Shown piece by piece: positions 1 through 64,000 of a DNA stretch of 64,000 bases (the stretch's first letter is position 1; every line of letters begins with the position of its first letter). A program made the translations under genes and the position numbers. This stretch comes from Hydrogenovibrio marinus. GTDB lineage: Bacteria; Pseudomonadota; Gammaproteobacteria; Thiomicrospirales; Thiomicrospiraceae. The stretch spans positions 1,178,001 through 1,242,000 of the forward strand of contig NZ_AP020335.1 in the NCBI RefSeq assembly GCF_013340845.1, read 5' to 3'. The notes beneath the pieces are model-generated. The model had not been told where the DNA came from. It did not search any database and saw nothing but the letters and a program-made list of their open reading frames with translations.

Positions 1-8
1 ACCTAACC

Positions 9-365
9 TTAAATCACTTTTCGGATGATGCCTGGCAGTTTGACAGGATCAAAGGGTTTTACAATCCAACCAGTGGCGCCTAGTTTTTTGCCCTGATCCT
101 TCATTTCACGACTGGCTTCGGTTGTCATCATCAATACTGGCGTAAATTTGTAATTTTCTTCTGCCCGAACCTTTTCGAGAAACTCAAGTCCGTTCATGAC
201 AGGCATATTGATGTCTGAAATAATGACATCAAATTGTTCTTGTTTCGTCGCATCAAGCGCTTCTTGACCATTGGAAGCCAAGGTGAGCTCGAACTCCGAA
301 CTCAAAACCATTTCAACCAGCTTCCTCATGGAAGGGGCGTCATCTATGTAAAGAATTTTATTCAT
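9..365 (-). CDS. CheY-like single-domain response regulator
   Basis: A stand-alone receiver domain of 118 residues with no output domain. The acidic pair D8-D9, the phosphoacceptor D51 (in SDINMP), the switch threonine T81 and the conserved lysine K103 (in VKPF) are all present, so it should be phosphorylatable. I start it at the ATG at 365 because the receiver fold begins there; the open frame extends further upstream but that part has no domain character and runs into the ppiD promoter region. The GATGWIVKPF segment is typical of CheY-type proteins. No kinase or chemotaxis gene is next to it, so its partner is unknown. It is divergent from ppiD. Confidence 0.85.
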   Translation of the reverse strand: MNKILYIDDAPSMRKLVEMVLSSEFELTLASNGQEALDATKQEQFDVIISDINMPVMNGLEFLEKVRAEENYKFTPVLMMTTEASREMKDQGKKLGATGWIVKPFDPVKLPGIIRKVI

Positions 366-543
366 AGTCTGTTGACTCTTTGTGAGTGCATTTATTTTTA
401 CTTTTATACTACGTAATTTTATCACGTTTGTCTGCGGCGATGACTGTAAGGTTATATCAATGAAATTAATATGAAACCCAGTCGATAGCCTGATAAAATA
501 GCCACTTTCAAGTTTAATTACATCAGAAAATAGGTTGTCCGTA

Positions 544-2445
544 ATGTTACAAAGCATTAGAGAACGCGCGCAAGGATGGATTGCGTGGATCATCGTAGGT
601 TTGATTATTATCACATTTGCGCTTTTCGGTATTCAGGAATATGCACAAGGTGAGAAAAAAACAGCTGTAGCAGTCGTGAATGGTGAAGACATTACTGCAA
701 CAGATTTTTTGAAATTATACCACCGACAAAAAGCGCGTTTGCAGCAACAGTTTGGTGATATGTACGATCAAATCGTAAAAGACGATCAGCTAAGAGACCA
801 GGTTTTGAACGCTTTGATTGAATCATCAGTCGTTGAGCAGTGGGCAAAATCGCACAATATGGCGATTACTGATGCTGAATTGTCGATGGTTATTCAGTCT
901 GCAAAAGTTTTCCAAAAGGACGGAAAATTTGATCAAGCGACTTATGAGAATATCCTGAATCGCAATGGATTGACTGTTGGTGGTTTTGAGCAGGAACAGC
1001 GTGATTTCTTGCTTGAGAACCAAAGTCGTCAATTGACTGCTATTTCTCAGATGGCGCCAGAAAGTCTTTTCAAGCAGTTGGTGGATCTTCAATATCAGCA
1101 ACGTAAAATGAATTATTTGAGAATTGATCAAAAGCCTTTGATGAAAATGGCGGTGATTTCTCAAGACCAAATGCACAGTTATTATGAGAAACACAAGCAA
1201 CAGTATGTGATTCCTCAACAAATCAGCATTGATTATGTATTGTTATCGGAAGATGAGTTGTCCGAAAAAATCAAAGTTACTGATGATGCTCTACAAGCCT
1301 ATTATCAAGACAATAAAGATCAGTTTACTGAGCCAGAGCAAAGACAAGCTAGCCATATCCTGATTCGTATTGATGGCAAAACAACAGCTGAACAGGCACT
1401 GAAGAAAGCACAAGATATTCGCCAACAAATCGAGGCGGGAGCCGATTTTTCTGAGATGGCGAAGAAGTATTCTCAAGATCCAGGGTCTGCTAAATTAGGT
1501 GGTGACCTAGGTCTTTTCCAGCAAGGTATGATGGTGCCAGCGTTTGATAAAGCTGTGTTCTCGATGAAAGTGAATGAGATTAGCGAACCCGTGAAAACTA
1601 ACTTTGGTTATCACTTAATCAAATTGACAAAAATCGAACCTAAGCGCACCAAGTCTTTTGCAGAAGTGAAAACGGATGTGGAAACGATGTATCGTAAGAA
1701 GCAGGCTGAAAAAGAATACTTCGAGTTGCAGGATAAACTGAACTCAATCTCTTATGAACAGCCAGATACATTGGAGCCTGCAGCGGATGCGGTTGGCATG
1801 GATGTGAAAACGTCAGAACCGTTCTCAAAAGCAGGTGGTGTTGATGAGTTGACGCAAAACCCTAAAGTCATTAAGGCGGCATTCTCTGAAGAAGTTATGA
1901 AGGGTAATAACAGTTCTTCGATTGAACTGTCACCAACATCTTCGGTTGTGATTCGCGTTCATAAAGTCATTCCTACTAAACAACAAGCATTTGATGACGT
2001 GAAAGACGAAGTAGAACAATCACTAAGAAAAGAAGCCGGCGTTAAAGCTTCTGCAGACTTGGCGAAAGGCATTCTTGATAAAGTCAAAGCCGGTGCGTCA
2101 CTGAAATCTATGGCTCGTGATGGTGTTGATTACCATCAAACGGATTGGCTAGACCGCCAAAACCGTTTAGTGTTGCCTCAGTTGACTGCGGCATTGTTCA
2201 AAGCGCCTAAGCCTAAAGATGGTAAAACATCGTTCTCAACTTATGAATTGCCTTCAGGAGACTCTGTTGTGATTGAAGTGACAGGTGTTCAGAAAGGTAA
2301 AGAACCTGCTGATAAAGAAGAGTTGAGTCAGTTGAAAGAGTCTGTTGCAGGTGTGTTGGGTGATGCTGAAGTTAAAGCTAGAATCCAAGCGCTAGTCTCT
2401 TCTGCTAAGATTGAGAAAAAGCCGATTTATCAGAAGATTAAATAA
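544..2445 (+). CDS. ppiD: Periplasmic folding chaperone / peptidyl-prolyl isomerase PpiD
   Basis: A 633-residue inner-membrane-anchored periplasmic chaperone. It has a short cytoplasmic N-terminus, one membrane segment at about residues 13-32, a SurA-like N-terminal region, and a parvulin-type PPIase domain at about residues 268-365 (opens ASHILIRI, ends GYHLIKL). The frame can begin at TTG 535, but the AGG at 532-534 touches that codon, whereas it sits nine bases before ATG 544, and PpiD proteins usually begin MLQSIRE; I therefore use 544. PpiD assists outer-membrane and secreted proteins leaving the SecYEG channel. In many gammaproteobacteria ppiD follows lon and hupB; here the upstream neighbour is the divergent response regulator. 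A clear terminator follows the gene. Confidence 0.93.
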   Translation: MLQSIRERAQGWIAWIIVGLIIITFALFGIQEYAQGEKKTAVAVVNGEDITATDFLKLYHRQKARLQQQFGDMYDQIVKDDQLRDQVLNALIESSVVEQWAKSHNMAITDAELSMVIQSAKVFQKDGKFDQATYENILNRNGLTVGGFEQEQRDFLLENQSRQLTAISQMAPESLFKQLVDLQYQQRKMNYLRIDQKPLMKMAVISQDQMHSYYEKHKQQYVIPQQISIDYVLLSEDELSEKIKVTDDALQAYYQDNKDQFTEPEQRQASHILIRIDGKTTAEQALKKAQDIRQQIEAGADFSEMAKKYSQDPGSAKLGGDLGLFQQGMMVPAFDKAVFSMKVNEISEPVKTNFGYHLIKLTKIEPKRTKSFAEVKTDVETMYRKKQAEKEYFELQDKLNSISYEQPDTLEPAADAVGMDVKTSEPFSKAGGVDELTQNPKVIKAAFSEEVMKGNNSSSIELSPTSSVVIRVHKVIPTKQQAFDDVKDEVEQSLRKEAGVKASADLAKGILDKVKAGASLKSMARDGVDYHQTDWLDRQNRLVLPQLTAALFKAPKPKDGKTSFSTYELPSGDSVVIEVTGVQKGKEPADKEELSQLKESVAGVLGDAEVKARIQALVSSAKIEKKPIYQKIK

Positions 2446-2463
2446 CGGTTTTGACGACACAAT

Positions 2464-2490
2464 AAAAAAGCGCCATTTGGCGCTTTTTTA
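2464..2490 (+). terminator. Intrinsic terminator after ppiD
   Basis: A stem with arms AAAAAAGCGCC and GGCGCTTTTTT separated by a short loop, ending in a run of T. The A-run on the left side means it could also act on the minus strand, stopping the rluE-mnmA-hflD-cupin transcript. Confidence 0.85.
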
Positions 2491-2519
2491 TTTGGATTTA
2501 GGCTAAAAATTAAATGGTC

Positions 2520-2792
2520 TTATCTAAATAGGTAATGCTTTTTAACAGGATGGTGAATGACCCATTCGCAACTCATGCCTTGCGGAAAGGTTACTAAATC
2601 ACCTTTTCCAAACTCAAAGGTTTTGCCGTTTGCATGAACGGTTACTTTACCTTCAAGCAAGTAGCAGACTTCCTCAGTATCATAGTGCCAAGGAAAGCTT
2701 GAGGCTTCTTTTTCCCAAATCGGCCACTGAAAAGCGCCTAGCGAGTCCAGTTCGTTTTCGGAAGGTTGGTTTTGTACTTTCACATCAGACAT
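2520..2792 (-). CDS. Small cupin-domain protein (DUF861 / EutQ-like cupin)
   Basis: A 90-residue single cupin. The barrel motifs can be seen: WHYDTEEVCYLLEGKV (metal-site type motif, with E in place of one His) and FGKGDLVTFPQG (second cupin motif). The family belongs to the cupin_3 group of small proteins with no settled enzyme activity. It lies 28 bases downstream of hflD on the same strand and probably is the last gene of the rluE-mnmA-hflD operon. Function unknown; it could bind a sugar or amino-acid derivative. Confidence 0.8.
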   Translation of the reverse strand: MSDVKVQNQPSENELDSLGAFQWPIWEKEASSFPWHYDTEEVCYLLEGKVTVHANGKTFEFGKGDLVTFPQGMSCEWVIHHPVKKHYLFR

Positions 2793-2820
2793 ATCTTACT
2801 TAGCCTCTCGTATGGTTCTA

Positions 2821-3507
2821 CTACTTGTCTTGAGAATCTTTGTCGAAGTAAGGCGATTCGGCAGAGGTTGCAGTTGTACGCAGTAAAGTTTGCGCAGAGC
2901 GTAAATAACGTTTGCGTGACCATAATAGTCCCCAACGACTGCCGCCTACCTGACGCCATAACATTGATGCTCGAATGCCAGCAAGTAGAAGACTTCTGAT
3001 TTTGTTGGCAATCAGAGGGTTCTGCAAATGACCGTGGGCGCCATTCACCATAATGCGAGGTGTTAATGGGCTGATGTTTTCGGTGTAGGCTCTGGCAAGT
3101 GTTGCAATGACATTTTCGTGAAACTCTCCAAAGTGTTCACGGCTGGAACGAGCAGACTCGATAATCTTGAAAATCTTGCCAAGCGCGTCGCTATCTTCAG
3201 AAAGCTTCTTCTCTAAAACCATCAGGTTCAAAACATATTTGGTGATTTCAATGTTGCGGATTTGCTCGGCTTGATTTGAACTTATTTGGCTTAATAGCGT
3301 ATTGACACCTTTTTGAATGTTCATGACATCGCCGCCGAAAACATCAAGGGTGTCGTTCGGGCTCTCACAAAACAAAGAGTTGATACTGGTTTCAAAAGCT
3401 ATGGCGTCAGTTTTACCCGTGGTTGCCAAATCGAAAACTTGTTGAGCGACTTGGTATATGCCAATCAGGGCAATGGTTTTATCTTGATCCGTGTAACTTT
3501 GGTTCAT
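2821..3507 (-). CDS. hflD: High-frequency lysogenization protein HflD
   Basis: A 228-residue mainly helical protein matching HflD (formerly YcfC), a membrane-associated protein that in E. coli affects lambda CII. The start ATG overlaps the mnmA stop (ATGA at 3504-3507), showing translational coupling. The mnmA-hflD pair is conserved across gammaproteobacteria, where purB usually follows; in this window purB is found instead at 41.7 kb. The C-terminal extension after the [12 protein letters not shown] segment is hydrophilic and low in conservation. Confidence 0.88.
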
Positions 3508-4697
3508 ACGTATTCCGCTTGGGTGAAAGAGGTTTCACTGTTGTGATTGTCATATTCTGGAATCATATCTAACTCATGGTAGCGCTGCGTAATAATCGCG
3601 CCGCCCAAACAATCTTCACCCTGATAAAAAACGATAGATTGACCTGGGGTGATGGCTGTTTGAGGCTCATCGAAAGCGACTATGATTTTACCTTCGTGTT
3701 CTTTTAAAATTGTACAAGGCTGTTCAGGCTGACGGTAGCGAACTTTTGCTTTAAGAGCGGTTCCGGTGGCGGGTATTTTTCCAGCGACCCAGTCACAAGT
3801 GGTTGCTACAAGATAACGATGATTGAGCAATGGGTGGTCTGAACCTTGTACGGCAATTAACTGATTTTTTCCAAGATTTTTGTCTGCCGAAAACCAAGGA
3901 AGTCCAGAGTCGCCATGACCACCACCAATACCAAGTCCTTTGCGTTGCCCTAAGGTTAAGTACATTAAACCATCGTGCTTGCCAATCACTTTGCCTTCGG
4001 TGTCAACGATATCACCGGGTTGAGCAGGTAGGAATTGTTGCAAGAAGTCCTTAAACTTTCTTTCGCCGATAAAGCAAATGCCGGTGCTGTCTTTTTTGTC
4101 ATGTGTAATCAAACCAGCTTCTTCTGCCATCTCGCGCACACGAGGTTTTTCAAGTTCGCCAATTGGGAATAGAGAGCGGGACAACTGATGCTGTTGTAGT
4201 GTATACAAGAAATAGCTCTGGTCTTTATTGTTATCCTGCCCTTTCAAAAGATGAAAATGACCGTCCTCATCTTCGTGAATACGAGCATAATGTCCTGTAG
4301 CAATGTAGTCAGCACCCAGGGTCATGGCATGCTCTAGGAATGCTTTGAACTTTACTTCCTTGTTGCATAGGATGTCTGGATTTGGAGTTCTTCCGGCTGC
4401 ATATTCGGTAAGAAAATGCTCAAAAACTCTGTCCCAATATTCTTTAGAAAAGTTTTCGACGTGCAGGGGGATATCGAGTTTTTCGCAGATAGCAAGCACA
4501 TCTTTCAGGTCTTCAGCAGCTGGGCAATAATCTTCGGTATCATCGCCTTCCCAGTTTTTCATGAAAAGCCCTTCAACCTGATAACCTTGCTGTTTTAAAA
4601 GCAACGCCGCAACCGACGAGTCAACTCCTCCGGATAATCCGACGATGACTTTTATCTCTGATGTATTTTTATGGATGGATGGTAATCTTTCTTTCAT
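3504..4697 (-). CDS. mnmA: tRNA-specific 2-thiouridylase MnmA
   Basis: Cytoplasmic enzyme that thiolates U34 of tRNA for Lys, Glu and Gln, using ATP and sulfur relayed by the Tus proteins. The ATP-binding PP-loop SGGVDSS is at residues 22-28; the two catalytic cysteines are C111 (in [12 protein letters not shown]) and C208 (in [10 protein letters not shown]). At 397 residues it is slightly longer than E. coli MnmA because of N- and C-terminal extensions. It lies 21 bases downstream of rluE and overlaps hflD, so the three are probably one transcript. Confidence 0.96.
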
Positions 4698-4718
4698 AAA
4701 GCTATTTTATCATGAAAC

Positions 4719-5279
4719 TTAGGATTGAGCTTTTTGCATGATGGATTCACCTGGCTGTAGATTGTTGAGTTGATAAGGTCCTATTTTTGTACGAATAAGC
4801 CTTAAAGTGGGGAAGCCTACAGCAGCAGTCATGCGTCGAACTTGTCGGTTTCTGCCTTCCGTAATGGTTAGTTCCAACCATGAAGTCGGAATGTTTTTGC
4901 GCTCTCTGATGGGAGGGGTTCTTTGCCAGATCCACTTGGGTTCGTTGATCTTTTTTGCCACAGCAGGGCGTGTCATACCATCTTTAAGCTCAACGCCTAT
5001 TTTGAGTTGTTTAACCGCCTGTGGCGTAATATCGCCCTCAACCTGCACTAAATAGGTTTTAGGTTGCTTGTGTTTAGGGTCGGAGATTTGGTGTTGCAAG
5101 ACACCATCGTTGGTCAGAAGTAGAAGCCCTTCAGAGTCGCGATCAAGTCTACCGGCGGCATAGAATCCTGGGCGTTGAATGTAGTCTGCAAGTGTTTCCC
5201 GTTCACCACTATATTGGGGTTCGTCGGTGAATTGGCATAAAACGTTAAACGGCTTATTGAATAGTAATATTTCTGGCAT
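4719..5279 (-). CDS. rluE: 23S rRNA pseudouridine synthase RluE
   Basis: A 186-residue RsuA/RluE-family pseudouridine synthase without the N-terminal S4 domain, as expected for RluE, which modifies U2457 of 23S rRNA. The catalytic aspartate is D46 in [17 protein letters not shown], and the [10 protein letters not shown] motif near residue 140 is the other family signature. It heads the minus-strand operon rluE-mnmA-hflD-cupin and is divergent from icd. E. coli has the same rluE/icd arrangement. Confidence 0.92.
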
Positions 5280-5495
5280 GAATCGACTTAATTTGTGCTA
5301 ATTGATAGAGGGTTTTGCAGTGTGCGCTAATAACCTCACATTTACAGGGCTTGAAGTTATGCAAAGCACGACTGAGTAAGTTAGAATAGTATCTATTTTA
5401 ACACTTTCTAATAATGTTGATGCATTTCGGCGTCAAGAGCTTTGAAACAGCTGTGTTGAGCCGTTTGCCAATATTCGAAACTAGGACTGATTTAG

Positions 5496-7715
<2,220 letters not shown>

Positions 7716-7810
7716 GTCCGTTAAGGTTATTGGTTTTACTGGGTTTTATCTCAACGTTGCGCAGTTAACAGCAAATATAGAACCCTGAAAATCGTAAAGG
7801 TAAACGATTT

Positions 7811-9169
7811 ATGAATGTTTTGATTGTTGACCCGTCCTCAAGTTATCGCGAAGTCGTGAAACAAATATTACTTGGTGAGGACGTTGAAGCGATAGAGTGC
7901 GTCAACGGTACCGAAGCTTTAGCTTACCTTGAAAAAAACAAACCTGATGCCATCAGTATTGCTCATGAGTTGGGTGATATGGAAAGTTTTGCTTTTCTCA
8001 AAAAAATCAAAGAAAACAGTAACCTTGATAATATTCCTAGCTTTCTTTTAACGTCGAATACGACGCAGGAATTCAAGCGAAAAGCCTATGATGCTGGCTT
8101 TACCGAAGTTTTTATTAAGTCCGATTTTGCCACCCTCAAGCGAGCATTGCGAAGTTTGGTTCTCTATGCGACAACCAATATTTCTGCGCGAGTGCTTTAT
8201 ATTGAAGATGCGCAAAGTACCGCGGACTACACCACTTACATCATGAAAAGTGCGGGTTGGGAAGTAGTACATGTGAAAAGCGGTGAAGAGGCTGCCGAGT
8301 TGTTGGATGACAAAAACAATCGTTTTGACTTAGTGGTGACGGATTTGGTGTTGGAGGGACGTATCAGTGGTATCGGTCTCATCAACCTGATTCGCCAAGG
8401 GAATGAAGATATTCGTAACATTCCGATTCTCGCTGTGTCCGGTTGGAATGATCTGCTCAGACAGTTTTATGTTCTGAAACATGGTGCAGGGGATTTTATT
8501 GCCAAGCCATTTCATGAAACTGACTTTCTGGCTCGCGCCATTAATTTGATTCTGAATAAGAAGAAGTTGGACAAGGTTAAAGCAACGCAAAAAGCGCTGT
8601 ACGAAAAAGCTAATATTGATGCGGTAACTGGTCTGAATAATAGGCACTTCATGGAAGAGTTCGGTTCCAAAATCGTCAAGGATTCAATTGAAAATAATGA
8701 AGGGGTTGCTCTGGCGTTGCTGGATATTGACCACTTCAAGAAGATTAACGATGGAAGCGGACATTCAAGCGGTGATGAGGTCTTGAGGCAGGTAGCCTCA
8801 TTAATCAAGAGTTTACGTCATCCCGGTGATGTCGTTGCCAGATTTGGTGGTGACGAAATTATTCTGTTGATGTCTGGTTGTGAGCATACTGATGTCGAAG
8901 AGCGTATGGAGGAAATCCGTACGGGAATCGAGAAACTCTCTCCACTTGGTATTCAGGTCACAGCAAGTATAGGTGTTGCCTGTCATGACAAGCGAGTTGT
9001 TTCAAGACTGGTATCTTTGCTGGATAATGTCGAGCAGGTAAGCCACCAAGATGTGAAAGTGGATTTTGATGTTTTGTTTAGTGCGGCGGATCATGCGCTG
9101 TACAGCGCGAAACGTGATGGACGCAATAAAGTCTGTATTAGTGATTTATTTGAACACGTTGATGTTTAG
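7811..9169 (+). CDS. Response regulator with two receiver domains and a GGDEF domain
   Basis: A 452-residue cytoplasmic REC-REC-GGDEF protein, PleD-like in layout. Receiver 1 (residues about 1-120) has lost its phosphoacceptor: the position aligned with the usual Asp is A51 (ISIAHELG instead of a SDxxMP-type motif). Receiver 2 (about 127-250) keeps E/D acidic residues in YIED, the phosphoacceptor D178 (VVTDLVLEG) and lysine in AKPF. The GGDEF domain (about 285-445) has an intact active site G346-G347-D348-E349-I350, so it should make cyclic di-GMP. The inhibitory RxxD site is not in register (HPGD stands five residues before GGDE), so product feedback may be weak. Regulated by an unidentified kinase. 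Confidence 0.9.
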   Translation: MNVLIVDPSSSYREVVKQILLGEDVEAIECVNGTEALAYLEKNKPDAISIAHELGDMESFAFLKKIKENSNLDNIPSFLLTSNTTQEFKRKAYDAGFTEVFIKSDFATLKRALRSLVLYATTNISARVLYIEDAQSTADYTTYIMKSAGWEVVHVKSGEEAAELLDDKNNRFDLVVTDLVLEGRISGIGLINLIRQGNEDIRNIPILAVSGWNDLLRQFYVLKHGAGDFIAKPFHETDFLARAINLILNKKKLDKVKATQKALYEKANIDAVTGLNNRHFMEEFGSKIVKDSIENNEGVALALLDIDHFKKINDGSGHSSGDEVLRQVASLIKSLRHPGDVVARFGGDEIILLMSGCEHTDVEERMEEIRTGIEKLSPLGIQVTASIGVACHDKRVVSRLVSLLDNVEQVSHQDVKVDFDVLFSAADHALYSAKRDGRNKVCISDLFEHVDV

Positions 9170-9190
9170 AACGAGCTGAAGTGATTAAAG

Positions 9191-9225
9191 CTCTCTGTTT
9201 ATTAAGATAATGAAAAACAGAGAGT
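9191..9225 (+). terminator. Hairpin between convergent GGDEF and phnA genes
   Basis: Inverted repeat CTCTCTGTTT / AAACAGAGAG with a loop of about 13 bases, lying between two convergent genes. It lacks a clean T-run on either side, so a terminator role is only probable from position. Confidence 0.4.
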
Positions 9226-9257
9226 TTAGAGAGAACGCTTAAATAAAAGGCTTTGAA

Positions 9258-9827
9258 TTAAGCTTTCTTCAAGTAAGCGGCAACCAAAACGATTTGTGTA
9301 CCGTTGACCTTACCTTCAATGTGTAGAGGGTTGTTGGTCAGGTGAATGTTTTTGACCAAAGTACCGCGTTTCGCAGTAAATCCAGCGCCTTTTACATCCA
9401 AATCCTTGATAAGCGTCACATCGTCACCTTCATTTAGAATGGTGCCATTGCTGTCCTTGGTTGGTGTAACGTCATCATCGTCTTGCGGTAAGCCTGCTTC
9501 AGCCCATTTGCGTACATCGTCTTCCATGTACATCATGTCCAACAATTCTTGTGGCCAACCTTCTGCTCTTAATTGATACAAAAGTCTGTAAGCCATTACT
9601 TGTACAGCTGGCACTGAACTCCACATGCTGTCGTTCAAACAACGCCAATGATTGGAATCCATTTTTTCAGGATTTTCAATTTGTTCAGCGCAGGTTGCAC
9701 AGACGAGAATAGATTGTTCTGCAGAACCGTCACTAGGCGCTACTTCAAAAGCTTGAAGTCCTTCCTCCGAACCACATAGTTCGCATTTGTGTCCGCTTCT
9801 TTCCTGCAAAGTTTGTTCTACGCTCAT
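9258..9827 (-). CDS. phnA: PhnA/YjdM-family zinc-ribbon protein
   Basis: A 189-residue protein with an N-terminal zinc ribbon (C15, C18, C43, C46, two CxxC pairs) and the C-terminal PhnA domain (from about residue 125, DSNGTILNEGDDVTLIKDLDVKG start region). Despite the historic name, the family is not shown to take part in phosphonate breakdown, and there is no phn cluster here. It carries a middle helical segment common in longer PhnA versions. It is convergent with the GGDEF gene and divergent from the J-domain gene. Biological role unknown. Confidence 0.88.
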   Translation of the reverse strand: MSVEQTLQERSGHKCELCGSEEGLQAFEVAPSDGSAEQSILVCATCAEQIENPEKMDSNHWRCLNDSMWSSVPAVQVMAYRLLYQLRAEGWPQELLDMMYMEDDVRKWAEAGLPQDDDDVTPTKDSNGTILNEGDDVTLIKDLDVKGAGFTAKRGTLVKNIHLTNNPLHIEGKVNGTQIVLVAAYLKKA

Positions 9828-9887
9828 TTTTTATTTCCCTTTTAAATCGAAAGGGTATTATCCTTTATTGAAACCTTTTTTTGGAAA

Positions 9888-9903
9888 AAATCTGCCAGGT
9901 TGG
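9888..9903 (+). repeat. Dispersed 16-mer AAATCTGCCAGGTTGG, copy 1
   Basis: Exact copy of the consensus, in the 192-base gap between the divergent phnA and J-domain genes. It has no inverted partner and is not positioned as a terminator. Confidence 0.85.
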
Positions 9904-10019
9904 GATGTTTGGTTTTTGATTTTTTATTCGCTTTGTTTTTAAAAGCAAACACGTTAGAATAAAACCAAACTTAAGAAGTCATTTTTTTATTTGTTGTAGG
10001 CGTTTCACACTCTTTTAGA

Positions 10020-10820
10020 ATGGTAAATTCACCCTTTGATGTCACTAAAGATTATTTCGCTATACTGGGCGTTCATCATCTTGCTTGTGATAAAACCATT
10101 AAACAAGCCTACCGGAAAATGGCGAGGCGCTACCACCCCGACGTTTCAAAAATCCATAATGCAACGCAGAAATTTCAGGAAGTTTCTGAAGCATTTGAGA
10201 TTCTGACAAAGCATAAGGATGCCTATTGGAAGGCATATTGCCGACACAGTAATCGATCTTCCAATACATCTTCCGGTTATAGGAAAAATACGCGTCATGA
10301 TACGGGCAATAACAATGCCGGTGCTCAAGGAGATTTTTGGGGGTATTCTCAACAAGCCCGAAAACCCATTCGCGGTAAGGATAAGGTGATTACTTACCCT
10401 TTAACTCTGCGTTACGCGATACGATTACTGAAAATCGGTTATTTCTATATTCCCGGGTTGAAGATTCGTATGAAGTTTTCCCGTTTAGCTTTCCAAGGGA
10501 AAACGTTCCGCATCAGAAATAAAGGTTATCCTGGATTGTTTGGTGGGGAAAACGGTGATTATTTGGTGAAGTTCAGCTTGAAGATGACCGGCTTGAAGTG
10601 GGAATTGAAAGGTTCTGATTTATATGGCGTTATTGAAGTTCCTGAACCATTGCTGGCATCGGGAAGTAAAATAGAGCTGGAATCTCCCGTTGGACCTCTC
10701 AAGTTGGTTGTTCCAAAAAACTATTCCTCCAAAGATTATATTAAAGTCGAGAATATGGGCTTGCCGGGCGATGAGATTCATTCGCCTGGGCACCTTTTCG
10801 CCAAATTGATAGCGGCGTGA
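10020..10820 (+). CDS. J-domain co-chaperone, CbpA-like (DnaJ type B)
   Basis: A 266-residue protein with an N-terminal J domain (residues about 9-70, HPD motif at 39-41) followed by a low-complexity Asn/Ser/Gly linker (about 75-110) and a C-terminal substrate-binding region resembling DnaJ CTD I/II. The zinc-finger repeats of DnaJ are absent, as in CbpA. It should stimulate DnaK ATPase and present clients. It is shorter than E. coli CbpA (about 306 residues), mainly in the linker and CTD I. No CbpM partner gene is adjacent. Confidence 0.85.
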   Translation: MVNSPFDVTKDYFAILGVHHLACDKTIKQAYRKMARRYHPDVSKIHNATQKFQEVSEAFEILTKHKDAYWKAYCRHSNRSSNTSSGYRKNTRHDTGNNNAGAQGDFWGYSQQARKPIRGKDKVITYPLTLRYAIRLLKIGYFYIPGLKIRMKFSRLAFQGKTFRIRNKGYPGLFGGENGDYLVKFSLKMTGLKWELKGSDLYGVIEVPEPLLASGSKIELESPVGPLKLVVPKNYSSKDYIKVENMGLPGDEIHSPGHLFAKLIAA

Positions 10821-10956
10821 TTTTTGCTATAAGCAAAATAAGCCGCCACTCTGTTCAAAAGTCGCTTGATTACAGATTATTTGCCCATATATGATAAGAA
10901 GAAACAAAGATGTTAGATTGATGAGTTTGTCTAAGCATCAAATGATAGGATTTTAG

Positions 10957-11271
10957 ATGGCAACTAGGCCTTTTGAAGATGATGGCGCAATTTTAGAGGC
11001 AGTCAAATTGCCTTTAAAGCCGCCAAGAAGGTATCAAATCGTACTATTGAATGACGATTTCACACCGATGGATTTTGTGGTTGAAGTGCTCATGCGCTTT
11101 TTCGGAATGGACGAGGCCAAGGCAGTAGCCGTGATGATGGCAGTTCATACCCAAGGAAAGGGTGTTTGTGGTGTATATAGTAAAGAAGTCGCTGAAATGA
11201 AAGTGATGCAGGTAAACCGATATGCTCGGGAAAACCAACATCCTTTGCAGTGCCAAATGGAGATTGTTTAA
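10957..11271 (+). CDS. clpS: ATP-dependent Clp protease adaptor ClpS
   Basis: A 104-residue N-degron adaptor that hands proteins with N-terminal Leu, Phe, Trp or Tyr to ClpAP. The core [16 protein letters not shown] motif that forms the N-degron pocket, and the [18 protein letters not shown] helix region that meets the ClpA N-domain, are present. Its stop overlaps the clpA start by one base (TAATG at 11269-11273), so the two are translationally coupled. With aat at 14 kb, this makes a complete N-end-rule branch in one neighbourhood. Confidence 0.95.
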
Positions 11272-13520
11272 TGTTAAGTAAAGAATTGCAATTGACCCTG
11301 AGCAATGCCTTCAGTTTGGCTAGCGAGTATGAGCACGAATACGTCACTTTAGAGCATTTGTTGCTGGAGTTGTTAGGCTTGCCTTCTGTCAGAGAAGTGG
11401 TTGAAGCCTGTGGAGCATCGGTACAGAAAATCGAATCAGAACTGGAATCCTATCTTGAAACCGAGACCGCTTCGGTTAAGCCGGAAGAGTTGTTGCCTAC
11501 CATGGCATTTCAGCGCGTCATTGAGCGCGCCATCTATTTAGTGCAGTCAAATGGCTATAACGAAGTGACAGGTTTGCATGCACTAGCATCCATTTTCTCA
11601 GAGCAGGACTCACAAGCGGTTTATGTGCTTGAGTCTTGTGGTGTGCACCGTGTTGACGTATTGAGTTACATTTCACACGGCGTTATAGCGCAACAACAAG
11701 AAGATTTCTTGAATACCAGTACGTCTCAAGAAGCTAAGGAAGACGCTGCGGGTGAGCAGGAGAGTGACCCTATCACCAGCTTCAGCCAAAACCTGAACGA
11801 GTCGGTAAAAAAAGGTCAAATTGATCCCATTATCGGGCGTGACTGGGAATTAAATCGCACACTGGAAGTACTTTCTCGCCGTCGCAAAAATAACCCATTA
11901 CTAGTGGGTGAACCTGGTGTCGGTAAAACGGCAGTAGCAGAAGGGCTAGCCTATAAAATAGTACACAAGGATATTCCAGAGCAACTTCAAGATGCCGTGG
12001 TTTACAGTTTGGACATGGGTGCTTTGCTTGCAGGTACACGTTATCGTGGTGACTTTGAGAAACGTTTCAAAGCACTGTTGAAAGCATTAGAAGAACAGCC
12101 TCATTCCATTTTGTTTATTGATGAGATTCATACCATTATCGGTGCCGGTTCGGTTCAGGGTGGTGCAATGGATGCCTCTAATCTAATGAAGCCTGCGCTG
12201 GCATCCGGGAAGTTACGCTGTATCGGTGCGACCACCTATGAAGAATATCGTGGTATTTTCGAAAAAGACCGTGCTTTGGCAAGACGTTTCCAAAAAGTGG
12301 ATGTGCGTGAGCCAACCCCTCAGGAAGCATTTGATATTTTGAAAGGATTGAAGTCTCAATTCGAAGCGCATCATGACGTGAAGTACACTTTGCCGGCATT
12401 GCGCACAGCGGTTGATTTGTCTGCACGTTACATTACTGACAGACATTTGCCAGACAAAGCGATCGATGTCATTGATGAAGCGGGTGCGAAGCAAGCGTTG
12501 ATGCCGAAGAGCAAACGTCGTAAGCAAATTTCTGTGAATGAGATTCAACAGATTGTTGCGAATATCGCGCGTATTCCAGTGTCGCAAATCACTCAGAAAG
12601 AACGTGATAAATTGCAGACGTTGGAAGAAAGCCTAAGACGAGTGGTATTTGGTCAGGATGATGCGGTTTCACAAGTGGTTTCTGCCATCAAGCTGGCACG
12701 CTCCGGTTTGAATGATCCGAATAGACCGACGGCGTCTTTCCTTTTCTCAGGCCCGACAGGGGTAGGGAAAACTGAGCTGACTAAACAGCTAGCGCATCAT
12801 TTGGGTATTGAAATGATCCGTTTTGATATGTCCGAGTACATGGAAGCCCATTCCGTTTCTAGACTGATTGGCGCGCCTCCAGGTTATGTCGGGTTTGATC
12901 AAGGCGGGTTGTTGACCGAAGCCGTGAATAAACAACCGCACTCTGTTGTTTTGTTGGATGAAATTGAAAAGGCGCACCCGGATGTATTCAACCTGTTGTT
13001 ACAGGTGATGGATAACGGTACGTTAACCGACAACAATGGGCGTAAAGCTGATTTTAGAAATGTGGTGTTGATTATGACATCCAATGTTGGTGCAAGCTAT
13101 GCGTCACGTTCTTCCATGGGCTTTGTCGAGCAAGACCATTCGTTTGATGTCGATGGTGAGTTGAAGAAAGTGTTTACCCCGGAGTTTCGTAATCGATTGG
13201 ATGCGGTGATTCAGTTCAAACGTTTGTCTTCGGATGTTATGCACTCTGTGGTCAACAAGTTTATTTATGCGCTTGAAGCGAGTTTGGCAGATAAGAAAGT
13301 TGAGATTTCTCTGACTAAATCGGCACATGACTGGCTGGCAGAAAAAGGCTATGATCCGCTGATGGGAGCTAGACCAATGGCGAGATTGATTCAGGATACC
13401 ATCAAGAAACCTTTGGCTGACAAGTTACTGTTCTCTTCATTGAAAGACGGCGGTAAGGTTGTGGTGGACTTGGAAAAAGATCAGTTGGTGCTGCAAGTGG
13501 AAGAGGTCGCGGAAGTCTAA
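11271..13520 (+). CDS. clpA: ATP-dependent Clp protease ATPase subunit ClpA
   Basis: A 749-residue two-ring AAA+ unfoldase for ClpP. An N-domain (about 1-145) precedes AAA-1 with Walker A GEPGVGKT at about residues 213-220 and AAA-2 with Walker A GPTGVGKT at about 494-501. The ClpP-docking loop is visible as MGF within [10 protein letters not shown] (IGL in E. coli). I place the start at ATG 11271 instead of the upstream in-frame codon because of the one-base overlap with the clpS stop and because ClpA normally starts ML. The gene is followed by a repeat-derived hairpin and a strong terminator. Confidence 0.96.
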
Positions 13521-13530
13521 CTTCGATTAA

Positions 13531-13546
13531 AAATCTACCAGGTTGG
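13531..13546 (+). repeat. Dispersed 16-mer, copy 2 (one mismatch)
   Basis: Differs from the consensus only by A for G at 13537 (AAATCTACCAGGTTGG). It lies ten bases after clpA, and its 3' part pairs with CCCCAGCC at 13555 to form a small hairpin (GGTTGGGG, loop TATTG, CCCCAGCC, one G-T pair). Confidence 0.75.
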
Positions 13547-13593
13547 GGTATTGCCCCAGCCGATTATTTTTGCTTCAAACAAATTTCAGTTAC

Positions 13594-13637
13594 AAAAAAA
13601 GCCCCGGTTGTTGTTTACAATCCGGGGCTTTTTCTTT
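13594..13637 (+). terminator. Bidirectional terminator between clpA and infA
   Basis: Arms AAAAAAAGCCCCGG and CCGGGGCTTTTT enclose a loop of about 14 bases. The A-run before and T-run after the stem allow it to end both clpSA on the plus strand and infA on the minus strand. Confidence 0.88.
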
Positions 13638-13676
13638 TCACTTTATTCTCTTTTCTGGAGTATTTAATCTCGGCGC

Positions 13677-13895
13677 TTATTTACCGCGATAAGTAATACG
13701 ACCTTTTGTGAGGTCGTAAGGTGTCAATTCTACTTTTACCTTATCACCAGCTAGGATGCGGATATAGTTCTTACGCATGCGACCAGAAATGTGTGCAAGG
13801 ATTTCGTGTCCGTTTTCTAAACGAACTTTAAACATAGTATTGGGAAGTGTTTCTAACACTTCGCCATCAAATTCAATAACGTCTTGTTTTGACAT
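13677..13895 (-). CDS. infA: Translation initiation factor IF-1
   Basis: A 72-residue S1-like OB-fold protein, full length for IF-1. Typical family stretches [20 protein letters not shown] and [15 protein letters not shown] are present. It binds the A site of the 30S subunit during initiation. It lies between clpA and aat exactly as in E. coli. A promoter with TATAAT is visible upstream. Confidence 0.98.
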
Positions 13896-13939
13896 AGATT
13901 TAGTTAGCTAAATTAGCCCCAGTGAAAAGAGAAGCGGGG

Positions 13940-13968
13940 ATTATAGCAATAATGGTCGCGATGTTCAA
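13940..13968 (-). promoter_or_regulatory. Candidate sigma-70 promoter of infA
   Basis: On the minus strand, TTGAAC (13963-13968) and a perfect TATAAT (13940-13945) are separated by 17 bases and lie about 45 bases before the infA start. Confidence 0.6.
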
Positions 13969-14010
13969 TTAACTAGTCATAATCTTTGTCATTGGCCTCT
14001 ATAGGCTTGT

Positions 14011-14778
14011 TCAAGCGACTTCGGATTGCCAATCTACATTGAAAACCCATTTTTTGGGCGGAAAAGGTTGCTGGACATCAGCAATCAATCGCTGTTCGAA
14101 TTCTTCCCTGGATATTTCAGTAGCCCCGAGAGACAGCATGTGGTTGGAAGTCACTTGGGCATCAATCATATTGAAGTCCCAAGCTTTAAGCTGGGTACAT
14201 AAGGCAACGAGCGCGACTTTAGAAGCATCAGTGCGCTTGGAAAACATGGATTCACCAAAGAATACTTTGCCGATAGAGACGCCGTAAAGTCCTCCAACCA
14301 ATTCCGATTCTTGCCACACCTCAACAGAGTGGGCATGACCTTTTTCGTGTAGGGTACAGTAGGCCTCAATCATATCTTCGGTAATCCATGTACCATCTTG
14401 ACCTTCTCGTGGTGCGAGGGAACAGGCTTCCATTACCGCTCTAAAATTTTGATCCAGTGTGACTTGAAACTGCCCTTTTCGAATGGTTTTCTTAAGGCTT
14501 CTGCTGATTTTTAGATTGTCTATCATCAATACGGCACGAGGGTTAGGTGTCCACCACAAAATCGGGTCGTCTTCGCTAAACCAAGGGAATAAGCCTTTGC
14601 TATAGGCAAGAAGCAACCATTCAGGAGATAAGTCTCCTCCGACTGCAAGCAACCCGTTCGGATCGGTCATGGCGATGTTTGTAGGTGGAAACATCACAGG
14701 AAACGGGTCCAGCCAAAAAGGTTGGGTGATAGGTTTGCTTCTAGGCTTGGTTTGTGAAGGATTTTGAGGCTCTGTCAT
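14011..14778 (-). CDS. aat: Leucyl/phenylalanyl-tRNA-protein transferase
   Basis: A 255-residue cytoplasmic enzyme that adds Leu or Phe from charged tRNA to proteins with N-terminal Arg or Lys, creating the destabilising residues read by ClpS. Family motifs include FPP..A....GLLAVGGDLSPEWLLLAY, GLFPWFSEDDPILWWTPNPR and the HSVEVWQ/GGLYGVSIGKVFFGESMFS region. The N-terminal 20 residues are rich in Pro, Ser and Lys and outside the conserved fold. It is divergent from dnaE. Confidence 0.95.
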   Translation of the reverse strand: MTEPQNPSQTKPRSKPITQPFWLDPFPVMFPPTNIAMTDPNGLLAVGGDLSPEWLLLAYSKGLFPWFSEDDPILWWTPNPRAVLMIDNLKISRSLKKTIRKGQFQVTLDQNFRAVMEACSLAPREGQDGTWITEDMIEAYCTLHEKGHAHSVEVWQESELVGGLYGVSIGKVFFGESMFSKRTDASKVALVALCTQLKAWDFNMIDAQVTSNHMLSLGATEISREEFEQRLIADVQQPFPPKKWVFNVDWQSEVA

Positions 14779-14915
14779 ACAATGTTGCAGGAAATATTCG
14801 CTGTCGCCGTTTTTAAATTCGCTTAAAATATAAAATCATAACCGATATAAAAAATCATTGTTAAGCCTCTCATGTTACGATTTGTTCGTTTTTAATTTTT
14901 GTTACTGAAGTATTG

Positions 14916-17900
14916 ATGTCTCAATTTGTCCACCTACACGTTCACTCCGAATACTCTGTTGTTGATGCAACCTTAAGGGTCAAAAGAGCTGTTGCGCTCG
15001 CGAAGCAACACCAACAGCCTGCTATGGCATTGACCGATCAGCGCAATATGTTTGCCTTGGTCAAGTTCTATACGGCCGCGATGGGTGAAGGTATCAAGCC
15101 TATTATCGGTGCAGATATTGAGGTGGAAGCTGAAGATGGCAATGTTTTTAAGGTAGTTTGCCTTTGTCAGAATGAGCAGGGATATCTCAATTTATCGCAT
15201 CTGATTTCGATGGGATACCTCAAGAATCAGAAGCTGATAGACAATGATATGAAAGCGCTGGTGAAGCAAGAGTGGCTTCAGGACCGAAACGAAGGCCTTA
15301 TCATTTTGTCAGGTGGTGTGCATGGCGATGTTGGCCAAGCCTTGTTGGCGGAAAAACCCAACTTGGCTGCAACCCGAACCACTTGGTGGCAAAAGTATTT
15401 TCCGGATAGATTTTATCTTGAGTTGACGAGAACGGGGCGACCTCAAGAGGAGCAATATGTTGCATTAGCGGTGGAAGTTGCCCATCGCTATGACTTACCT
15501 GTTGTTGCAACCAATGATGTGTGTTTTGAGTCACCGGATGATTTTGATGCGCATGAAGTTAGGGTTTGTATCCATGACGGCAATGTTTTGGATGATCCTA
15601 ACCGACCTAAACGTTATTCCGAACAGCAATATTTTCGTAGTACCGAAGAAATGGTTGCTCTGTTTCAAGATGTTCCCGAAGCCATCGAAAACACGGTTGA
15701 AATTGCCAAGCGCTGCAATGTCGACTTGACCCTGGGCACCTATTTCCTACCAGACTTTCCTGTGCCAGAAGGTATGACTATGGATGAGTACTTCATCCAG
15801 TCTTCACAACAAGGCTTGGAAGAACGTCTGCAATTTTTGTTCGGTTATCTTTCTGCAGACGAATTCAAAGAAAAACGTAAAGAGTACGATGAGCGTCTTA
15901 AATTTGAGTTAGACATTATTTTACAAATGGGGTTCCCGGGCTATTTCTTTATCGTTGCCGACTTTATTCAATGGGGTAAAAATCACCAAGTACCTGTAGG
16001 GCCAGGGCGGGGTTCCGGTGCAGGTTCTTTGGTAGCCTATGCCCTGAAAATCACTGATCTTGACCCGCTTGAATACGACCTGCTTTTCGAACGTTTTCTT
16101 AACCCTGAACGTGTTTCGATGCCTGACTTCGACGTCGACTTCTGTATGGATCGTCGTGATGAGGTCATCGACTATGTATCCCGACAGTATGGGCAAGACC
16201 ATGTCTCGCAAATTGTTACTTTCGGTACCATGGCAGCAAAAGCCGTTGTGCGGGATGTTGGGCGTGTACTAGGATTAGGTTATGGGATGGTGGACGGTAT
16301 CGCTAAGTTGATACCGAACGACCTGGGTATCAAACTAGCGGCAGCACTTGAGCAGGAAGAGATGCTTCAAGCTCGTTATGATGAAGAAGAAGACGTTCAG
16401 CAGTTGCTTGATCTAGCACTGAAACTTGAAGGGACAGTTCGTAACACCGGTAAACATGCTGGTGGGGTGGTTATCGGACCAAAACCATTGGACGAGTTTT
16501 GTCCCGTTTTGTGTGAACCTGATGGTTCGAGTGTTGTTACTCAGCTCGATAAGAACGACGTTGAAACAGCTGGGCTTGTTAAATTCGACTTCTTGGGTTT
16601 GAGAACCCTCACCATCATCGATTGGGCATTGCAATCCATCAATGAAGGCAAGCAGAAAGGCGATGAAGGCTTTGTTGAAATAGAGCGAATTCCGCTTGAT
16701 GATATGGCAACTTTTGACCTTATCAAAACCGGGCGAACCACTGGGGTCTTCCAGTTGGAGTCTTCCGGGATGCAGAACCTTATCGTCCGCCTGAGACCAG
16801 ACTGTTTCGAAGATATTATCGCTTTGGTGGCATTGTTTCGCCCTGGTCCGTTGGAGTCGGGGATGGTTGATAACTTCATCGCGCGTAAGCATGGTAGAGA
16901 GCAGGTTTCTTACCCGGATGCGCAGTATCAACACATGTCTCTTCAGCCAATTCTTGAACCGACTTATGGGGTTATCCTTTATCAGGAGCAAGTCATGCAG
17001 ATTGCTCAGGTATTGGCTGGCTACACGCTCGGTGGCGCCGATATGCTTCGTCGTGCCATGGGTAAAAAGAAACCTGAAGAAATGGCAAAACAGCGTTCCG
17101 TCTTTGAAGAAGGTGCGATCAAGAATGGTGTCGACGGCAATCTTGCAATGAAGATCTTTGACTTGGTGGAGAAATTCGCCGGGTACGGGTTCAACAAATC
17201 TCACTCCGCTGCTTATGCCTTGGTTTCTTATCAGTCCGCATGGCTGAAAACACATTATCCTGCCGAGTTCATGGCAGCACAGATTTCTTCCGATATGGAT
17301 AACACTGACAAAGTGGTTCATATGGTGAATGAGTGTTACCAAATGGGTTTAGAAATTGATGCGCCGGATGTCAATTTGGGGCAGATTCATTTCAAAGCGG
17401 TTAAGGGTGAGAAAAGACTGCGCTATGGTTTGGGAGCCATCAAAGGTGTTGGTGAGTCCGCACTTGAAGGAATGATTCAAGAAAGAGAGCAAAACGGCCC
17501 TTTCAAAGATTTATTCGACTTCTGTATGCGAGTGAATAAAAAGGTCAACAAGCGTGTTATTGAGGCCTTGGTGTTTTCAGGCGCATTTGACAGCTTGCAC
17601 GGCAATAGAAATGCGATGTTGGAATCTATTGGCATTGCATTGCAAAAAGCTGAACAAAAGCAAAAAGACGAAGAGGCAGGACAAACGGATCTCTTTGGGG
17701 ATAGTGCGGCTTTTGAAAGTGAAAATGCTTCTGAGTTGGTCAAAGTAAATGAACTGCCTGAGAAACAGCGTTTAAAAGCAGAAAAAGATGTTTTGGGACT
17801 TTACCTCTCCGGGCATCCCATTGCTGCCTATCGTGAAGAGCTTTCCAAACTGGTGGATGCCAACCTGGCAGATTTAAAGCCTGAAAAATGGGCGAAAAAA

Positions 17901-18392
17901 TGGGTGGCAGGTTTGATTGTCGAATCACGTGCCAAGGTGACGAAAAGCGGTAGCAAGATGGGTTTCGTGTCTTTGGATGACCAAACTGCTCGATTGGAAG
18001 TGGTGTTGAGACCTGCCGTTTTTGAGTCCAGCAGAGAGATTCTCGAACCTGACAATATTGTCATGGTGTATGGAGAGATTTCTGAGGATACCTTTAATGG
18101 TGGCATCAAGTTGGATGCCGAGCAAGTCGTTACACTGGCAGAATCTCGAATTGAAAAAGCCAGAGCGATTAAAGTACTTGCCCATAAGCCGCTGAATGTT
18201 GCCGAAATTCATGAATTACAAAGTATTATGTTGCCGTCTCGGTCGGAACAAGGCTTGCCGTTGGTGGTGGATTACCAGAACGGAAATGCCAAGGCTCAGC
18301 TGATCAGTCAAGAGGGTTTTATCTATTACCCGGATGATGCTCTATTGGAGGCACTAAAATCTAACGGTTGGCAGGCGGAAATCGTACTTTAA
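14916..18392 (+). CDS. dnaE: DNA polymerase III subunit alpha
   Basis: A 1158-residue replicative polymerase catalytic subunit. An N-terminal PHP domain (HLHVHSEYSVVDA at about residues 6-18) is followed by the polymerase core; the catalytic aspartates are in PDFDVDF (D404, D406), matching E. coli D401/D403, and a C-terminal OB fold is present. The frame also begins at TTG 14913, but ATG 14916 gives the usual MSQFVHLHVHSEYS start with GAAG at 14907-14910. A copy of the dispersed repeat lies in codons for ANLADL near residue 983, a variable stretch between helix-hairpin-helix and OB regions. Transcribed alone; rnhB or accA are not adjacent. Confidence 0.97.
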   Translation: MSQFVHLHVHSEYSVVDATLRVKRAVALAKQHQQPAMALTDQRNMFALVKFYTAAMGEGIKPIIGADIEVEAEDGNVFKVVCLCQNEQGYLNLSHLISMGYLKNQKLIDNDMKALVKQEWLQDRNEGLIILSGGVHGDVGQALLAEKPNLAATRTTWWQKYFPDRFYLELTRTGRPQEEQYVALAVEVAHRYDLPVVATNDVCFESPDDFDAHEVRVCIHDGNVLDDPNRPKRYSEQQYFRSTEEMVALFQDVPEAIENTVEIAKRCNVDLTLGTYFLPDFPVPEGMTMDEYFIQSSQQGLEERLQFLFGYLSADEFKEKRKEYDERLKFELDIILQMGFPGYFFIVADFIQWGKNHQVPVGPGRGSGAGSLVAYALKITDLDPLEYDLLFERFLNPERVSMPDFDVDFCMDRRDEVIDYVSRQYGQDHVSQIVTFGTMAAKAVVRDVGRVLGLGYGMVDGIAKLIPNDLGIKLAAALEQEEMLQARYDEEEDVQQLLDLALKLEGTVRNTGKHAGGVVIGPKPLDEFCPVLCEPDGSSVVTQLDKNDVETAGLVKFDFLGLRTLTIIDWALQSINEGKQKGDEGFVEIERIPLDDMATFDLIKTGRTTGVFQLESSGMQNLIVRLRPDCFEDIIALVALFRPGPLESGMVDNFIARKHGREQVSYPDAQYQHMSLQPILEPTYGVILYQEQVMQIAQVLAGYTLGGADMLRRAMGKKKPEEMAKQRSVFEEGAIKNGVDGNLAMKIFDLVEKFAGYGFNKSHSAAYALVSYQSAWLKTHYPAEFMAAQISSDMDNTDKVVHMVNECYQMGLEIDAPDVNLGQIHFKAVKGEKRLRYGLGAIKGVGESALEGMIQEREQNGPFKDLFDFCMRVNKKVNKRVIEALVFSGAFDSLHGNRNAMLESIGIALQKAEQKQKDEEAGQTDLFGDSAAFESENASELVKVNELPEKQRLKAEKDVLGLYLSGHPIAAYREELSKLVDANLADLKPEKWAKKWVAGLIVESRAKVTKSGSKMGFVSLDDQTARLEVVLRPAVFESSREILEPDNIVMVYGEISEDTFNGGIKLDAEQVVTLAESRIEKARAIKVLAHKPLNVAEIHELQSIMLPSRSEQGLPLVVDYQNGNAKAQLISQEGFIYYPDDALLEALKSNGWQAEIVL
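17860..17875 (-). repeat. Dispersed 16-mer, copy 3 (inside dnaE)
   Basis: Exact copy in reverse orientation within dnaE. The dnaE frame reads it as ANLADL, the same peptide that the copy in uvrC encodes. Confidence 0.85.
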
Positions 18393-18615
18393 GCGAAAAA
18401 AATCGCTACAATAAGCGCTTTTTATGCACACCCAAGCGCTAAGACCGTTGATTTTTTAATGTCTGACGCGATATTCGGGGCGTAACAGCACCATATTTAG
18501 GTGATAAAGAATTTTAATTTCTAAAGTCATGCTAACCGTGTAGTATGGCTCAAAGCTAAATAACAGGATTGCCTAGTCAGGTAAATGCGACTTAGGTAGA
18601 GAGAAGGGAGAGGAA

Positions 18616-20574
18616 ATGTCCAACAATATTGAATCCATTTTGCATGAAACACGTGTGTTCTATCCAACTGAAGCATTTAAGGCTCAAGCTAATGTGAACG
18701 ATAAAATTTATGCAGACTTGATGAAAAAAGCAGAGGACGATCACGAAGGTTTCTGGGCAGATTTAGCCAGAGAAAAATTAACTTGGTCAAAGCCTTTTAC
18801 TGTTACGTTGGATGATTCAAAAGCACCTTTCTATAAATGGTTCTCCGACGGTGAGCTAAATGCTTCTTATAACTGTATTGATCGACATTTGGCAGAAAAG
18901 CAAGACAAGTTGGCGATTATCTTTGAAACAGATGACGGACGTGTCGAACAGTTTACCTATAAAGATTTACATGATGAAGTGAGCCGTTTGGCAAACGCTT
19001 TGACCGCGCAAGGCATCCAAAAAGGTGACCGCGTTGTTATTTATATGCCAATGATTCCTCAAGCGGTATTTGCGATGCAAGCCTGTGCTCGTATTGGCGC
19101 GATTCACTCAGTGGTATTTGGAGGTTTCTCGGCAGAAGCTTTAAAAGATCGTATTGAAGATGCTTCTGCTCGCATGGTTATTACTGCGAACGTGAGTGTT
19201 CGTGGTGGTAAGTCGATTCCTCTTAAAGCATCTGTTGATGAAGCTTTGGAGAAAGGCGGGGATTCTATTCGCAAAGTCATTGTCTATAACCGCACCAAAG
19301 ATGTTGTTCCGATGAAAGAAGGGCGTGATATCTCTTGGCATGACGCGATTGCTGGTATGAGCAACTATCATGATGCAGTGATGGTGAATGCTGAAGATCC
19401 TTTGTTCCTTCTTTATACATCTGGTTCGACAGGAATGCCAAAAGGGATTCAACACAGCACAGGTGGCTACTTGTTGAATGCTCACATCACTAATGAGTGG
19501 GTGTTTGACCTTAAAGATAATGACGTTTTCTGGTGTACGGCTGATGTTGGCTGGATTACAGGTCACACTTACGTTGCTTACGGACCACTATCGGTTGGTG
19601 CGACGATTGTTATGTTTGAAGGGGTGCCTACGTATCCTGACGCGGGACGCTTTTGGCAAGTTTGCCAAGATCACGCGGTAACCGTTTTCTATACGGCCCC
19701 TACCGCTATTCGCGCATTGATGAAATTCGGTGACGACTTACCTAAACAATACGACTTATCTAAACTACGCTTGTTGGGGACGGTAGGGGAACCTATCAAC
19801 CCTGAAGCTTGGATGTGGTATCACACGATTATCGGTCGTGAGAAATGTCCGATTGTGGATACTTGGTGGCAAACTGAAACAGGCGCGAACATGATTGCAC
19901 CGCTTCCAGGGGTAACACCATTAAAACCAGGTTCATGTACCAAGCCGCTTCCGGGGATCGATGCTAAGATTGTTGATGAAGAGGGTAATCCTTTGACTCA
20001 CGGTGAAGGGGGGTATTTGGTTATTGATAAGCCTTGGCCTTCGATGTTGAGAACCATCTGGAATGATGATGAGCGTTTTGTCGACACCTATTTCGCAATG
20101 TTTAAAAACAAATATTATGTTGTTGGTGACAGTGCTCATTTGGACAATGACGGTAACTACTGGATCATGGGGCGTATCGACGATGTTTTGAACGTTTCCG
20201 GACACAGACTGGGAACCATGGAAATTGAGTCGGCATTGGTTTCTCACGAAAACGTTGCTGAAGCAGCAGTTGTTGGTAAGCCTCACGATGTGAAAGGGGA
20301 GTCGGTATTCGCATTTGTCGTCTTGAATATTGATATTCCAGATGGTGAAGCCCGTAGTGAACTAATCCAAACACTCAGAAATCATGTATCAAAAGAAATT
20401 GGACCGATTGCGAAACCGGATGATATTCGTTTCGGGTCCAACCTTCCAAAAACACGCTCTGGAAAAATCATGCGTCGTTTATTAAGAAGCATCGCGAAAG
20501 GTGAAGAAATCACTTCCGATACTTCAACGCTTGAAGACCCAACGATTCTGGATCAATTCATGCAGCACAAATAA
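18616..20574 (+). CDS. acs: Acetyl-CoA synthetase (AMP-forming)
   Basis: A 652-residue ANL-superfamily ligase converting acetate, ATP and CoA to acetyl-CoA. The P-loop [11 protein letters not shown], the DTWWQTETG motif and the C-terminal K617 in TRSGKIMRR, the lysine that is acetylated in Acs regulation, are all present. A good Shine-Dalgarno (GGGAGAGG) precedes the ATG. It heads a cluster with DUF485, actP and a DUF294 protein, so the group handles acetate uptake and activation. A terminator built from the dispersed repeat separates acs from DUF485. Confidence 0.97.
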
Positions 20575-20590
20575 TTGATTTCAATAAAAG

Positions 20591-20634
20591 AAATCTGCTG
20601 GGATAGCGGAATACCCAACCTGGCAGATTTTTTA
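20591..20634 (+). terminator. Terminator after acs containing the dispersed repeat
   Basis: AAATCTGCTGGG at 20591 pairs imperfectly with the full repeat copy CCCAACCTGGCAGATTT ending at 20630, leaving a small bulge (ACCTG), and is followed by a T-run. It may be partial, since the DUF485-actP genes downstream belong to the same pathway. Confidence 0.6.
20615..20630 (-). repeat. Dispersed 16-mer, copy 4
   Basis: Exact copy in reverse orientation forming the right arm of the acs terminator hairpin. Confidence 0.85.
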
Positions 20635-20674
20635 AACCTTGTTCTATAAGTGAATACACCAAAGGAGGGAACTG

Positions 20675-20980
20675 ATGGAACAGTCGAAGATAGAGAAGAT
20701 TAAAAGTCTTCCGCAATATCACCAACTGGTGAAAGAACGTTCTAGCTTAGCTTGGAAACTTTCCATTGCCATGCTGGTTGTCTATTATGGTTACATTCTG
20801 TTATTGGCATTCGATCCTGCGTTCTTTACGCAAATCGTTAGTGGTCAATACGTTTCTATTGGTTTTCCAGTAGGTGTGGGAATCATTATTTTTGCCTTTT
20901 TATTGACAGGCTACTACGTCAAGAAAGCGAACAGCGATTTTGATGAATTAACTGCTCAAATCAAGAAAGAGGCGGAGTAA
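20675..20980 (+). CDS. yjcH: DUF485 membrane protein (YjcH-like)
   Basis: A 101-residue protein with two membrane segments (about residues 28-50 and 62-85) and the DUF485 family pattern ([20 protein letters not shown] start). The family is nearly always encoded directly before a sodium/acetate symporter, and its stop overlaps the actP start by one base here. A very strong Shine-Dalgarno AAAGGAGGG is at 20661-20669. It probably assists or regulates ActP, though its mechanism is not established. Confidence 0.9.
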
Positions 20981-22641
20981 TGACAATGAATCTTTTGAAA
21001 AATATTCTTAGTTTGGCTGCACTTTTGTTAGTGCCAACCATCGCTTTCGCTGCTGGTGATATGCAAACAGACGGCACCAAGTCTGAAACAAACTTCTCGG
21101 CAATCGCAATGTTTGTGATTTTTGTTGGTTTGACACTTTACATCACTTACTGGGCGGCAAAACGTACTAAATCTGCAAAAGATTTCTACGCTGCAGGCGG
21201 TGGAATTACTGGTCTTCAAAACGGTTTGGCGATTGCCGGTGATTATATGTCGGCTGCGTCTTTCCTGGGGATTACTGGTATGGTTTACCTAAAAGGTTAC
21301 GATGGTTTGATCTTCGCTATCGGTTTCCTTGTGGGTTGGCCGATCATCCTTTTCTTGATGTCTGAACGTTTAAGAAACCTCGGAAAATATACCTTTACTG
21401 ACGTTGCGGCGTATCGTTTCCAGCAAAAACCAATCCGTATTCTTGCGGCATTCGGTGGGGTAGCCGTTGTTATCCTTTACTTGATCGCGCAAATGGTTGG
21501 TGCGGGTAAACTGATTGAACTATTGTTCGGGTTGGACTTCTCTTACGCTGTTGTTATGGTTGGCGTCCTAATCATCGCTTATGTTTCTTTCGGTGGTATG
21601 TTGGCAACAACATGGGTACAAATCATCAAAGCGGTTCTATTGCTTGGTGGTGCGACATTTATTGCATTGATGGTAATGGTAAACATGGGCTTCAGCTTTG
21701 AAACTCTGTTTAAAACAGCGGTTGATAATCGTGGTGGTAACATGAATATCCTGTTCTCAGGTGGATTCGTTTCTGATCCTGTTAACGCAATTTCATTGGG
21801 TATTGCCTTGATGTTCGGTACAGCAGGTCTACCACATATCCTAATGCGATTTTTCACAGTACCTGATGCAAAAGAAGCACGTAAGTCTGTATTCTATGCA
21901 ACGGGTTTCATCGGTTACTTCTACATTCTTGCGTTTATTATCGGTTTCGGTGCGATTGCATTGGTAACAGCTGATATGTACATGCATGCAGGTAAGCTGA
22001 TTGGTGGTAACAACATGGCGGCTATCCACTTGTCTCACGTATTGGGTGGTGATGCGTTCCTAGGCTTCATTTCTGCGGTTGCTTTTGCAACAATCTTGGC
22101 GGTTGTATCTGGTCTGACATTGGCTGGTGCATCGGCAATTTCGCATGACATCTATGCAAACGTTATCAACCCTAATGCAACTGAAGAACAAGAAACAAGA
22201 GTAGCGAAAAGAGCCACTTTTGTTATCGGTGCTTTGGCGATTATTTTCGGTATCGGATTTAAAGATCAAAACATCGCTTTCGTTGTAGCACTTGCATTTA
22301 CTATTGCTGCGTCAGCAAACTTCCCAGTATTGATTATGTCAATGTTCTGGGGGAATATGACAACTCGTGGTGCGGTAATCGGTGGATGGTTAGGTCTAAT
22401 CTCTGCGGTGGTTATGGTTGTTCTTGGGCCTGTTGTATGGACACAAATCCTACACATGGGTGAAGCGATCGTACCTTACAAGTTCCCAGCGCTATTCACG
22501 GTTGCTATTGCATTTATCGGTATTTGGTTCTTCTCTATTACTGATAAATCAGAAAGAGCGCGTACTGATAAAGAAGGGTTTGAAGCGCAATTTATTCGTG
22601 CTCAAACTGGTATTGGTGCTGAAGGCGCTTCGAGTCACTAA
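20980..22641 (+). CDS. actP: Cation/acetate symporter ActP
   Basis: A 553-residue sodium:solute symporter family protein with about 13-14 membrane segments and an N-terminal cleavable-looking signal segment (residues 1-26, ending FAAG). The SSS pattern with [30 protein letters not shown] is the ActP hallmark. The start is ATG 20980, overlapping the DUF485 stop; ATG 20986 is an in-frame alternative. It brings acetate and related short acids into the cell for Acs. A strong terminator follows. Confidence 0.95.
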
Positions 22642-22688
22642 CATGTTATCCAGTTTATCTAATGGATTCATGAAAATGACTTAACATT

Positions 22689-22715
22689 AAGGGAGGCTTT
22701 TTTGCCTCCTTTTTT
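22689..22715 (+). terminator. Intrinsic terminator after actP
   Basis: AAGGGAGGC, a T-rich loop, GCCTCC, then a run of six T: a compact G+C-rich stem ending the DUF485-actP transcript. Confidence 0.88.
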
Positions 22716-22769
22716 GTATCGCCATTTTTCTAGATATGATAAAAGCATAAAGGTAACAGGGACAGTGTT

Positions 22770-24674
22770 ATGAATAATAGCCCAGTCGTGAACTTACTCC
22801 AGCAGTTAGAACCGTTTTCTAACCTGTCTGAAGATTCACTGCAGAAAATGTCATCCACGATGGATGTGGTTTATTTCCCTCAGGGTTCGAAATTCAATAT
22901 TCAATTCAGTGAGAATCCTGAGGAAAACGCATCACTCTATTTCGTTATCAAAGGGCGCATTGCCGAGTTTGATGATGAAGGCCGTCAAATGGCTTTATAC
23001 CTTCACCATACCTTTTTTGGCGAATCTGTTTTGCTAAAAAAGGTCAAGCAAAGTCATTATGAAGTCAGAGAAGAAGCAATCGCTTATCGACTTCGTGGTG
23101 ATGATTTTATGGAATGGGTCAAACTACCCGAATTAGCCAACTACTTCTTTAACTCCATTACCGATAAGCTTGAGCAGATGCATAAAAACAGGCAGATGGC
23201 ATCTTCAAGTGAAGCCTTGATGGGGTTGGTGATTGATGCACCAATCAAAACGCTGAATGTTCTTTCGTCAAATGCTACGGTCAAAGAAGCCATAGATCAA
23301 ATGGCTGTTACGCAGGTCGATGCCTGCTTGGTAGACAGTGACGAGGGAGGTCAACAAGCAGAGCAATCGACGACCGATGTAATGAATACATACAGTATTG
23401 TTACGGCGATGGATTTGCTTCGCGCAATCTCCAGTGAGTCCGATGCTCTTAATCAATTGGTATCGAGCTTTGCACATGCCCCTGTTATCAGCGTGCATCA
23501 TCATGATTATTTATTTAATGCACTCTTGAAAATGACGCGTTACTACGTGAATCGATTGGTGATTAGAGATGATCATGGTCCTATCGCAATGCTTTATCAA
23601 AAAGACCTAATGGGGCATTTTGCAACGCAGTCCGGTCTTGGGGTTTTGACCCTGGAAAGCGTTTCCAGTCTGGGAGAAATTGAGAAAGTATTGCAGCAGG
23701 TAGATGATCTGATTGTGAACTTGAATACCCGCGGCGTCAAAACACATTACATTGCAAAACTGGCGACAGAGGTTTATCGCAAAGTTTTTCAAAAGGTGTT
23801 TGAACTCTTGTCTCCCGATGCCGCTCTGCAATCCGGTTGTTTTATTGTCATGGGAAGTGAAGGGCGAGCTGAGCAGGTGATGAAAACCGACCAGGATAAT
23901 GCATTTATTTTGCCCGATATTGATGTTGAAACACTAAGAGCAATCAGACCCTTCGCTGAACGCATGACCGAGACACTGATACAGCTGGGTTTTCCAAAGT
24001 GCCCTGGGAATGTGATGGTTTGCAACCCTATGTGGTTTCAACCTGTTACTGAGTTCAAAAAACAGCTTAAATTCTGGATGGACGCGCAGGATGAAGCCAG
24101 CTTTATGAATTTGTCGATTTTTATTGATGCAGAGGCTGTCTTTGGAGATGAAACACTTTTGGATGACTGCAAGCAATTGGTCTTTGATTGGGCAAGCACT
24201 TACCCTCAATTTTTGAGGCACTTCGCAAAGCCCGTGCTCCAGTTTGAAACGCCGGTCAATTTCTTTGGGCGTTTGGTCTTGGAAAAGCAAGATCAACAGG
24301 ATTTGCTGGATTTGAAAAAGGGCGGGATCTTCGCCATCGTTCATGGTGTTCGTTGTTTGGCGCTGGAATTCGGTATTACTCAAACCAATACACACTGGCG
24401 AATTAAAGCCCTTATGGAAAAAGGCTTTTTTTCGGAAGAGTTCGGTTATGAGCTGGGAGAAACGCTGAACTTCTTTAATACTTTGCGATTGGAAAATATG
24501 ATCTCCTTGAAGCAAGCAGGCGTTGGTGAACAGGCATTTGCAAATAAACAAAATAAAATACAAGTTACGCACTTATCCACGCTTCAGCAGGATCTGCTGA
24601 AAGATGCTTTTGATGTTGTGAAGCGTTTCAAGAAAATGCTGAATCAACACTATAAATTGGATGCGTTGCTTTAA
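22770..24674 (+). CDS. cNMP-binding / CBS / DUF294 nucleotidyltransferase-like signalling protein
   Basis: A 634-residue cytoplasmic protein with a cyclic-nucleotide-binding fold (about 1-130), a pair of CBS motifs (about 165-295), a GlnD-like nucleotidyltransferase domain (GSEGRAEQ at about 361 and TDQDNA at about 374 retaining the two acidic residues) and the DUF294 C-terminal substrate-binding domain (about 490-625). The set is found next to actP and a DnaQ-like exonuclease in many gammaproteobacteria, suggesting a role in acetate or energy sensing. The target of nucleotidylation, if any, is not known. Confidence 0.88.
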   Translation: MNNSPVVNLLQQLEPFSNLSEDSLQKMSSTMDVVYFPQGSKFNIQFSENPEENASLYFVIKGRIAEFDDEGRQMALYLHHTFFGESVLLKKVKQSHYEVREEAIAYRLRGDDFMEWVKLPELANYFFNSITDKLEQMHKNRQMASSSEALMGLVIDAPIKTLNVLSSNATVKEAIDQMAVTQVDACLVDSDEGGQQAEQSTTDVMNTYSIVTAMDLLRAISSESDALNQLVSSFAHAPVISVHHHDYLFNALLKMTRYYVNRLVIRDDHGPIAMLYQKDLMGHFATQSGLGVLTLESVSSLGEIEKVLQQVDDLIVNLNTRGVKTHYIAKLATEVYRKVFQKVFELLSPDAALQSGCFIVMGSEGRAEQVMKTDQDNAFILPDIDVETLRAIRPFAERMTETLIQLGFPKCPGNVMVCNPMWFQPVTEFKKQLKFWMDAQDEASFMNLSIFIDAEAVFGDETLLDDCKQLVFDWASTYPQFLRHFAKPVLQFETPVNFFGRLVLEKQDQQDLLDLKKGGIFAIVHGVRCLALEFGITQTNTHWRIKALMEKGFFSEEFGYELGETLNFFNTLRLENMISLKQAGVGEQAFANKQNKIQVTHLSTLQQDLLKDAFDVVKRFKKMLNQHYKLDALL

Positions 24675-24994
24675 GCTCGCCAGGATAGTGAAATATGAAT
24701 CGCTTTAGTTCACTCAAACACATGTTGGTTCGCCAGTGGCAACAATATCGTCTAAAAGAGTTTGAATTCGACTTCTTGTTCGATCCGGTTCCGGAAGATG
24801 AATATGTTTGTTTTGATTGTGAAACAACCGGGTTGAACCCCAAAAAAGACAAGATTCTGACGCTCTCAGCAGTCAAAATAAAAGGCAATAATGTACTAGC
24901 AGGAGAGTCTTTGGATTTGGTGGTTCAGCATTCCGGGCAGATTCACGAAGATAGTATAAAAATTCACCAACTTAGACATTTGGATGTGCAGGGT

Positions 24995-24998
24995 GGTG
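24995..24998 (+). repeat. Target-site duplication, left copy (GGTG)
   Basis: Four-base direct repeat GGTG immediately left of the IS left end; the right copy is at 26238-26241. Three to four bases is the normal duplication size for IS3-family elements. Confidence 0.85.
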
Positions 24999-25066
24999 TG
25001 AACTGGTCTAATGGAAACGGACACTTCAATGAGAGACAATAGATGTTGTCGAATCTAGGAGTGGTT

Positions 25067-25357
25067 ATGAATCAGAAGCGAGTTTATAAAACTTACACCA
25101 AAGAATTTAAACAAGAAGCGGTCGCGCTTGTCACTGAACAAGGTTATAGCGTTGCTGAAGCGGCGCAAGCGCTAGGCGTTAATCCAAACTTGCTTTACAA
25201 GTGGAAAGACAAGCTTGAAGCGCAAACCAATGGTGCGGCCTTAAGCGATAATGAGCGTGAAGAACTCAAAAAGCTGCGAGCTGAAAACAAGCGGCTTCGA
25301 ATGGAAAAAGACATTTTAAAAAAGGCCTCAGCCTTCTTCGCCCGAGAAATGCACTAG
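25067..25357 (+). CDS. IS3-family transposase OrfA (helix-turn-helix subunit)
   Basis: A 96-residue protein beginning MNQKRVYKTYTKEFKQEAVA with the HTH_Tnp_1 helix-turn-helix (YSVAEAAQALGVNPNLLYKWK) and a C-terminal leucine-zipper-like helix (ELKKLRAENKRLRMEKDILKK). It binds the element ends. I begin at ATG 25067 because AGGAG sits at 25057-25061; an upstream in-frame ATG at 25043 lacks this. The heptamer AAAAAAG near codons 84-86 should let some ribosomes slip to -1 and make the OrfAB transposase. Confidence 0.92.
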   Translation: MNQKRVYKTYTKEFKQEAVALVTEQGYSVAEAAQALGVNPNLLYKWKDKLEAQTNGAALSDNEREELKKLRAENKRLRMEKDILKKASAFFAREMH

Positions 25358-26229
25358 GATTTGAGTTTATCCATACGTTGGCGCAAGAAGGCTACTCGGT
25401 TAAATTAAGCTGTAAGGTGATGAGTTTTAGCCGCTCCGGCTATTACGATTGGATCAAGCGTCCCAAGGCTATTATTACCGAAGAACAACTGCGACTGTAT
25501 CGGCGAGCTAAAGCCCTTTTTATAGCCAGTCGAAACAGTCTCGGTTCACGAGAACTGATGAAGCGATTACGTAAAGAAGGCTTTAAGGTTGGGCGCCACA
25601 AAGTCATCAAGTTAATGGAAATCTTAAACCTAAAGGTTGAACAGCGTGTTGCATTCAAAGTCACCACAAAACGGGACCCAAGCCACGCTGTGGCAGATAA
25701 CCTTGTGAACATGGACTTTAACCCCACAGGCATGAATCAAGTGTGGGCCGGTGATATCACCTATTTAAAAACCGCACAGGGTTGGCTATACCTGAGCGTG
25801 GTGATGGACTTGTACTCACGCCGGATTATCGGTTGGTCAATCAGCCCGCGCATGACCACCGAACTCGTGCTTGAGTCGCTCAAGCAAGCCTACTGGCTTA
25901 GAAAGCCGCCCAAAGGGGTGATCTTCCATAGTGATCGTGGATCACAATACACCAGTGACGCATTTAGAGCGCAGCTGAAACAATTCAAAATCCGAGCCTC
26001 AATGGGCGATGTTGGCGCGTGTTGGGATAATGCCGTGGTTGAAAGGTTCTTTGGCAGTTTAAAGCATGACTGGCTGCTCAAAGTACATCAACCTAACCAT
26101 GAGCATATGATTGACGATGTGAAAGCGTATATGCGTTATTACAACTTAGAAAGGCTTCATACAAGCAATGGTGACATGAGTCCTATTGAATATGAAAATT
26201 ATAAACGTGATGTGTCCGAAATTGCTTGA
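25325..26229 (+). CDS. IS3-family transposase OrfB (DDE catalytic domain), made by -1 frameshift
   Basis: An rve-type integrase catalytic domain. The DDE residues are in WAGDITYL, HSDRGSQY and NAVVERFFGSLK. The frame is open back through the slippery site and reads GLSLLRPRNALGFEF before the segment that starts at TTG 25378 (LAQEGYSVKL), so expression as an OrfAB fusion is more likely than independent initiation at that TTG. All catalytic residues are kept and there is no internal stop, so the element may be active. Confidence 0.9.
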
Positions 26230-26237
26230 CCAGTACA

Positions 26238-26241
26238 GGTG
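26238..26241 (+). repeat. Target-site duplication, right copy (GGTG)
   Basis: Right-hand copy of the GGTG duplication, adjoining the IS right end at 26237 and continuing into the second half of the exonuclease gene. Confidence 0.85.
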
Positions 26242-26607
26242 TTAACGAAATTGAAGCGATGAGGCAATTCCTCTATTTTATAGGTAGCAGACCTTTGGTG
26301 GGTTATTACCTTGAGTTCGATGTCGAGTTAGTCAACAGGCTGATTAAGCCATGGTTGAGCATCGTGCTGCCTAACCCGCAAATTGAAGTATCAGAGTTGT
26401 TTTACGACTATCAGCTGAAATCCCAATATCATTCGCCTTATATGCCGAATATTGACCTGTCTTTCGAGAGAATTCTTGAGCAATTGGCGTTGCCAAATTT
26501 AGGGCAACATAATGCAAAGAATGATGCAATGATGACGGCGTTGGCTTTTCTTAAGTTGAAATCGCTTTCGGCAAGAGAATAAAACTTAAACAAAATAAGG
26601 ATGTGCA

Positions 26608-26636
26608 TTGAAAACAGACGTTGAAGCCCTTATAAT
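26608..26636 (+). promoter_or_regulatory. Strong sigma-70 promoter upstream of rimP
   Basis: TTGAAA (26608-26613), a 17-base spacer and a perfect TATAAT (26631-26636). It would start a transcript at about 26643, giving a leader of about 150 bases before rimP with a terminator-like hairpin inside it. Confidence 0.75.
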
Positions 26637-26744
26637 GTTGCCAGTTTTTTAAATCTGTTTAACAGAGAACTTTAGAAATTTAGGATCAAGCGGATGGCTT
26701 ATATTTTTCCGTAAGTTTCTAAGGTTTCTGTGCTGATACCATTT

Positions 26745-26773
26745 AAAAACCCCGTTTTACGGGGTTTTTTGTT
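26745..26773 (+). terminator. Terminator/attenuator hairpin in the rimP leader
   Basis: Stem AAAACCCCGT / ACGGGGTTTT with a three-base loop, then a T-run. It stands between the promoter at 26608 and the rimP start at 26794, so it can either end a short leader RNA or act as an attenuator of the rimP-nusA-infB operon. Confidence 0.85.
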
Positions 26774-26793
26774 TTTAGAAATAAGGAAAGTGT

Positions 26794-27246
26794 GTGACGT
26801 TAGAGGACAAAATCGAGCAACTTCTAAAACCAACGGTTGAATCAATGGGATTTGACTTCTGGGGATGTGAGTATTTGCCGGCTGGCCAGCATTCGACATT
26901 AAGAATCTATATCGACAAACCAAGTGGTGTGACTGTAGATGATTGTGGGAAGGTCAGCCGCCAAGTTAGTGCGATTATGGATGTTGAAGACCCTATCTCT
27001 AATGCTTACATGCTGGAAATTTCTTCGCCAGGAATGGACCGTCCATTGATGAAACCCGAACAGTTTCAGGCTTATGTGAATGCGGTTGTGCAAGTTCGCA
27101 CGTCAATGGATGTCATGGGGCGCAAACGTTTTAAAGGCAAAATGGTTCGGGTTGAACAAGATGGCATTGAAGTAGAAGTGGATAACGAAATTTATCCTAT
27201 TCCTTTTAACATGATTGAAAAGGCCAATGTCGTACCAGAATTTTGA
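26794..27246 (+). CDS. rimP: Ribosome maturation factor RimP
   Basis: A 150-residue 30S-assembly factor with the two-domain RimP fold; LRIYIDKPSGVTVDDCGKVSRQVSAI and YMLEISSPGMDRPL are the family signatures. It starts at GTG 26794 with AAGGAAAG at 26783-26790. First gene of the nusA-infB operon, as in E. coli. The leader upstream contains a terminator hairpin. Confidence 0.95.
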   Translation: MTLEDKIEQLLKPTVESMGFDFWGCEYLPAGQHSTLRIYIDKPSGVTVDDCGKVSRQVSAIMDVEDPISNAYMLEISSPGMDRPLMKPEQFQAYVNAVVQVRTSMDVMGRKRFKGKMVRVEQDGIEVEVDNEIYPIPFNMIEKANVVPEF

Positions 27247-27329
27247 TGTGTTTGTGAATCACAAACGTGTCATGCATTTATTTTAAATTTTAAGGTTGAA
27301 TATTAATCCTATTTTTGAGGAAAACTGAA

Positions 27330-28817
27330 ATGAGCAAGGAAGTTTTAGCCGTTGTTGAAATCATGTCTAACGAAAAAGGTGTAGATAAGGAAATTATCTT
27401 CGAAGCGATCGAAGCTGCGCTCGCTACCGCCACTCGTAAAAGTCATAATGACGAGTTAGATGCTCGTGTTTCAATTGACCGTCACACAGGAGATTACGAA
27501 ACCTTCCGTCGTTGGGAAGTTGTTGAAGATGATGTACAAATCGAAGAAAACGTCGGTTGGTACATGCGTCAAATGGATGCGGTTGAAATGGATCCACATA
27601 TCGAGCCCGGTCAGTTTGTAGAAGAACCAATGGAATCGATTGAGTTTGGACGTATCGGCGCACAAACCGCTAAGCAAGTTATTATTCAAAAAGTTCGTGA
27701 AGCGGAACGTAAGAAGGTTGTTGAAGAATACGTTAAGCGCGTTGGTGAAATCCTTACAGGTCAAGTCAAAAGAGTTGATCGTGGCGATGTGATTTTGGAC
27801 TTGGGTGACAATGTTGATGCAATCATCCCACGTTCAGAACTGATCAATCGTGAAGTTTTCAAAATGGGTGACCGTGTGCGCGCTTACGTACAGGAAGTGA
27901 GTTACCGTCCACGCGGGCCTCAAATTATCATGTCCCGTGCGGCTAAAGAAATGTTGATTGAGCTGTTCAAAATCGAAGTGCCTGAAATCGGTGATGATTT
28001 GATTGATATTATGTCAGCAGCTCGTGATGTTGGATTGCGTGCAAAAGTAGCTGTTCGTGCTAACGATCCTCGCTTAGATCCAATCGGCGCGTGTGTTGGG
28101 ATGCGTGGCGGACGTGTTCAAGCTGTGACCAATGAATTGAATGGTGAGCGTATCGATATCGTCCTTTGGGATCCAAATGATGCACAGTTCGTTATCAATG
28201 CGATGGCACCTGCCGAAGTAACTTCAATCATGGTTGACGAAGACAAACATGTAATGGATTTAGCAGTTGACGATGAGCAATTGTCTCAAGCGATTGGTAA
28301 AAACGGTCAAAACATTCGTTTGGCAACTGAATTAACCGGTTGGGAACTGAATGTCATGAGCCAATCTGATATGGCTGCCAAGCATGAAAGCGAATCTAAA
28401 GATCAAATAGAACTGTTTATGAACGGTTTGGATGTTGATGAAGAGTTGGCTGAAGTTTTGGTTGCGGAAGGGTTTACTTCTCTTGAAGAAGTGGCTTATG
28501 TTCCAGCAGTAGAAATGTTGGAAATTGAAGGTTTCGATGAAGAAATCGTGACAGCACTGAAAGAAAGAGCAAAAGATGCTCTATTGACTCAGGCTATTGC
28601 CGATGAAGAGAAAGCGGCACTTGCTGAGCCAGATGAAGATCTGAAAAGCCTAGATGGTATGACGCCAGAAATGGCAAAAGCATTGGCTTCTAAAGGTATT
28701 AAGTCCCAAGAAGATTTAGCTGAGCTTGGTACAGATGAACTAATGGAAATGATTGAGATTGACGAAGAGGCGGCTGGAGAATTGATTCTCAAAGCTCGCG
28801 CCCCTTGGTTCGAGTAA
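27330..28817 (+). CDS. nusA: Transcription termination/antitermination factor NusA
   Basis: A 495-residue RNA-polymerase-binding protein: N-terminal domain (1-130), S1 domain (about 135-200), tandem KH domains (about 200-345, with [15 protein letters not shown] and [11 protein letters not shown]), and two C-terminal acidic helix-hairpin-helix repeats (about 365-490). The AR repeats mark the proteobacterial type. ATG 27330 is preceded by GAGG at 27317-27320, better than the upstream in-frame TTG at 27315, which would overlap that site. NusA controls pausing and termination and in E. coli autoregulates its operon. Confidence 0.96.
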
Positions 28818-28839
28818 AACCCCGGGAGGCAAAATATAG

Positions 28840-31320
28840 ATGTCACAAGTATCCATAAAACAATTTTCAGAAACACTGAACCTTTCTGTAGAAAGATTAC
28901 TTTCACAGTTAGAAAATGCAGGTGTTTCTGGTAAAAAAGCGTCTGATTCATTATCTGAAGAAGAAAAAATGACGCTTTTATCTTATTTGAAAAGCTTGCA
29001 TGGCGATTCATCGGAAGCGCCAGCGAAAGTAACGCTTAAACGTAAGAAAGTACAGACGTTGAACCTATCTTCCGGTTCTGGTAAGCGAACGGTGAATGTT
29101 GAAGTGCGTAAAAAACGTACTTATGTTAAGAAGCCTGAGCACGCTGAAGAAACGGTTGAAGAAGTCGTTGAAGATCTACCAGCAGTTGAAGAGGTGGTTA
29201 ACGAAGCACCTGTTTCAGATGAGGTGGTTGTTGAAACAACTGAAAGCAAAGAATCTGAAACATCTTCAGTTGATGAAGTTGCTGTGCCAGAAGTCGTTGG
29301 AGACATTCCTGTAGTGGAAGAAACCGCTGCTGAGAAGAAAGCGAAGCACGACAAAAAGCAAAAGCATGTTGAGCCACATAAGAAGGTGGACACTGCTGAT
29401 GACTTAAGACATAAAGGCAAGCCAAAAATCAAAGAAAAACAGCAGAAAAAGAACTTGGCATTTGCCGGTGGCGAAGAGCAAGAGTTTGGTCGCAGACGCC
29501 ATAAAGGTCACCACAAAAAATCTGCACAAAGCAACGAGCACGGGTTCCAAAAACCTGTTGAGAAACGTGTGCATGAAGTCGCCATCGGTGACTCAATCAA
29601 AGTATCTGAACTTGCTGATAAGATGGCGGTTAAGGCGACTGAAGTTATCAAAATGATGATGTCTTTGGGAACAATGGTTACGATTAACCAAGTACTTGAC
29701 CAAGAGACAGCACAGTTGGTTGTTGAAGAAATGGGACATAAAGCGGTTTTGGTGAACGAAAACCAAATCGAAGACGATGTTATGAACCAAGAATTCAGCG
29801 ACAAGGTAGTTAAACGATCTCCGGTAGTGACCATTATGGGTCACGTTGACCACGGTAAGACCTCGTTGTTGGATTACATCCGACAAGCAAAAGTTGCGCA
29901 TGGTGAATCTGGTGGGATTACGCAGCATATCGGTGCTTACCACGTAGAAACTGGTCACGGCGGGATTACTTTTATCGATACTCCAGGCCATGAAGCGTTC
30001 ACCGCAATGCGTGCCCGTGGTGCAAAAGTTACCGACGTAGTTGTTATCGTTGTGGCCGCTGATGATGGTGTTATGCCACAAACCAAAGAAGCGATTCAGC
30101 ATGCTAAAGCAGCTAATCTGACGATGGTTGTTGCAATCAACAAAATCGATAAAGAAGGTGCGAACCCTGACCGCGTTATGCAAGAATTGGTTGCTGAAGA
30201 AGTTGTTCCTGAAGAGTGGGGCGGTGATGTTCAGTTCATGCGCGTCTCTGCTAAAACAGGTCAAGGTGTTGATGAATTATTGGATGCAATTCTATTGTCA
30301 TCTGAAATTCTTGAGCTTGAAGCACCAGTTGACGGTCCTGCTAAAGGGGTTGTCGTTGAGTCCCGTCTTGACAAAGGGCGTGGTCCTGTTGCTACTGTAT
30401 TAGTACAGGCTGGAACCTTGAAAAGAGGCGATATCGCACTATGTGGTATGGAATACGGTCGTGTTCGTGCTCTAGTGAACGAAAACGGCGAAAACGTTGA
30501 AAGTGCAGGCCCTTCTATTCCTGTAGAGGTGCTTGGTTTGTCTGCGGTTCCTGTTGCAGGTGACGATATGATTACCGTTGAATCTGAACGTAAAGCACGT
30601 GAAGTAGCGATGTTCAGGCAGTCTAAGTATAAAGAGAAGAAGATTGCACGTCAGCAAAAATCCAAGTTGGATAACATGTTCAACAAGATGGCGGAAGGTG
30701 AAGTTCAGAACGTTAACATCATTCTTAAAGCCGACGTTCAAGGTTCGATTGAAGCAATCGTTGACGCTTTGTTGAAGCTGTCTAATGAAGAAGTTAAAGT
30801 CTCTGTCGTATCTTCTGGTGTTGGAGGTATTTCCGAAACCGATGCGAACTTGGCTCTGGCTTCTGATGCATTGATCTTCGGTTTCAACGTGCGTGCCGAT
30901 GCAAAAGCGAAGCGCATTATTGATAACGAAGGCGTCTTCTTGAAGTACTACAGCGTTATCTATGAGATCGTGGATGAAGTTAAGCGTGCTATTGAAGGTA
31001 AGCTTGCGCCAGACTTTAGAGAAGATATTATCGGTGTTGCTGATGTACGTGATGTCTTTAAAGCACCTAAGATCGGCGCGATTGCTGGTTGTATGGTGAC
31101 TGACGGTGTCGTTAAACGTAATAACCCAATTCGTGTCTTGAGAGACAATATCGTTATCTATGAAGGTGCCCTTGAGTCCTTGAGACGCTTTAAAGACGAT
31201 GTGAACGAAGTTCGTCAAGGCATGGAGTGTGGTATCGGGGTTAAAGATTATAACGATGTTAAAGTCGGCGACCAAATCGAGGTTTACGAGCGCGTTCAAA
31301 TTAAACGTACGATTGACTAA
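28840..31320 (+). CDS. infB: Translation initiation factor IF-2
   Basis: An 826-residue GTPase that delivers fMet-tRNA to the ribosome. It has an IF2_N domain at residues 1-50, a long charged Glu/Lys/Val-rich linker (about 80-240), a second IF2_N-like region (about 250-300), then the G domain with GHVDHGKT at about 334-341, DTPGHE at about 380 and NKID at about 433, followed by domains II-IV. CCCGGGAGGC before the ATG is a good ribosome site, 22 bases after nusA. A terminator follows the gene. Confidence 0.97.
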
Positions 31321-31339
31321 ACCACGCTGAAAACCGTGT

Positions 31340-31386
31340 AACCTCTGTTTTTAGAAAGTATTTTTCTGAAAATAGAGGTTTTTTTG
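31340..31386 (+). terminator. Hairpin with T-run between infB and rbfA
   Basis: AACCTCT (31340-31346) pairs with AGAGGTT (31374-31380), with A/T pairs extending the stem, then a run of T. Since rbfA and truB are downstream in the same direction, it probably lowers rather than ends read-through, or is an RNA-processing site. Confidence 0.65.
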
Positions 31387-31403
31387 TTTAAAAAGGAATA
31401 AAA

Positions 31404-31778
31404 ATGAATCAAGAAGTGAGTCGAACAAAAAGGGTCGCGCTTGAAGTTCGAAAAACCTTGTCTGAGATTCTGCATCGTGAAACCAAAGACCCACGCTTAT
31501 CAAAAGTAAATATTACCGAGTGTAAGATTTCAAAAGATTTGAGTGTGGTGACGGTGTATTTCACCATCATTGGTCAGAATGAAGCGGATCAAGCAGCGCA
31601 AGATGCTATCAAGGCGTTGGAAAAAGCCAAAGGTTTCTTCAGAACTGAGGTTGGTAAGCGCATGAACTTACGTATCACCCCTGAAGTTCGTTTTTTCTAC
31701 GATACGGTTGCAGAAAATGCGAGCCATATCGAAGAGCTTATTTTTCAAGCACTTCATAAGAAAGACGAATACAAATAA
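31404..31778 (+). CDS. rbfA: Ribosome-binding factor A
   Basis: A 124-residue KH-fold protein required for late 30S maturation and cold adaptation. Recognised by REVRKTLSEILHRETKDPRLSKVNIT-like N-terminal family pattern and the LRITPEVRFFYD segment. AAAAAGGAATAAAA precedes the ATG. Follows infB in the standard order and precedes truB by 48 bases. Confidence 0.95.
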   Translation: MNQEVSRTKRVALEVRKTLSEILHRETKDPRLSKVNITECKISKDLSVVTVYFTIIGQNEADQAAQDAIKALEKAKGFFRTEVGKRMNLRITPEVRFFYDTVAENASHIEELIFQALHKKDEYK

Positions 31779-31826
31779 TCATTTATCTGGCCGTATTTGG
31801 CGGCCGGAAAACCTACCTGAAATCTC

Positions 31827-32723
31827 ATGACAAAAAAACAATGGCAACGAGTGGACGGCATTGTCCTGATAGATAAACCGGAAGGAATGACTTCCAATGA
31901 CCTGCTGCAAAAAGTAAGACGAATTTATCAGGCTAAAAAGGCCGGGCACACTGGCGCTCTGGATCCGTTTGCTACCGGATTGTTACCGATATGCTTTGGT
32001 GAGGCCACCAAGATTTCCGGACTGCTTCTGGACTCGGATAAACGTTATCAAGCAACACTAAAGCTAGGTGTGGCAACCGATACAGGAGATAAGGATGGAG
32101 AAGTTGCACAACAAGCATCCATTCCCGAATTGTCTCAGGAAAAAATAGAAGGCGTATTGAACAGCTTTATTGGTGAGGTTGCGCAAGTACCGCCCATGTA
32201 TTCAGCATTGAAACACAAAGGAAAGCCGCTCTACGAGTATGCAAGACAAGGTATTGAGATAGAAAGACCTGCTCGAAACATTCGAGTATTGGAAATCAAG
32301 TTACTCGGCTTTGAATCAGATGAAATTCGGTTTGAAGTTTTTTGCTCAAAGGGAACCTATGTCCGCACTCTTGGAGAAGATATTGCCAAAGTGCTAGGAA
32401 CTGTCGGGCATTTGACTGCGTTACGTCGCTTGCAAACAGGTTCATTGACTGCAGATGATATGCATACAATGGAAGTGGTATCACAAAATCCAGATGACTA
32501 TCTTCAAGCACTTGATTTGCCTTTGGAGCACCTTCAGGCAATGCATTTAAACGAGCTAGATACTCAAACTATTCAGCATGGTGGCAAGTTGGCGGTTGAA
32601 AAGCCGCAAACGGATTTAGTTCGTTTTTATGATGATAAAGAGCGCTTTTTCGGTGTGGGCGAGTGGCAGTTTGAAAAGAATCTGTTGAAGCCGAAGCGTC
32701 TATTTAATCTGGCAGACGATTAA
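31827..32723 (+). CDS. truB: tRNA pseudouridine(55) synthase TruB
   Basis: A 298-residue enzyme making pseudouridine 55 in the T-loop of nearly all tRNAs. The catalytic aspartate is D46 in HTGALDPFATGLLP; YSALKHKGKPLYEYAR and the SKGTYVRTLGEDI motif are also present. A short C-terminal region follows the core. It follows rbfA; rpsO, its usual next gene, is displaced by two inserted genes. Confidence 0.96.
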   Translation: MTKKQWQRVDGIVLIDKPEGMTSNDLLQKVRRIYQAKKAGHTGALDPFATGLLPICFGEATKISGLLLDSDKRYQATLKLGVATDTGDKDGEVAQQASIPELSQEKIEGVLNSFIGEVAQVPPMYSALKHKGKPLYEYARQGIEIERPARNIRVLEIKLLGFESDEIRFEVFCSKGTYVRTLGEDIAKVLGTVGHLTALRRLQTGSLTADDMHTMEVVSQNPDDYLQALDLPLEHLQAMHLNELDTQTIQHGGKLAVEKPQTDLVRFYDDKERFFGVGEWQFEKNLLKPKRLFNLADD

Positions 32724-32732
32724 GAGGCAATC

Positions 32733-33551
32733 ATGTTTGACGACAAGCTTCCCGTTCTGGATTTGCGTCAAGAGGATGTTTATCGCGAAGGCCATCTTAT
32801 CGGCGCCACTCACTTTCCTTGGCCATGTTTGCTTGAAAGACTCAATGAGTTGCCAGCAAGGCCAGCCAAGCTTCAAATAGTGGGGGAAGCGACCATTCTG
32901 GATGACGCTGCCGACTTTTTAGCAGACAAAGGTTATGAGGTCGTGCAATTACTGACTACAGAAAACGTAGCGGATTTGTTGTCACAGAACCCTAAAATCT
33001 GCCAGGTTGGGGCTGATTCCCAAATTCTATGGCAGCCATGCTATCTTCTCAAACAAACTGTTGAAAATTTGCCACCAGGCAAGGCGTTGGATGTTGGCTG
33101 TGGTGGTGGCAGAGATACGGTTTACCTATCTCAACAAGGTTGGCAGGTCACGGCAATAGATAAGCAGGAAGCGGTTTTGACGCGTGCACGGCAGCTTGCA
33201 GAAAATCATCACCAAACCATAGATTTTCTCAGTTGTGATTTGTCAGAACCCCTATGTTTACCCGACGAAAGGTTTGATTTGATTGTCATGGTTCGTTATT
33301 TGAATCGCGATCTTTATCAATGGATAAAACAGCATTTAGCACCCGGCGGCACGTTGGTGATGCAAACCTTTACCGAGGGCGTTGAAGCATTCGGTTCCCC
33401 AAAAAATCCAAATTTCATACTGCGGTCAGGAGAACTCGCCAAAACATTTTCGGATTTTGAAATAATTGTTGATAAAATAGAGCTACTCAAAGATGGACGT
33501 CCTGTTGCGTCCTTTGTAGCCAAGAACAAGGAAGAACAAGAAACATGCTAG
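32733..33551 (+). CDS. Rhodanese-like / SAM-dependent methyltransferase fusion
   Basis: A 272-residue two-domain protein. The N-terminal rhodanese-like part (1-90: PVLDLRQEDVYREGHLIGATHFPW) lacks the active-site cysteine loop, so it is probably a non-catalytic binding module. The C-terminal part (about 100-265) is a TehB-like class I methyltransferase with the SAM-binding motif LDVGCGGGRDT at about 119-129. The linker carries a copy of the dispersed repeat, read as PKICQVGA. It starts ten bases after truB, and the next gene overlaps its end, so it belongs to the operon. Substrate unknown; a link to tellurite or thiol metabolism would be a guess. Confidence 0.82.
   Translation: MFDDKLPVLDLRQEDVYREGHLIGATHFPWPCLLERLNELPARPAKLQIVGEATILDDAADFLADKGYEVVQLLTTENVADLLSQNPKICQVGADSQILWQPCYLLKQTVENLPPGKALDVGCGGGRDTVYLSQQGWQVTAIDKQEAVLTRARQLAENHHQTIDFLSCDLSEPLCLPDERFDLIVMVRYLNRDLYQWIKQHLAPGGTLVMQTFTEGVEAFGSPKNPNFILRSGELAKTFSDFEIIVDKIELLKDGRPVASFVAKNKEEQETC
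32995..33010 (+). repeat. Dispersed 16-mer, copy 5 (inside methyltransferase gene)
   Basis: Exact copy, forward orientation, in the interdomain linker codons (KICQVG). A different reading frame from the copies in dnaE and uvrC. Confidence 0.85.
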
Positions 33552-34036
33552 AAATGACACCTGCAGAATTATTTGAATATTTTCAAGAGAATAAAATATG
33601 CGAATCCCTGACGCGTGACGACGTTGAGGTGATGGCGCAGTTTTTACAAGAGAAGACTTTAAAAAAAGGTGACATCATTTCCGATATGGGTGATATCGGT
33701 GATTCCATGTTTTTTATTGTCGAAGGAAAAGTCGGGTTCACAGCAACGGACGGTCAGGATGAAGCTGAGATTGGTCAGCAAGGTCCAGGAAATTTGATTG
33801 GCGAAATGTCTTTCTTCGATAACGTACCTAGAATGATGAGAATGTCAGCTTACTCCAAGAAAGTTAAGTTGTTGCAGCTAACTCGCCCTATGTACCAGCG
33901 TCTGAAGGTTGAACACCCATATATTGCGGTAAATATCATTGAAAACGCAGTGGTCAGTCTTGACCGTTTGATTCGTGCGCTGAGCAACGATGTTTCTCAG
34001 TTTGAGCACTACATGAAAGGTTTTGGTCGCCACTAA
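33545..34036 (+). CDS. Cyclic-nucleotide-binding-domain protein
   Basis: A 163-residue protein made of one cNMP-binding beta-barrel (about 20-130; GDIGDSMFFIVEGKVGF and NLIGEMSFFDNVPRMMRMSA, the phosphate-binding cassette region) with a C-terminal helix but no helix-turn-helix. It overlaps the preceding methyltransferase gene by seven bases. The cassette has RMMRMSA in place of the RxA(T/S) pattern, so ligand binding is uncertain. Probably a regulatory partner of the methyltransferase; no direct evidence. Confidence 0.82.
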   Translation: MLEMTPAELFEYFQENKICESLTRDDVEVMAQFLQEKTLKKGDIISDMGDIGDSMFFIVEGKVGFTATDGQDEAEIGQQGPGNLIGEMSFFDNVPRMMRMSAYSKKVKLLQLTRPMYQRLKVEHPYIAVNIIENAVVSLDRLIRALSNDVSQFEHYMKGFGRH

Positions 34037-34067
34037 TAAAAAATAACGGAATTTCAAGTTATTAGGC

Positions 34068-34095
34068 TTGTCATTGACTAATAACTCTGTATAAT
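34068..34095 (+). promoter_or_regulatory. Sigma-70 promoter of rpsO
   Basis: TTGTCA (34068-34073), 16-base spacer, perfect TATAAT (34090-34095), about 70 bases before the rpsO start. The leader that follows would be the site of S15 autoregulation if the E. coli rule holds. Confidence 0.7.
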
Positions 34096-34166
34096 TCCGT
34101 TTTTTGTTTCTGTCATCGGTTATGGAAACAAACTCTACGATAAACCGATTATCAAAGGATAAAAAT

Positions 34167-34433
34167 ATGTTAACAGCTCAAGATAAAGCTGCTATCGTTG
34201 CTGAATATGCGACTGGTGCAGGCGATACTGGTTCTCCAGAAGTTCAGGTTGCGTTACTAACTAACCGCATCCAATATCTAACAGAACACTTCAAATCACA
34301 CAAACAAGATAACCATTCACGTACTGGTTTGTTGCGTTTGGTTAGTCGTCGTCGTAAATTGTTGGATTACTTGCACAAGAAAGACGCGCAAAGATATTTC
34401 ACGCTAATCAAAAAACTTGGATTACGTAAGTAA
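34167..34433 (+). CDS. rpsO: 30S ribosomal protein S15
   Basis: An 88-residue protein, normal length for S15, binding the 16S rRNA three-way junction. The start is ATG 34167 ([17 protein letters not shown]), preceded by AAAGGAT; the frame is open further upstream but that includes the promoter. [16 protein letters not shown] and [27 protein letters not shown] are family signatures. Followed by a strong terminator and pnp. Confidence 0.97.
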
Positions 34434-34452
34434 TAAGGTTATTTTGATCGAT

Positions 34453-34482
34453 AAAAAAGCCCGCATTTATGCGGGCTTTTTT
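34453..34482 (+). terminator. Intrinsic terminator after rpsO
   Basis: AAAAAAGCCCGCAT / ATGCGGGCTTTTTT, a nearly perfect stem with a T-run. Confidence 0.92.
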
Positions 34483-34507
34483 GTTTCAAAAAATGATTTA
34501 TCACATG

Positions 34508-34535
34508 TTGTTAAACCGTCTCTTTGCTGTAAAAT
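34508..34535 (+). promoter_or_regulatory. Candidate promoter of pnp
   Basis: TTGTTA (34508-34513), 16-base spacer, TAAAAT (34530-34535), placed after the rpsO terminator and before the pnp leader inverted repeat. Confidence 0.45.
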
Positions 34536-34593
34536 GGACGAGTTTTATTTTGTAGAAAATTAATATAAGACTTTAACTGGAAACCAAAATAAG

Positions 34594-34655
34594 CCTGAAT
34601 CCCAAGTGTTCTGACGATTGTAGTGTTGATCAAGTCAGGTCACTTGGGATTCAGG
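34594..34655 (+). promoter_or_regulatory. Long stem-loop in the pnp leader (candidate RNase III site)
   Basis: A perfect 15-base inverted repeat, CCTGAATCCCAAGTG at 34594-34608 and CACTTGGGATTCAGG at 34641-34655, with a second stem inside (CTGAC 34611 / GTCAG 34634) across a symmetrical two-base internal loop. It lies 33 bases before pnp and has no T-run. In E. coli the pnp leader forms a long double strand cut by RNase III, after which PNPase represses its own synthesis; position and shape match that. Confidence 0.8.
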
Positions 34656-34688
34656 TTTCGGTTAAAGCCAACTTGAAAAGGAAATGAC

Positions 34689-36782
34689 ATGGCAAAGCAC
34701 GTAAAGACTTTCCAATACGGTAAACACCAAGTTACCTTTGAAACAGGTGAAATCGCACGTCAGGCAGATGGTGCGGTTATGGTTTCAATGGGTGACACCC
34801 AGCTTTTGGTTACTGTTGTCGGCGCTAAGAGTGCAAAAGAAGGGCAAGACTTCTTTCCTCTAACTGTTCAGTATCAAGAGAAAGCGTATGCAGCAGGGAA
34901 AATCCCTGGTGGTTTCTTGAAGCGAGAAGGGCGTCCTTCAGAAAAAGAAACGTTGACCTCTCGTTTGATTGACCGTCCAATCCGTCCTTTGTTCCCTAAA
35001 GGCTTCATGAATGAAGTGCAAATCATTGCAACGGTTGTATCGTTGGATGAAGCAGTAGGGACAGAAGTTCCAGCCATGCTAGGGACTTCAGCAGCACTAG
35101 CTATTTCTGGTATCCCATTCGACGGACCAATCGGCGCGGCAATCGTTGGTTATAACGAAGAAGTCGGTTATATGTTGAACCCATCTGAGTTCGAGTTGGA
35201 AGAGTCAGATTTGGAGTTGAGTGTTGCCGGTACTTCAGAAGCGGTATTGATGGTTGAGTCAGAAGCGGCTGAGTTGTCTGAAGAAATCATGTTGGGTGCG
35301 GTCATGTTCGGTCATGAACAATTCCAAGTTGCCATCAATGCAATTAACGAATTCAAAGCTGAAGCCGGTAAACCAGCATGGGATTGGGCTCCAGCAGCAG
35401 AAAATACTGAGCTGAAAGAAAAAGTTTATTCAGCGGTTCGCGCGGATGTTGAAGCGGCCTATAACATTGCTGACAAAATGGAACGCTATGCAGCGAATGA
35501 CGCAGCAAAAGAAAAAGTCATGGCGGCGTTGGTTGCGACGGAAGAAAATCCTGCCGGTGCAGATGCTGGCGAAATCGAAAAATTGTTCGGTAAGCTACAA
35601 AAAGACATCGTTCGTGGTCGTATTATCGCGGGCGAACCTCGTATTGATGGTCGTGATACCAAAACGATTCGTCCGATCGCTTGTAAGGTAGGTGTACTAC
35701 CTAAGGTTCATGGTTCTGCGTTGTTTACACGTGGAGAAACACAGGCACTGGTTGTTACAACGCTTGGAACTGAAAAAGACGCGAAAATTGTTGATGAGCT
35801 AACCGGCTCTTATCATGATCGTTTTATGTTGCACTATAACTTCCCTCCGTATTCTGTTGGAGAGTGTGGTCGTGTAGGTTCACCTGGACGTCGTGAAATT
35901 GGTCATGGTATGTTGGCGCGTCGTGGTGTATCTGCCTTGTTGCCGACATCCGAAGAATTCCCATATACCATTCGTGTTGTGTCTGAAATTACTGAATCAA
36001 ATGGTTCGTCATCTATGGCAACCGTTTGTGGTACTTCCATGTCATTGATGCACGCAGGGGTTCCAATAGCAGCACCTATCGCGGGTATTGCGATGGGCTT
36101 AGTGAAAGAAGAGTCTGGTTTTGCGGTTCTATCTGACATTCTTGGTGACGAAGATCACCTAGGTGATATGGACTTTAAAGTAGCCGGTACTGACCAAGGT
36201 GTAACGGCACTCCAAATGGATATCAAGATTTCCGGTATTACCGAAGAGATCATGAAAATCGCTTTGGATCAGGCAAAAGATGGGCGTCTACATATCCTGA
36301 AGGAAATGTCTGGTGCAATCAATCACTCTAACCAAGATGTTGCTAGCACAGCACCACGTTTCACATTGGTAAAAGTGAAGCCTGAAAAAGTGCGTGAAAT
36401 CATCGGTAAAGGTGGCGCGACGATTCGTGCTTTGACCGAAGAAACTGGAACAGTTATCGAAATCGATGATGATGGAAACGTCAAAATCGCTGCAACAGAT
36501 CAGGAATCTGCTGATTTGGCGAAAGCACGCATTGCTGAAATCGTTGCAGAACCAGAAATCGGAAAAACTTATGATGCGACTGTCGTTAAGTTGGTTGATT
36601 TCGGTGCTTTCGTTAGCTACATGCCTGGTAGAGAAGGGTTGGTTCACGTTTCTCAAATCGCTGAAGAGCGTGTTGAGAATGTGGCTGACTACTTGTCTGA
36701 AGGACAGCAAATCCGTGTGAAACTGACAGATATTGACAAGCAAGGTCGCGTTAAATTGTCTATGAAGGATGCTGACAAGTAA
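34689..36782 (+). CDS. pnp: Polyribonucleotide nucleotidyltransferase (PNPase)
   Basis: A 697-residue 3'-5' phosphorolytic exoribonuclease, subunit of the RNA degradosome. Two RNase PH domains (about 1-225 and 305-550) flank a helical domain, followed by a KH domain (about 555-615, [12 protein letters not shown]) and an S1 domain (about 620-690). Catalytic region [18 protein letters not shown] is intact. AAAGGAAATGAC precedes the ATG. Leader structure suggests autoregulation through RNase III. Confidence 0.97.
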
Positions 36783-36859
36783 TTGTCAGAATTCTATTGA
36801 GATAATTTAATCTTCTTGTCAGGTTTCCTTCCCTTGAAAACGGGGAAACTTGCTATAAT

Positions 36860-36886
36860 AAAACGGTCTAAATGGCCGTTTTTTTA
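36860..36886 (+). terminator. Intrinsic terminator after pnp
   Basis: AAAACGGTC / GGCCGTTTT (one G-T pair) with a short loop and T-run, in the gap between pnp and the M16 protease gene. Confidence 0.85.
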
Positions 36887-36950
36887 TGTCCGAATTTTAC
36901 GGTAAAGATTCGGAACTTCAGCATAAACTAATCACTACTAAGAGAGCACT

Positions 36951-39875
36951 ATGTCGAAAACTATCGAGTGTCATTCTGCGTTTGAATTTATCCGTCAGCA
37001 CAGCATCGAATCCTTAAATATCAATGTTCAGCACTTTAAACATAAAGTGACGGGTGCAGAACATTATCATTTGGCTGCTGACGATCCGCAAAATGTCTTC
37101 ATGGTCGCCCTACGTACTGTGCCAATGGATTCGACCGGGGTCGCACATATCCTTGAACATACCGTGTTGTGTGGTAGCGAAAAATATCCGGTAAGAGACC
37201 CTTTTTTCATGATGATTCGTCGTTCACTGAACACCTTCATGAATGCATTTACTTCCAGTGATTGGACGGCCTATCCTTTTGCGACAGAAAATAGAAAAGA
37301 CTTTCAAAATCTTCTGCAAGTCTATATGGATGCAGTGTTTTTTCCAAATTTGGATGCGTTAGATTTTGCTCAGGAAGGACATCGTTTCGAGTTTGCTGAA
37401 CCGGAAAATCCAGCATCGGATTTAACCTACAAAGGTGTTGTCTTCAACGAAATGAAAGGGGCGATGAGTTCTCCAGTTTCGACACTATGGCAGACATTCA
37501 CAACGGAACTTTATCCAACCTCAACTTATCATTACAACAGTGGTGGTGAGCCAAAGGACATTCCGGATTTAACGCACCAACAGTTGGTGGACTTCCATAA
37601 ACTGCATTACCACCCATCCAACGCTGTATTCATGACGTATGGCGATATCACTGCCGCTGAGCATCAAACACAGTTTGAAGCTTTGGGGTTATCTCGATTT
37701 AAAGACAAAGTCGATGTCATTAAAGTGCCTTCAGAGCTGCGTCTTACTCAGCCGAAAAAAGTCGTTGAGCATTATGCGCTGGATGAAGAGTCGCTTGAAA
37801 AGAAAACTCACATCGTCTTAGGTTGGTTGTTGGGTGAAAACAAAAACGAACTGGATGTCCTAAAAGGTCATTTGTTGGAGGCCGTTTTACTGGACAATAG
37901 CGCATCGCCACTTCGTAAAGTGTTGGAAGAAACCGATCTGGCTTCTGCGCCGTCACCATTATGTGGCTTAGAAGACTCCAATAAAGAAATGGTGTTTGCT
38001 GTTGGTGTGCAAGGCAGTGAAGCTGAACATACCGATGCGGTTGAGGCTTTGATTTTGAATGAATTGCAGCGCATTGCCAAAGAGGGTGTTGATGCCGATC
38101 AGGTAGAAGCAATGTTGCACCAATTGGAATTGTCTCAACGTGAAATCGGTGGAGACAGTTATCCTTATGGACTGCAATTGATTCTGCAATCACTGGCAGG
38201 TGCGATGCACGACGGAGATCCCATTGCACTACTGGATACGGATAAGGCTCTGTTGACGTTGGGTGAAGCCGTTAAACATCCACGATTTATTCCAGACTTG
38301 GTTCAAGAGTGGTTGCTGGACAATCCTCACCGTATCTGTCTGACGCTTGTTCCTGCTGCGGAATTGTCCGCGAAACAGGATGCCGATGAAAAAGCCAAAT
38401 TGGCGAAGGTCAAAGCGGGTCTGAGTGAAGCAGAAGCACAAGCGATTGTTGACTTGGCAGCGGCGCTGAAAGAGCGCCAAGAGCAAGAAGATGATCCTTC
38501 TATTTTGCCGGAAGTGACTAAGGATGATGTTCCTGCAGACATCAAAGTGGTTCCCGCTAAGGTTTTGGCAACCGATAGCAAGCCTTACAGTGTTTATGAA
38601 GCGGGTACCAACGGGATTGTGTACGAACAGTTGTTGATTGATTTACCAGACCTTACGGACGAAGAAAAAGCGGTGTTGCCGGTTTTCCATAGTTGTTTGC
38701 CGGAATTAGGTTCTGGTGGCAGGGATTACCTGCAAACGCAATCATTGCAGGCAGCCGTTACGGGCGGTTTAAGTGCTAAATCATCCATTCGAGCCAATAT
38801 TCATGATGTAGACAATTATCACAGCCATACCATTTTGTCGGGCAAAGCACTTAACCGTAACCATTCAGGCTTGGCAGACTTAATGCAGGAAACGCTGCAA
38901 ACAGCACGTTTTGATGAAACTGATCGCATCAAGGATTTGCTCGATCAAATTCGTAGCTCTATCGACCACGGTGTTACCGGAAGTGGGCATAGTCATGCAA
39001 TGAGAGCAGCGATGCAGAATTTTTCTCCCGTTGCTAAGTGGCAGTTTGATCGTACCGGTTTTGAAGGCATTAAAGCGATCAAAGCACTGCATAAATCAGT
39101 AGAGGAAGGTGCAGGCTTGGAAAAAATGATTGGGCATTTTGAGTCCATTCGCAGCAAGTTGATGTCGGCATCAAAACAAGCGTTGTTGGTGTCGGATGAA
39201 ACGGTTTTGGATGAAGCTTATTCCACCATGCAATCGTCTTGGGATGGTTTGATGCATAATGCGTCGACCAGCGCATTCCAATTGACGGCTTCACACCAAA
39301 AAATCAAACAGGCCTGGATCACCAGTACACAAGTCAATTTCTGTGCAAAAGCCTATCCAGCTGTGACGTCTGCACACCCTGACGCGCCAAAGCTTTCAGT
39401 GTTGGGTGCATGCTTGCGCAATGGCTTCCTGCACTCTGCAGTACGTGAAAAGGGCGGTGCTTACGGCGGTGGTGCGGCATTTAACGCTGAAAGTGCTTCT
39501 TTCTGCTTCTATTCCTATCGTGATCCTCGTTTGTTGGAAACCTATGAAGACTTCGATAGTGCATTGGGCTGGCTGCTTTCAAACGAAGCCACTCAGGCAC
39601 AGGTTGAAGAAGCGATTTTGAATGTTATCAGTGCCATGGATAAACCTGGTTCGCCAGCAGGTGAAGCGAAAAAAGCTTTTTACCAACAGCTTTATGGTCG
39701 AAGCCATGATATGTTGATGGCATATCGTGAAGGGGTTTTGTCAACAACGTTGGCAGACCTACGTGAAGTTGCACAAAAATACATTTTGCCGGAAAAAGCA
39801 TCTTTTGCGGTGTTGACCTCGGATGCGAAAAAAGAGCTGTTACAAGAGCACGCGTTTGATATTTTCAAACTTTAA
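36951..39875 (+). CDS. M16C-family zinc metalloprotease (presequence-protease-like)
   Basis: A 974-residue insulinase-family peptidase of the PreP/falcilysin subgroup. The inverted zinc motif HxxEH is at H66-E69-H70 (AHILEHTVLCGS), and the distal glutamate is in GVVFNEMKGAMSS. The protein has the four M16 domains in two halves joined by a charged helical hinge (about 480-530). No signal peptide is visible, so it should be cytosolic, degrading small peptides. It is monocistronic or joined to the lipoprotein gene 13 bases downstream. Confidence 0.9.
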   Translation: MSKTIECHSAFEFIRQHSIESLNINVQHFKHKVTGAEHYHLAADDPQNVFMVALRTVPMDSTGVAHILEHTVLCGSEKYPVRDPFFMMIRRSLNTFMNAFTSSDWTAYPFATENRKDFQNLLQVYMDAVFFPNLDALDFAQEGHRFEFAEPENPASDLTYKGVVFNEMKGAMSSPVSTLWQTFTTELYPTSTYHYNSGGEPKDIPDLTHQQLVDFHKLHYHPSNAVFMTYGDITAAEHQTQFEALGLSRFKDKVDVIKVPSELRLTQPKKVVEHYALDEESLEKKTHIVLGWLLGENKNELDVLKGHLLEAVLLDNSASPLRKVLEETDLASAPSPLCGLEDSNKEMVFAVGVQGSEAEHTDAVEALILNELQRIAKEGVDADQVEAMLHQLELSQREIGGDSYPYGLQLILQSLAGAMHDGDPIALLDTDKALLTLGEAVKHPRFIPDLVQEWLLDNPHRICLTLVPAAELSAKQDADEKAKLAKVKAGLSEAEAQAIVDLAAALKERQEQEDDPSILPEVTKDDVPADIKVVPAKVLATDSKPYSVYEAGTNGIVYEQLLIDLPDLTDEEKAVLPVFHSCLPELGSGGRDYLQTQSLQAAVTGGLSAKSSIRANIHDVDNYHSHTILSGKALNRNHSGLADLMQETLQTARFDETDRIKDLLDQIRSSIDHGVTGSGHSHAMRAAMQNFSPVAKWQFDRTGFEGIKAIKALHKSVEEGAGLEKMIGHFESIRSKLMSASKQALLVSDETVLDEAYSTMQSSWDGLMHNASTSAFQLTASHQKIKQAWITSTQVNFCAKAYPAVTSAHPDAPKLSVLGACLRNGFLHSAVREKGGAYGGGAAFNAESASFCFYSYRDPRLLETYEDFDSALGWLLSNEATQAQVEEAILNVISAMDKPGSPAGEAKKAFYQQLYGRSHDMLMAYREGVLSTTLADLREVAQKYILPEKASFAVLTSDAKKELLQEHAFDIFKL

Positions 39876-39888
39876 TTGAGTCTGTGTG

Positions 39889-40416
39889 ATGAAAAGAAGA
39901 TCTTTTATTAAATTGTTGGCAGGTTTGAGTGCTGCAGGAACCGCGTTGACCTTATCCGGCTGCGGTGAGACATTGATTCGCCCAGATGATAAGCAAATGT
40001 TGGCAATGCTGCAATTTGAAATGCCGGACTATGAACCGACCAACGAAAATGTGCTCAAGAAAGTACGCCAATGGATGGCCACGCAGGGTGTTCAGGGTGA
40101 GAATACCTTGAAGTTTGTTGCGATGGAAAATGATAATTTGCAGGCAAAAGGTGTCGTGACGGTTCATATCAAGAACAAAGAACTGAAGGTGTCATTTAAT
40201 GCCGATATTACCGTTGTGAATGCAAACTTGATTCGCTTTAGCGCAACGCACTTCAAGGATATGCCAGGACCTCTGGCAGGTGAGTCTGACAGCACACAGG
40301 TGTTTTTCAATCAAGTGAAAGATCAGGTACTGACGTTATGTGATCGCTTGGAAAATTATTTGGGTGCAGATGTTGGAAGCTCAATAGCGAACTTCCAGCA
40401 ACAAGATTTAATTTAA
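39889..40416 (+). CDS. Tat-targeted lipoprotein of unknown function
   Basis: A 175-residue protein with the signal MKRRSFIKLLAGLSAAGTALTLSGCGE: a twin-arginine motif (RRSFIK) and a lipobox LSGC with the cysteine near residue 26, so it should be exported folded and lipidated. ATG 39889 is used; the preceding in-frame GTG adds only one residue. The mature part has an alternating strand pattern (VVTVHIKNKELKVSFNADITVVNANLIRFSA) and matches no family I can name. It follows the M16 gene by 13 bases. Confidence 0.75.
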   Translation: MKRRSFIKLLAGLSAAGTALTLSGCGETLIRPDDKQMLAMLQFEMPDYEPTNENVLKKVRQWMATQGVQGENTLKFVAMENDNLQAKGVVTVHIKNKELKVSFNADITVVNANLIRFSATHFKDMPGPLAGESDSTQVFFNQVKDQVLTLCDRLENYLGADVGSSIANFQQQDLI

Positions 40417-40438
40417 AGGCTTAATTTCAGACAGCTAA

Positions 40439-41608
40439 TTAAGCTTCTAAAATTTCGAAAAACTGTAACTGCCATAAATCCGAAAGTAGTTTTTGATTGC
40501 CTTCCTGATTAAGGTGAGGCACCAATTCATCTTGCAGGATGCGGCGTTGATTGGCAAGTAGGCGTAAGAACTCCGGTGTTGCTCCAAAATCCTGCCAAAT
40601 CGCGCTGTTGATATAAAAGGTAACACCATCTTCCGTTTGCAAATAAGCGAAACGACAAACCGGGTCGCGCACAATACCTTCCGCTTCATGCAAAACATCA
40701 ATCAAAGTTTCAATATCTGATTGTTCTTCTTCCGTCAAAGGTTCTGGTAATTGTTGTGAGGCGCTTTGATCCAACTGGGTGGCAAAACGCCCAAACCATT
40801 GTTTCAATGCCGCTTCATCCTGCAAAACAGATTCCAAAAGAACCTTGGCTTGTTGCCAGCTACCTTCGGTGATTTCTCCTGGGGCAGAGCCTTGCCAGTT
40901 CGGGTCTTGGTATAGTGTTTGGAAAGCATTGTTTTCCGCTAGGTAATCCCCAAAACTGTCCCAAAGCTCAAGTCCTTTATAGGTTCGGTAGCCGATAGAC
41001 CACGTCATGCAGTCATCTGTCAAACCAACGCCGTGATGTCCCCATTTGGGTGGAACATACAGCAGGTCACCCGCTTCGCAAACATAGTCATCCTCGACCA
41101 CAAAGCGTTGCATCAAGCGTAAATCGACGCCTTCAATATAGTTGGAAAGCTCGCAATCCTGAGATGTCAGTTTCCAGTTGCGTTGACCTTGTGCCTGAAG
41201 CAGGAAAACATCATAGTGATCGAAGTGAGGACCAACGTTACCGCCAGTAGCAGCATAACTGATCATAATGTCGTCCAAGCGCCATTGTGGGATGAAATCA
41301 AACTGTTCAAGCAGTTCGCCTACCTCTGGAATCAAGCGATCCATTCCTTGGATGAGAAGCGTCCAGTTTTGTTCTGGTAACTCACTATAGACAGTTTCTT
41401 CGAAAGGGCCGCGCTTGAGCTCGTAGTCTTGTTCGCCATGTTGGATGACGATGCGACTTTCCACTTCTTCTTCCAAAGACAGTCCAGCCAGTTCCTCAGC
41501 GGAAATAGGGGAGACGAAGTCCGGAAAAGCATTTTTGATTAGCAAAGGTTTCTTTTGCCAATAGTCTTTTAGGAAAACATCTAGAGTAATGTCGCTGAAG
41601 TTAAGCAT
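40439..41608 (-). CDS. roxA: Ribosomal oxygenase RoxA (L16 arginine hydroxylase)
   Basis: A 389-residue JmjC/cupin 2-oxoglutarate oxygenase (YcfD), which hydroxylates an arginine of ribosomal protein L16. The iron triad is visible as H128 and D130 (GPHFDHYD) and H191 (PPKWGHHG). The N-terminal cupin is followed by a dimerisation and winged-helix region. In E. coli ycfD is close to purB; here it follows purB on the same strand, separated by a terminator made of the dispersed repeat. Confidence 0.92.
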   Translation of the reverse strand: MLNFSDITLDVFLKDYWQKKPLLIKNAFPDFVSPISAEELAGLSLEEEVESRIVIQHGEQDYELKRGPFEETVYSELPEQNWTLLIQGMDRLIPEVGELLEQFDFIPQWRLDDIMISYAATGGNVGPHFDHYDVFLLQAQGQRNWKLTSQDCELSNYIEGVDLRLMQRFVVEDDYVCEAGDLLYVPPKWGHHGVGLTDDCMTWSIGYRTYKGLELWDSFGDYLAENNAFQTLYQDPNWQGSAPGEITEGSWQQAKVLLESVLQDEAALKQWFGRFATQLDQSASQQLPEPLTEEEQSDIETLIDVLHEAEGIVRDPVCRFAYLQTEDGVTFYINSAIWQDFGATPEFLRLLANQRRILQDELVPHLNQEGNQKLLSDLWQLQFFEILEA

Positions 41609-41635
41609 GGTTTTGTCCTGTCTAAAAATGAAAAA

Positions 41636-41651
41636 AAATCTGCCAGGTTGG
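41636..41651 (+). repeat. Dispersed 16-mer, copy 6
   Basis: Exact copy, left arm of the purB terminator hairpin. Confidence 0.85.
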
Positions 41652-41667
41652 GGGGCTTATGGTGCCC

Positions 41668-41683
41668 CCAACCTGGCAGATTT
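41668..41683 (-). repeat. Dispersed 16-mer, copy 7
   Basis: Exact copy in reverse orientation, right arm of the purB terminator hairpin. Confidence 0.85.
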
Positions 41684-41707
41684 TAATTGCGAAAAGTGTG
41701 TTTAAGC

Positions 41708-43417
<1,710 letters not shown>

Positions 43418-44686
43418 ATGAGTACATCTGTAAAAGAAACTTTAAATTCAAAACAATCGTTTTGGTTTTTTATCGGCCCGGCATTTCTGGTGTCAGTCGG
43501 TTATATGGACCCCGGGAATTGGGCGACTTCTTTGGAAGCAGGTTCCCGTTATGGGTATGCATTGTTGTGGGTGATTACACTGGCTTCTCTGATAGCTGTT
43601 TTGATGCAATTGCTGAGTGCAAAATTGGGCATTGCCTCCGGTAAGAATTTGGCGCAAATGATTCGTGTTGAACACCCAGGGAAGGGCGGTACATTTTTAC
43701 TCTCAACGGCAGCATTGGCAATGGTGGCGACTGACTTGGCTGAGTTTCTCGGCGTTGCGGTGGCATTGAATCTGTTGTTCGATATTCCATTGGTGGTGGC
43801 CATTTTCCTGACAATTTTCGATGTGTTGTTGATTCTATGGCTGGAGCGTTTTGGTTTCCGCTGGGTGGAAATGACCATTCTTGCTTTTGTTGCAACCATC
43901 GGCTTAGGTTATGTTGTTGAGCTTTGGCTAGCGCAGCCTGAATGGGCGGATGTGGCAAAGGCCATGTTTGTACCGAATGCCACCATTATGGATACCACAG
44001 CATTATTTATTGCAATGGGGATACTGGGGGCAACGGTGATGCCGCACAATCTGTACCTGCATTCTCACCAAGTTATGACGCGACGTGACGAAGGCTGTTC
44101 CGAAGAAACCTGTAGACGTTTTTATAAGATGATGCGTTGGGATACGATTCTGGCGCTAACCGCTGCATGGATTGTGAACTCGGCAATCTTGATTATGGCT
44201 TCGGCGGCTTTTCACGAGAAGGGATTGCTGATTACCGATATTGATGAAGCCTATAAAACGCTAGGACCATTATTGGGTGAAGCAGCAGCCTTGACCTTTG
44301 GTATTGCGTTGTTGGCTTCGGGTATTGCCAGTTCAACAACCGGAACGCTGGCTGGGCAAATCGTGTTTGAATCTTTTTTCAAAAAACGTCCGGTTAATAT
44401 TTTGAAGATACGTTTGTTCATTCGACTTGGAACAATGATTCCGGCGGCGATTGCGATTCTATTAAGTACAACACCCTTGAAGCTTCTGGTTTTGTCTCAG
44501 GTTATCTTGTCTATGCAATTGCCTTTTGCGGTGATTCCTCTGGTTAGGATGACTTCCAATCCAATGATTATGGGCGACTTGGTGAATGATGCAAAAACCA
44601 AAATCACTGCTTGGTCGGCAACGGCATTGATTGTCGGATTAAATATCTGGTTGTTGGTTATGTTGGCGGTAGAAGCCTTTAAATGA
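43418..44686 (+). CDS. mntH: Nramp-family divalent metal transporter MntH
   Basis: A 422-residue inner-membrane proton-coupled Mn(II)/Fe(II) importer with 11 predicted membrane segments. The metal-binding DPGNW motif is at residues 31-35 and the MPHNLYLHS motif at 208-216, both intact. No strong Shine-Dalgarno stands before ATG 43418 (AATAAATT), so translation may be weak or controlled. Ends with a terminator built from the dispersed repeat. Confidence 0.94.
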   Translation: MSTSVKETLNSKQSFWFFIGPAFLVSVGYMDPGNWATSLEAGSRYGYALLWVITLASLIAVLMQLLSAKLGIASGKNLAQMIRVEHPGKGGTFLLSTAALAMVATDLAEFLGVAVALNLLFDIPLVVAIFLTIFDVLLILWLERFGFRWVEMTILAFVATIGLGYVVELWLAQPEWADVAKAMFVPNATIMDTTALFIAMGILGATVMPHNLYLHSHQVMTRRDEGCSEETCRRFYKMMRWDTILALTAAWIVNSAILIMASAAFHEKGLLITDIDEAYKTLGPLLGEAAALTFGIALLASGIASSTTGTLAGQIVFESFFKKRPVNILKIRLFIRLGTMIPAAIAILLSTTPLKLLVLSQVILSMQLPFAVIPLVRMTSNPMIMGDLVNDAKTKITAWSATALIVGLNIWLLVMLAVEAFK

Positions 44687-44723
44687 TTGATTAGCATTTA
44701 TACCAAAAGAGCTATTCATAGAC

Positions 44724-44738
44724 CCAACCTGGTAGTTT
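44724..44738 (-). repeat. Dispersed 16-mer, copy 8 (degenerate)
   Basis: Left arm of the mntH terminator; differs from the consensus by one substitution and a missing A. Confidence 0.65.
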
Positions 44739-44745
44739 TCGTTGA

Positions 44746-44761
44746 AAATCTGCCAGGTTGG
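44746..44761 (+). repeat. Dispersed 16-mer, copy 9
   Basis: Exact copy, right arm of the mntH terminator. Confidence 0.85.
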
Positions 44762-44860
44762 GTTTTTTATTGCCTGAAATGCCGCATTCATGCGTCTTGG
44801 TTCTCGCCATTAGCGATGGCTGTGGTAAAATAAGCTAAATTTATTTTTGAGGAACCTACT

Positions 44861-47446
44861 ATGTCACAATCCATGTTAGAAGCCTATCGTCAACACGTCG
44901 CAGAACGCGAAGCAGAAGGTATTCCACCACTACCATTAGATGCAAAGCAAACCGCTGAGTTGGTTGAACTGATTAAAAACCCACCTGCGGGAGAAGAAGC
45001 GTTTGTTGTAGATTTGTTGACCAACCGTGTACCGCCTGGGGTAGACGAAGCTTCTTACGTAAAAGCCAGCTTTTTGGTGGATGTGGCGAAAGGGAGCATT
45101 TCAGTTGACTTGATTTCATCTGAACAAGCGACGTTCCTATTGGGCACCATGTTAGGTGGCTACAATGTACAACCTTTGATTGAATTGTTGGATTCAAGCG
45201 ATAAAGCAGTTGCTGAAGCTGCGGTGGCTGCACTTTCCAAAACGTTGCTGGTTTATGATGCGTACCACGATGTGGTTGAGAAATCTAAAACCAACGATTA
45301 TGCCATGCAAGTAGTTAAAGCTTGGGCAGATGCCGAGTGGTTTACCTCTAAACCTAAAATGCCAGAAAGCATTACCGTTACCGTTTTTAAAGTGGAAGGT
45401 GAAACCAATACGGACGATCTTTCTCCTGCAACTGCAGCATGGTCACGTCCTGATATCCCGTTACATGCAAAAGAAATGCTGGCGGCGAGAATGGATGATG
45501 TCGATGGTACGATTGAATCATTAAAAGCAAAAGGTCACCCAGTTGCTTATGTTGGTGATGTTGTTGGGACTGGTTCTTCCCGTAAATCTGCGATGAACTC
45601 TGTTATGTGGTTTTTCGGTGATGATATTCCTTATGTTCCAAACAAACGCCAAGGTGGTGTTGTATTGGGCGGAAAAATCGCTCCGATTTTCTTCAATACA
45701 GCCGAAGATTCCGGTTCACTTCCTATTGAGTGTGATGTAGAGCAAATGAACATGGGTGATGTGATTACCATTTATCCATACGAAGGTAAGATCACCAACG
45801 AAGCAGGTGAGACTATTTCAACGTTTGAACTGGCACCAGATACCATGCCGGATGAAGTCCGTGCCGGTGGACGTGTTCCATTGATTATTGGACGTGGTTT
45901 GACAGACAAAGCGCGTCGTGCGCTAGGAATGGAGCCTTCTGATGTATTCATCCGTCCTCAAGACAAATCTCAAGCTGCGCATGGTTATTCTTTAGCGCAA
46001 AAAATGGTTGGTAAAGCTTGTGGTATCGAAGGGGTTCGCCCAGGTATGTATTGTGAGCCTCACATGACAACCGTTGGCTCTCAAGACACCACGGGTGCAA
46101 TGACGCGTGACGAAATGAAAGAGTTGGCGTGTCTTGGTTTCTCTGCGGACTTGGTTATGCAATCTTTCTGTCATACTGCGGCATACCCAAAACCAGTTGA
46201 TATTAAACTACAACACAGCTTGCCAGACTTTATGACAAGTCGCGGTGGGGTAGCTTTGCGTCCAGGTGACGGGGTTATCCATTCATGGTTGAACCGTTTG
46301 TTGCTGCCTGATACGGTCGGTACCGGTGGTGACTCTCACACGCGTTTCCCTATTGGTATTTCCTTCCCAGCAGGTTCAGGGTTGGTTGCGTTTGGTGCGA
46401 CTCTGGGTGTGATGCCTTTGAATATGCCTGAATCAGTTTTGGTTCGTTTTAAAGGTGAAATGCAACCAGGTATCACGCTACGTGATTTGGTGAATGCTAT
46501 TCCTTACCAAGCGATTCAAGACGGTTTGTTAACGGTTGAGAAAAAAGGTAAGAAAAACATCTTTAACGGCCGTGTATTGGAAATCGAAGGTTTGGATCAC
46601 CTAAAAGTCGAACAAGCGTTTGAATTGTCTGATGCTTCCGCTGAACGTTCGGCAAACGGTTGTGTGGTCAAATTGGCTGAAGAGCCGATTATCGAATACC
46701 TAAAATCAAACATGGCTTTGATTGATTGGATGGTTGAAAACGGTTACCAAGATGCACGTACGCTATTGCGTCGTCGTGATGAAATGCAGGCTTGGATTGA
46801 CGCGCCAGAGCTGTTGGAAGCAGATGCCGATGCAGACTATGCTGCCGTGATCGAAATCGACCTGAATACCATCAAAGAGCCGATTGTAGCGTGTCCGAAT
46901 GATCCTGATGACGTCAAGCTATTGTCTGCGGTGTCTGGCGACAAAATTGATGAAGTCTTTATCGGTTCTTGTATGACCAACATCGGTCATTACCGTGCAG
47001 CCGGGAAAGTGCTTGAGAACATGAAAAATGTGCCAACCCGTTTGTGGATTGCACCACCAACCAAAATGGACGAGCGCCAGTTGATTGAAGAAGGCTATTA
47101 CAGCATTTACGGTAAGGTGGGTGCGCGTACTGAAATGCCGGGTTGTTCTTTGTGTATGGGTAACCAAGCACGTGTTGCCGATGGTGCGACAGTTTTTTCA
47201 ACTTCAACGCGTAACTTCCCGAACCGTTTGGGGAATGGTGCGAACGTTTACCTTGGTTCTGCCGAGTTGGCTGCGGTTTGTGCGGCGGTAGGGCGTATTC
47301 CTTCGTTGGAAGAATATCTGGAAGCGGTTGCGATGCTGGATACCATGGCAAAAGACGTCTATCGCTATTTGCAGTTTGATGAAATGGCGGATTACGAAGT
47401 TGAGTCGCCTAAAAAGCTATCCGACATTGGTGTCGCCGTCGCTTAA
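44861..47446 (+). CDS. acnB: Aconitate hydratase B
   Basis: An 861-residue bifunctional aconitase B/2-methylisocitrate dehydratase. The N-terminal HEAT-like domain (1-160), unique to AcnB, is followed by the swivel domain and catalytic domains. The 4Fe-4S ligands are C704 (GSCMTNIGH), C762 and C765 (CSLCMGNQ), as in E. coli C710, C769, C772. It feeds the monomeric isocitrate dehydrogenase at 5.5 kb. TTGAGGAACC precedes ATG. Terminator follows. Confidence 0.97.
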
Positions 47447-47471
47447 GCGTACTGAATATCAAAGTAAAAAG

Positions 47472-47497
47472 AGCCCGCAAATGCGGGCTTTTTTTTG
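47472..47497 (+). terminator. Intrinsic terminator after acnB
   Basis: AGCCCGCA / TGCGGGCT stem with minimal loop and a run of eight T; it lies between convergent acnB and the GGDEF gene. Confidence 0.92.
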
Positions 47498-47514
47498 GCT
47501 AGGAAATCCAATGA

Positions 47515-48717
47515 TTATTCGGTTTTTTCACTAGGCAACTCTGAGGAATGGCAGTAGAAAACCTGATCTCCTCCATGCTTTTTGGCTTGGTACATCGCCT
47601 TGTCTGCTAAACGCAATAGGCTGCTGACGTCTCGAGCCTGTCTAGGTGCCTCGGAAATACCAATGCTGACTTGTGGGTAAATGACTTTTCCAGTGATTTC
47701 AATCGGTTGATGAATTTTATCAAGCAGTTTGCCTGCAATACTTTCAATATCAAACTCCGCGTCCAGCACCACAAAGCTGATGATAAATTCGTCTCCCCCC
47801 AACCTGGCAGATTCTGCAACCTGACCTTGCTCATAAAGCGGGTTTTTATTGAAGCCTTCAACAATCTCTTTTAAGCAGTCGGCAACGTGTTTAAGAACTC
47901 TGTCGCCGGTTTCATGACCATAATGGTCGTTGATGTGTTTGAACTTGTCGGCATCTACCAAAAAGAAGAAGAGTTTGGCTTTTTTGCGAAAGATAGTTTC
48001 CAACGCCAATTCCGCAGAGACAGTAAAGTAGCGACGGTTGTTAAGCTCCGTTAGCGAGTCAACATACGCCAAACTTTCAAGTTGCGCTTGCCGTTCTTGC
48101 AAAGCTTTTACCAGTGCAGCATTTTCCAGATTCATCGCAAAGCTGTCTTTGATCCGTTTGTAGAACTGAAAAGAAGCGGTGTACACCAAAAAAGTATAGA
48201 ACAAGGTCATGACAAAAAAGATCAATGAATAGTCTGGTGTTTTGAACAGTGCCCAATAGTTCAGTGCCAGCATGGATGGTAGAGAAAACAGAATATGCGA
48301 CATCACCATATTGCCATGTGTTGATAGAGAGATGAGCGGCATGCCGCCTAATACCATCAACAGCATGAGTTGCATGACAAGAGGGTGGTCTAAGCTGTAA
48401 AAGCATGACATGCATGCCCATACGATACCGGAAAGGAATGTTATGCCATAACTATAGGGAATTAACGTTCTGGGTGGAAATTTGGCACGATAATGCAACC
48501 ATAAAAGATAAAACCGCAGGCTAATCACGATCAAGCTGATGATAAGCCAAACCCACGGCCAGATACTTTTATCAACGTTGACCAACACATAGGAAATAAT
48601 TAATACGACCAAAATCGAAAAACTAAGCGTTAACCACATTCCGCGCATCATTTCGCTGAACAGGCGTGCGTTTAACTCAGTTTTCACTTCCCTTGGATTC
48701 GGTTTGAAGTTATCCAT
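47515..48717 (-). CDS. Membrane-bound diguanylate cyclase
   Basis: A 400-residue protein with about six N-terminal membrane segments (about 30-195), a short coiled linker (LENAALVKALQERQAQLESL) and a C-terminal GGDEF domain (about 230-390) with intact ARLGGDEF. No RxxD inhibitory site stands five residues before GGDEF. I start at ATG 48717, which has AAGGAG five bases upstream, instead of the GTG at 48723 that abuts this site. A repeat copy encodes ESARL immediately before GGDEF. The membrane part matches no sensor family I can name with confidence. Confidence 0.88.
   Translation of the reverse strand: MDNFKPNPREVKTELNARLFSEMMRGMWLTLSFSILVVLIISYVLVNVDKSIWPWVWLIISLIVISLRFYLLWLHYRAKFPPRTLIPYSYGITFLSGIVWACMSCFYSLDHPLVMQLMLLMVLGGMPLISLSTHGNMVMSHILFSLPSMLALNYWALFKTPDYSLIFFVMTLFYTFLVYTASFQFYKRIKDSFAMNLENAALVKALQERQAQLESLAYVDSLTELNNRRYFTVSAELALETIFRKKAKLFFFLVDADKFKHINDHYGHETGDRVLKHVADCLKEIVEGFNKNPLYEQGQVAESARLGGDEFIISFVVLDAEFDIESIAGKLLDKIHQPIEITGKVIYPQVSIGISEAPRQARDVSSLLRLADKAMYQAKKHGGDQVFYCHSSELPSEKTE
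47799..47813 (-). repeat. Dispersed 16-mer, copy 10 (15 of 16 bases; inside GGDEF gene)
   Basis: Exact over 15 bases (AATCTGCCAGGTTGG on the minus strand). Codes for ESARLG just before the GGDEF motif, a third reading of the element. Confidence 0.8.
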
Positions 48718-48892
48718 AACCACTCCTTTTTTCTTTCAGTATAGACCTCGAAGAAATCGGGAAAAATCCGTTTTTAGTCAGTTTTTGATATAAGGCAATT
48801 TACGAACAAATTACTTAAAAAAGAAAAGAAAAAGCCCCTTATATGTTTGGTATAAGAGGCTGAGAGGAGTAATATTATGAGTTAGTGATTCG

Positions 48893-49822
48893 TTAATAAA
48901 GCTGGCTGAGGTATAACGACAGCTTGCTGGCGGTTTCGGTAGAAATATCGCCCATCATTTGTTCAATTAACGATTTACGACCTTCATAGTTTTTCTCATT
49001 TGTGTTTTTGATGATATCGCGCTCAACATAGCCAGTATCGCCCAGGCCATCAATTAGACCGTTTTTCACCGCAGCGTCACCTAACCAAACCAAACCTGTA
49101 AAGGTATCTTTGTTGATTTTTAGACGGTCACCGCGACCTTTTTTAACGGTTTCGATAAACTGGTCATGACTTTTATCCAAAATGTTTTTCTGGAAAAAGG
49201 CCCGCCCGGTTTTATCTTCAGGTGAGAAAGGATCGATGAATGTTTTGTGTTCACCCGCATGCATAGAACGGTTTTCGATACCCAGCTTGCTCATCAGTCC
49301 GGTAAAGCCAAATGTATCCATACGGACGCCGATAGAGCCGACGATAGAGCCTTTATTGGCGAAAATTTTATCTGCAGCAACGGCAACATAGTAGCAACCT
49401 GAAGCACATAGGTCTTGCACAACAACGTAAACCGGCTTTTTATACTTTTCTTTTAAACGGGTGATTTCATCATTAATCATTGCTGACTGAACCGGACTAC
49501 CCCCCGGTGAATTGGCCTTGATGATGACTGCTTGTGTTTTAGGGTCAGAAAAAGCATCTCTCAATAATGGGTTGATTGCATCAGCACTGGTTTTGGAACC
49601 AGGCATGATTGCGCCTTGCAAACTGACGATACCGACATGTTTAGACGAAGTTGACAATTCATCAGCGGGCGAAATTTGCTTAACCAGCGTACCAAGTGAA
49701 ATCAACACATATAGAACAATGATGATTTTAAGCAAGTTGCTCCAGCGGCGACTCCAACGCTCTTGTTTGATAAAGTTCTCTGCTGCGGTAGCGAGCCTGT
49801 CGAATGCTTTGTTTTGTTCCAT
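48893..49822 (-). CDS. sppA: Signal peptide peptidase SppA-type S49 serine protease
   Basis: A 309-residue short-form SppA/SohB-like protease with one N-terminal membrane anchor (about 30-48) and a periplasmic catalytic domain. The Ser-Lys dyad is S141 (DLCASGCYY) and K193 (EHKTFIDPF). PGGSPVQS at about 106-113 forms the oxyanion region. It degrades leftover signal peptides. Divergent from uvrC across 71 bases. Confidence 0.9.
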   Translation of the reverse strand: MEQNKAFDRLATAAENFIKQERWSRRWSNLLKIIIVLYVLISLGTLVKQISPADELSTSSKHVGIVSLQGAIMPGSKTSADAINPLLRDAFSDPKTQAVIIKANSPGGSPVQSAMINDEITRLKEKYKKPVYVVVQDLCASGCYYVAVAADKIFANKGSIVGSIGVRMDTFGFTGLMSKLGIENRSMHAGEHKTFIDPFSPEDKTGRAFFQKNILDKSHDQFIETVKKGRGDRLKINKDTFTGLVWLGDAAVKNGLIDGLGDTGYVERDIIKNTNEKNYEGRKSLIEQMMGDISTETASKLSLYLSQLY

Positions 49823-49893
49823 AGTAAAATCCCTGTTCGCTAATTTCGATATAATATGTGTAATTCAATAAGTTCAACTATTCTACTGGAAAC

Positions 49894-51726
49894 ATGTCGC
49901 AAAACGAAAACTTTGACCTGACTCTCTTTTTGAAAAACCTCACCGAACGTCCAGGGGTTTATCAAATGCTGAACGCCGAAGGCGAGATCATCTATGTCGG
50001 TAAGGCAAAGAACCTAAAGAGACGGGTCTCCAGTTACTTCAATAAAAACCATCAAGAAATCAAAACTCGTGCTTTGGTGGAGCAGGTAGCCAGTATTGAA
50101 GTGACGCTTACCGATACTGAGTCAGAAGCGTTGATTCTTGAGAACACTTTGATCAAACGCTACAAGCCGCGTTATAACATTTTGTTCCGTGATGATAAGT
50201 CTTATCCCTATATTTTTGTTTCAACTGCAAAACAGTTTCCATCATTAAGTTATCACCGTGGCGCCAAGCGTAGAGTGGGGCGATATTTTGGGCCTTTTCC
50301 AAATGCGTCGGCCGTGCATCAAACTTTGGACAGTTTGCAAAAGATTTTCCCGGTAAGGCAATGTAATGAATCCGTTTTTAACCATCGCTCACGACCCTGT
50401 TTGCAATATCAAATTAAACGTTGCACCGGGCCTTGTGTTGATGGCTTAGTTACTAAAGAAGCTTATGATGAGGATGTGCAACATACCATTGCTTTTCTCG
50501 AGGGTAAAAGCTTTGAGTTGATAGATGAGTTTGCCGATAAAATGCAGCAGGCATCTGAAGAGCTAGAGTTTGAAAAGGCGGCTTCTTACCGAGACAAGAT
50601 TTCCTCTCTGCGTGCTATCCAAAGCCAGCACCTGATTAACCAACCGGGCAGTCAGGATTCCGATGTCATTGCGTTGGAAAGACAAACAGGACAAACCTGT
50701 GTTTCTCTGATGATGTATCGAGGCGGTAACCTGTGGGGAAGCCAGAATCATTTTCCCAAAATGGATGCGGACTCAACCGAAGAAGAAATACTCTCAGCAT
50801 TTATTAGCCAGCACTATTTGGATTTGCCATTGCCCAAAGTGATTCTGTTAGAACACAAAATGGAAGAGCAGGCCAACCTGGCAGATTTATTGTCTCAGCA
50901 AGACATGGGTAAAGTCGAAATTAAACAACCGACGAACAAAGTAACCAAAGGCTTAATGTCTCTGGCGAAAACCAATGCTGCTTCTGGTTTGAAACAACAC
51001 ATTACCCAAAAAGCCTCGCAGATGGATCGCGTCAAAGCGCTCCAAGAAGTGTTGTTGCTTGCGCACTTGCCAAATCATATTGAGTGTTTTGACATCAGTC
51101 ATACTCAAGGGAATCAGACGGTTGCCAGTTGTGTGGTCTTTAGTGAAGGCGTGCCTAATACCAATGCCTACCGTAAGTTCAATATAGAAGGCATCCAACC
51201 GGGTGATGACTATGCCGCAATGCGCCAAGTGATTAGCAGACGTTACAGCCGTTTGAAAAAAGAAAACAAACCGCTTCCGGATTTGGTGTTGGTTGATGGT
51301 GGTAAAGGGCAGTTGAACCAAGCCATTGAGGTCTTTAAAGAATTGGATTTGGAAAGTGTGCCTTTGGTTTCCGTCGCCAAGGGAGAAGGGCGCAAAGCCG
51401 GACTGGAAATACTTTACACGCCAGAGAATTTTGAAGGCATCGATCTTGAAGCGGACGACATCGCTTTACACTTGATTAATCATGTTCGAGATGAAGCCCA
51501 CCGATTTGCGATCACCAGCCACCGTGCTCGTAGGCAAAAAGCACAGACCCACTCCAGAATTGAAGACATTCCAGGCGTTGGTGCTAAGACACGCCAGAAA
51601 CTATTGCTACATTTTGGTGGTATCACCGATGTCAAGAATGCAGCTGTTTCAGAGTTACAAAAAGTACCGGGAATCAGTGGCAATATGGCGCAAACCATTT
51701 ACGATTTTTTCCATGGTGACGTTTAA
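49894..51726 (+). CDS. uvrC: Excinuclease ABC subunit C
   Basis: A 610-residue dual-incision nuclease of nucleotide excision repair. GIY-YIG domain at about 18-95 (GVYQML..IIYVGKAKNLKRR), UVR motif around 205-240, RNase H-like endonuclease domain (DISHTQG, LVLVDGGKGQL) and C-terminal tandem helix-hairpin-helix (IPGVGAKTRQKLL, VPGISGNMAQTI). A dispersed repeat copy encodes ANLADL at about residues 327-333, in the linker between the UvrB-binding and nuclease parts. uvrC-pgsA-tRNA order is the same as in E. coli. Confidence 0.97.
   Translation: MSQNENFDLTLFLKNLTERPGVYQMLNAEGEIIYVGKAKNLKRRVSSYFNKNHQEIKTRALVEQVASIEVTLTDTESEALILENTLIKRYKPRYNILFRDDKSYPYIFVSTAKQFPSLSYHRGAKRRVGRYFGPFPNASAVHQTLDSLQKIFPVRQCNESVFNHRSRPCLQYQIKRCTGPCVDGLVTKEAYDEDVQHTIAFLEGKSFELIDEFADKMQQASEELEFEKAASYRDKISSLRAIQSQHLINQPGSQDSDVIALERQTGQTCVSLMMYRGGNLWGSQNHFPKMDADSTEEEILSAFISQHYLDLPLPKVILLEHKMEEQANLADLLSQQDMGKVEIKQPTNKVTKGLMSLAKTNAASGLKQHITQKASQMDRVKALQEVLLLAHLPNHIECFDISHTQGNQTVASCVVFSEGVPNTNAYRKFNIEGIQPGDDYAAMRQVISRRYSRLKKENKPLPDLVLVDGGKGQLNQAIEVFKELDLESVPLVSVAKGEGRKAGLEILYTPENFEGIDLEADDIALHLINHVRDEAHRFAITSHRARRQKAQTHSRIEDIPGVGAKTRQKLLLHFGGITDVKNAAVSELQKVPGISGNMAQTIYDFFHGDV
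50873..50888 (-). repeat. Dispersed 16-mer, copy 11 (inside uvrC)
   Basis: Exact copy in reverse orientation, read as ANLADL in uvrC, as in dnaE. Last copy in the window. Confidence 0.85.
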
Positions 51727-51854
51727 ACAAAGAGGATGACATTTCTACCTTGCAGAGGAATGGTTTGTTATTCGGCCAAAAAGCTAAGTTTCCCCTCAGT
51801 AAGCCGGATGACTATGATAAGATTCCTTAAAATTCACAAATTTAAAACGAAAGA

Positions 51855-52436
51855 ATGCAATATTTAAGATCACTCCCTATGTTAATGACCTGGACAAGAG
51901 TTGCCTTGATTCCGGTTTTTTTAATCTGTTATTTTTCTCCTATTCCTGACGCGCGTTTCTGGGCGGGCTTGGCATTTATGATTGCCGCCATCACCGACTG
52001 GTTTGATGGGTTTCTAGCGAGAAGGCTGAATGTCAGCAGCAAACTGGGTGCATTTCTTGACCCAGTGGCAGACAAGTTGATTGTCTCGGCAGCGTTGATT
52101 GTCGTTTCGGTGGAATATCAAAACCTATGGGTGACTTTATCCGCTATCGTTATCATGATGCGTGAAATCAGTATCTCTGCATTACGCGAGTGGATGGCAG
52201 AAAACAATGCACGCGAAGTGGTCGCGGTTTCCAAGCTAGGAAAGATAAAGACAGCTTCCCAATTAGCGGCTTTGACGTGGTTGATTTATGGCGGCAGCTT
52301 GTGGGGCATTAACTGGGGTGAACTTGGCTTCCCAATGCTTTATTTTGCCGCAGCCTTAACGATTATTACTTGGTGGCAATATTCTGTGGCGGCACTTCCC
52401 GTTTTAAGGGATGCAGCTCAAGACGAAAATCACTAA
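51855..52436 (+). CDS. pgsA: CDP-diacylglycerol-glycerol-3-phosphate 3-phosphatidyltransferase
   Basis: A 193-residue inner-membrane CDP-alcohol phosphotransferase, committed step to phosphatidylglycerol. The metal-binding motif D-x2-DG-x2-AR-x8-G-x3-D-x3-D is complete with D48, D51, D69 and D73. Four to five membrane segments. Follows uvrC by 128 bases and is followed by three tRNA genes, the classical gammaproteobacterial order. Confidence 0.95.
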   Translation: MQYLRSLPMLMTWTRVALIPVFLICYFSPIPDARFWAGLAFMIAAITDWFDGFLARRLNVSSKLGAFLDPVADKLIVSAALIVVSVEYQNLWVTLSAIVIMMREISISALREWMAENNAREVVAVSKLGKIKTASQLAALTWLIYGGSLWGINWGELGFPMLYFAAALTIITWWQYSVAALPVLRDAAQDENH

Positions 52437-52511
52437 AACGCTTAGTGCAAACGAGCGGTGAAAGCCGCTCTATTTGCAGGATAGGCGCCTTCAAAATTTC
52501 TGAAAAAAAGC

Positions 52512-52539
52512 TTGTAATTTTTTTGACACATCCTATAAT
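52512..52539 (+). promoter_or_regulatory. Candidate promoter of the tRNA cluster
   Basis: TTGTAA (52512-52517), 16 bases, TATAAT (52534-52539), followed by the G+C-rich CGCCC, a discriminator type typical of stable RNA promoters under growth-rate or ppGpp control. A TTGACA at 52523 is too close to the -10 element to be its partner. Confidence 0.6.
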
Positions 52540-52555
52540 ACGCCCTCATTACGAA

Positions 52556-52630
52556 GCGGGAATAGCTCAGCGGTAGAGCACAACCTTGCCAAGGTTGGGG
52601 TCGCGAGTTCGATCCTCGTTTCCCGCTCCA
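52556..52630 (+). tRNA. tRNA-Gly (GCC)
   Basis: A 75-base cloverleaf: acceptor GCGGGAA / TTCCCGC, anticodon stem CCTTGCCAAGG giving anticodon GCC, T-loop GTTCGATCC and encoded CCA. Confidence 0.96.
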
Positions 52631-52632
52631 AT

Positions 52633-52706
52633 GGCGCGATAGCAAAGAGGTTATGCAGTGGATTGCAAATCCATCTAGCCCGGTTCGATTCCGGGTCGCG
52701 CCTCCA
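52633..52706 (+). tRNA. tRNA-Cys (GCA)
   Basis: A 74-base cloverleaf: acceptor GGCGCGA / TCGCGCC, anticodon loop ATTGCAAAT giving GCA, T-loop GTTCGATTC, CCA encoded. Two bases after tRNA-Gly. Confidence 0.96.
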
Positions 52707-52782
52707 TTTTTTATAAAGTCTTTATAAAAAACAAATCAAGCATTCGTAATACAAATCCAACGCTTCGGCGAACCACCTATAA

Positions 52783-52869
52783 GCCCAGGTGGCGAAATTG
52801 GTAGACGCAAGGGACTTAAAATCCCTCGGTGGCAACACCGTGCCGGTTCGATTCCGGCCCTGGGCACCA
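52783..52869 (+). tRNA. tRNA-Leu (TAA)
   Basis: An 87-base class II tRNA: acceptor GCCCAGG / CCTGGGC, anticodon loop CTTAAAA giving TAA, long variable arm CGGTGGCAACACCG, CCA encoded. It forms the left edge of an accessory-looking block and tRNA-Leu ends are frequent integration sites. Confidence 0.96.
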
Positions 52870-52997
52870 TTACTTCTTTTTTTAAAATCAAACTTCTTTC
52901 TTTTGAATAACTTTCTGATGCTAGCAAGTTAGCGGCAAGTTATCGCTATGAACGATAAGATTAGTAGACAATTTGTGCGTGAATGGATGAGAACCAA

Positions 52998-53011
52998 GGG
53001 ATAATTATCCC
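52998..53011. other. Perfect 14-base palindrome downstream of tRNA-Leu
   Basis: GGGATAATTATCCC, overlapping the end of a tiny open frame (52948-53004, 18 codons, MNDKISRQF start) that looks like a remnant. No gene, terminator or clear attachment repeat is otherwise seen between 52870 and 53076. Confidence 0.4.
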
Positions 53012-53076
53012 CTGGAGATAGCGAACAACTTTATGAGTTGTATTTGATTGTTGAGTGGATCTGTTGCGTTTGATTT

Positions 53077-54132
53077 TTAAAGTGTCGCCATATCTATTAC
53101 AAAGCGATATTTAACATCTCCTGCAACTGTTCGGTCATATGCGGTATTTACATCTTTCATGTCAATCAGTTCAATATCACATGTGATATTGTGTTTTCCG
53201 CAGAAGTCGAGCATCTCTTGAGTTTCAGGTAAGCCCCCAATAAGCGAACCTGCCATGTTACGGCGTTTAAAAATGAATGGCACGCCACTAACATTCGTAA
53301 GCGCTTCAACCGCACCTACGATGACCATTGTTGAATCAAGCTTCAGTAGATTCATATAAGGATCGGTATTGTGACCTACAGGAATTGTGTTTAGAAGAAA
53401 GTCAAAAGTGCCTGCGGCTGCTGACATTGCTTCAGCATCAGTAGAGAGTAGAACTTCATCAGCGCCTAGCTTTCTAGCATCTTTTCCCTTTTCGGGTGAG
53501 GTTGTAATCATGACAACATGAGCGCCCATAGCATGGGCAAACTTAACGCCCATGTGGCCAAGTCCACCTAGTCCTATCACACCGACTTTTTGCCCTGGCC
53601 CAACTTTCCAATGACGAAGAGGAGAGTAGGTCGTAATACCTGCACAAAGTAGAGGAGCCGAACCAGCTGCATCTAGGTTTTCTGGAATATTTAGAACGAA
53701 TCTCTGGTCGACGGTGATGGTATCTGAATAGCCGCCATAGGTAACATTGTGTTTGGTGCCGCCTATTTTGTCTTCACTGTTGTAGGTTCCCGTCCAGCCG
53801 TTTTCACAATATTGTTCTAATCCGTGATTACATGGCTCACAGTGGCGGCAACTGTCGACTAAGCACCCAATGCCGACAAGGTCACCTTTTTTAAATTTAC
53901 TTACATTATTGCCAACAGCAGTGACACGACCAACAATTTCATGTCCGGGTACAAACGGATAAATGGTTCCTCCCCACTCATTACGGGCAGAATGGATGTC
54001 TGAGTGACAAATTCCGCAATATTGAATATCTATTACAACGTCTTCAGCAAGAGGGGCTCTGCGCTCAAAGCTAAATGTTTCTAATTTATCTGTAGGACTA
54101 TGATTTGCATATCCATGTGCCGTAATAGTCAT
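53077..54132 (-). CDS. NAD(P)-dependent zinc alcohol dehydrogenase (cinnamyl-alcohol/YahK type)
   Basis: A 351-residue cytosolic medium-chain dehydrogenase/reductase. Catalytic zinc ligands C42, H64-E65 and C163 and all four structural-zinc cysteines C95, C98, C101, C109 are present; Rossmann motif GLGGLG at about 187-192. Family members usually reduce aldehydes with NADPH. AAGGGAG precedes the ATG, and the upstream cupin stop is two bases away, so the two are one transcript. Likely aldehyde detoxification; substrate not determinable from sequence. Confidence 0.92.
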   Translation of the reverse strand: MTITAHGYANHSPTDKLETFSFERRAPLAEDVVIDIQYCGICHSDIHSARNEWGGTIYPFVPGHEIVGRVTAVGNNVSKFKKGDLVGIGCLVDSCRHCEPCNHGLEQYCENGWTGTYNSEDKIGGTKHNVTYGGYSDTITVDQRFVLNIPENLDAAGSAPLLCAGITTYSPLRHWKVGPGQKVGVIGLGGLGHMGVKFAHAMGAHVVMITTSPEKGKDARKLGADEVLLSTDAEAMSAAAGTFDFLLNTIPVGHNTDPYMNLLKLDSTMVIVGAVEALTNVSGVPFIFKRRNMAGSLIGGLPETQEMLDFCGKHNITCDIELIDMKDVNTAYDRTVAGDVKYRFVIDMATL

Positions 54133-54134
54133 TT

Positions 54135-54662
54135 TTATACTCCCTTACCTAAATAATCTTGATCTGTAACATGTTCCATCCAATCTACGACTTTACCGTT
54201 GCTTTCTCCTGTAATAGCGACATGAGACATTGCTTGATCGGGAGCGGCGCCGTGCCAGTGCCTTACATTTGCTGGGAACCAAACAACATCACCAGGCTCT
54301 AATTTAAAGATCTCTTGACCTTCAATTTGAGCACGCCCTTCGCCAGAAAGAATCATAAGAGTTTGTCCTTTGGGGTGCGTGTGCCAAGTTGTTCTAGCAC
54401 TGGCTTCGAAATTTACAATAGCGCTACTGTAACTTCTATCGCCTTCAGGTTGAAACATGGAATCAATTGTGACATTACCCGTAAAGTAGTCGGCAGGGCC
54501 ATCAACAGCTTTATGCTCACTGTGTTTAACTAAAACCATCATGTTCTCCTTTTTAGAGTTATTAGCATAAGCAAGGTTTGAGGCATTAAATGACACTGCA
54601 GTAGCCAAAGAAAAGAACAGAAATTTTCGCCTACTAAAATGTGCCTTACTTATGTCTTTCAT
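54135..54662 (-). CDS. Tat-exported cupin protein
   Basis: A 175-residue protein with a twin-arginine signal (SRRKFLFF, arginines at 11-12 from ATG 54662; cleavage expected after the AYA segment) and one cupin barrel with the metal-binding motif TWHTHPKGQT, then PGDVVWFPANVRHWHG. I use ATG 54662, eight bases after GAGG, instead of the in-frame GTG 54671. The mature part resembles cupins seen beside carboxymuconolactone decarboxylase proteins. Expected to be periplasmic. Coupled to the ADH gene downstream. Confidence 0.85.
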   Translation of the reverse strand: MKDISKAHFSRRKFLFFSLATAVSFNASNLAYANNSKKENMMVLVKHSEHKAVDGPADYFTGNVTIDSMFQPEGDRSYSSAIVNFEASARTTWHTHPKGQTLMILSGEGRAQIEGQEIFKLEPGDVVWFPANVRHWHGAAPDQAMSHVAITGESNGKVVDWMEHVTDQDYLGKGV

Positions 54663-54777
54663 GTTGAACACCTCTTAGTCGAATGTAAGAGTGATTGCTA
54701 TGGCATTTTTTAAATAATGCTTCGCGCCACTCATTTTTATTGTGTCAGTAAAGTCGCTAGCAATGATTGCTAGACAC

Positions 54778-55947
54778 TTAAAATGTTGCAGGGTCTATTA
54801 CATAGCGGTAACGAGCTTTTTTATCCACCACGTCTTTCCATGCTTGGTTGATCTGATCAGCAGAGATAATTTGTATTTGTGGGTGAATATTGTTCTCTGC
54901 ACAGTAATCAACCACTTCTTGGGTTTCTTTCATGCCACCGATGAGTGAAACGTTGAAGTTGACTCGGCTAATTGAAAGCCCGATAGCACTTAGTGTTAAT
55001 TCAAATTTTTCAGGCATACCAACTTGAGTGTAGTAACCAAAAGGCTTTACAACAGACACATAGGATGCGACATCATATTGATAGGGGATGGTACAAATCA
55101 TGTAATCCAGCTTACCTCTATAGGGCGCTAGGTTGCCTATATCATCCACAACAACAGCTTCTTTTGCTCCAAACCCAAGGATATCGTCAACTTTATCGGG
55201 GGAAGTAGTGAATGCATATACTTCTGCACCCTTAGATACCGCGATTTTAATTGCCATGTGTCCGAGTCCTCCGATACCTGCAACACCGACTTTATCGCCT
55301 TTCTTTAGATCAAATTTCATGATTGGAGAATAGGTGGTGATACCCGCGCATAAGAGAGGAGCAGCTTCCTGAAAGCTAATGTTTTCTGGGATGTGAACGA
55401 CAAAGTGCTCATTCACAACAATATTGGTTGAGTAACCGCCTTGAGAAATACCTGTAGGCGAACTGGCTTCAGGGTAACCATAGGTAAAAGTTGTATCAGG
55501 ACAGTATTGCTCTTCACCTTGCTTAAAGCTTTCACATTCAGGGTTACCACTTACCATGCACCCAACGCCGGCTCTGTCACCAATCTTAAATTTAGTAACG
55601 TTTTTACCTACTGCTGTAACGACTCCGGCAATCTCGTGACCGGGAACCTGAGGGTATTGCTGTGGACCCCAGTGGCCTTTCATTTGATGGATGTCAGAGT
55701 GGCAGATGCTTGCATATTTGGTTTCAATCAAAACATCATTATCTCCTACTGGTCTTCTCTCAAATGACCATGGTTTTAGAACACCTGAAGTGTCTGTAGC
55801 GGCGTAGCCACGTGATTTAATATTTCCATTATGTAATTCTTTTGTAGAAGCCATAGCTGAAGTCCCCGATAACATTAAGGCTGCGCCAGATGCAGCTGTT
55901 GTCTGTATAAATTCTCTTCTGGTTAAACCGTTACATTTATCACACAT
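54778..55947 (-). CDS. Tat-signal-bearing zinc alcohol dehydrogenase with degenerate structural-zinc site
   Basis: A 389-residue paralogue of the ADH at 53.1 kb with an extra N-terminal segment: TRREFIQ twin-arginine motif (R10-R11), hydrophobic stretch and AMA cleavage site near residue 33. Catalytic ligands C82, H104-E105 and C200 are kept, but of the four structural-zinc cysteines only C138 and C149 remain; the others are N135 and F141. The Rossmann motif GIGGLG is intact. It appears to be exported folded, with cofactor, to the periplasm, unusual for an NAD(P)-type enzyme. AGGAAA precedes ATG. Divergent from the AraC gene. Confidence 0.88.
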   Translation of the reverse strand: MCDKCNGLTRREFIQTTAASGAALMLSGTSAMASTKELHNGNIKSRGYAATDTSGVLKPWSFERRPVGDNDVLIETKYASICHSDIHQMKGHWGPQQYPQVPGHEIAGVVTAVGKNVTKFKIGDRAGVGCMVSGNPECESFKQGEEQYCPDTTFTYGYPEASSPTGISQGGYSTNIVVNEHFVVHIPENISFQEAAPLLCAGITTYSPIMKFDLKKGDKVGVAGIGGLGHMAIKIAVSKGAEVYAFTTSPDKVDDILGFGAKEAVVVDDIGNLAPYRGKLDYMICTIPYQYDVASYVSVVKPFGYYTQVGMPEKFELTLSAIGLSISRVNFNVSLIGGMKETQEVVDYCAENNIHPQIQIISADQINQAWKDVVDKKARYRYVIDPATF

Positions 55948-56087
55948 AATAAAATTTCCTGGTCATTTGATTTCGTAGTATGATTTACACGTACTTGCTA
56001 AGGTATTGTGATTTAAGAAAAGTTTTGGCAAATGTCTCTTAAAGTCGTATCGATAACTTTATAGGTTTAGTTAATGTAGGCGGTAGC

Positions 56088-56104
56088 ACAATTCTCGAAA
56101 TTGT
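56088..56104. promoter_or_regulatory. Inverted repeat ACAATT-N5-AATTGT between ADH and araC-type gene
   Basis: A 17-base palindrome in the 200-base divergent region, about 44 bases before the AraC start. A plausible operator for the neighbouring regulator, though AraC proteins often use direct repeats. Confidence 0.35.
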
Positions 56105-56147
56105 TTGCCTAATTCTCCAATCCTAAAGCAATTTAAAAGGAAATGCT

Positions 56148-57050
56148 GTGAGTACAGATCAATTGACTAGTAGTCGTCAGGAATTGATTCAATATATCAA
56201 TTCGTCCTTCAGCGGCGAAAGCTTTATCCAAACTTCAATTAAGCCTTTAAGCTTTTTTTTCCATGAAAATCCTACAGAAATGCTTTCTATTCTTTATGAA
56301 CCTTCACTATGTGTGATAGTTCAAGGAGAGAAAGAGGTTGGTGTTGATGACAAGTTGATTCGTTATTCTCCGAATCAATATTTACTCGCGTCGATTCATA
56401 CGCCCGCTCAGGTACGAATCACTGATGCTTCGCCGGAAAAACCCTATATGGGGTTTACGATTACCTTTTCGATGGAACAAATATTTGAAGTTCTAAAGGA
56501 CATTGAGACAGAAGAAATACAAGCTGTAGAAACACGGAGTGGACTGTATTTTGGAGATTTAAAGCCTCAATTACTTGATGCTGTTGTTAGGCTTGTTAGA
56601 ACAATGGATGCAGTAGAGGATCAGAAGGTATTGTCACCTCTGTTCATCAAAGAAATTTTGTACTTTGTGATGAAAGAAAAGGGAGGAGACTTTATTCGAC
56701 AATATATTAAAGATGACCATTCCACAAAAAGGACTGTTGAAGCAATATGTCTGATAAAAGAGCATTTTTCAGAGAGTCTCAATGTGAAAGAGCTTGCTGA
56801 AAAAGTAGGTATGAGTGAATCTTCGCTATATTCAACATTTAAAAAAATCACGTCATTAAGCCCACTACAATTTCAAAAAACACTACGTTTGCAAGAAGCC
56901 AGACAACTTTTGACAATTCAAAAAGTTCCTGTGAACGAAGCTGCATTTAAAGTAGGGTATGAGAGCCCGTCGCAGTTCAGTCGTGAATATTCTCGAATGT
57001 ATGGCAAATCACCTAAAGCTGATGTGAAAAATGAAAAAACAATGGTGTAG
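56148..57050 (+). CDS. AraC-family transcriptional regulator (AraC_N / YqhC type)
   Basis: A 300-residue regulator with an N-terminal AraC-type ligand domain (about 15-170; LCVIVQGEKEV, PYMGFTI) and C-terminal double helix-turn-helix (about 195-290; LNVKELAEKVGMSESSLYSTFKK and VNEAAFKVGYESPSQFSREYSRMYGKSP). It starts at GTG 56148 after AAAAGG. YqhC of this group activates an aldehyde reductase in E. coli, and here it is divergent from two alcohol dehydrogenases, so it probably controls them in answer to an aldehyde or alcohol. Confidence 0.9.
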   Translation: MSTDQLTSSRQELIQYINSSFSGESFIQTSIKPLSFFFHENPTEMLSILYEPSLCVIVQGEKEVGVDDKLIRYSPNQYLLASIHTPAQVRITDASPEKPYMGFTITFSMEQIFEVLKDIETEEIQAVETRSGLYFGDLKPQLLDAVVRLVRTMDAVEDQKVLSPLFIKEILYFVMKEKGGDFIRQYIKDDHSTKRTVEAICLIKEHFSESLNVKELAEKVGMSESSLYSTFKKITSLSPLQFQKTLRLQEARQLLTIQKVPVNEAAFKVGYESPSQFSREYSRMYGKSPKADVKNEKTMV

Positions 57051-57118
57051 CTAATTCAAGCTTTCAGTGTTACAGACGTATAGTTATTTGTAGTTTTGCT
57101 TCAAAAATGGTTAAGAAG

Positions 57119-57141
57119 TTTTATAAGGGTAATTTTATAAG
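57119..57141. promoter_or_regulatory. Direct repeats TTTTATAAG at 14-base spacing upstream of the exporter operon
   Basis: TTTTATAAG at 57119-57127 and again at 57133-57141, followed further down by a TATAAT at 57183-57188. May bind a regulator of the exporter genes; the A/T richness means chance is not excluded. Confidence 0.3.
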
Positions 57142-57251
57142 CGTTCATTTTTGTTAATGTAATAGTGTTACTGAGCAGACACTATAATGTTTGAAATGCT
57201 TAGTTTAGTGATGTTGTGGTAAAGAGCGTTTTCTCAAAAGGAGAGAAGTTT

Positions 57252-58322
57252 GTGAATATTCGTTTCAGTGGTTTACTGAAGATCGTTGCGGTTGCACTTG
57301 TCGTTATACTGTCTTTTTTTGCTTGGAATTACTTTCATAACAATTCGAAATCTGATGGTGTGATGGGTAGCAACGGCCGTATTGAAGCAGTAGAAGTTGA
57401 TGTCTCTACCAAGATTGCGGGAAGGTTAGAAAAGGTTCTTGTAAAGGAAGGCGATTTTGTTAAAGCAGGTCAAATTGTTGCTTTAATGGATACAAAAACA
57501 CTGGAGGCCGAGCTTCTGCAAGCCAAAGCTCAATTTCGGCAGGCTAAAGACTCTGTTATAACAGCTAAGAATCAGCTAGTGCTGAGACAAAGTGAAAAAG
57601 CAACTGCAGTAGCTGTAGTATCTCAACGTAAGACAGAATTAAATTTAGCAAAAAAACGCACTGAGCGAGTGATTAGTCTGGTTAAATCGGGACACACTTC
57701 TGAGCAATCAGCTGATGACGCGCGCGCTGCTGTTGATAGTGCTGAAGCTGCTTTAAATGCAGCACATTCCCAGGTTGCCGCAAGTGAGGCAGCCATATCA
57801 GTTGCGGTATCTCAAATAGATAGTGCTGAATCTTCCGTGAAAGCAGCTCAAGCCGTAATCAAAAGGGTACAAATAGAAATTGATGATGCTTCTTTAAAAG
57901 CACCTGTAAGTGGAAGAATTCAATATATCGTAGCCCGTTCGGGTGAAGTTCTTGGAGCTGGCGGCAGAGTCCTAAATTTAGTTGATTTAACGGATGTCTA
58001 TATGACATTTTTCTTGCCAACACTTTATGCTGGTCAAGTCTCAATGGGAACTGAAGTAAGAATTGTCCTTGATGCCGCGCCTGATTATGTCATACCAGCG
58101 CACATTTCTTTTATCGCTAATGTCGCACAATTCACCCCAAAAACAGTCGAAACAGAAAGAGAACGTGAAAAATTGATGTTCCGTGTGAGGGCGAGGATTT
58201 CTCCTGCGTTATTGCAAAAGAATATCCAAAGAGTCAAAACAGGGTTGCCTGGCGAAGCCTACATAAAGATTTCACCTAACGTCCCTTGGCCTGATCGCCT
58301 CCAAAAAAATCTAGTTGAGTAG
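57252..58322 (+). CDS. yhiI: HlyD/YhiI-like membrane fusion protein of an ABC exporter
   Basis: A 356-residue periplasmic adaptor with one N-terminal membrane segment (about 9-25), a lipoyl half-motif ([26 protein letters not shown]), a long coiled-coil hairpin (about 80-205) rich in Ala and Ser, the second lipoyl half ([11 protein letters not shown]) and a beta-barrel. GTG 57252 is preceded by AAAAGGAG at eight bases, much better than GTG 57216. Followed after 14 bases by the RbbA-like gene. Confidence 0.85.
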
Positions 58323-58336
58323 GGGCTTTTAGTGCA

Positions 58337-61096
58337 ATGACCAAACATAGCGAGTTGGTTGTCAAACTTACGGAAGTGAGCTTGCAATATGGACAGACGT
58401 TAGCACTTAACAAGGTTTCTATTGAGGCTTATGCTGGCAAGGTTATGGGTTTGATTGGCCCGGATGGTGTTGGGAAGTCAAGCTTGCTATCACTCATTTC
58501 TGGTGCAAGGGTTATTCAGAGCGGTACAATTAATGTTCTAGGTGGTGATATGTCAGATAGCAAGCATCGCCATAGAGTATGCCCTGACATCGCTTACATG
58601 CCGCAAGGTTTAGGAAAAAATTTATACGAAACGCTTTCCGTTTTTGAAAACATAGATTTCTTTGGAAGCTTATTTGGTCACGCTAAAGGGGAGCGAGAAA
58701 GGCGTATTAACGTGCTTTTGACAGCGACAGGACTCCTTCCATTTAAAGACCGATTGGCCGGTAAACTGTCGGGAGGAATGAAGCAAAAACTTGGGCTATG
58801 TTGTGCACTTATTCATGACCCTGATCTGTTGATTTTAGATGAACCAACAACAGGGGTTGATCCACTATCCCGCCGCCAATTTTGGGAGCTAATTGATCAC
58901 ATTCGTGTACAGCGTCCAACGATGTGTGTTTTAGTCGCGACTGCTTATATGGAAGAAGCGGCAAGGTTTGACAGCTTAGTGGCAATGGATGATGGAGTGG
59001 TTTTAGCGACTGGCTCGCCAAGAGAACTATTGGATAAAACCAATAGTGAAACATTGGAAGAAGCGTTCATTCGGCTGTTACCTTCTTCCAAAACATTGGG
59101 TTATAAACCGATAGAAATACATCGCCGCAGCTTGGATGGTAATAACGATATTGCAATTAAGGCAGAAAATCTAACGATGCGCTTTGGTGACTTTGTTGCA
59201 GTGGATCGTGTTAGTTTTTCAATTCATCGCGGTGAAATATTTGGTTTTCTCGGTTCCAATGGTTGCGGGAAGACGACAACCATGAAAATGTTGACGGGCT
59301 TGTTATCTGCAAGTGAAGGTGAGGCTAAGCTGTTCGGCAAGATAGTCGATCCTGATGATATTGATACACGCCGTCGAGTGGGATACGTTACACAATCTTT
59401 CTCGTTGTACTCGGAGCTTAGCGTGAAGCAGAACCTTGAGCTTCATGCTCGGCTCTATGGCATTGCAGAAGCCTCGGTAGAAACACAAGTTAATGAGATG
59501 GTAAAAAAGTTCGGTTTGGAAGAACAGATGAATAGTTTGCCAAACTCGTTGCCATTGGGGGAGCGTCAGCGGCTTTCGTTGGCGTCAGCAATGATTCATG
59601 GTCCTGAAATGTTGATTTTGGATGAACCTACTTCTGGGGTTGATCCATTAGCGCGGGATGCGTTTTGGCGTATCTTAATTCATCTGGCGCAAAATGAAGG
59701 TGTGACCATCTTTATTTCCACGCACTTTATGAATGAAGCTGAACGATGTGATCGTATTTCGCTTATGCATGCCGGGAAAGTTTTGATTAGCGATACACCT
59801 GAGGCAATAACGCAAGGAAAGCAGTCAAAAACTCTAGAGGAAGCGTTCATACATCACCTTGAAGAGGCCGTAGGCGTTAAAGAAGCTATACCAGATGATA
59901 AGACTGGTGATTCATTTGCCCATAATCAAAGTGAAACGTCAGGTACGAGTTCTTTGTTTAATCGTTCATCATTTAGCTTGCGCCGATTATTTAGCTATAC
60001 ACGAAGAGAAACGCTGGAGTTAATTCGAGATCCCATTCGTATGTCTCTAGCAGCATTTGGCAGCATCATCCTAATGCTTGTACTAGGGTATGGTTTAAAT
60101 ATGGATGTTGAAAACCTGAAGTTTGCAGTGTGGGATCAAGATAAAAGTAATGCAAGCCATGATTATGTCTTGAATATTTCAGGGTCAAGGTATTTTATCG
60201 AAGAGCCTCCTCTCCATAGTTATGCTGAGCTAGATCAAAGGATGAAGGCCGGAGAAATTAGCCTAGCACTTGTTATTCCTAGTGGTTTTGCGAGAGATCT
60301 AGCCAGAGGAGATTCCGTAGAGATCGGTGCCTGGGTTGATGGAAGCATGCCGCAAAGGGCTGAGACGGTGCTTGGTTATGTACAAGGCATGCATGCATAT
60401 TGGATAGCTGAAAAATTACGAGAAGCCTATGGTGATAGCGCTGTTGCTTCTCAAGTGAATATAGAAACACGGTTTCACTATAACCCAGATATAGAAAGCT
60501 TACCTGCAATGGTACCTGCGGTGATTCCCATCTTATTAATGATGATTCCTGCCATTTTGAGCGCTTTATCCGTTGTACGCGAGAAGGAGTTGGGGTCGAT
60601 TATTAATCTCTATGTGACACCAGTCACAAGATTGGAGTTTCTATTAGGGAAGCAGCTGCCTTATATTGCATTATCAACTCTAAGTTTCATATTACTGGTG
60701 TTACTGGCTGTGTTTTTATTTCAAGTGCCGGTTTCAGGTAGCTTTTTGACATTGGCGGTTGCAGCGGTGCTTTATGTTACAGCATCGACAGCACTGGGAT
60801 TACTTATGTCTACTTTTGTCAAAAGCCAAGTGGCCGCGCTTTTTGGTACGGCAATAGTCACAATGCTGCCTGCAGTTCAATTTTCGGGATTAATTGATCC
60901 TGTTGCATCATTAGAAGGTGCTGGTCGTTTGATTGGAGAGGTTTATCCAACAACGCACTTTGTTACCATTTCTCGAGGAACTTTTTCTAAGGGGCTTGAA
61001 TTTGCAGATTTGCATATGGCCTTTATACCCTTAATCATGGTAATTCCTGTATTAATAGGAATTACAGCTGTTCTGTTAAAAAAGCAGGAGAGATGA
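58337..61096 (+). CDS. rbbA: RbbA-like ABC transporter: two ATPase domains fused to a permease
   Basis: A 919-residue protein, near the length of E. coli RbbA. Domain 1 has Walker [10 protein letters not shown] (41-49), signature LSGGMKQ and Walker [14 protein letters not shown]; domain 2 has GSNGCGKTT and [12 protein letters not shown], but its signature is degenerate ([10 protein letters not shown]). An ABC-2 permease part with six membrane segments occupies about 555-915, with a large periplasmic loop. With the flanking MFP and permease genes this is the yhiI-rbbA-yhhJ arrangement. The name RbbA reflects reported ribosome binding in E. coli; an export role suits the context better. Substrate unknown. 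Confidence 0.88.
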
Positions 61097-61097
61097 A

Positions 61098-62222
61098 GTG
61101 AGAAAACTTCGTAATATTTTTAATTTGGGGGTTAAAGAGCTGCGCAGCCTGTCACGAGACCCGATTATGATATTTTTGATCGTTTTTTCCTTTACATTTT
61201 CAGTTTATACAAAAGCGACATCAATGCCGGAGAGTTTAAATAAGGTTGCTATAGCCGTTGTTGACGATGACCATTCCAAACTGTCCAAGAGAATTATAGA
61301 TGCGCTGTACCCACCATATTTTCTGCCTCCCGTAATGATTACTGAAAATCAAATGGATGCGCGTATGGACGCGGGTGTTGATACATTTTCTTTACACATC
61401 CCAAGCGGGTTTGAGCGAGATGTGCTGGCTGGGAGAGACGTTGCTATTCAACTTAATGTTGATGCGACACGTATGAGCCAAGCTTTTACAGGTGGCGGCT
61501 ATATTCAGTCAATTGTAAACTCCGAAATTACGGAGTACCTTCAAGGATATAGAGCAAAGACTGCTATGCCTGTGGAATTAACTTTAAGAGCAAGATTTAA
61601 CCCGGAACTGAATAACGGATGGTTTGCTTCTGTAATGGAGATTATTAACAGCATTACTTTGCTTGCAATCGTGCTGACCGGAGCAGCATTGATCCGAGAA
61701 AGAGAGCATGGAACAGTTGAGCATTTATTGGTTATGCCCGTTACACCTTTTGAAATTATGATTAGTAAAGTATGGTCAATGGGAATGGTTGTTCTTTTAT
61801 CTTCATTCTTTTCGTTAACTGTCGTAGTTCAGTCGCTGTTGGGTGTCCCAATTGAAGGTTCGTTAGTGTTATTTTTTAGTGGCGTAACACTCAATGTATT
61901 TGCGGCAACTTCGCTAGGAATTTTTTTGGGTACTATTGCAAGATCTATGCCTCAATTTGGCTTGCTGATGTTTATGGTTTTACTGCCGTTGCAAATCCTT
62001 TCGGGAGCTATGACGCCATTTGAAAGCATGCCTAAGCCTGTTCAGCTGATCATGCAGTTAGCGCCGAACACACACTTTGTTTCAATGGCTCAAGCAATCC
62101 TATATCGTGGCGCTGATTTTTCAATCGTTTGGCCTCAGTTGCTTTCACTCTGTGTGATTGGAATCGTGCTTTTTTCTTTATCACTGGCTTGGTTCAGAAA
62201 TTCTTTGGGGAAAATGATCTGA
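61098..62222 (+). CDS. yhhJ: YhhJ-like ABC-2 permease
   Basis: A 374-residue inner-membrane permease with an N-terminal membrane segment (about 20-40), a periplasmic domain (about 45-170) and five C-terminal segments (about 180-370). Starts at GTG 61098, one base after the RbbA-like stop, with CAGGAGA upstream, so it is translationally linked. LTGAALIREREHGTVEHLLVMP is the ABC-2 family signature. Forms the second half of the transporter channel. Confidence 0.9.
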   Translation: MRKLRNIFNLGVKELRSLSRDPIMIFLIVFSFTFSVYTKATSMPESLNKVAIAVVDDDHSKLSKRIIDALYPPYFLPPVMITENQMDARMDAGVDTFSLHIPSGFERDVLAGRDVAIQLNVDATRMSQAFTGGGYIQSIVNSEITEYLQGYRAKTAMPVELTLRARFNPELNNGWFASVMEIINSITLLAIVLTGAALIREREHGTVEHLLVMPVTPFEIMISKVWSMGMVVLLSSFFSLTVVVQSLLGVPIEGSLVLFFSGVTLNVFAATSLGIFLGTIARSMPQFGLLMFMVLLPLQILSGAMTPFESMPKPVQLIMQLAPNTHFVSMAQAILYRGADFSIVWPQLLSLCVIGIVLFSLSLAWFRNSLGKMI

Positions 62223-62380
62223 GAGAATCACTTATAAACCTTTCCTGTTTAGCTTTTTGCAATGATTCTTCGTTTATGAGTTATTTTGCTTTGAATCCTG
62301 TTATACGTAAAAATCCAATAAGTTGATGACTAACGCCTGAATTAGGCTAGAATAAATTTAATTGAGCTTAGGAGGCTGTC

Positions 62381-62752
62381 ATGCTGGATTACTTTGCGTT
62401 GTTTATGCTGTTTTTTGTTGGCATTACTTTGTTCTACGGCATCATTGCCATTCATGATATTCCCTACGAAATCGCAAAACGTCGTAATCATCCACAGCAA
62501 GATGCAATTCATGTAGCAGGTTGGGTGAGTTTGTTTACCTTACACCTTCTTTGGCCGTTTTTATGGATATGGGCAACCTTGTATCGTGAAGACAGGGGGT
62601 GGGGCTTTTCCCAAAATGATTCATCTCAAGGCGCTAAAACAGAGCACCTCATTAACTTGGAAAAACAAGTTGGTGAACTGCAAACTGAATTAAACATTTT
62701 GAAAGAGCAACTGCATCACGAGCGCCAGGTTTCGCAAGGAGGAGATCAATAA
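62381..62752 (+). CDS. yiaW: DUF3302 inner-membrane protein (YiaW-like)
   Basis: A 123-residue protein with two membrane segments (about 5-25 and 45-67), the HDIPYEIAKRRNHPQQDAIHVAGWVSLFTLH pattern of DUF3302, and a C-terminal coiled coil (LEKQVGELQTELNILKEQL). Strong Shine-Dalgarno TTAGGAGG. Its stop overlaps the start of the HlyD-like gene by one base, as in the E. coli yiaW-yiaV pair. Confidence 0.88.
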   Translation: MLDYFALFMLFFVGITLFYGIIAIHDIPYEIAKRRNHPQQDAIHVAGWVSLFTLHLLWPFLWIWATLYREDRGWGFSQNDSSQGAKTEHLINLEKQVGELQTELNILKEQLHHERQVSQGGDQ

Positions 62753-63708
62753 TGGATATGTTATTGGTTGCAACCTACGTGGCGATTGCAGTTGCGGTTT
62801 TTAAGATATTTAAAATCCCTCTTAATAAATGGACTGTTCCAACCGCCTTTTTGGGTGGCGTTCTCCTGATTGGCGGACTGTTGACGCTAATGAACTACAG
62901 CCATCCGTATTCATCTCAAGCAAGAGAGTATTTTTACACGACGCCAATTTCTCCTTCGGTTAAGGGGCGAGTTGTAGAAGTTGATGCTAAGGCAAACCAG
63001 TTCATGAAGCAGGGTACGCCTTTGTTTAAGCTTGATTCCGAGCCTTACGAAGACAAGGTAAAAGAACTTGAGGCTAAATTGATTGTTGCTGAGAAAAATC
63101 AAAAACGTGCACAAGAAATGATGCGAAAGGGGCTTGGAAAACAATTTTCGGTAGATGAAACAACCGCGACAGTGGACTCTTTGACAGGGGCATTGAAAAA
63201 AGCACAGTTTGATTTGGAACAAACAACGGTTTATGCACCGACTGATGGCTATGTTTCGCAGTTGTTTTTAAAGCCAGGTATGTACGCTGTTCCAATGCCG
63301 TTAAGACCTGTAATGGTGTTTGTAAACTCTGATGCGCATTTGTTGGTCGCCTGGTTTCGTCAAAACAGCATGATGCGGTTGCAACCAGGATTTGAAGCCG
63401 AGGTTGCTTTTGATGGGTTACCGGGAGAAGTTTTTAAAGGAAAAGTCTCCCATGTTTTACCCGTTTTAGCGGAAGGGCAGCTTCAAGCAAATGGTTATTT
63501 GCTTTCGGATACGAATCATCGTCCTGGACTTATACCTGTGCAAATAGAAATCACCGATCCTCGCTTTGAAAAATACCAAGATAAAGTGTTGGGTGGAGCT
63601 TATGGACAAGTAGCGGTCTATTCAGATCACTTTCACCACTTATCGGTTATTCGTAAAGTACTGTTGCGCATGAGCTCTTGGATGAATTATGTATTTCCTA
63701 TGCATTAG
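62752..63708 (+). CDS. yiaV: YiaV-like HlyD-family membrane fusion protein
   Basis: A 318-residue adaptor with two N-terminal membrane segments (about 3-20 and 27-48), biotinyl-lipoyl halves (PSVKGRVVEVDAKANQFMKQGTPLFKL and VYAPTDGYVSQLFLKPGMY), a short coiled-coil hairpin (about 100-155) and beta-barrel. No transporter gene accompanies the yiaW-yiaV pair, as in E. coli. Function unknown. Confidence 0.88.
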   Translation: MDMLLVATYVAIAVAVFKIFKIPLNKWTVPTAFLGGVLLIGGLLTLMNYSHPYSSQAREYFYTTPISPSVKGRVVEVDAKANQFMKQGTPLFKLDSEPYEDKVKELEAKLIVAEKNQKRAQEMMRKGLGKQFSVDETTATVDSLTGALKKAQFDLEQTTVYAPTDGYVSQLFLKPGMYAVPMPLRPVMVFVNSDAHLLVAWFRQNSMMRLQPGFEAEVAFDGLPGEVFKGKVSHVLPVLAEGQLQANGYLLSDTNHRPGLIPVQIEITDPRFEKYQDKVLGGAYGQVAVYSDHFHHLSVIRKVLLRMSSWMNYVFPMH

Positions 63709-63781
63709 TGCGTATTTTACTGGCGACGTTCAATGATTAGGCGTTAAACTATTAAGAATTGTATAGAAAAATAAAAGTGCA

Positions 63782-64000
63782 ATGACGAAACGAAATAATT
63801 TTTTAGCGGGTGTAAAAAAACGGATACTGCGCCAGAATATCTGGCTTGTTTTCTTCCTGTTGTTTTTAATGGTGCCAGCTCTGGCGATTACGATCATCAA
63901 AAACCATGGTCCAAAAATAGAGGCTCAGTCTTTTAATAACCTGTCTTCTGTTGCCGAGTTAAGAGCTTATCAAGTACAAAGTTGGCTAGAAGAGCAAAAC
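63782..64000 (+). CDS. Membrane sensor protein, 5' part only
   Basis: Open from ATG 63782 to the window edge (73 codons). It has a basic N-terminus, a membrane segment at about 21-40 (IWLVFFLLFLMVPALAITII) and the beginning of a periplasmic domain (SVAELRAYQVQSWLEE), a pattern common at the start of histidine kinases and cyclic-di-GMP enzymes with periplasmic sensing domains. The output domain is beyond the window. Confidence 0.6.
   Translation, partial: MTKRNNFLAGVKKRILRQNIWLVFFLLFLMVPALAITIIKNHGPKIEAQSFNNLSSVAELRAYQVQSWLEEQN

Follow-up and report, generated by a model that had tools for sequence, protein, structure and literature searches.

The window analysed here, a stretch of 64,000 nucleotides from the genome of Hydrogenovibrio marinus (contig NZ_AP020335.1, positions 1,178,001 to 1,242,000), encodes a CAD-type zinc alcohol dehydrogenase of 389 amino acids, ADH1 (54778..55947, minus strand), which is predicted to be exported by the twin-arginine translocation (Tat) pathway. 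The export signal is a property of a whole clade of dehydrogenases and not of ADH1 alone, and within that clade changes of the structural-zinc site are confined to the one subclade that includes ADH1. The observation is broader than the initial annotation of the locus, in which the coordinates, translation and residue numbering of ADH1 were correct. With moderate confidence we favour the explanation that ADH1 is a Tat-exported dehydrogenase of the CAD/YahK type with bound NADP(H), which would interconvert carbonyls and alcohols in the periplasm as part of an AraC-regulated response and whose structural-zinc loop would have been rebuilt in its subclade.

The predicted Tat signal peptide covers residues 1-33 (MCDKCNGLTRREFIQ...TSAMA; 55849..55947, minus strand) and was assigned by its conservation in the clade, with the cleavage site judged by eye. 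According to the translation and the clade alignment, the twin arginines R10 and R11 (55915..55920, minus strand) lie in the sequence T9-R10-R11-E12-F13-I14, with a hydrophobic stretch and A31-M32-A33 after it. The initial annotation had read TRREFI, the hydrophobic stretch and AMA as a Tat signal; all three are present and the signal is kept across the clade. The Pfam model TAT_signal scored 17.2 bits on ADH1, under its gathering cut-off of 22.7 bits, so that the signal claim rests on conservation. A Shine-Dalgarno-like AGGA is located 9 nt upstream of the ADH1 ATG. The genome of H. marinus encodes TatC (225 bits), and a TatB-like frame beside tatC was recognised by eye. Together with the clade-conserved signal and the exported-looking operon partners described below, these proteins make the predicted export of ADH1 by Tat well supported in silico. 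Several of the signal peptides have a CxxC right at the N-terminus, ahead of the twin-arginine pair (MCDKC, MCNKC, MCDRC and MCEAC; window positions 55933-55947 and loci L045, L126 and L129).

The distribution of the signal was assessed with a rule-based scan of our own devising for a twin-arginine-type motif. The alignment contained 173 homologues, 81 of them more than 60% identical to ADH1 and 92 others; matches that started after residue 62 or ended before residue 380 were left out, as were duplicate loci. The signal was flagged in 77 of the 81 clade members and in 3 of the 92 other relatives. Removal of near-copies (L094-L096, L098, L131, L135, L136 and L007) left 73 non-redundant clade rows with at least 62% identity, while the remaining relatives found were at most 49% identical to ADH1. 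Among these 73 rows the signal was flagged in 69, as RR in 65, KR in two and RK in two. The exported form, for which a search in other genomes had been proposed at the outset, was accordingly found in several phyla. The four unflagged rows were L068, in which KRREFI is present and was rejected by the rule, L118, whose reading frame is closed immediately upstream, and two rows from Methanolobus beginning at the domain itself. The Methanolobus copies without a Tat signal (L114 and L116) nevertheless have a gene nearby for a cupin-related protein whose start is of the lipoprotein type. As a cruder check, Pfam TAT_signal (E 0.1) matched 14 of the 64 rows of alignment A3, three of them signal-less; in a set of 20 signal-less rows it was not among the best 25 of 27 Pfam families matched. 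The three flagged rows among the 92 other relatives make up a second, distant group of Tat-bearing dehydrogenases on Rhizobiales/Xanthobacteraceae plasmids (L126, L127 and L129), with four structural cysteines and an MCxxCG start ahead of the twin arginines.

The 81 clade rows formed one side of a branch with a support of 100, and a careful tree of the 73 rows with five outgroup rows gave 100/100 for the clade branch. The distribution of the exported clade is patchy. Three orthologues with 77-78% identity were present among 55 genomes searched (source genome included), and 80 named loci, among at least 85 confirmed, were listed at 62-81% identity in species genomes. Among 398 sampled genomes of the phylum, a match at E 1e-80 was present in 77, the best beyond the source's own gene being 49% identical. 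Five of 369 genomes of the class passed E 1e-110 (own included), and one of these five matches was a signal-less relative, 46.8% identical and starting at residue 43. The record titles of the clade members, which we assigned to phyla from general knowledge, point to Gamma-, Beta- and Alphaproteobacteria, Campylobacterota, Nitrospirota, Bacteroidota, Verrucomicrobiota, Calditrichota, Acidobacteria and archaeal Methanolobus, with several MAGs among them. A scan of viral_contigs returned three loci, of which L123 is a member of the 73-row clade; the other two are L124, a relative without the signal, and L125, a short match.

The family and fold of ADH1 are ordinary. The Pfam domains ADH_N (97 bits) and ADH_zinc_N (41 bits) were above cut-off, the Gfo/Idh/MocA family was absent among its seven Pfam matches (E 0.1), and the score on the Ahr aldehyde reductase equivalog NF047908 was 257.5 bits, under the cut-off of 470. 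The predicted model, with a mean pLDDT of 88.3, matched CADs, several of them NADP-bound, and YahK with Z values of 45-48 at 1.7-2.2 Å. The catalytic zinc ligands C82 (55702..55704), H104 and E105 (GHE; 55633..55638) and C200 (55348..55350), all on the minus strand, were retained, as previously proposed, and this C-H-E-C set is complete in 173/173 aligned homologues. A putative NADP(H)-binding Rossmann segment was located by alignment and motif at residues 224-252 (GIGGLGH...FTTSPDK; 55192..55278, minus strand). The motif T-[TS]-[ST]..K after the second Rossmann strand, which in analogy to CAD enzymes we take to be the NADP motif, occurs in 73/73 non-redundant clade rows, in ADH1 as TTSPDK. 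Since the catalytic ligands and the NADP motif are both kept, ADH1 looks catalytically functional and a tightly held cofactor appears plausible. At position 79, three residues upstream of C82, cysteine has almost disappeared from the clade (2/73 rows versus 75/92 other relatives). Residues V329, N330 and N332 of ADH1 are present in 97-100% of the 73 exported-clade rows and represent a clade-specific change; at the same positions, signal-less relatives carry R/K, mostly S or other residues, and mostly A, respectively.

The former structural-zinc loop comprises residues 135-149 (55501..55545, minus strand) and has a mean pLDDT in the model of 93 for residues 131-140 and 90 for residues 141-150. 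In the alignment with its paralogue ADH2 and other relatives, the structural ligands 1 and 3 of ADH1 are replaced by N135 and F141, as first reported, and ligands 2 and 4 remain as C138 and C149. Four cysteines were found at the site in 51/73 clade rows and a changed site in 22/73, including one locus (L055) that was counted as changed though its loop has four cysteines at other spacing. Only 5 of 89 signal-less relatives, i.e. the 92 others minus three Tat-bearing Rhizobiales rows, had a changed site (Fisher p 3e-5, uncorrected for kinship). Among all 92 other relatives the changed rows were likewise five, four with two cysteines and one with three. Loop length was 20 in 89/89 signal-less relatives and altered in 8/73 clade rows.

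The careful tree places every one of the 22 changed rows in a single subclade of 28 rows (support 100/97), whose six remaining rows are intact. Elsewhere in the clade, all 45 rows keep four cysteines, and 42 of these carry a flagged signal. Since these 45 rows and six subclade members retain the complete site, export does not force the loss of cysteines, and a general coupling of cysteine loss and Tat signal was rejected. For the exported enzyme with half of its structural cysteines missing that had been suggested for ADH1, the loss itself is borne out, and it belongs to one subclade and not to export as such. The loss is not private to ADH1 either: its pattern, N/D-C-F/Y-C, is common to Guyparkeria, Marinobacter, Lysobacter, Competibacteraceae and others. 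The changed sites display 14 letter patterns, or about nine when grouped; beside that of ADH1 these include N-H-C-C, C-C-M-H, C-C-S-S, C-C-gap-Q, C-gap-C-S, gap-gap-C-C, C-G-C-C at shifted spacing (still four cysteines) and four rows without cysteine. The nearest neighbours of ADH1 in the tree are from Guyparkeria and Marinobacter, while the orthologues of its own genus and family (L005-L007) have all four cysteines and lie on another branch; this placement suggests horizontal transfer of ADH1.

Whether the cysteines were lost for a reason is less certain. Neutral drift in a tolerant lineage, unlinked to export or oxidation, remains a serious rival and a real possibility, if not the reading we prefer. 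It agrees with the restriction of the losses to one subclade, with the 45/45 intact rows elsewhere in the clade and with the changed sites in 5/89 signal-less relatives. Some ligand mutants of SpXDH were still folded and active with lower stability, and in other MDR enzymes the loss of structural zinc was either destabilising or tolerated (PMC9895041). The exchange of one structural ligand in YahK (C99S) cuts both ways, as the zinc content stayed near wild type and the activity was almost abolished (PMC11397123). The number of events speaks against drift: parsimony on the careful tree required four changes if regain is allowed, and without regain about eight losses were counted by hand within the 28 rows, a number that weakly supported forks could reduce. 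The loop contained four, two or no cysteines in 52, 17 and 4 of the 73 rows and never an odd number, a post hoc observation on about eight lineages that likewise counts against drift; four of the five changed signal-less relatives also have two.

Our preferred reading of a rebuilt loop would be compatible with a disulfide in the loops with two cysteines, because another MDR enzyme, the alcohol dehydrogenase of A. pernix, has a disulfide where structural zinc is absent (PMC9895041). By this analogy, a C138-C149 disulfide possibly holds the loop of ADH1. The host lends the disulfide no support, as neither DsbB nor VKOR was found in the genome of H. marinus. The only DsbA-family match in this genome (L239, G000:C1:48253-48714) carries CPHC and has a twin-arginine-like start, LRRDFL. 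In 35 genomes of our choosing, the change of the site did not follow the presence of DsbB or VKOR (16/21 changed versus 9/14 intact genomes in a hand tally; Fisher p 0.47).

On the minus strand ADH1 is followed by a cupin gene and by ADH2. The cupin (54135..54671) is of the (R)-mandelonitrile-lyase type (NF049940, 166 bits versus a cut-off of 140) and has a twin-arginine signal, SRRKFL...AYA; its likelier start is the ATG at 54662, with AGAGGTG ahead of it. ADH2 (53077..54132, minus strand) begins 2 nt past the cupin stop, and its four structural cysteines are intact (CxxCxxCx7C). It had been described as a neighbouring paralogue without a signal; the signal is indeed missing, and the two dehydrogenase genes are separated by the cupin gene. 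Divergently, at 56148..57050 on the plus strand, an AraC-type regulator is encoded, in which the AraC_N domain (PF06719) scored 137.7 bits. Beside it, at window positions 57216-61096, lie an HlyD-type adaptor and an RbbA-type ABC protein (NF033858, 1511 bits versus 1050). The promoter scan found two sites versus 7.3 expected and the terminator scan four versus 2.1 expected.

Neighbouring genes were collected within about 6.5 kb of the 73 loci, and the commoner families among them were identified by Pfam. Cupin relatives were the commonest neighbours, at 53/73 loci, and 41 of these 66 proteins, the one in the window included, were flagged as exported; cyclophilin-like proteins occurred near 26 loci, with a signal flagged in 21/29. 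The proportions were 2/18 for aldo/keto reductases, 0/33 for acetyltransferases, 0/15 for SDR proteins, 0/36 and 2/29 for two AraC groups and 0/10 for a small group that we take to be DUF2255-like, and these contrasts are rough because the crude export rule was applied only to proteins with more than 12 residues before the domain and, judged by eye, missed some real signals. At other loci many relatives of the cupin appear to be exported, whether by Sec, as lipoproteins or by Tat, and in some cases (L045 and L043) carboxymuconolactone decarboxylase domains are joined to the cupin in a fusion. Exported and signal-less dehydrogenase copies lie side by side at 11/73 loci. In genomes with the exported form, searched for pairs at 74 loci minus L073, L075, L091, L100, L120 and L122, the structural site was intact in 48 of 49 signal-less paralogues, a set that does not include paralogue L207 owing to the filter for alignment span and duplicates.

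A second, rather unlikely explanation accepts the signal as real and regards ADH1 as an ordinary NADPH-dependent aldehyde reductase, which would do most of its work in the cytoplasm ahead of a slow export, be retained as an unprocessed precursor or be made from a start at M32. This residue is encoded by a second, internal ATG with a weak GGGGA upstream. The absence of the signal from the Methanolobus homologues also fits, and the glucose-fructose oxidoreductase (GFOR) of Z. mobilis was active with or without its signal (PMC4628093). A mainly cytoplasmic role accords poorly with a twin-arginine-type motif in 69/73 rows across phyla, with the often exported-looking cupins and cyclophilin-like proteins nearby, and with a separate signal-less paralogue, ADH2, within the same operon.

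According to the preferred explanation, ADH1 would fold and bind NADP(H) in the cytoplasm and cross the membrane by Tat together with its cofactor. In the periplasm it would interconvert aldehydes or ketones and alcohols, and the bound cofactor would be renewed by a second substrate on the model of GFOR, a member of another protein family. ADH1 would probably work with the exported cupin in an AraC-regulated response to electrophiles or carbonyls. In its subclade a rebuilt loop would replace the structural zinc, possibly with the disulfide considered above. It counts against this explanation that the periplasm is not expected to contain free NADP(H). The Tat pathway transports folded proteins with cofactors (PMC6708511). 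We infer an envelope carbonyl or alcohol conversion, which in some genomes would be paired with a cytosolic enzyme. More doubtful is an extended version, in which a widespread clade of periplasmic zinc nicotinoproteins would be exported by Tat with bound NADP(H) and catalyse carbonyl-alcohol transhydrogenation outside the cytoplasm, and in which the oxidation-prone Zn(Cys)4 site of one branch would repeatedly have given way to a disulfide or to a loop without metal, through pairwise loss of cysteines.

Known enzymes share parts of this combination. YahK and the CAD enzymes are cytosolic, and so are the MDR enzymes without structural zinc, Pichia XDH and the A. pernix dehydrogenase. Pseudomonas putida formaldehyde dehydrogenase and the flax enzyme LuHNL, a relative of zinc alcohol dehydrogenases, are not known to be exported; GFOR is not known to contain zinc. 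E. coli YahK and the H. pylori CAD 3TWO resemble ADH1 in fold, catalytic zinc ligands and NADP motif (42-43% identity; Z 45.5 for YahK and 48.2 for 3TWO). They possess four structural cysteines, whereas ADH1 has a Tat signal and two of the four; the complete set is usual and not universal, being present in 84/89 signal-less relatives and missing from ADH1. Pichia XDH has, like ADH1, lost structural ligands, the positions in PsXDH reading S-S-Y-C, and one form of the A. pernix dehydrogenase (1H2B) has a disulfide in place of the zinc (PMC9895041); both belong to other MDR subfamilies. The GFOR of Z. mobilis is, like ADH1, a nicotinamide enzyme with a Tat signal; it is periplasmic and differs in belonging to the Gfo/Idh/MocA family (PMC4628093) and in that its cofactor retention is known. 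Its export is tied to NADP binding according to a title cited in PMC6708511. Pseudomonas putida formaldehyde dehydrogenase and LuHNL belong with ADH1 to the zinc MDR family and hold NAD tightly, by an insertion loop or an adenine sandwich (PMC8892092).

LuHNL also provides the model for a third, improbable explanation, in which ADH1 would catalyse no net redox reaction, NAD(P) would be structural and the zinc site would handle cyanohydrins or other carbonyl adducts. LuHNL keeps the zinc alcohol dehydrogenase domains, holds NAD+ tightly and has no known alcohol dehydrogenase activity, and cupin hydroxynitrile lyases are named beside it (PMC8892092); the cupin partner of ADH1 scores above the cut-off of the NCBIfam (R)-mandelonitrile lyase model. 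However, the family name of the cupin reflects the annotation of its members and not a proven function here, the closest structures to ADH1 are CADs and YahK, several of them NADP-bound, and the NADP motif occurs in 73/73 rows. LuHNL moreover relies on Lys162 and Glu323 (PMC8892092). Equally improbable is a reading in which bound NADP(H) would exchange electrons with a partner in the envelope or with a carrier of the respiratory chain instead of a second substrate. Exported-looking partners encoded nearby and the dedicated electron carriers proposed for nicotinoprotein dehydrogenases (PMC3023750) speak for it; against it, no redox carrier or cytochrome was among the Pfam-identified neighbour families.

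Published work touches on the subject at several points. A short-chain dehydrogenase is among predicted Tat substrates in PMC3305326, and PMC6110883 names ADH/GroES among the zinc proteins of P. syringae, with no statement of Tat export of such a protein in the portion available. PMC2764856 places its table of Tat substrates in a supplement. The accessible text of PMC12502724 contained nothing relevant to a Tat-exported CAD-type dehydrogenase, and that of PMC10033563 mentioned neither signal peptide nor periplasm. In the open-licence PMC literature, as represented by titles and the starts of abstracts, no Tat-exported CAD-type alcohol dehydrogenase was found; no report of the exported clade or of the subclade with altered zinc site was met in the same searches.

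With its export signal, ADH1 departs from an enzyme type that is normally intracellular and prompts one to ask how an enzyme in need of a cofactor would work outside the cytoplasm. An NADP-dependent dehydrogenase would be expected in a compartment that recycles NADP(H), and to our knowledge extracytoplasmic chemistry with a carried cofactor is known only from GFOR-type enzymes. A conserved exported clade would imply such chemistry for the relatives of ADH1. The manner in which some MDR enzymes lost their structural zinc, and the reason for it, are considered an open question (PMC9895041). This question becomes directly testable here, because one clade with 62-81% identity to ADH1 holds loops with four, two and no cysteines and thus offers a natural series for the loss of structural zinc in MDR enzymes.
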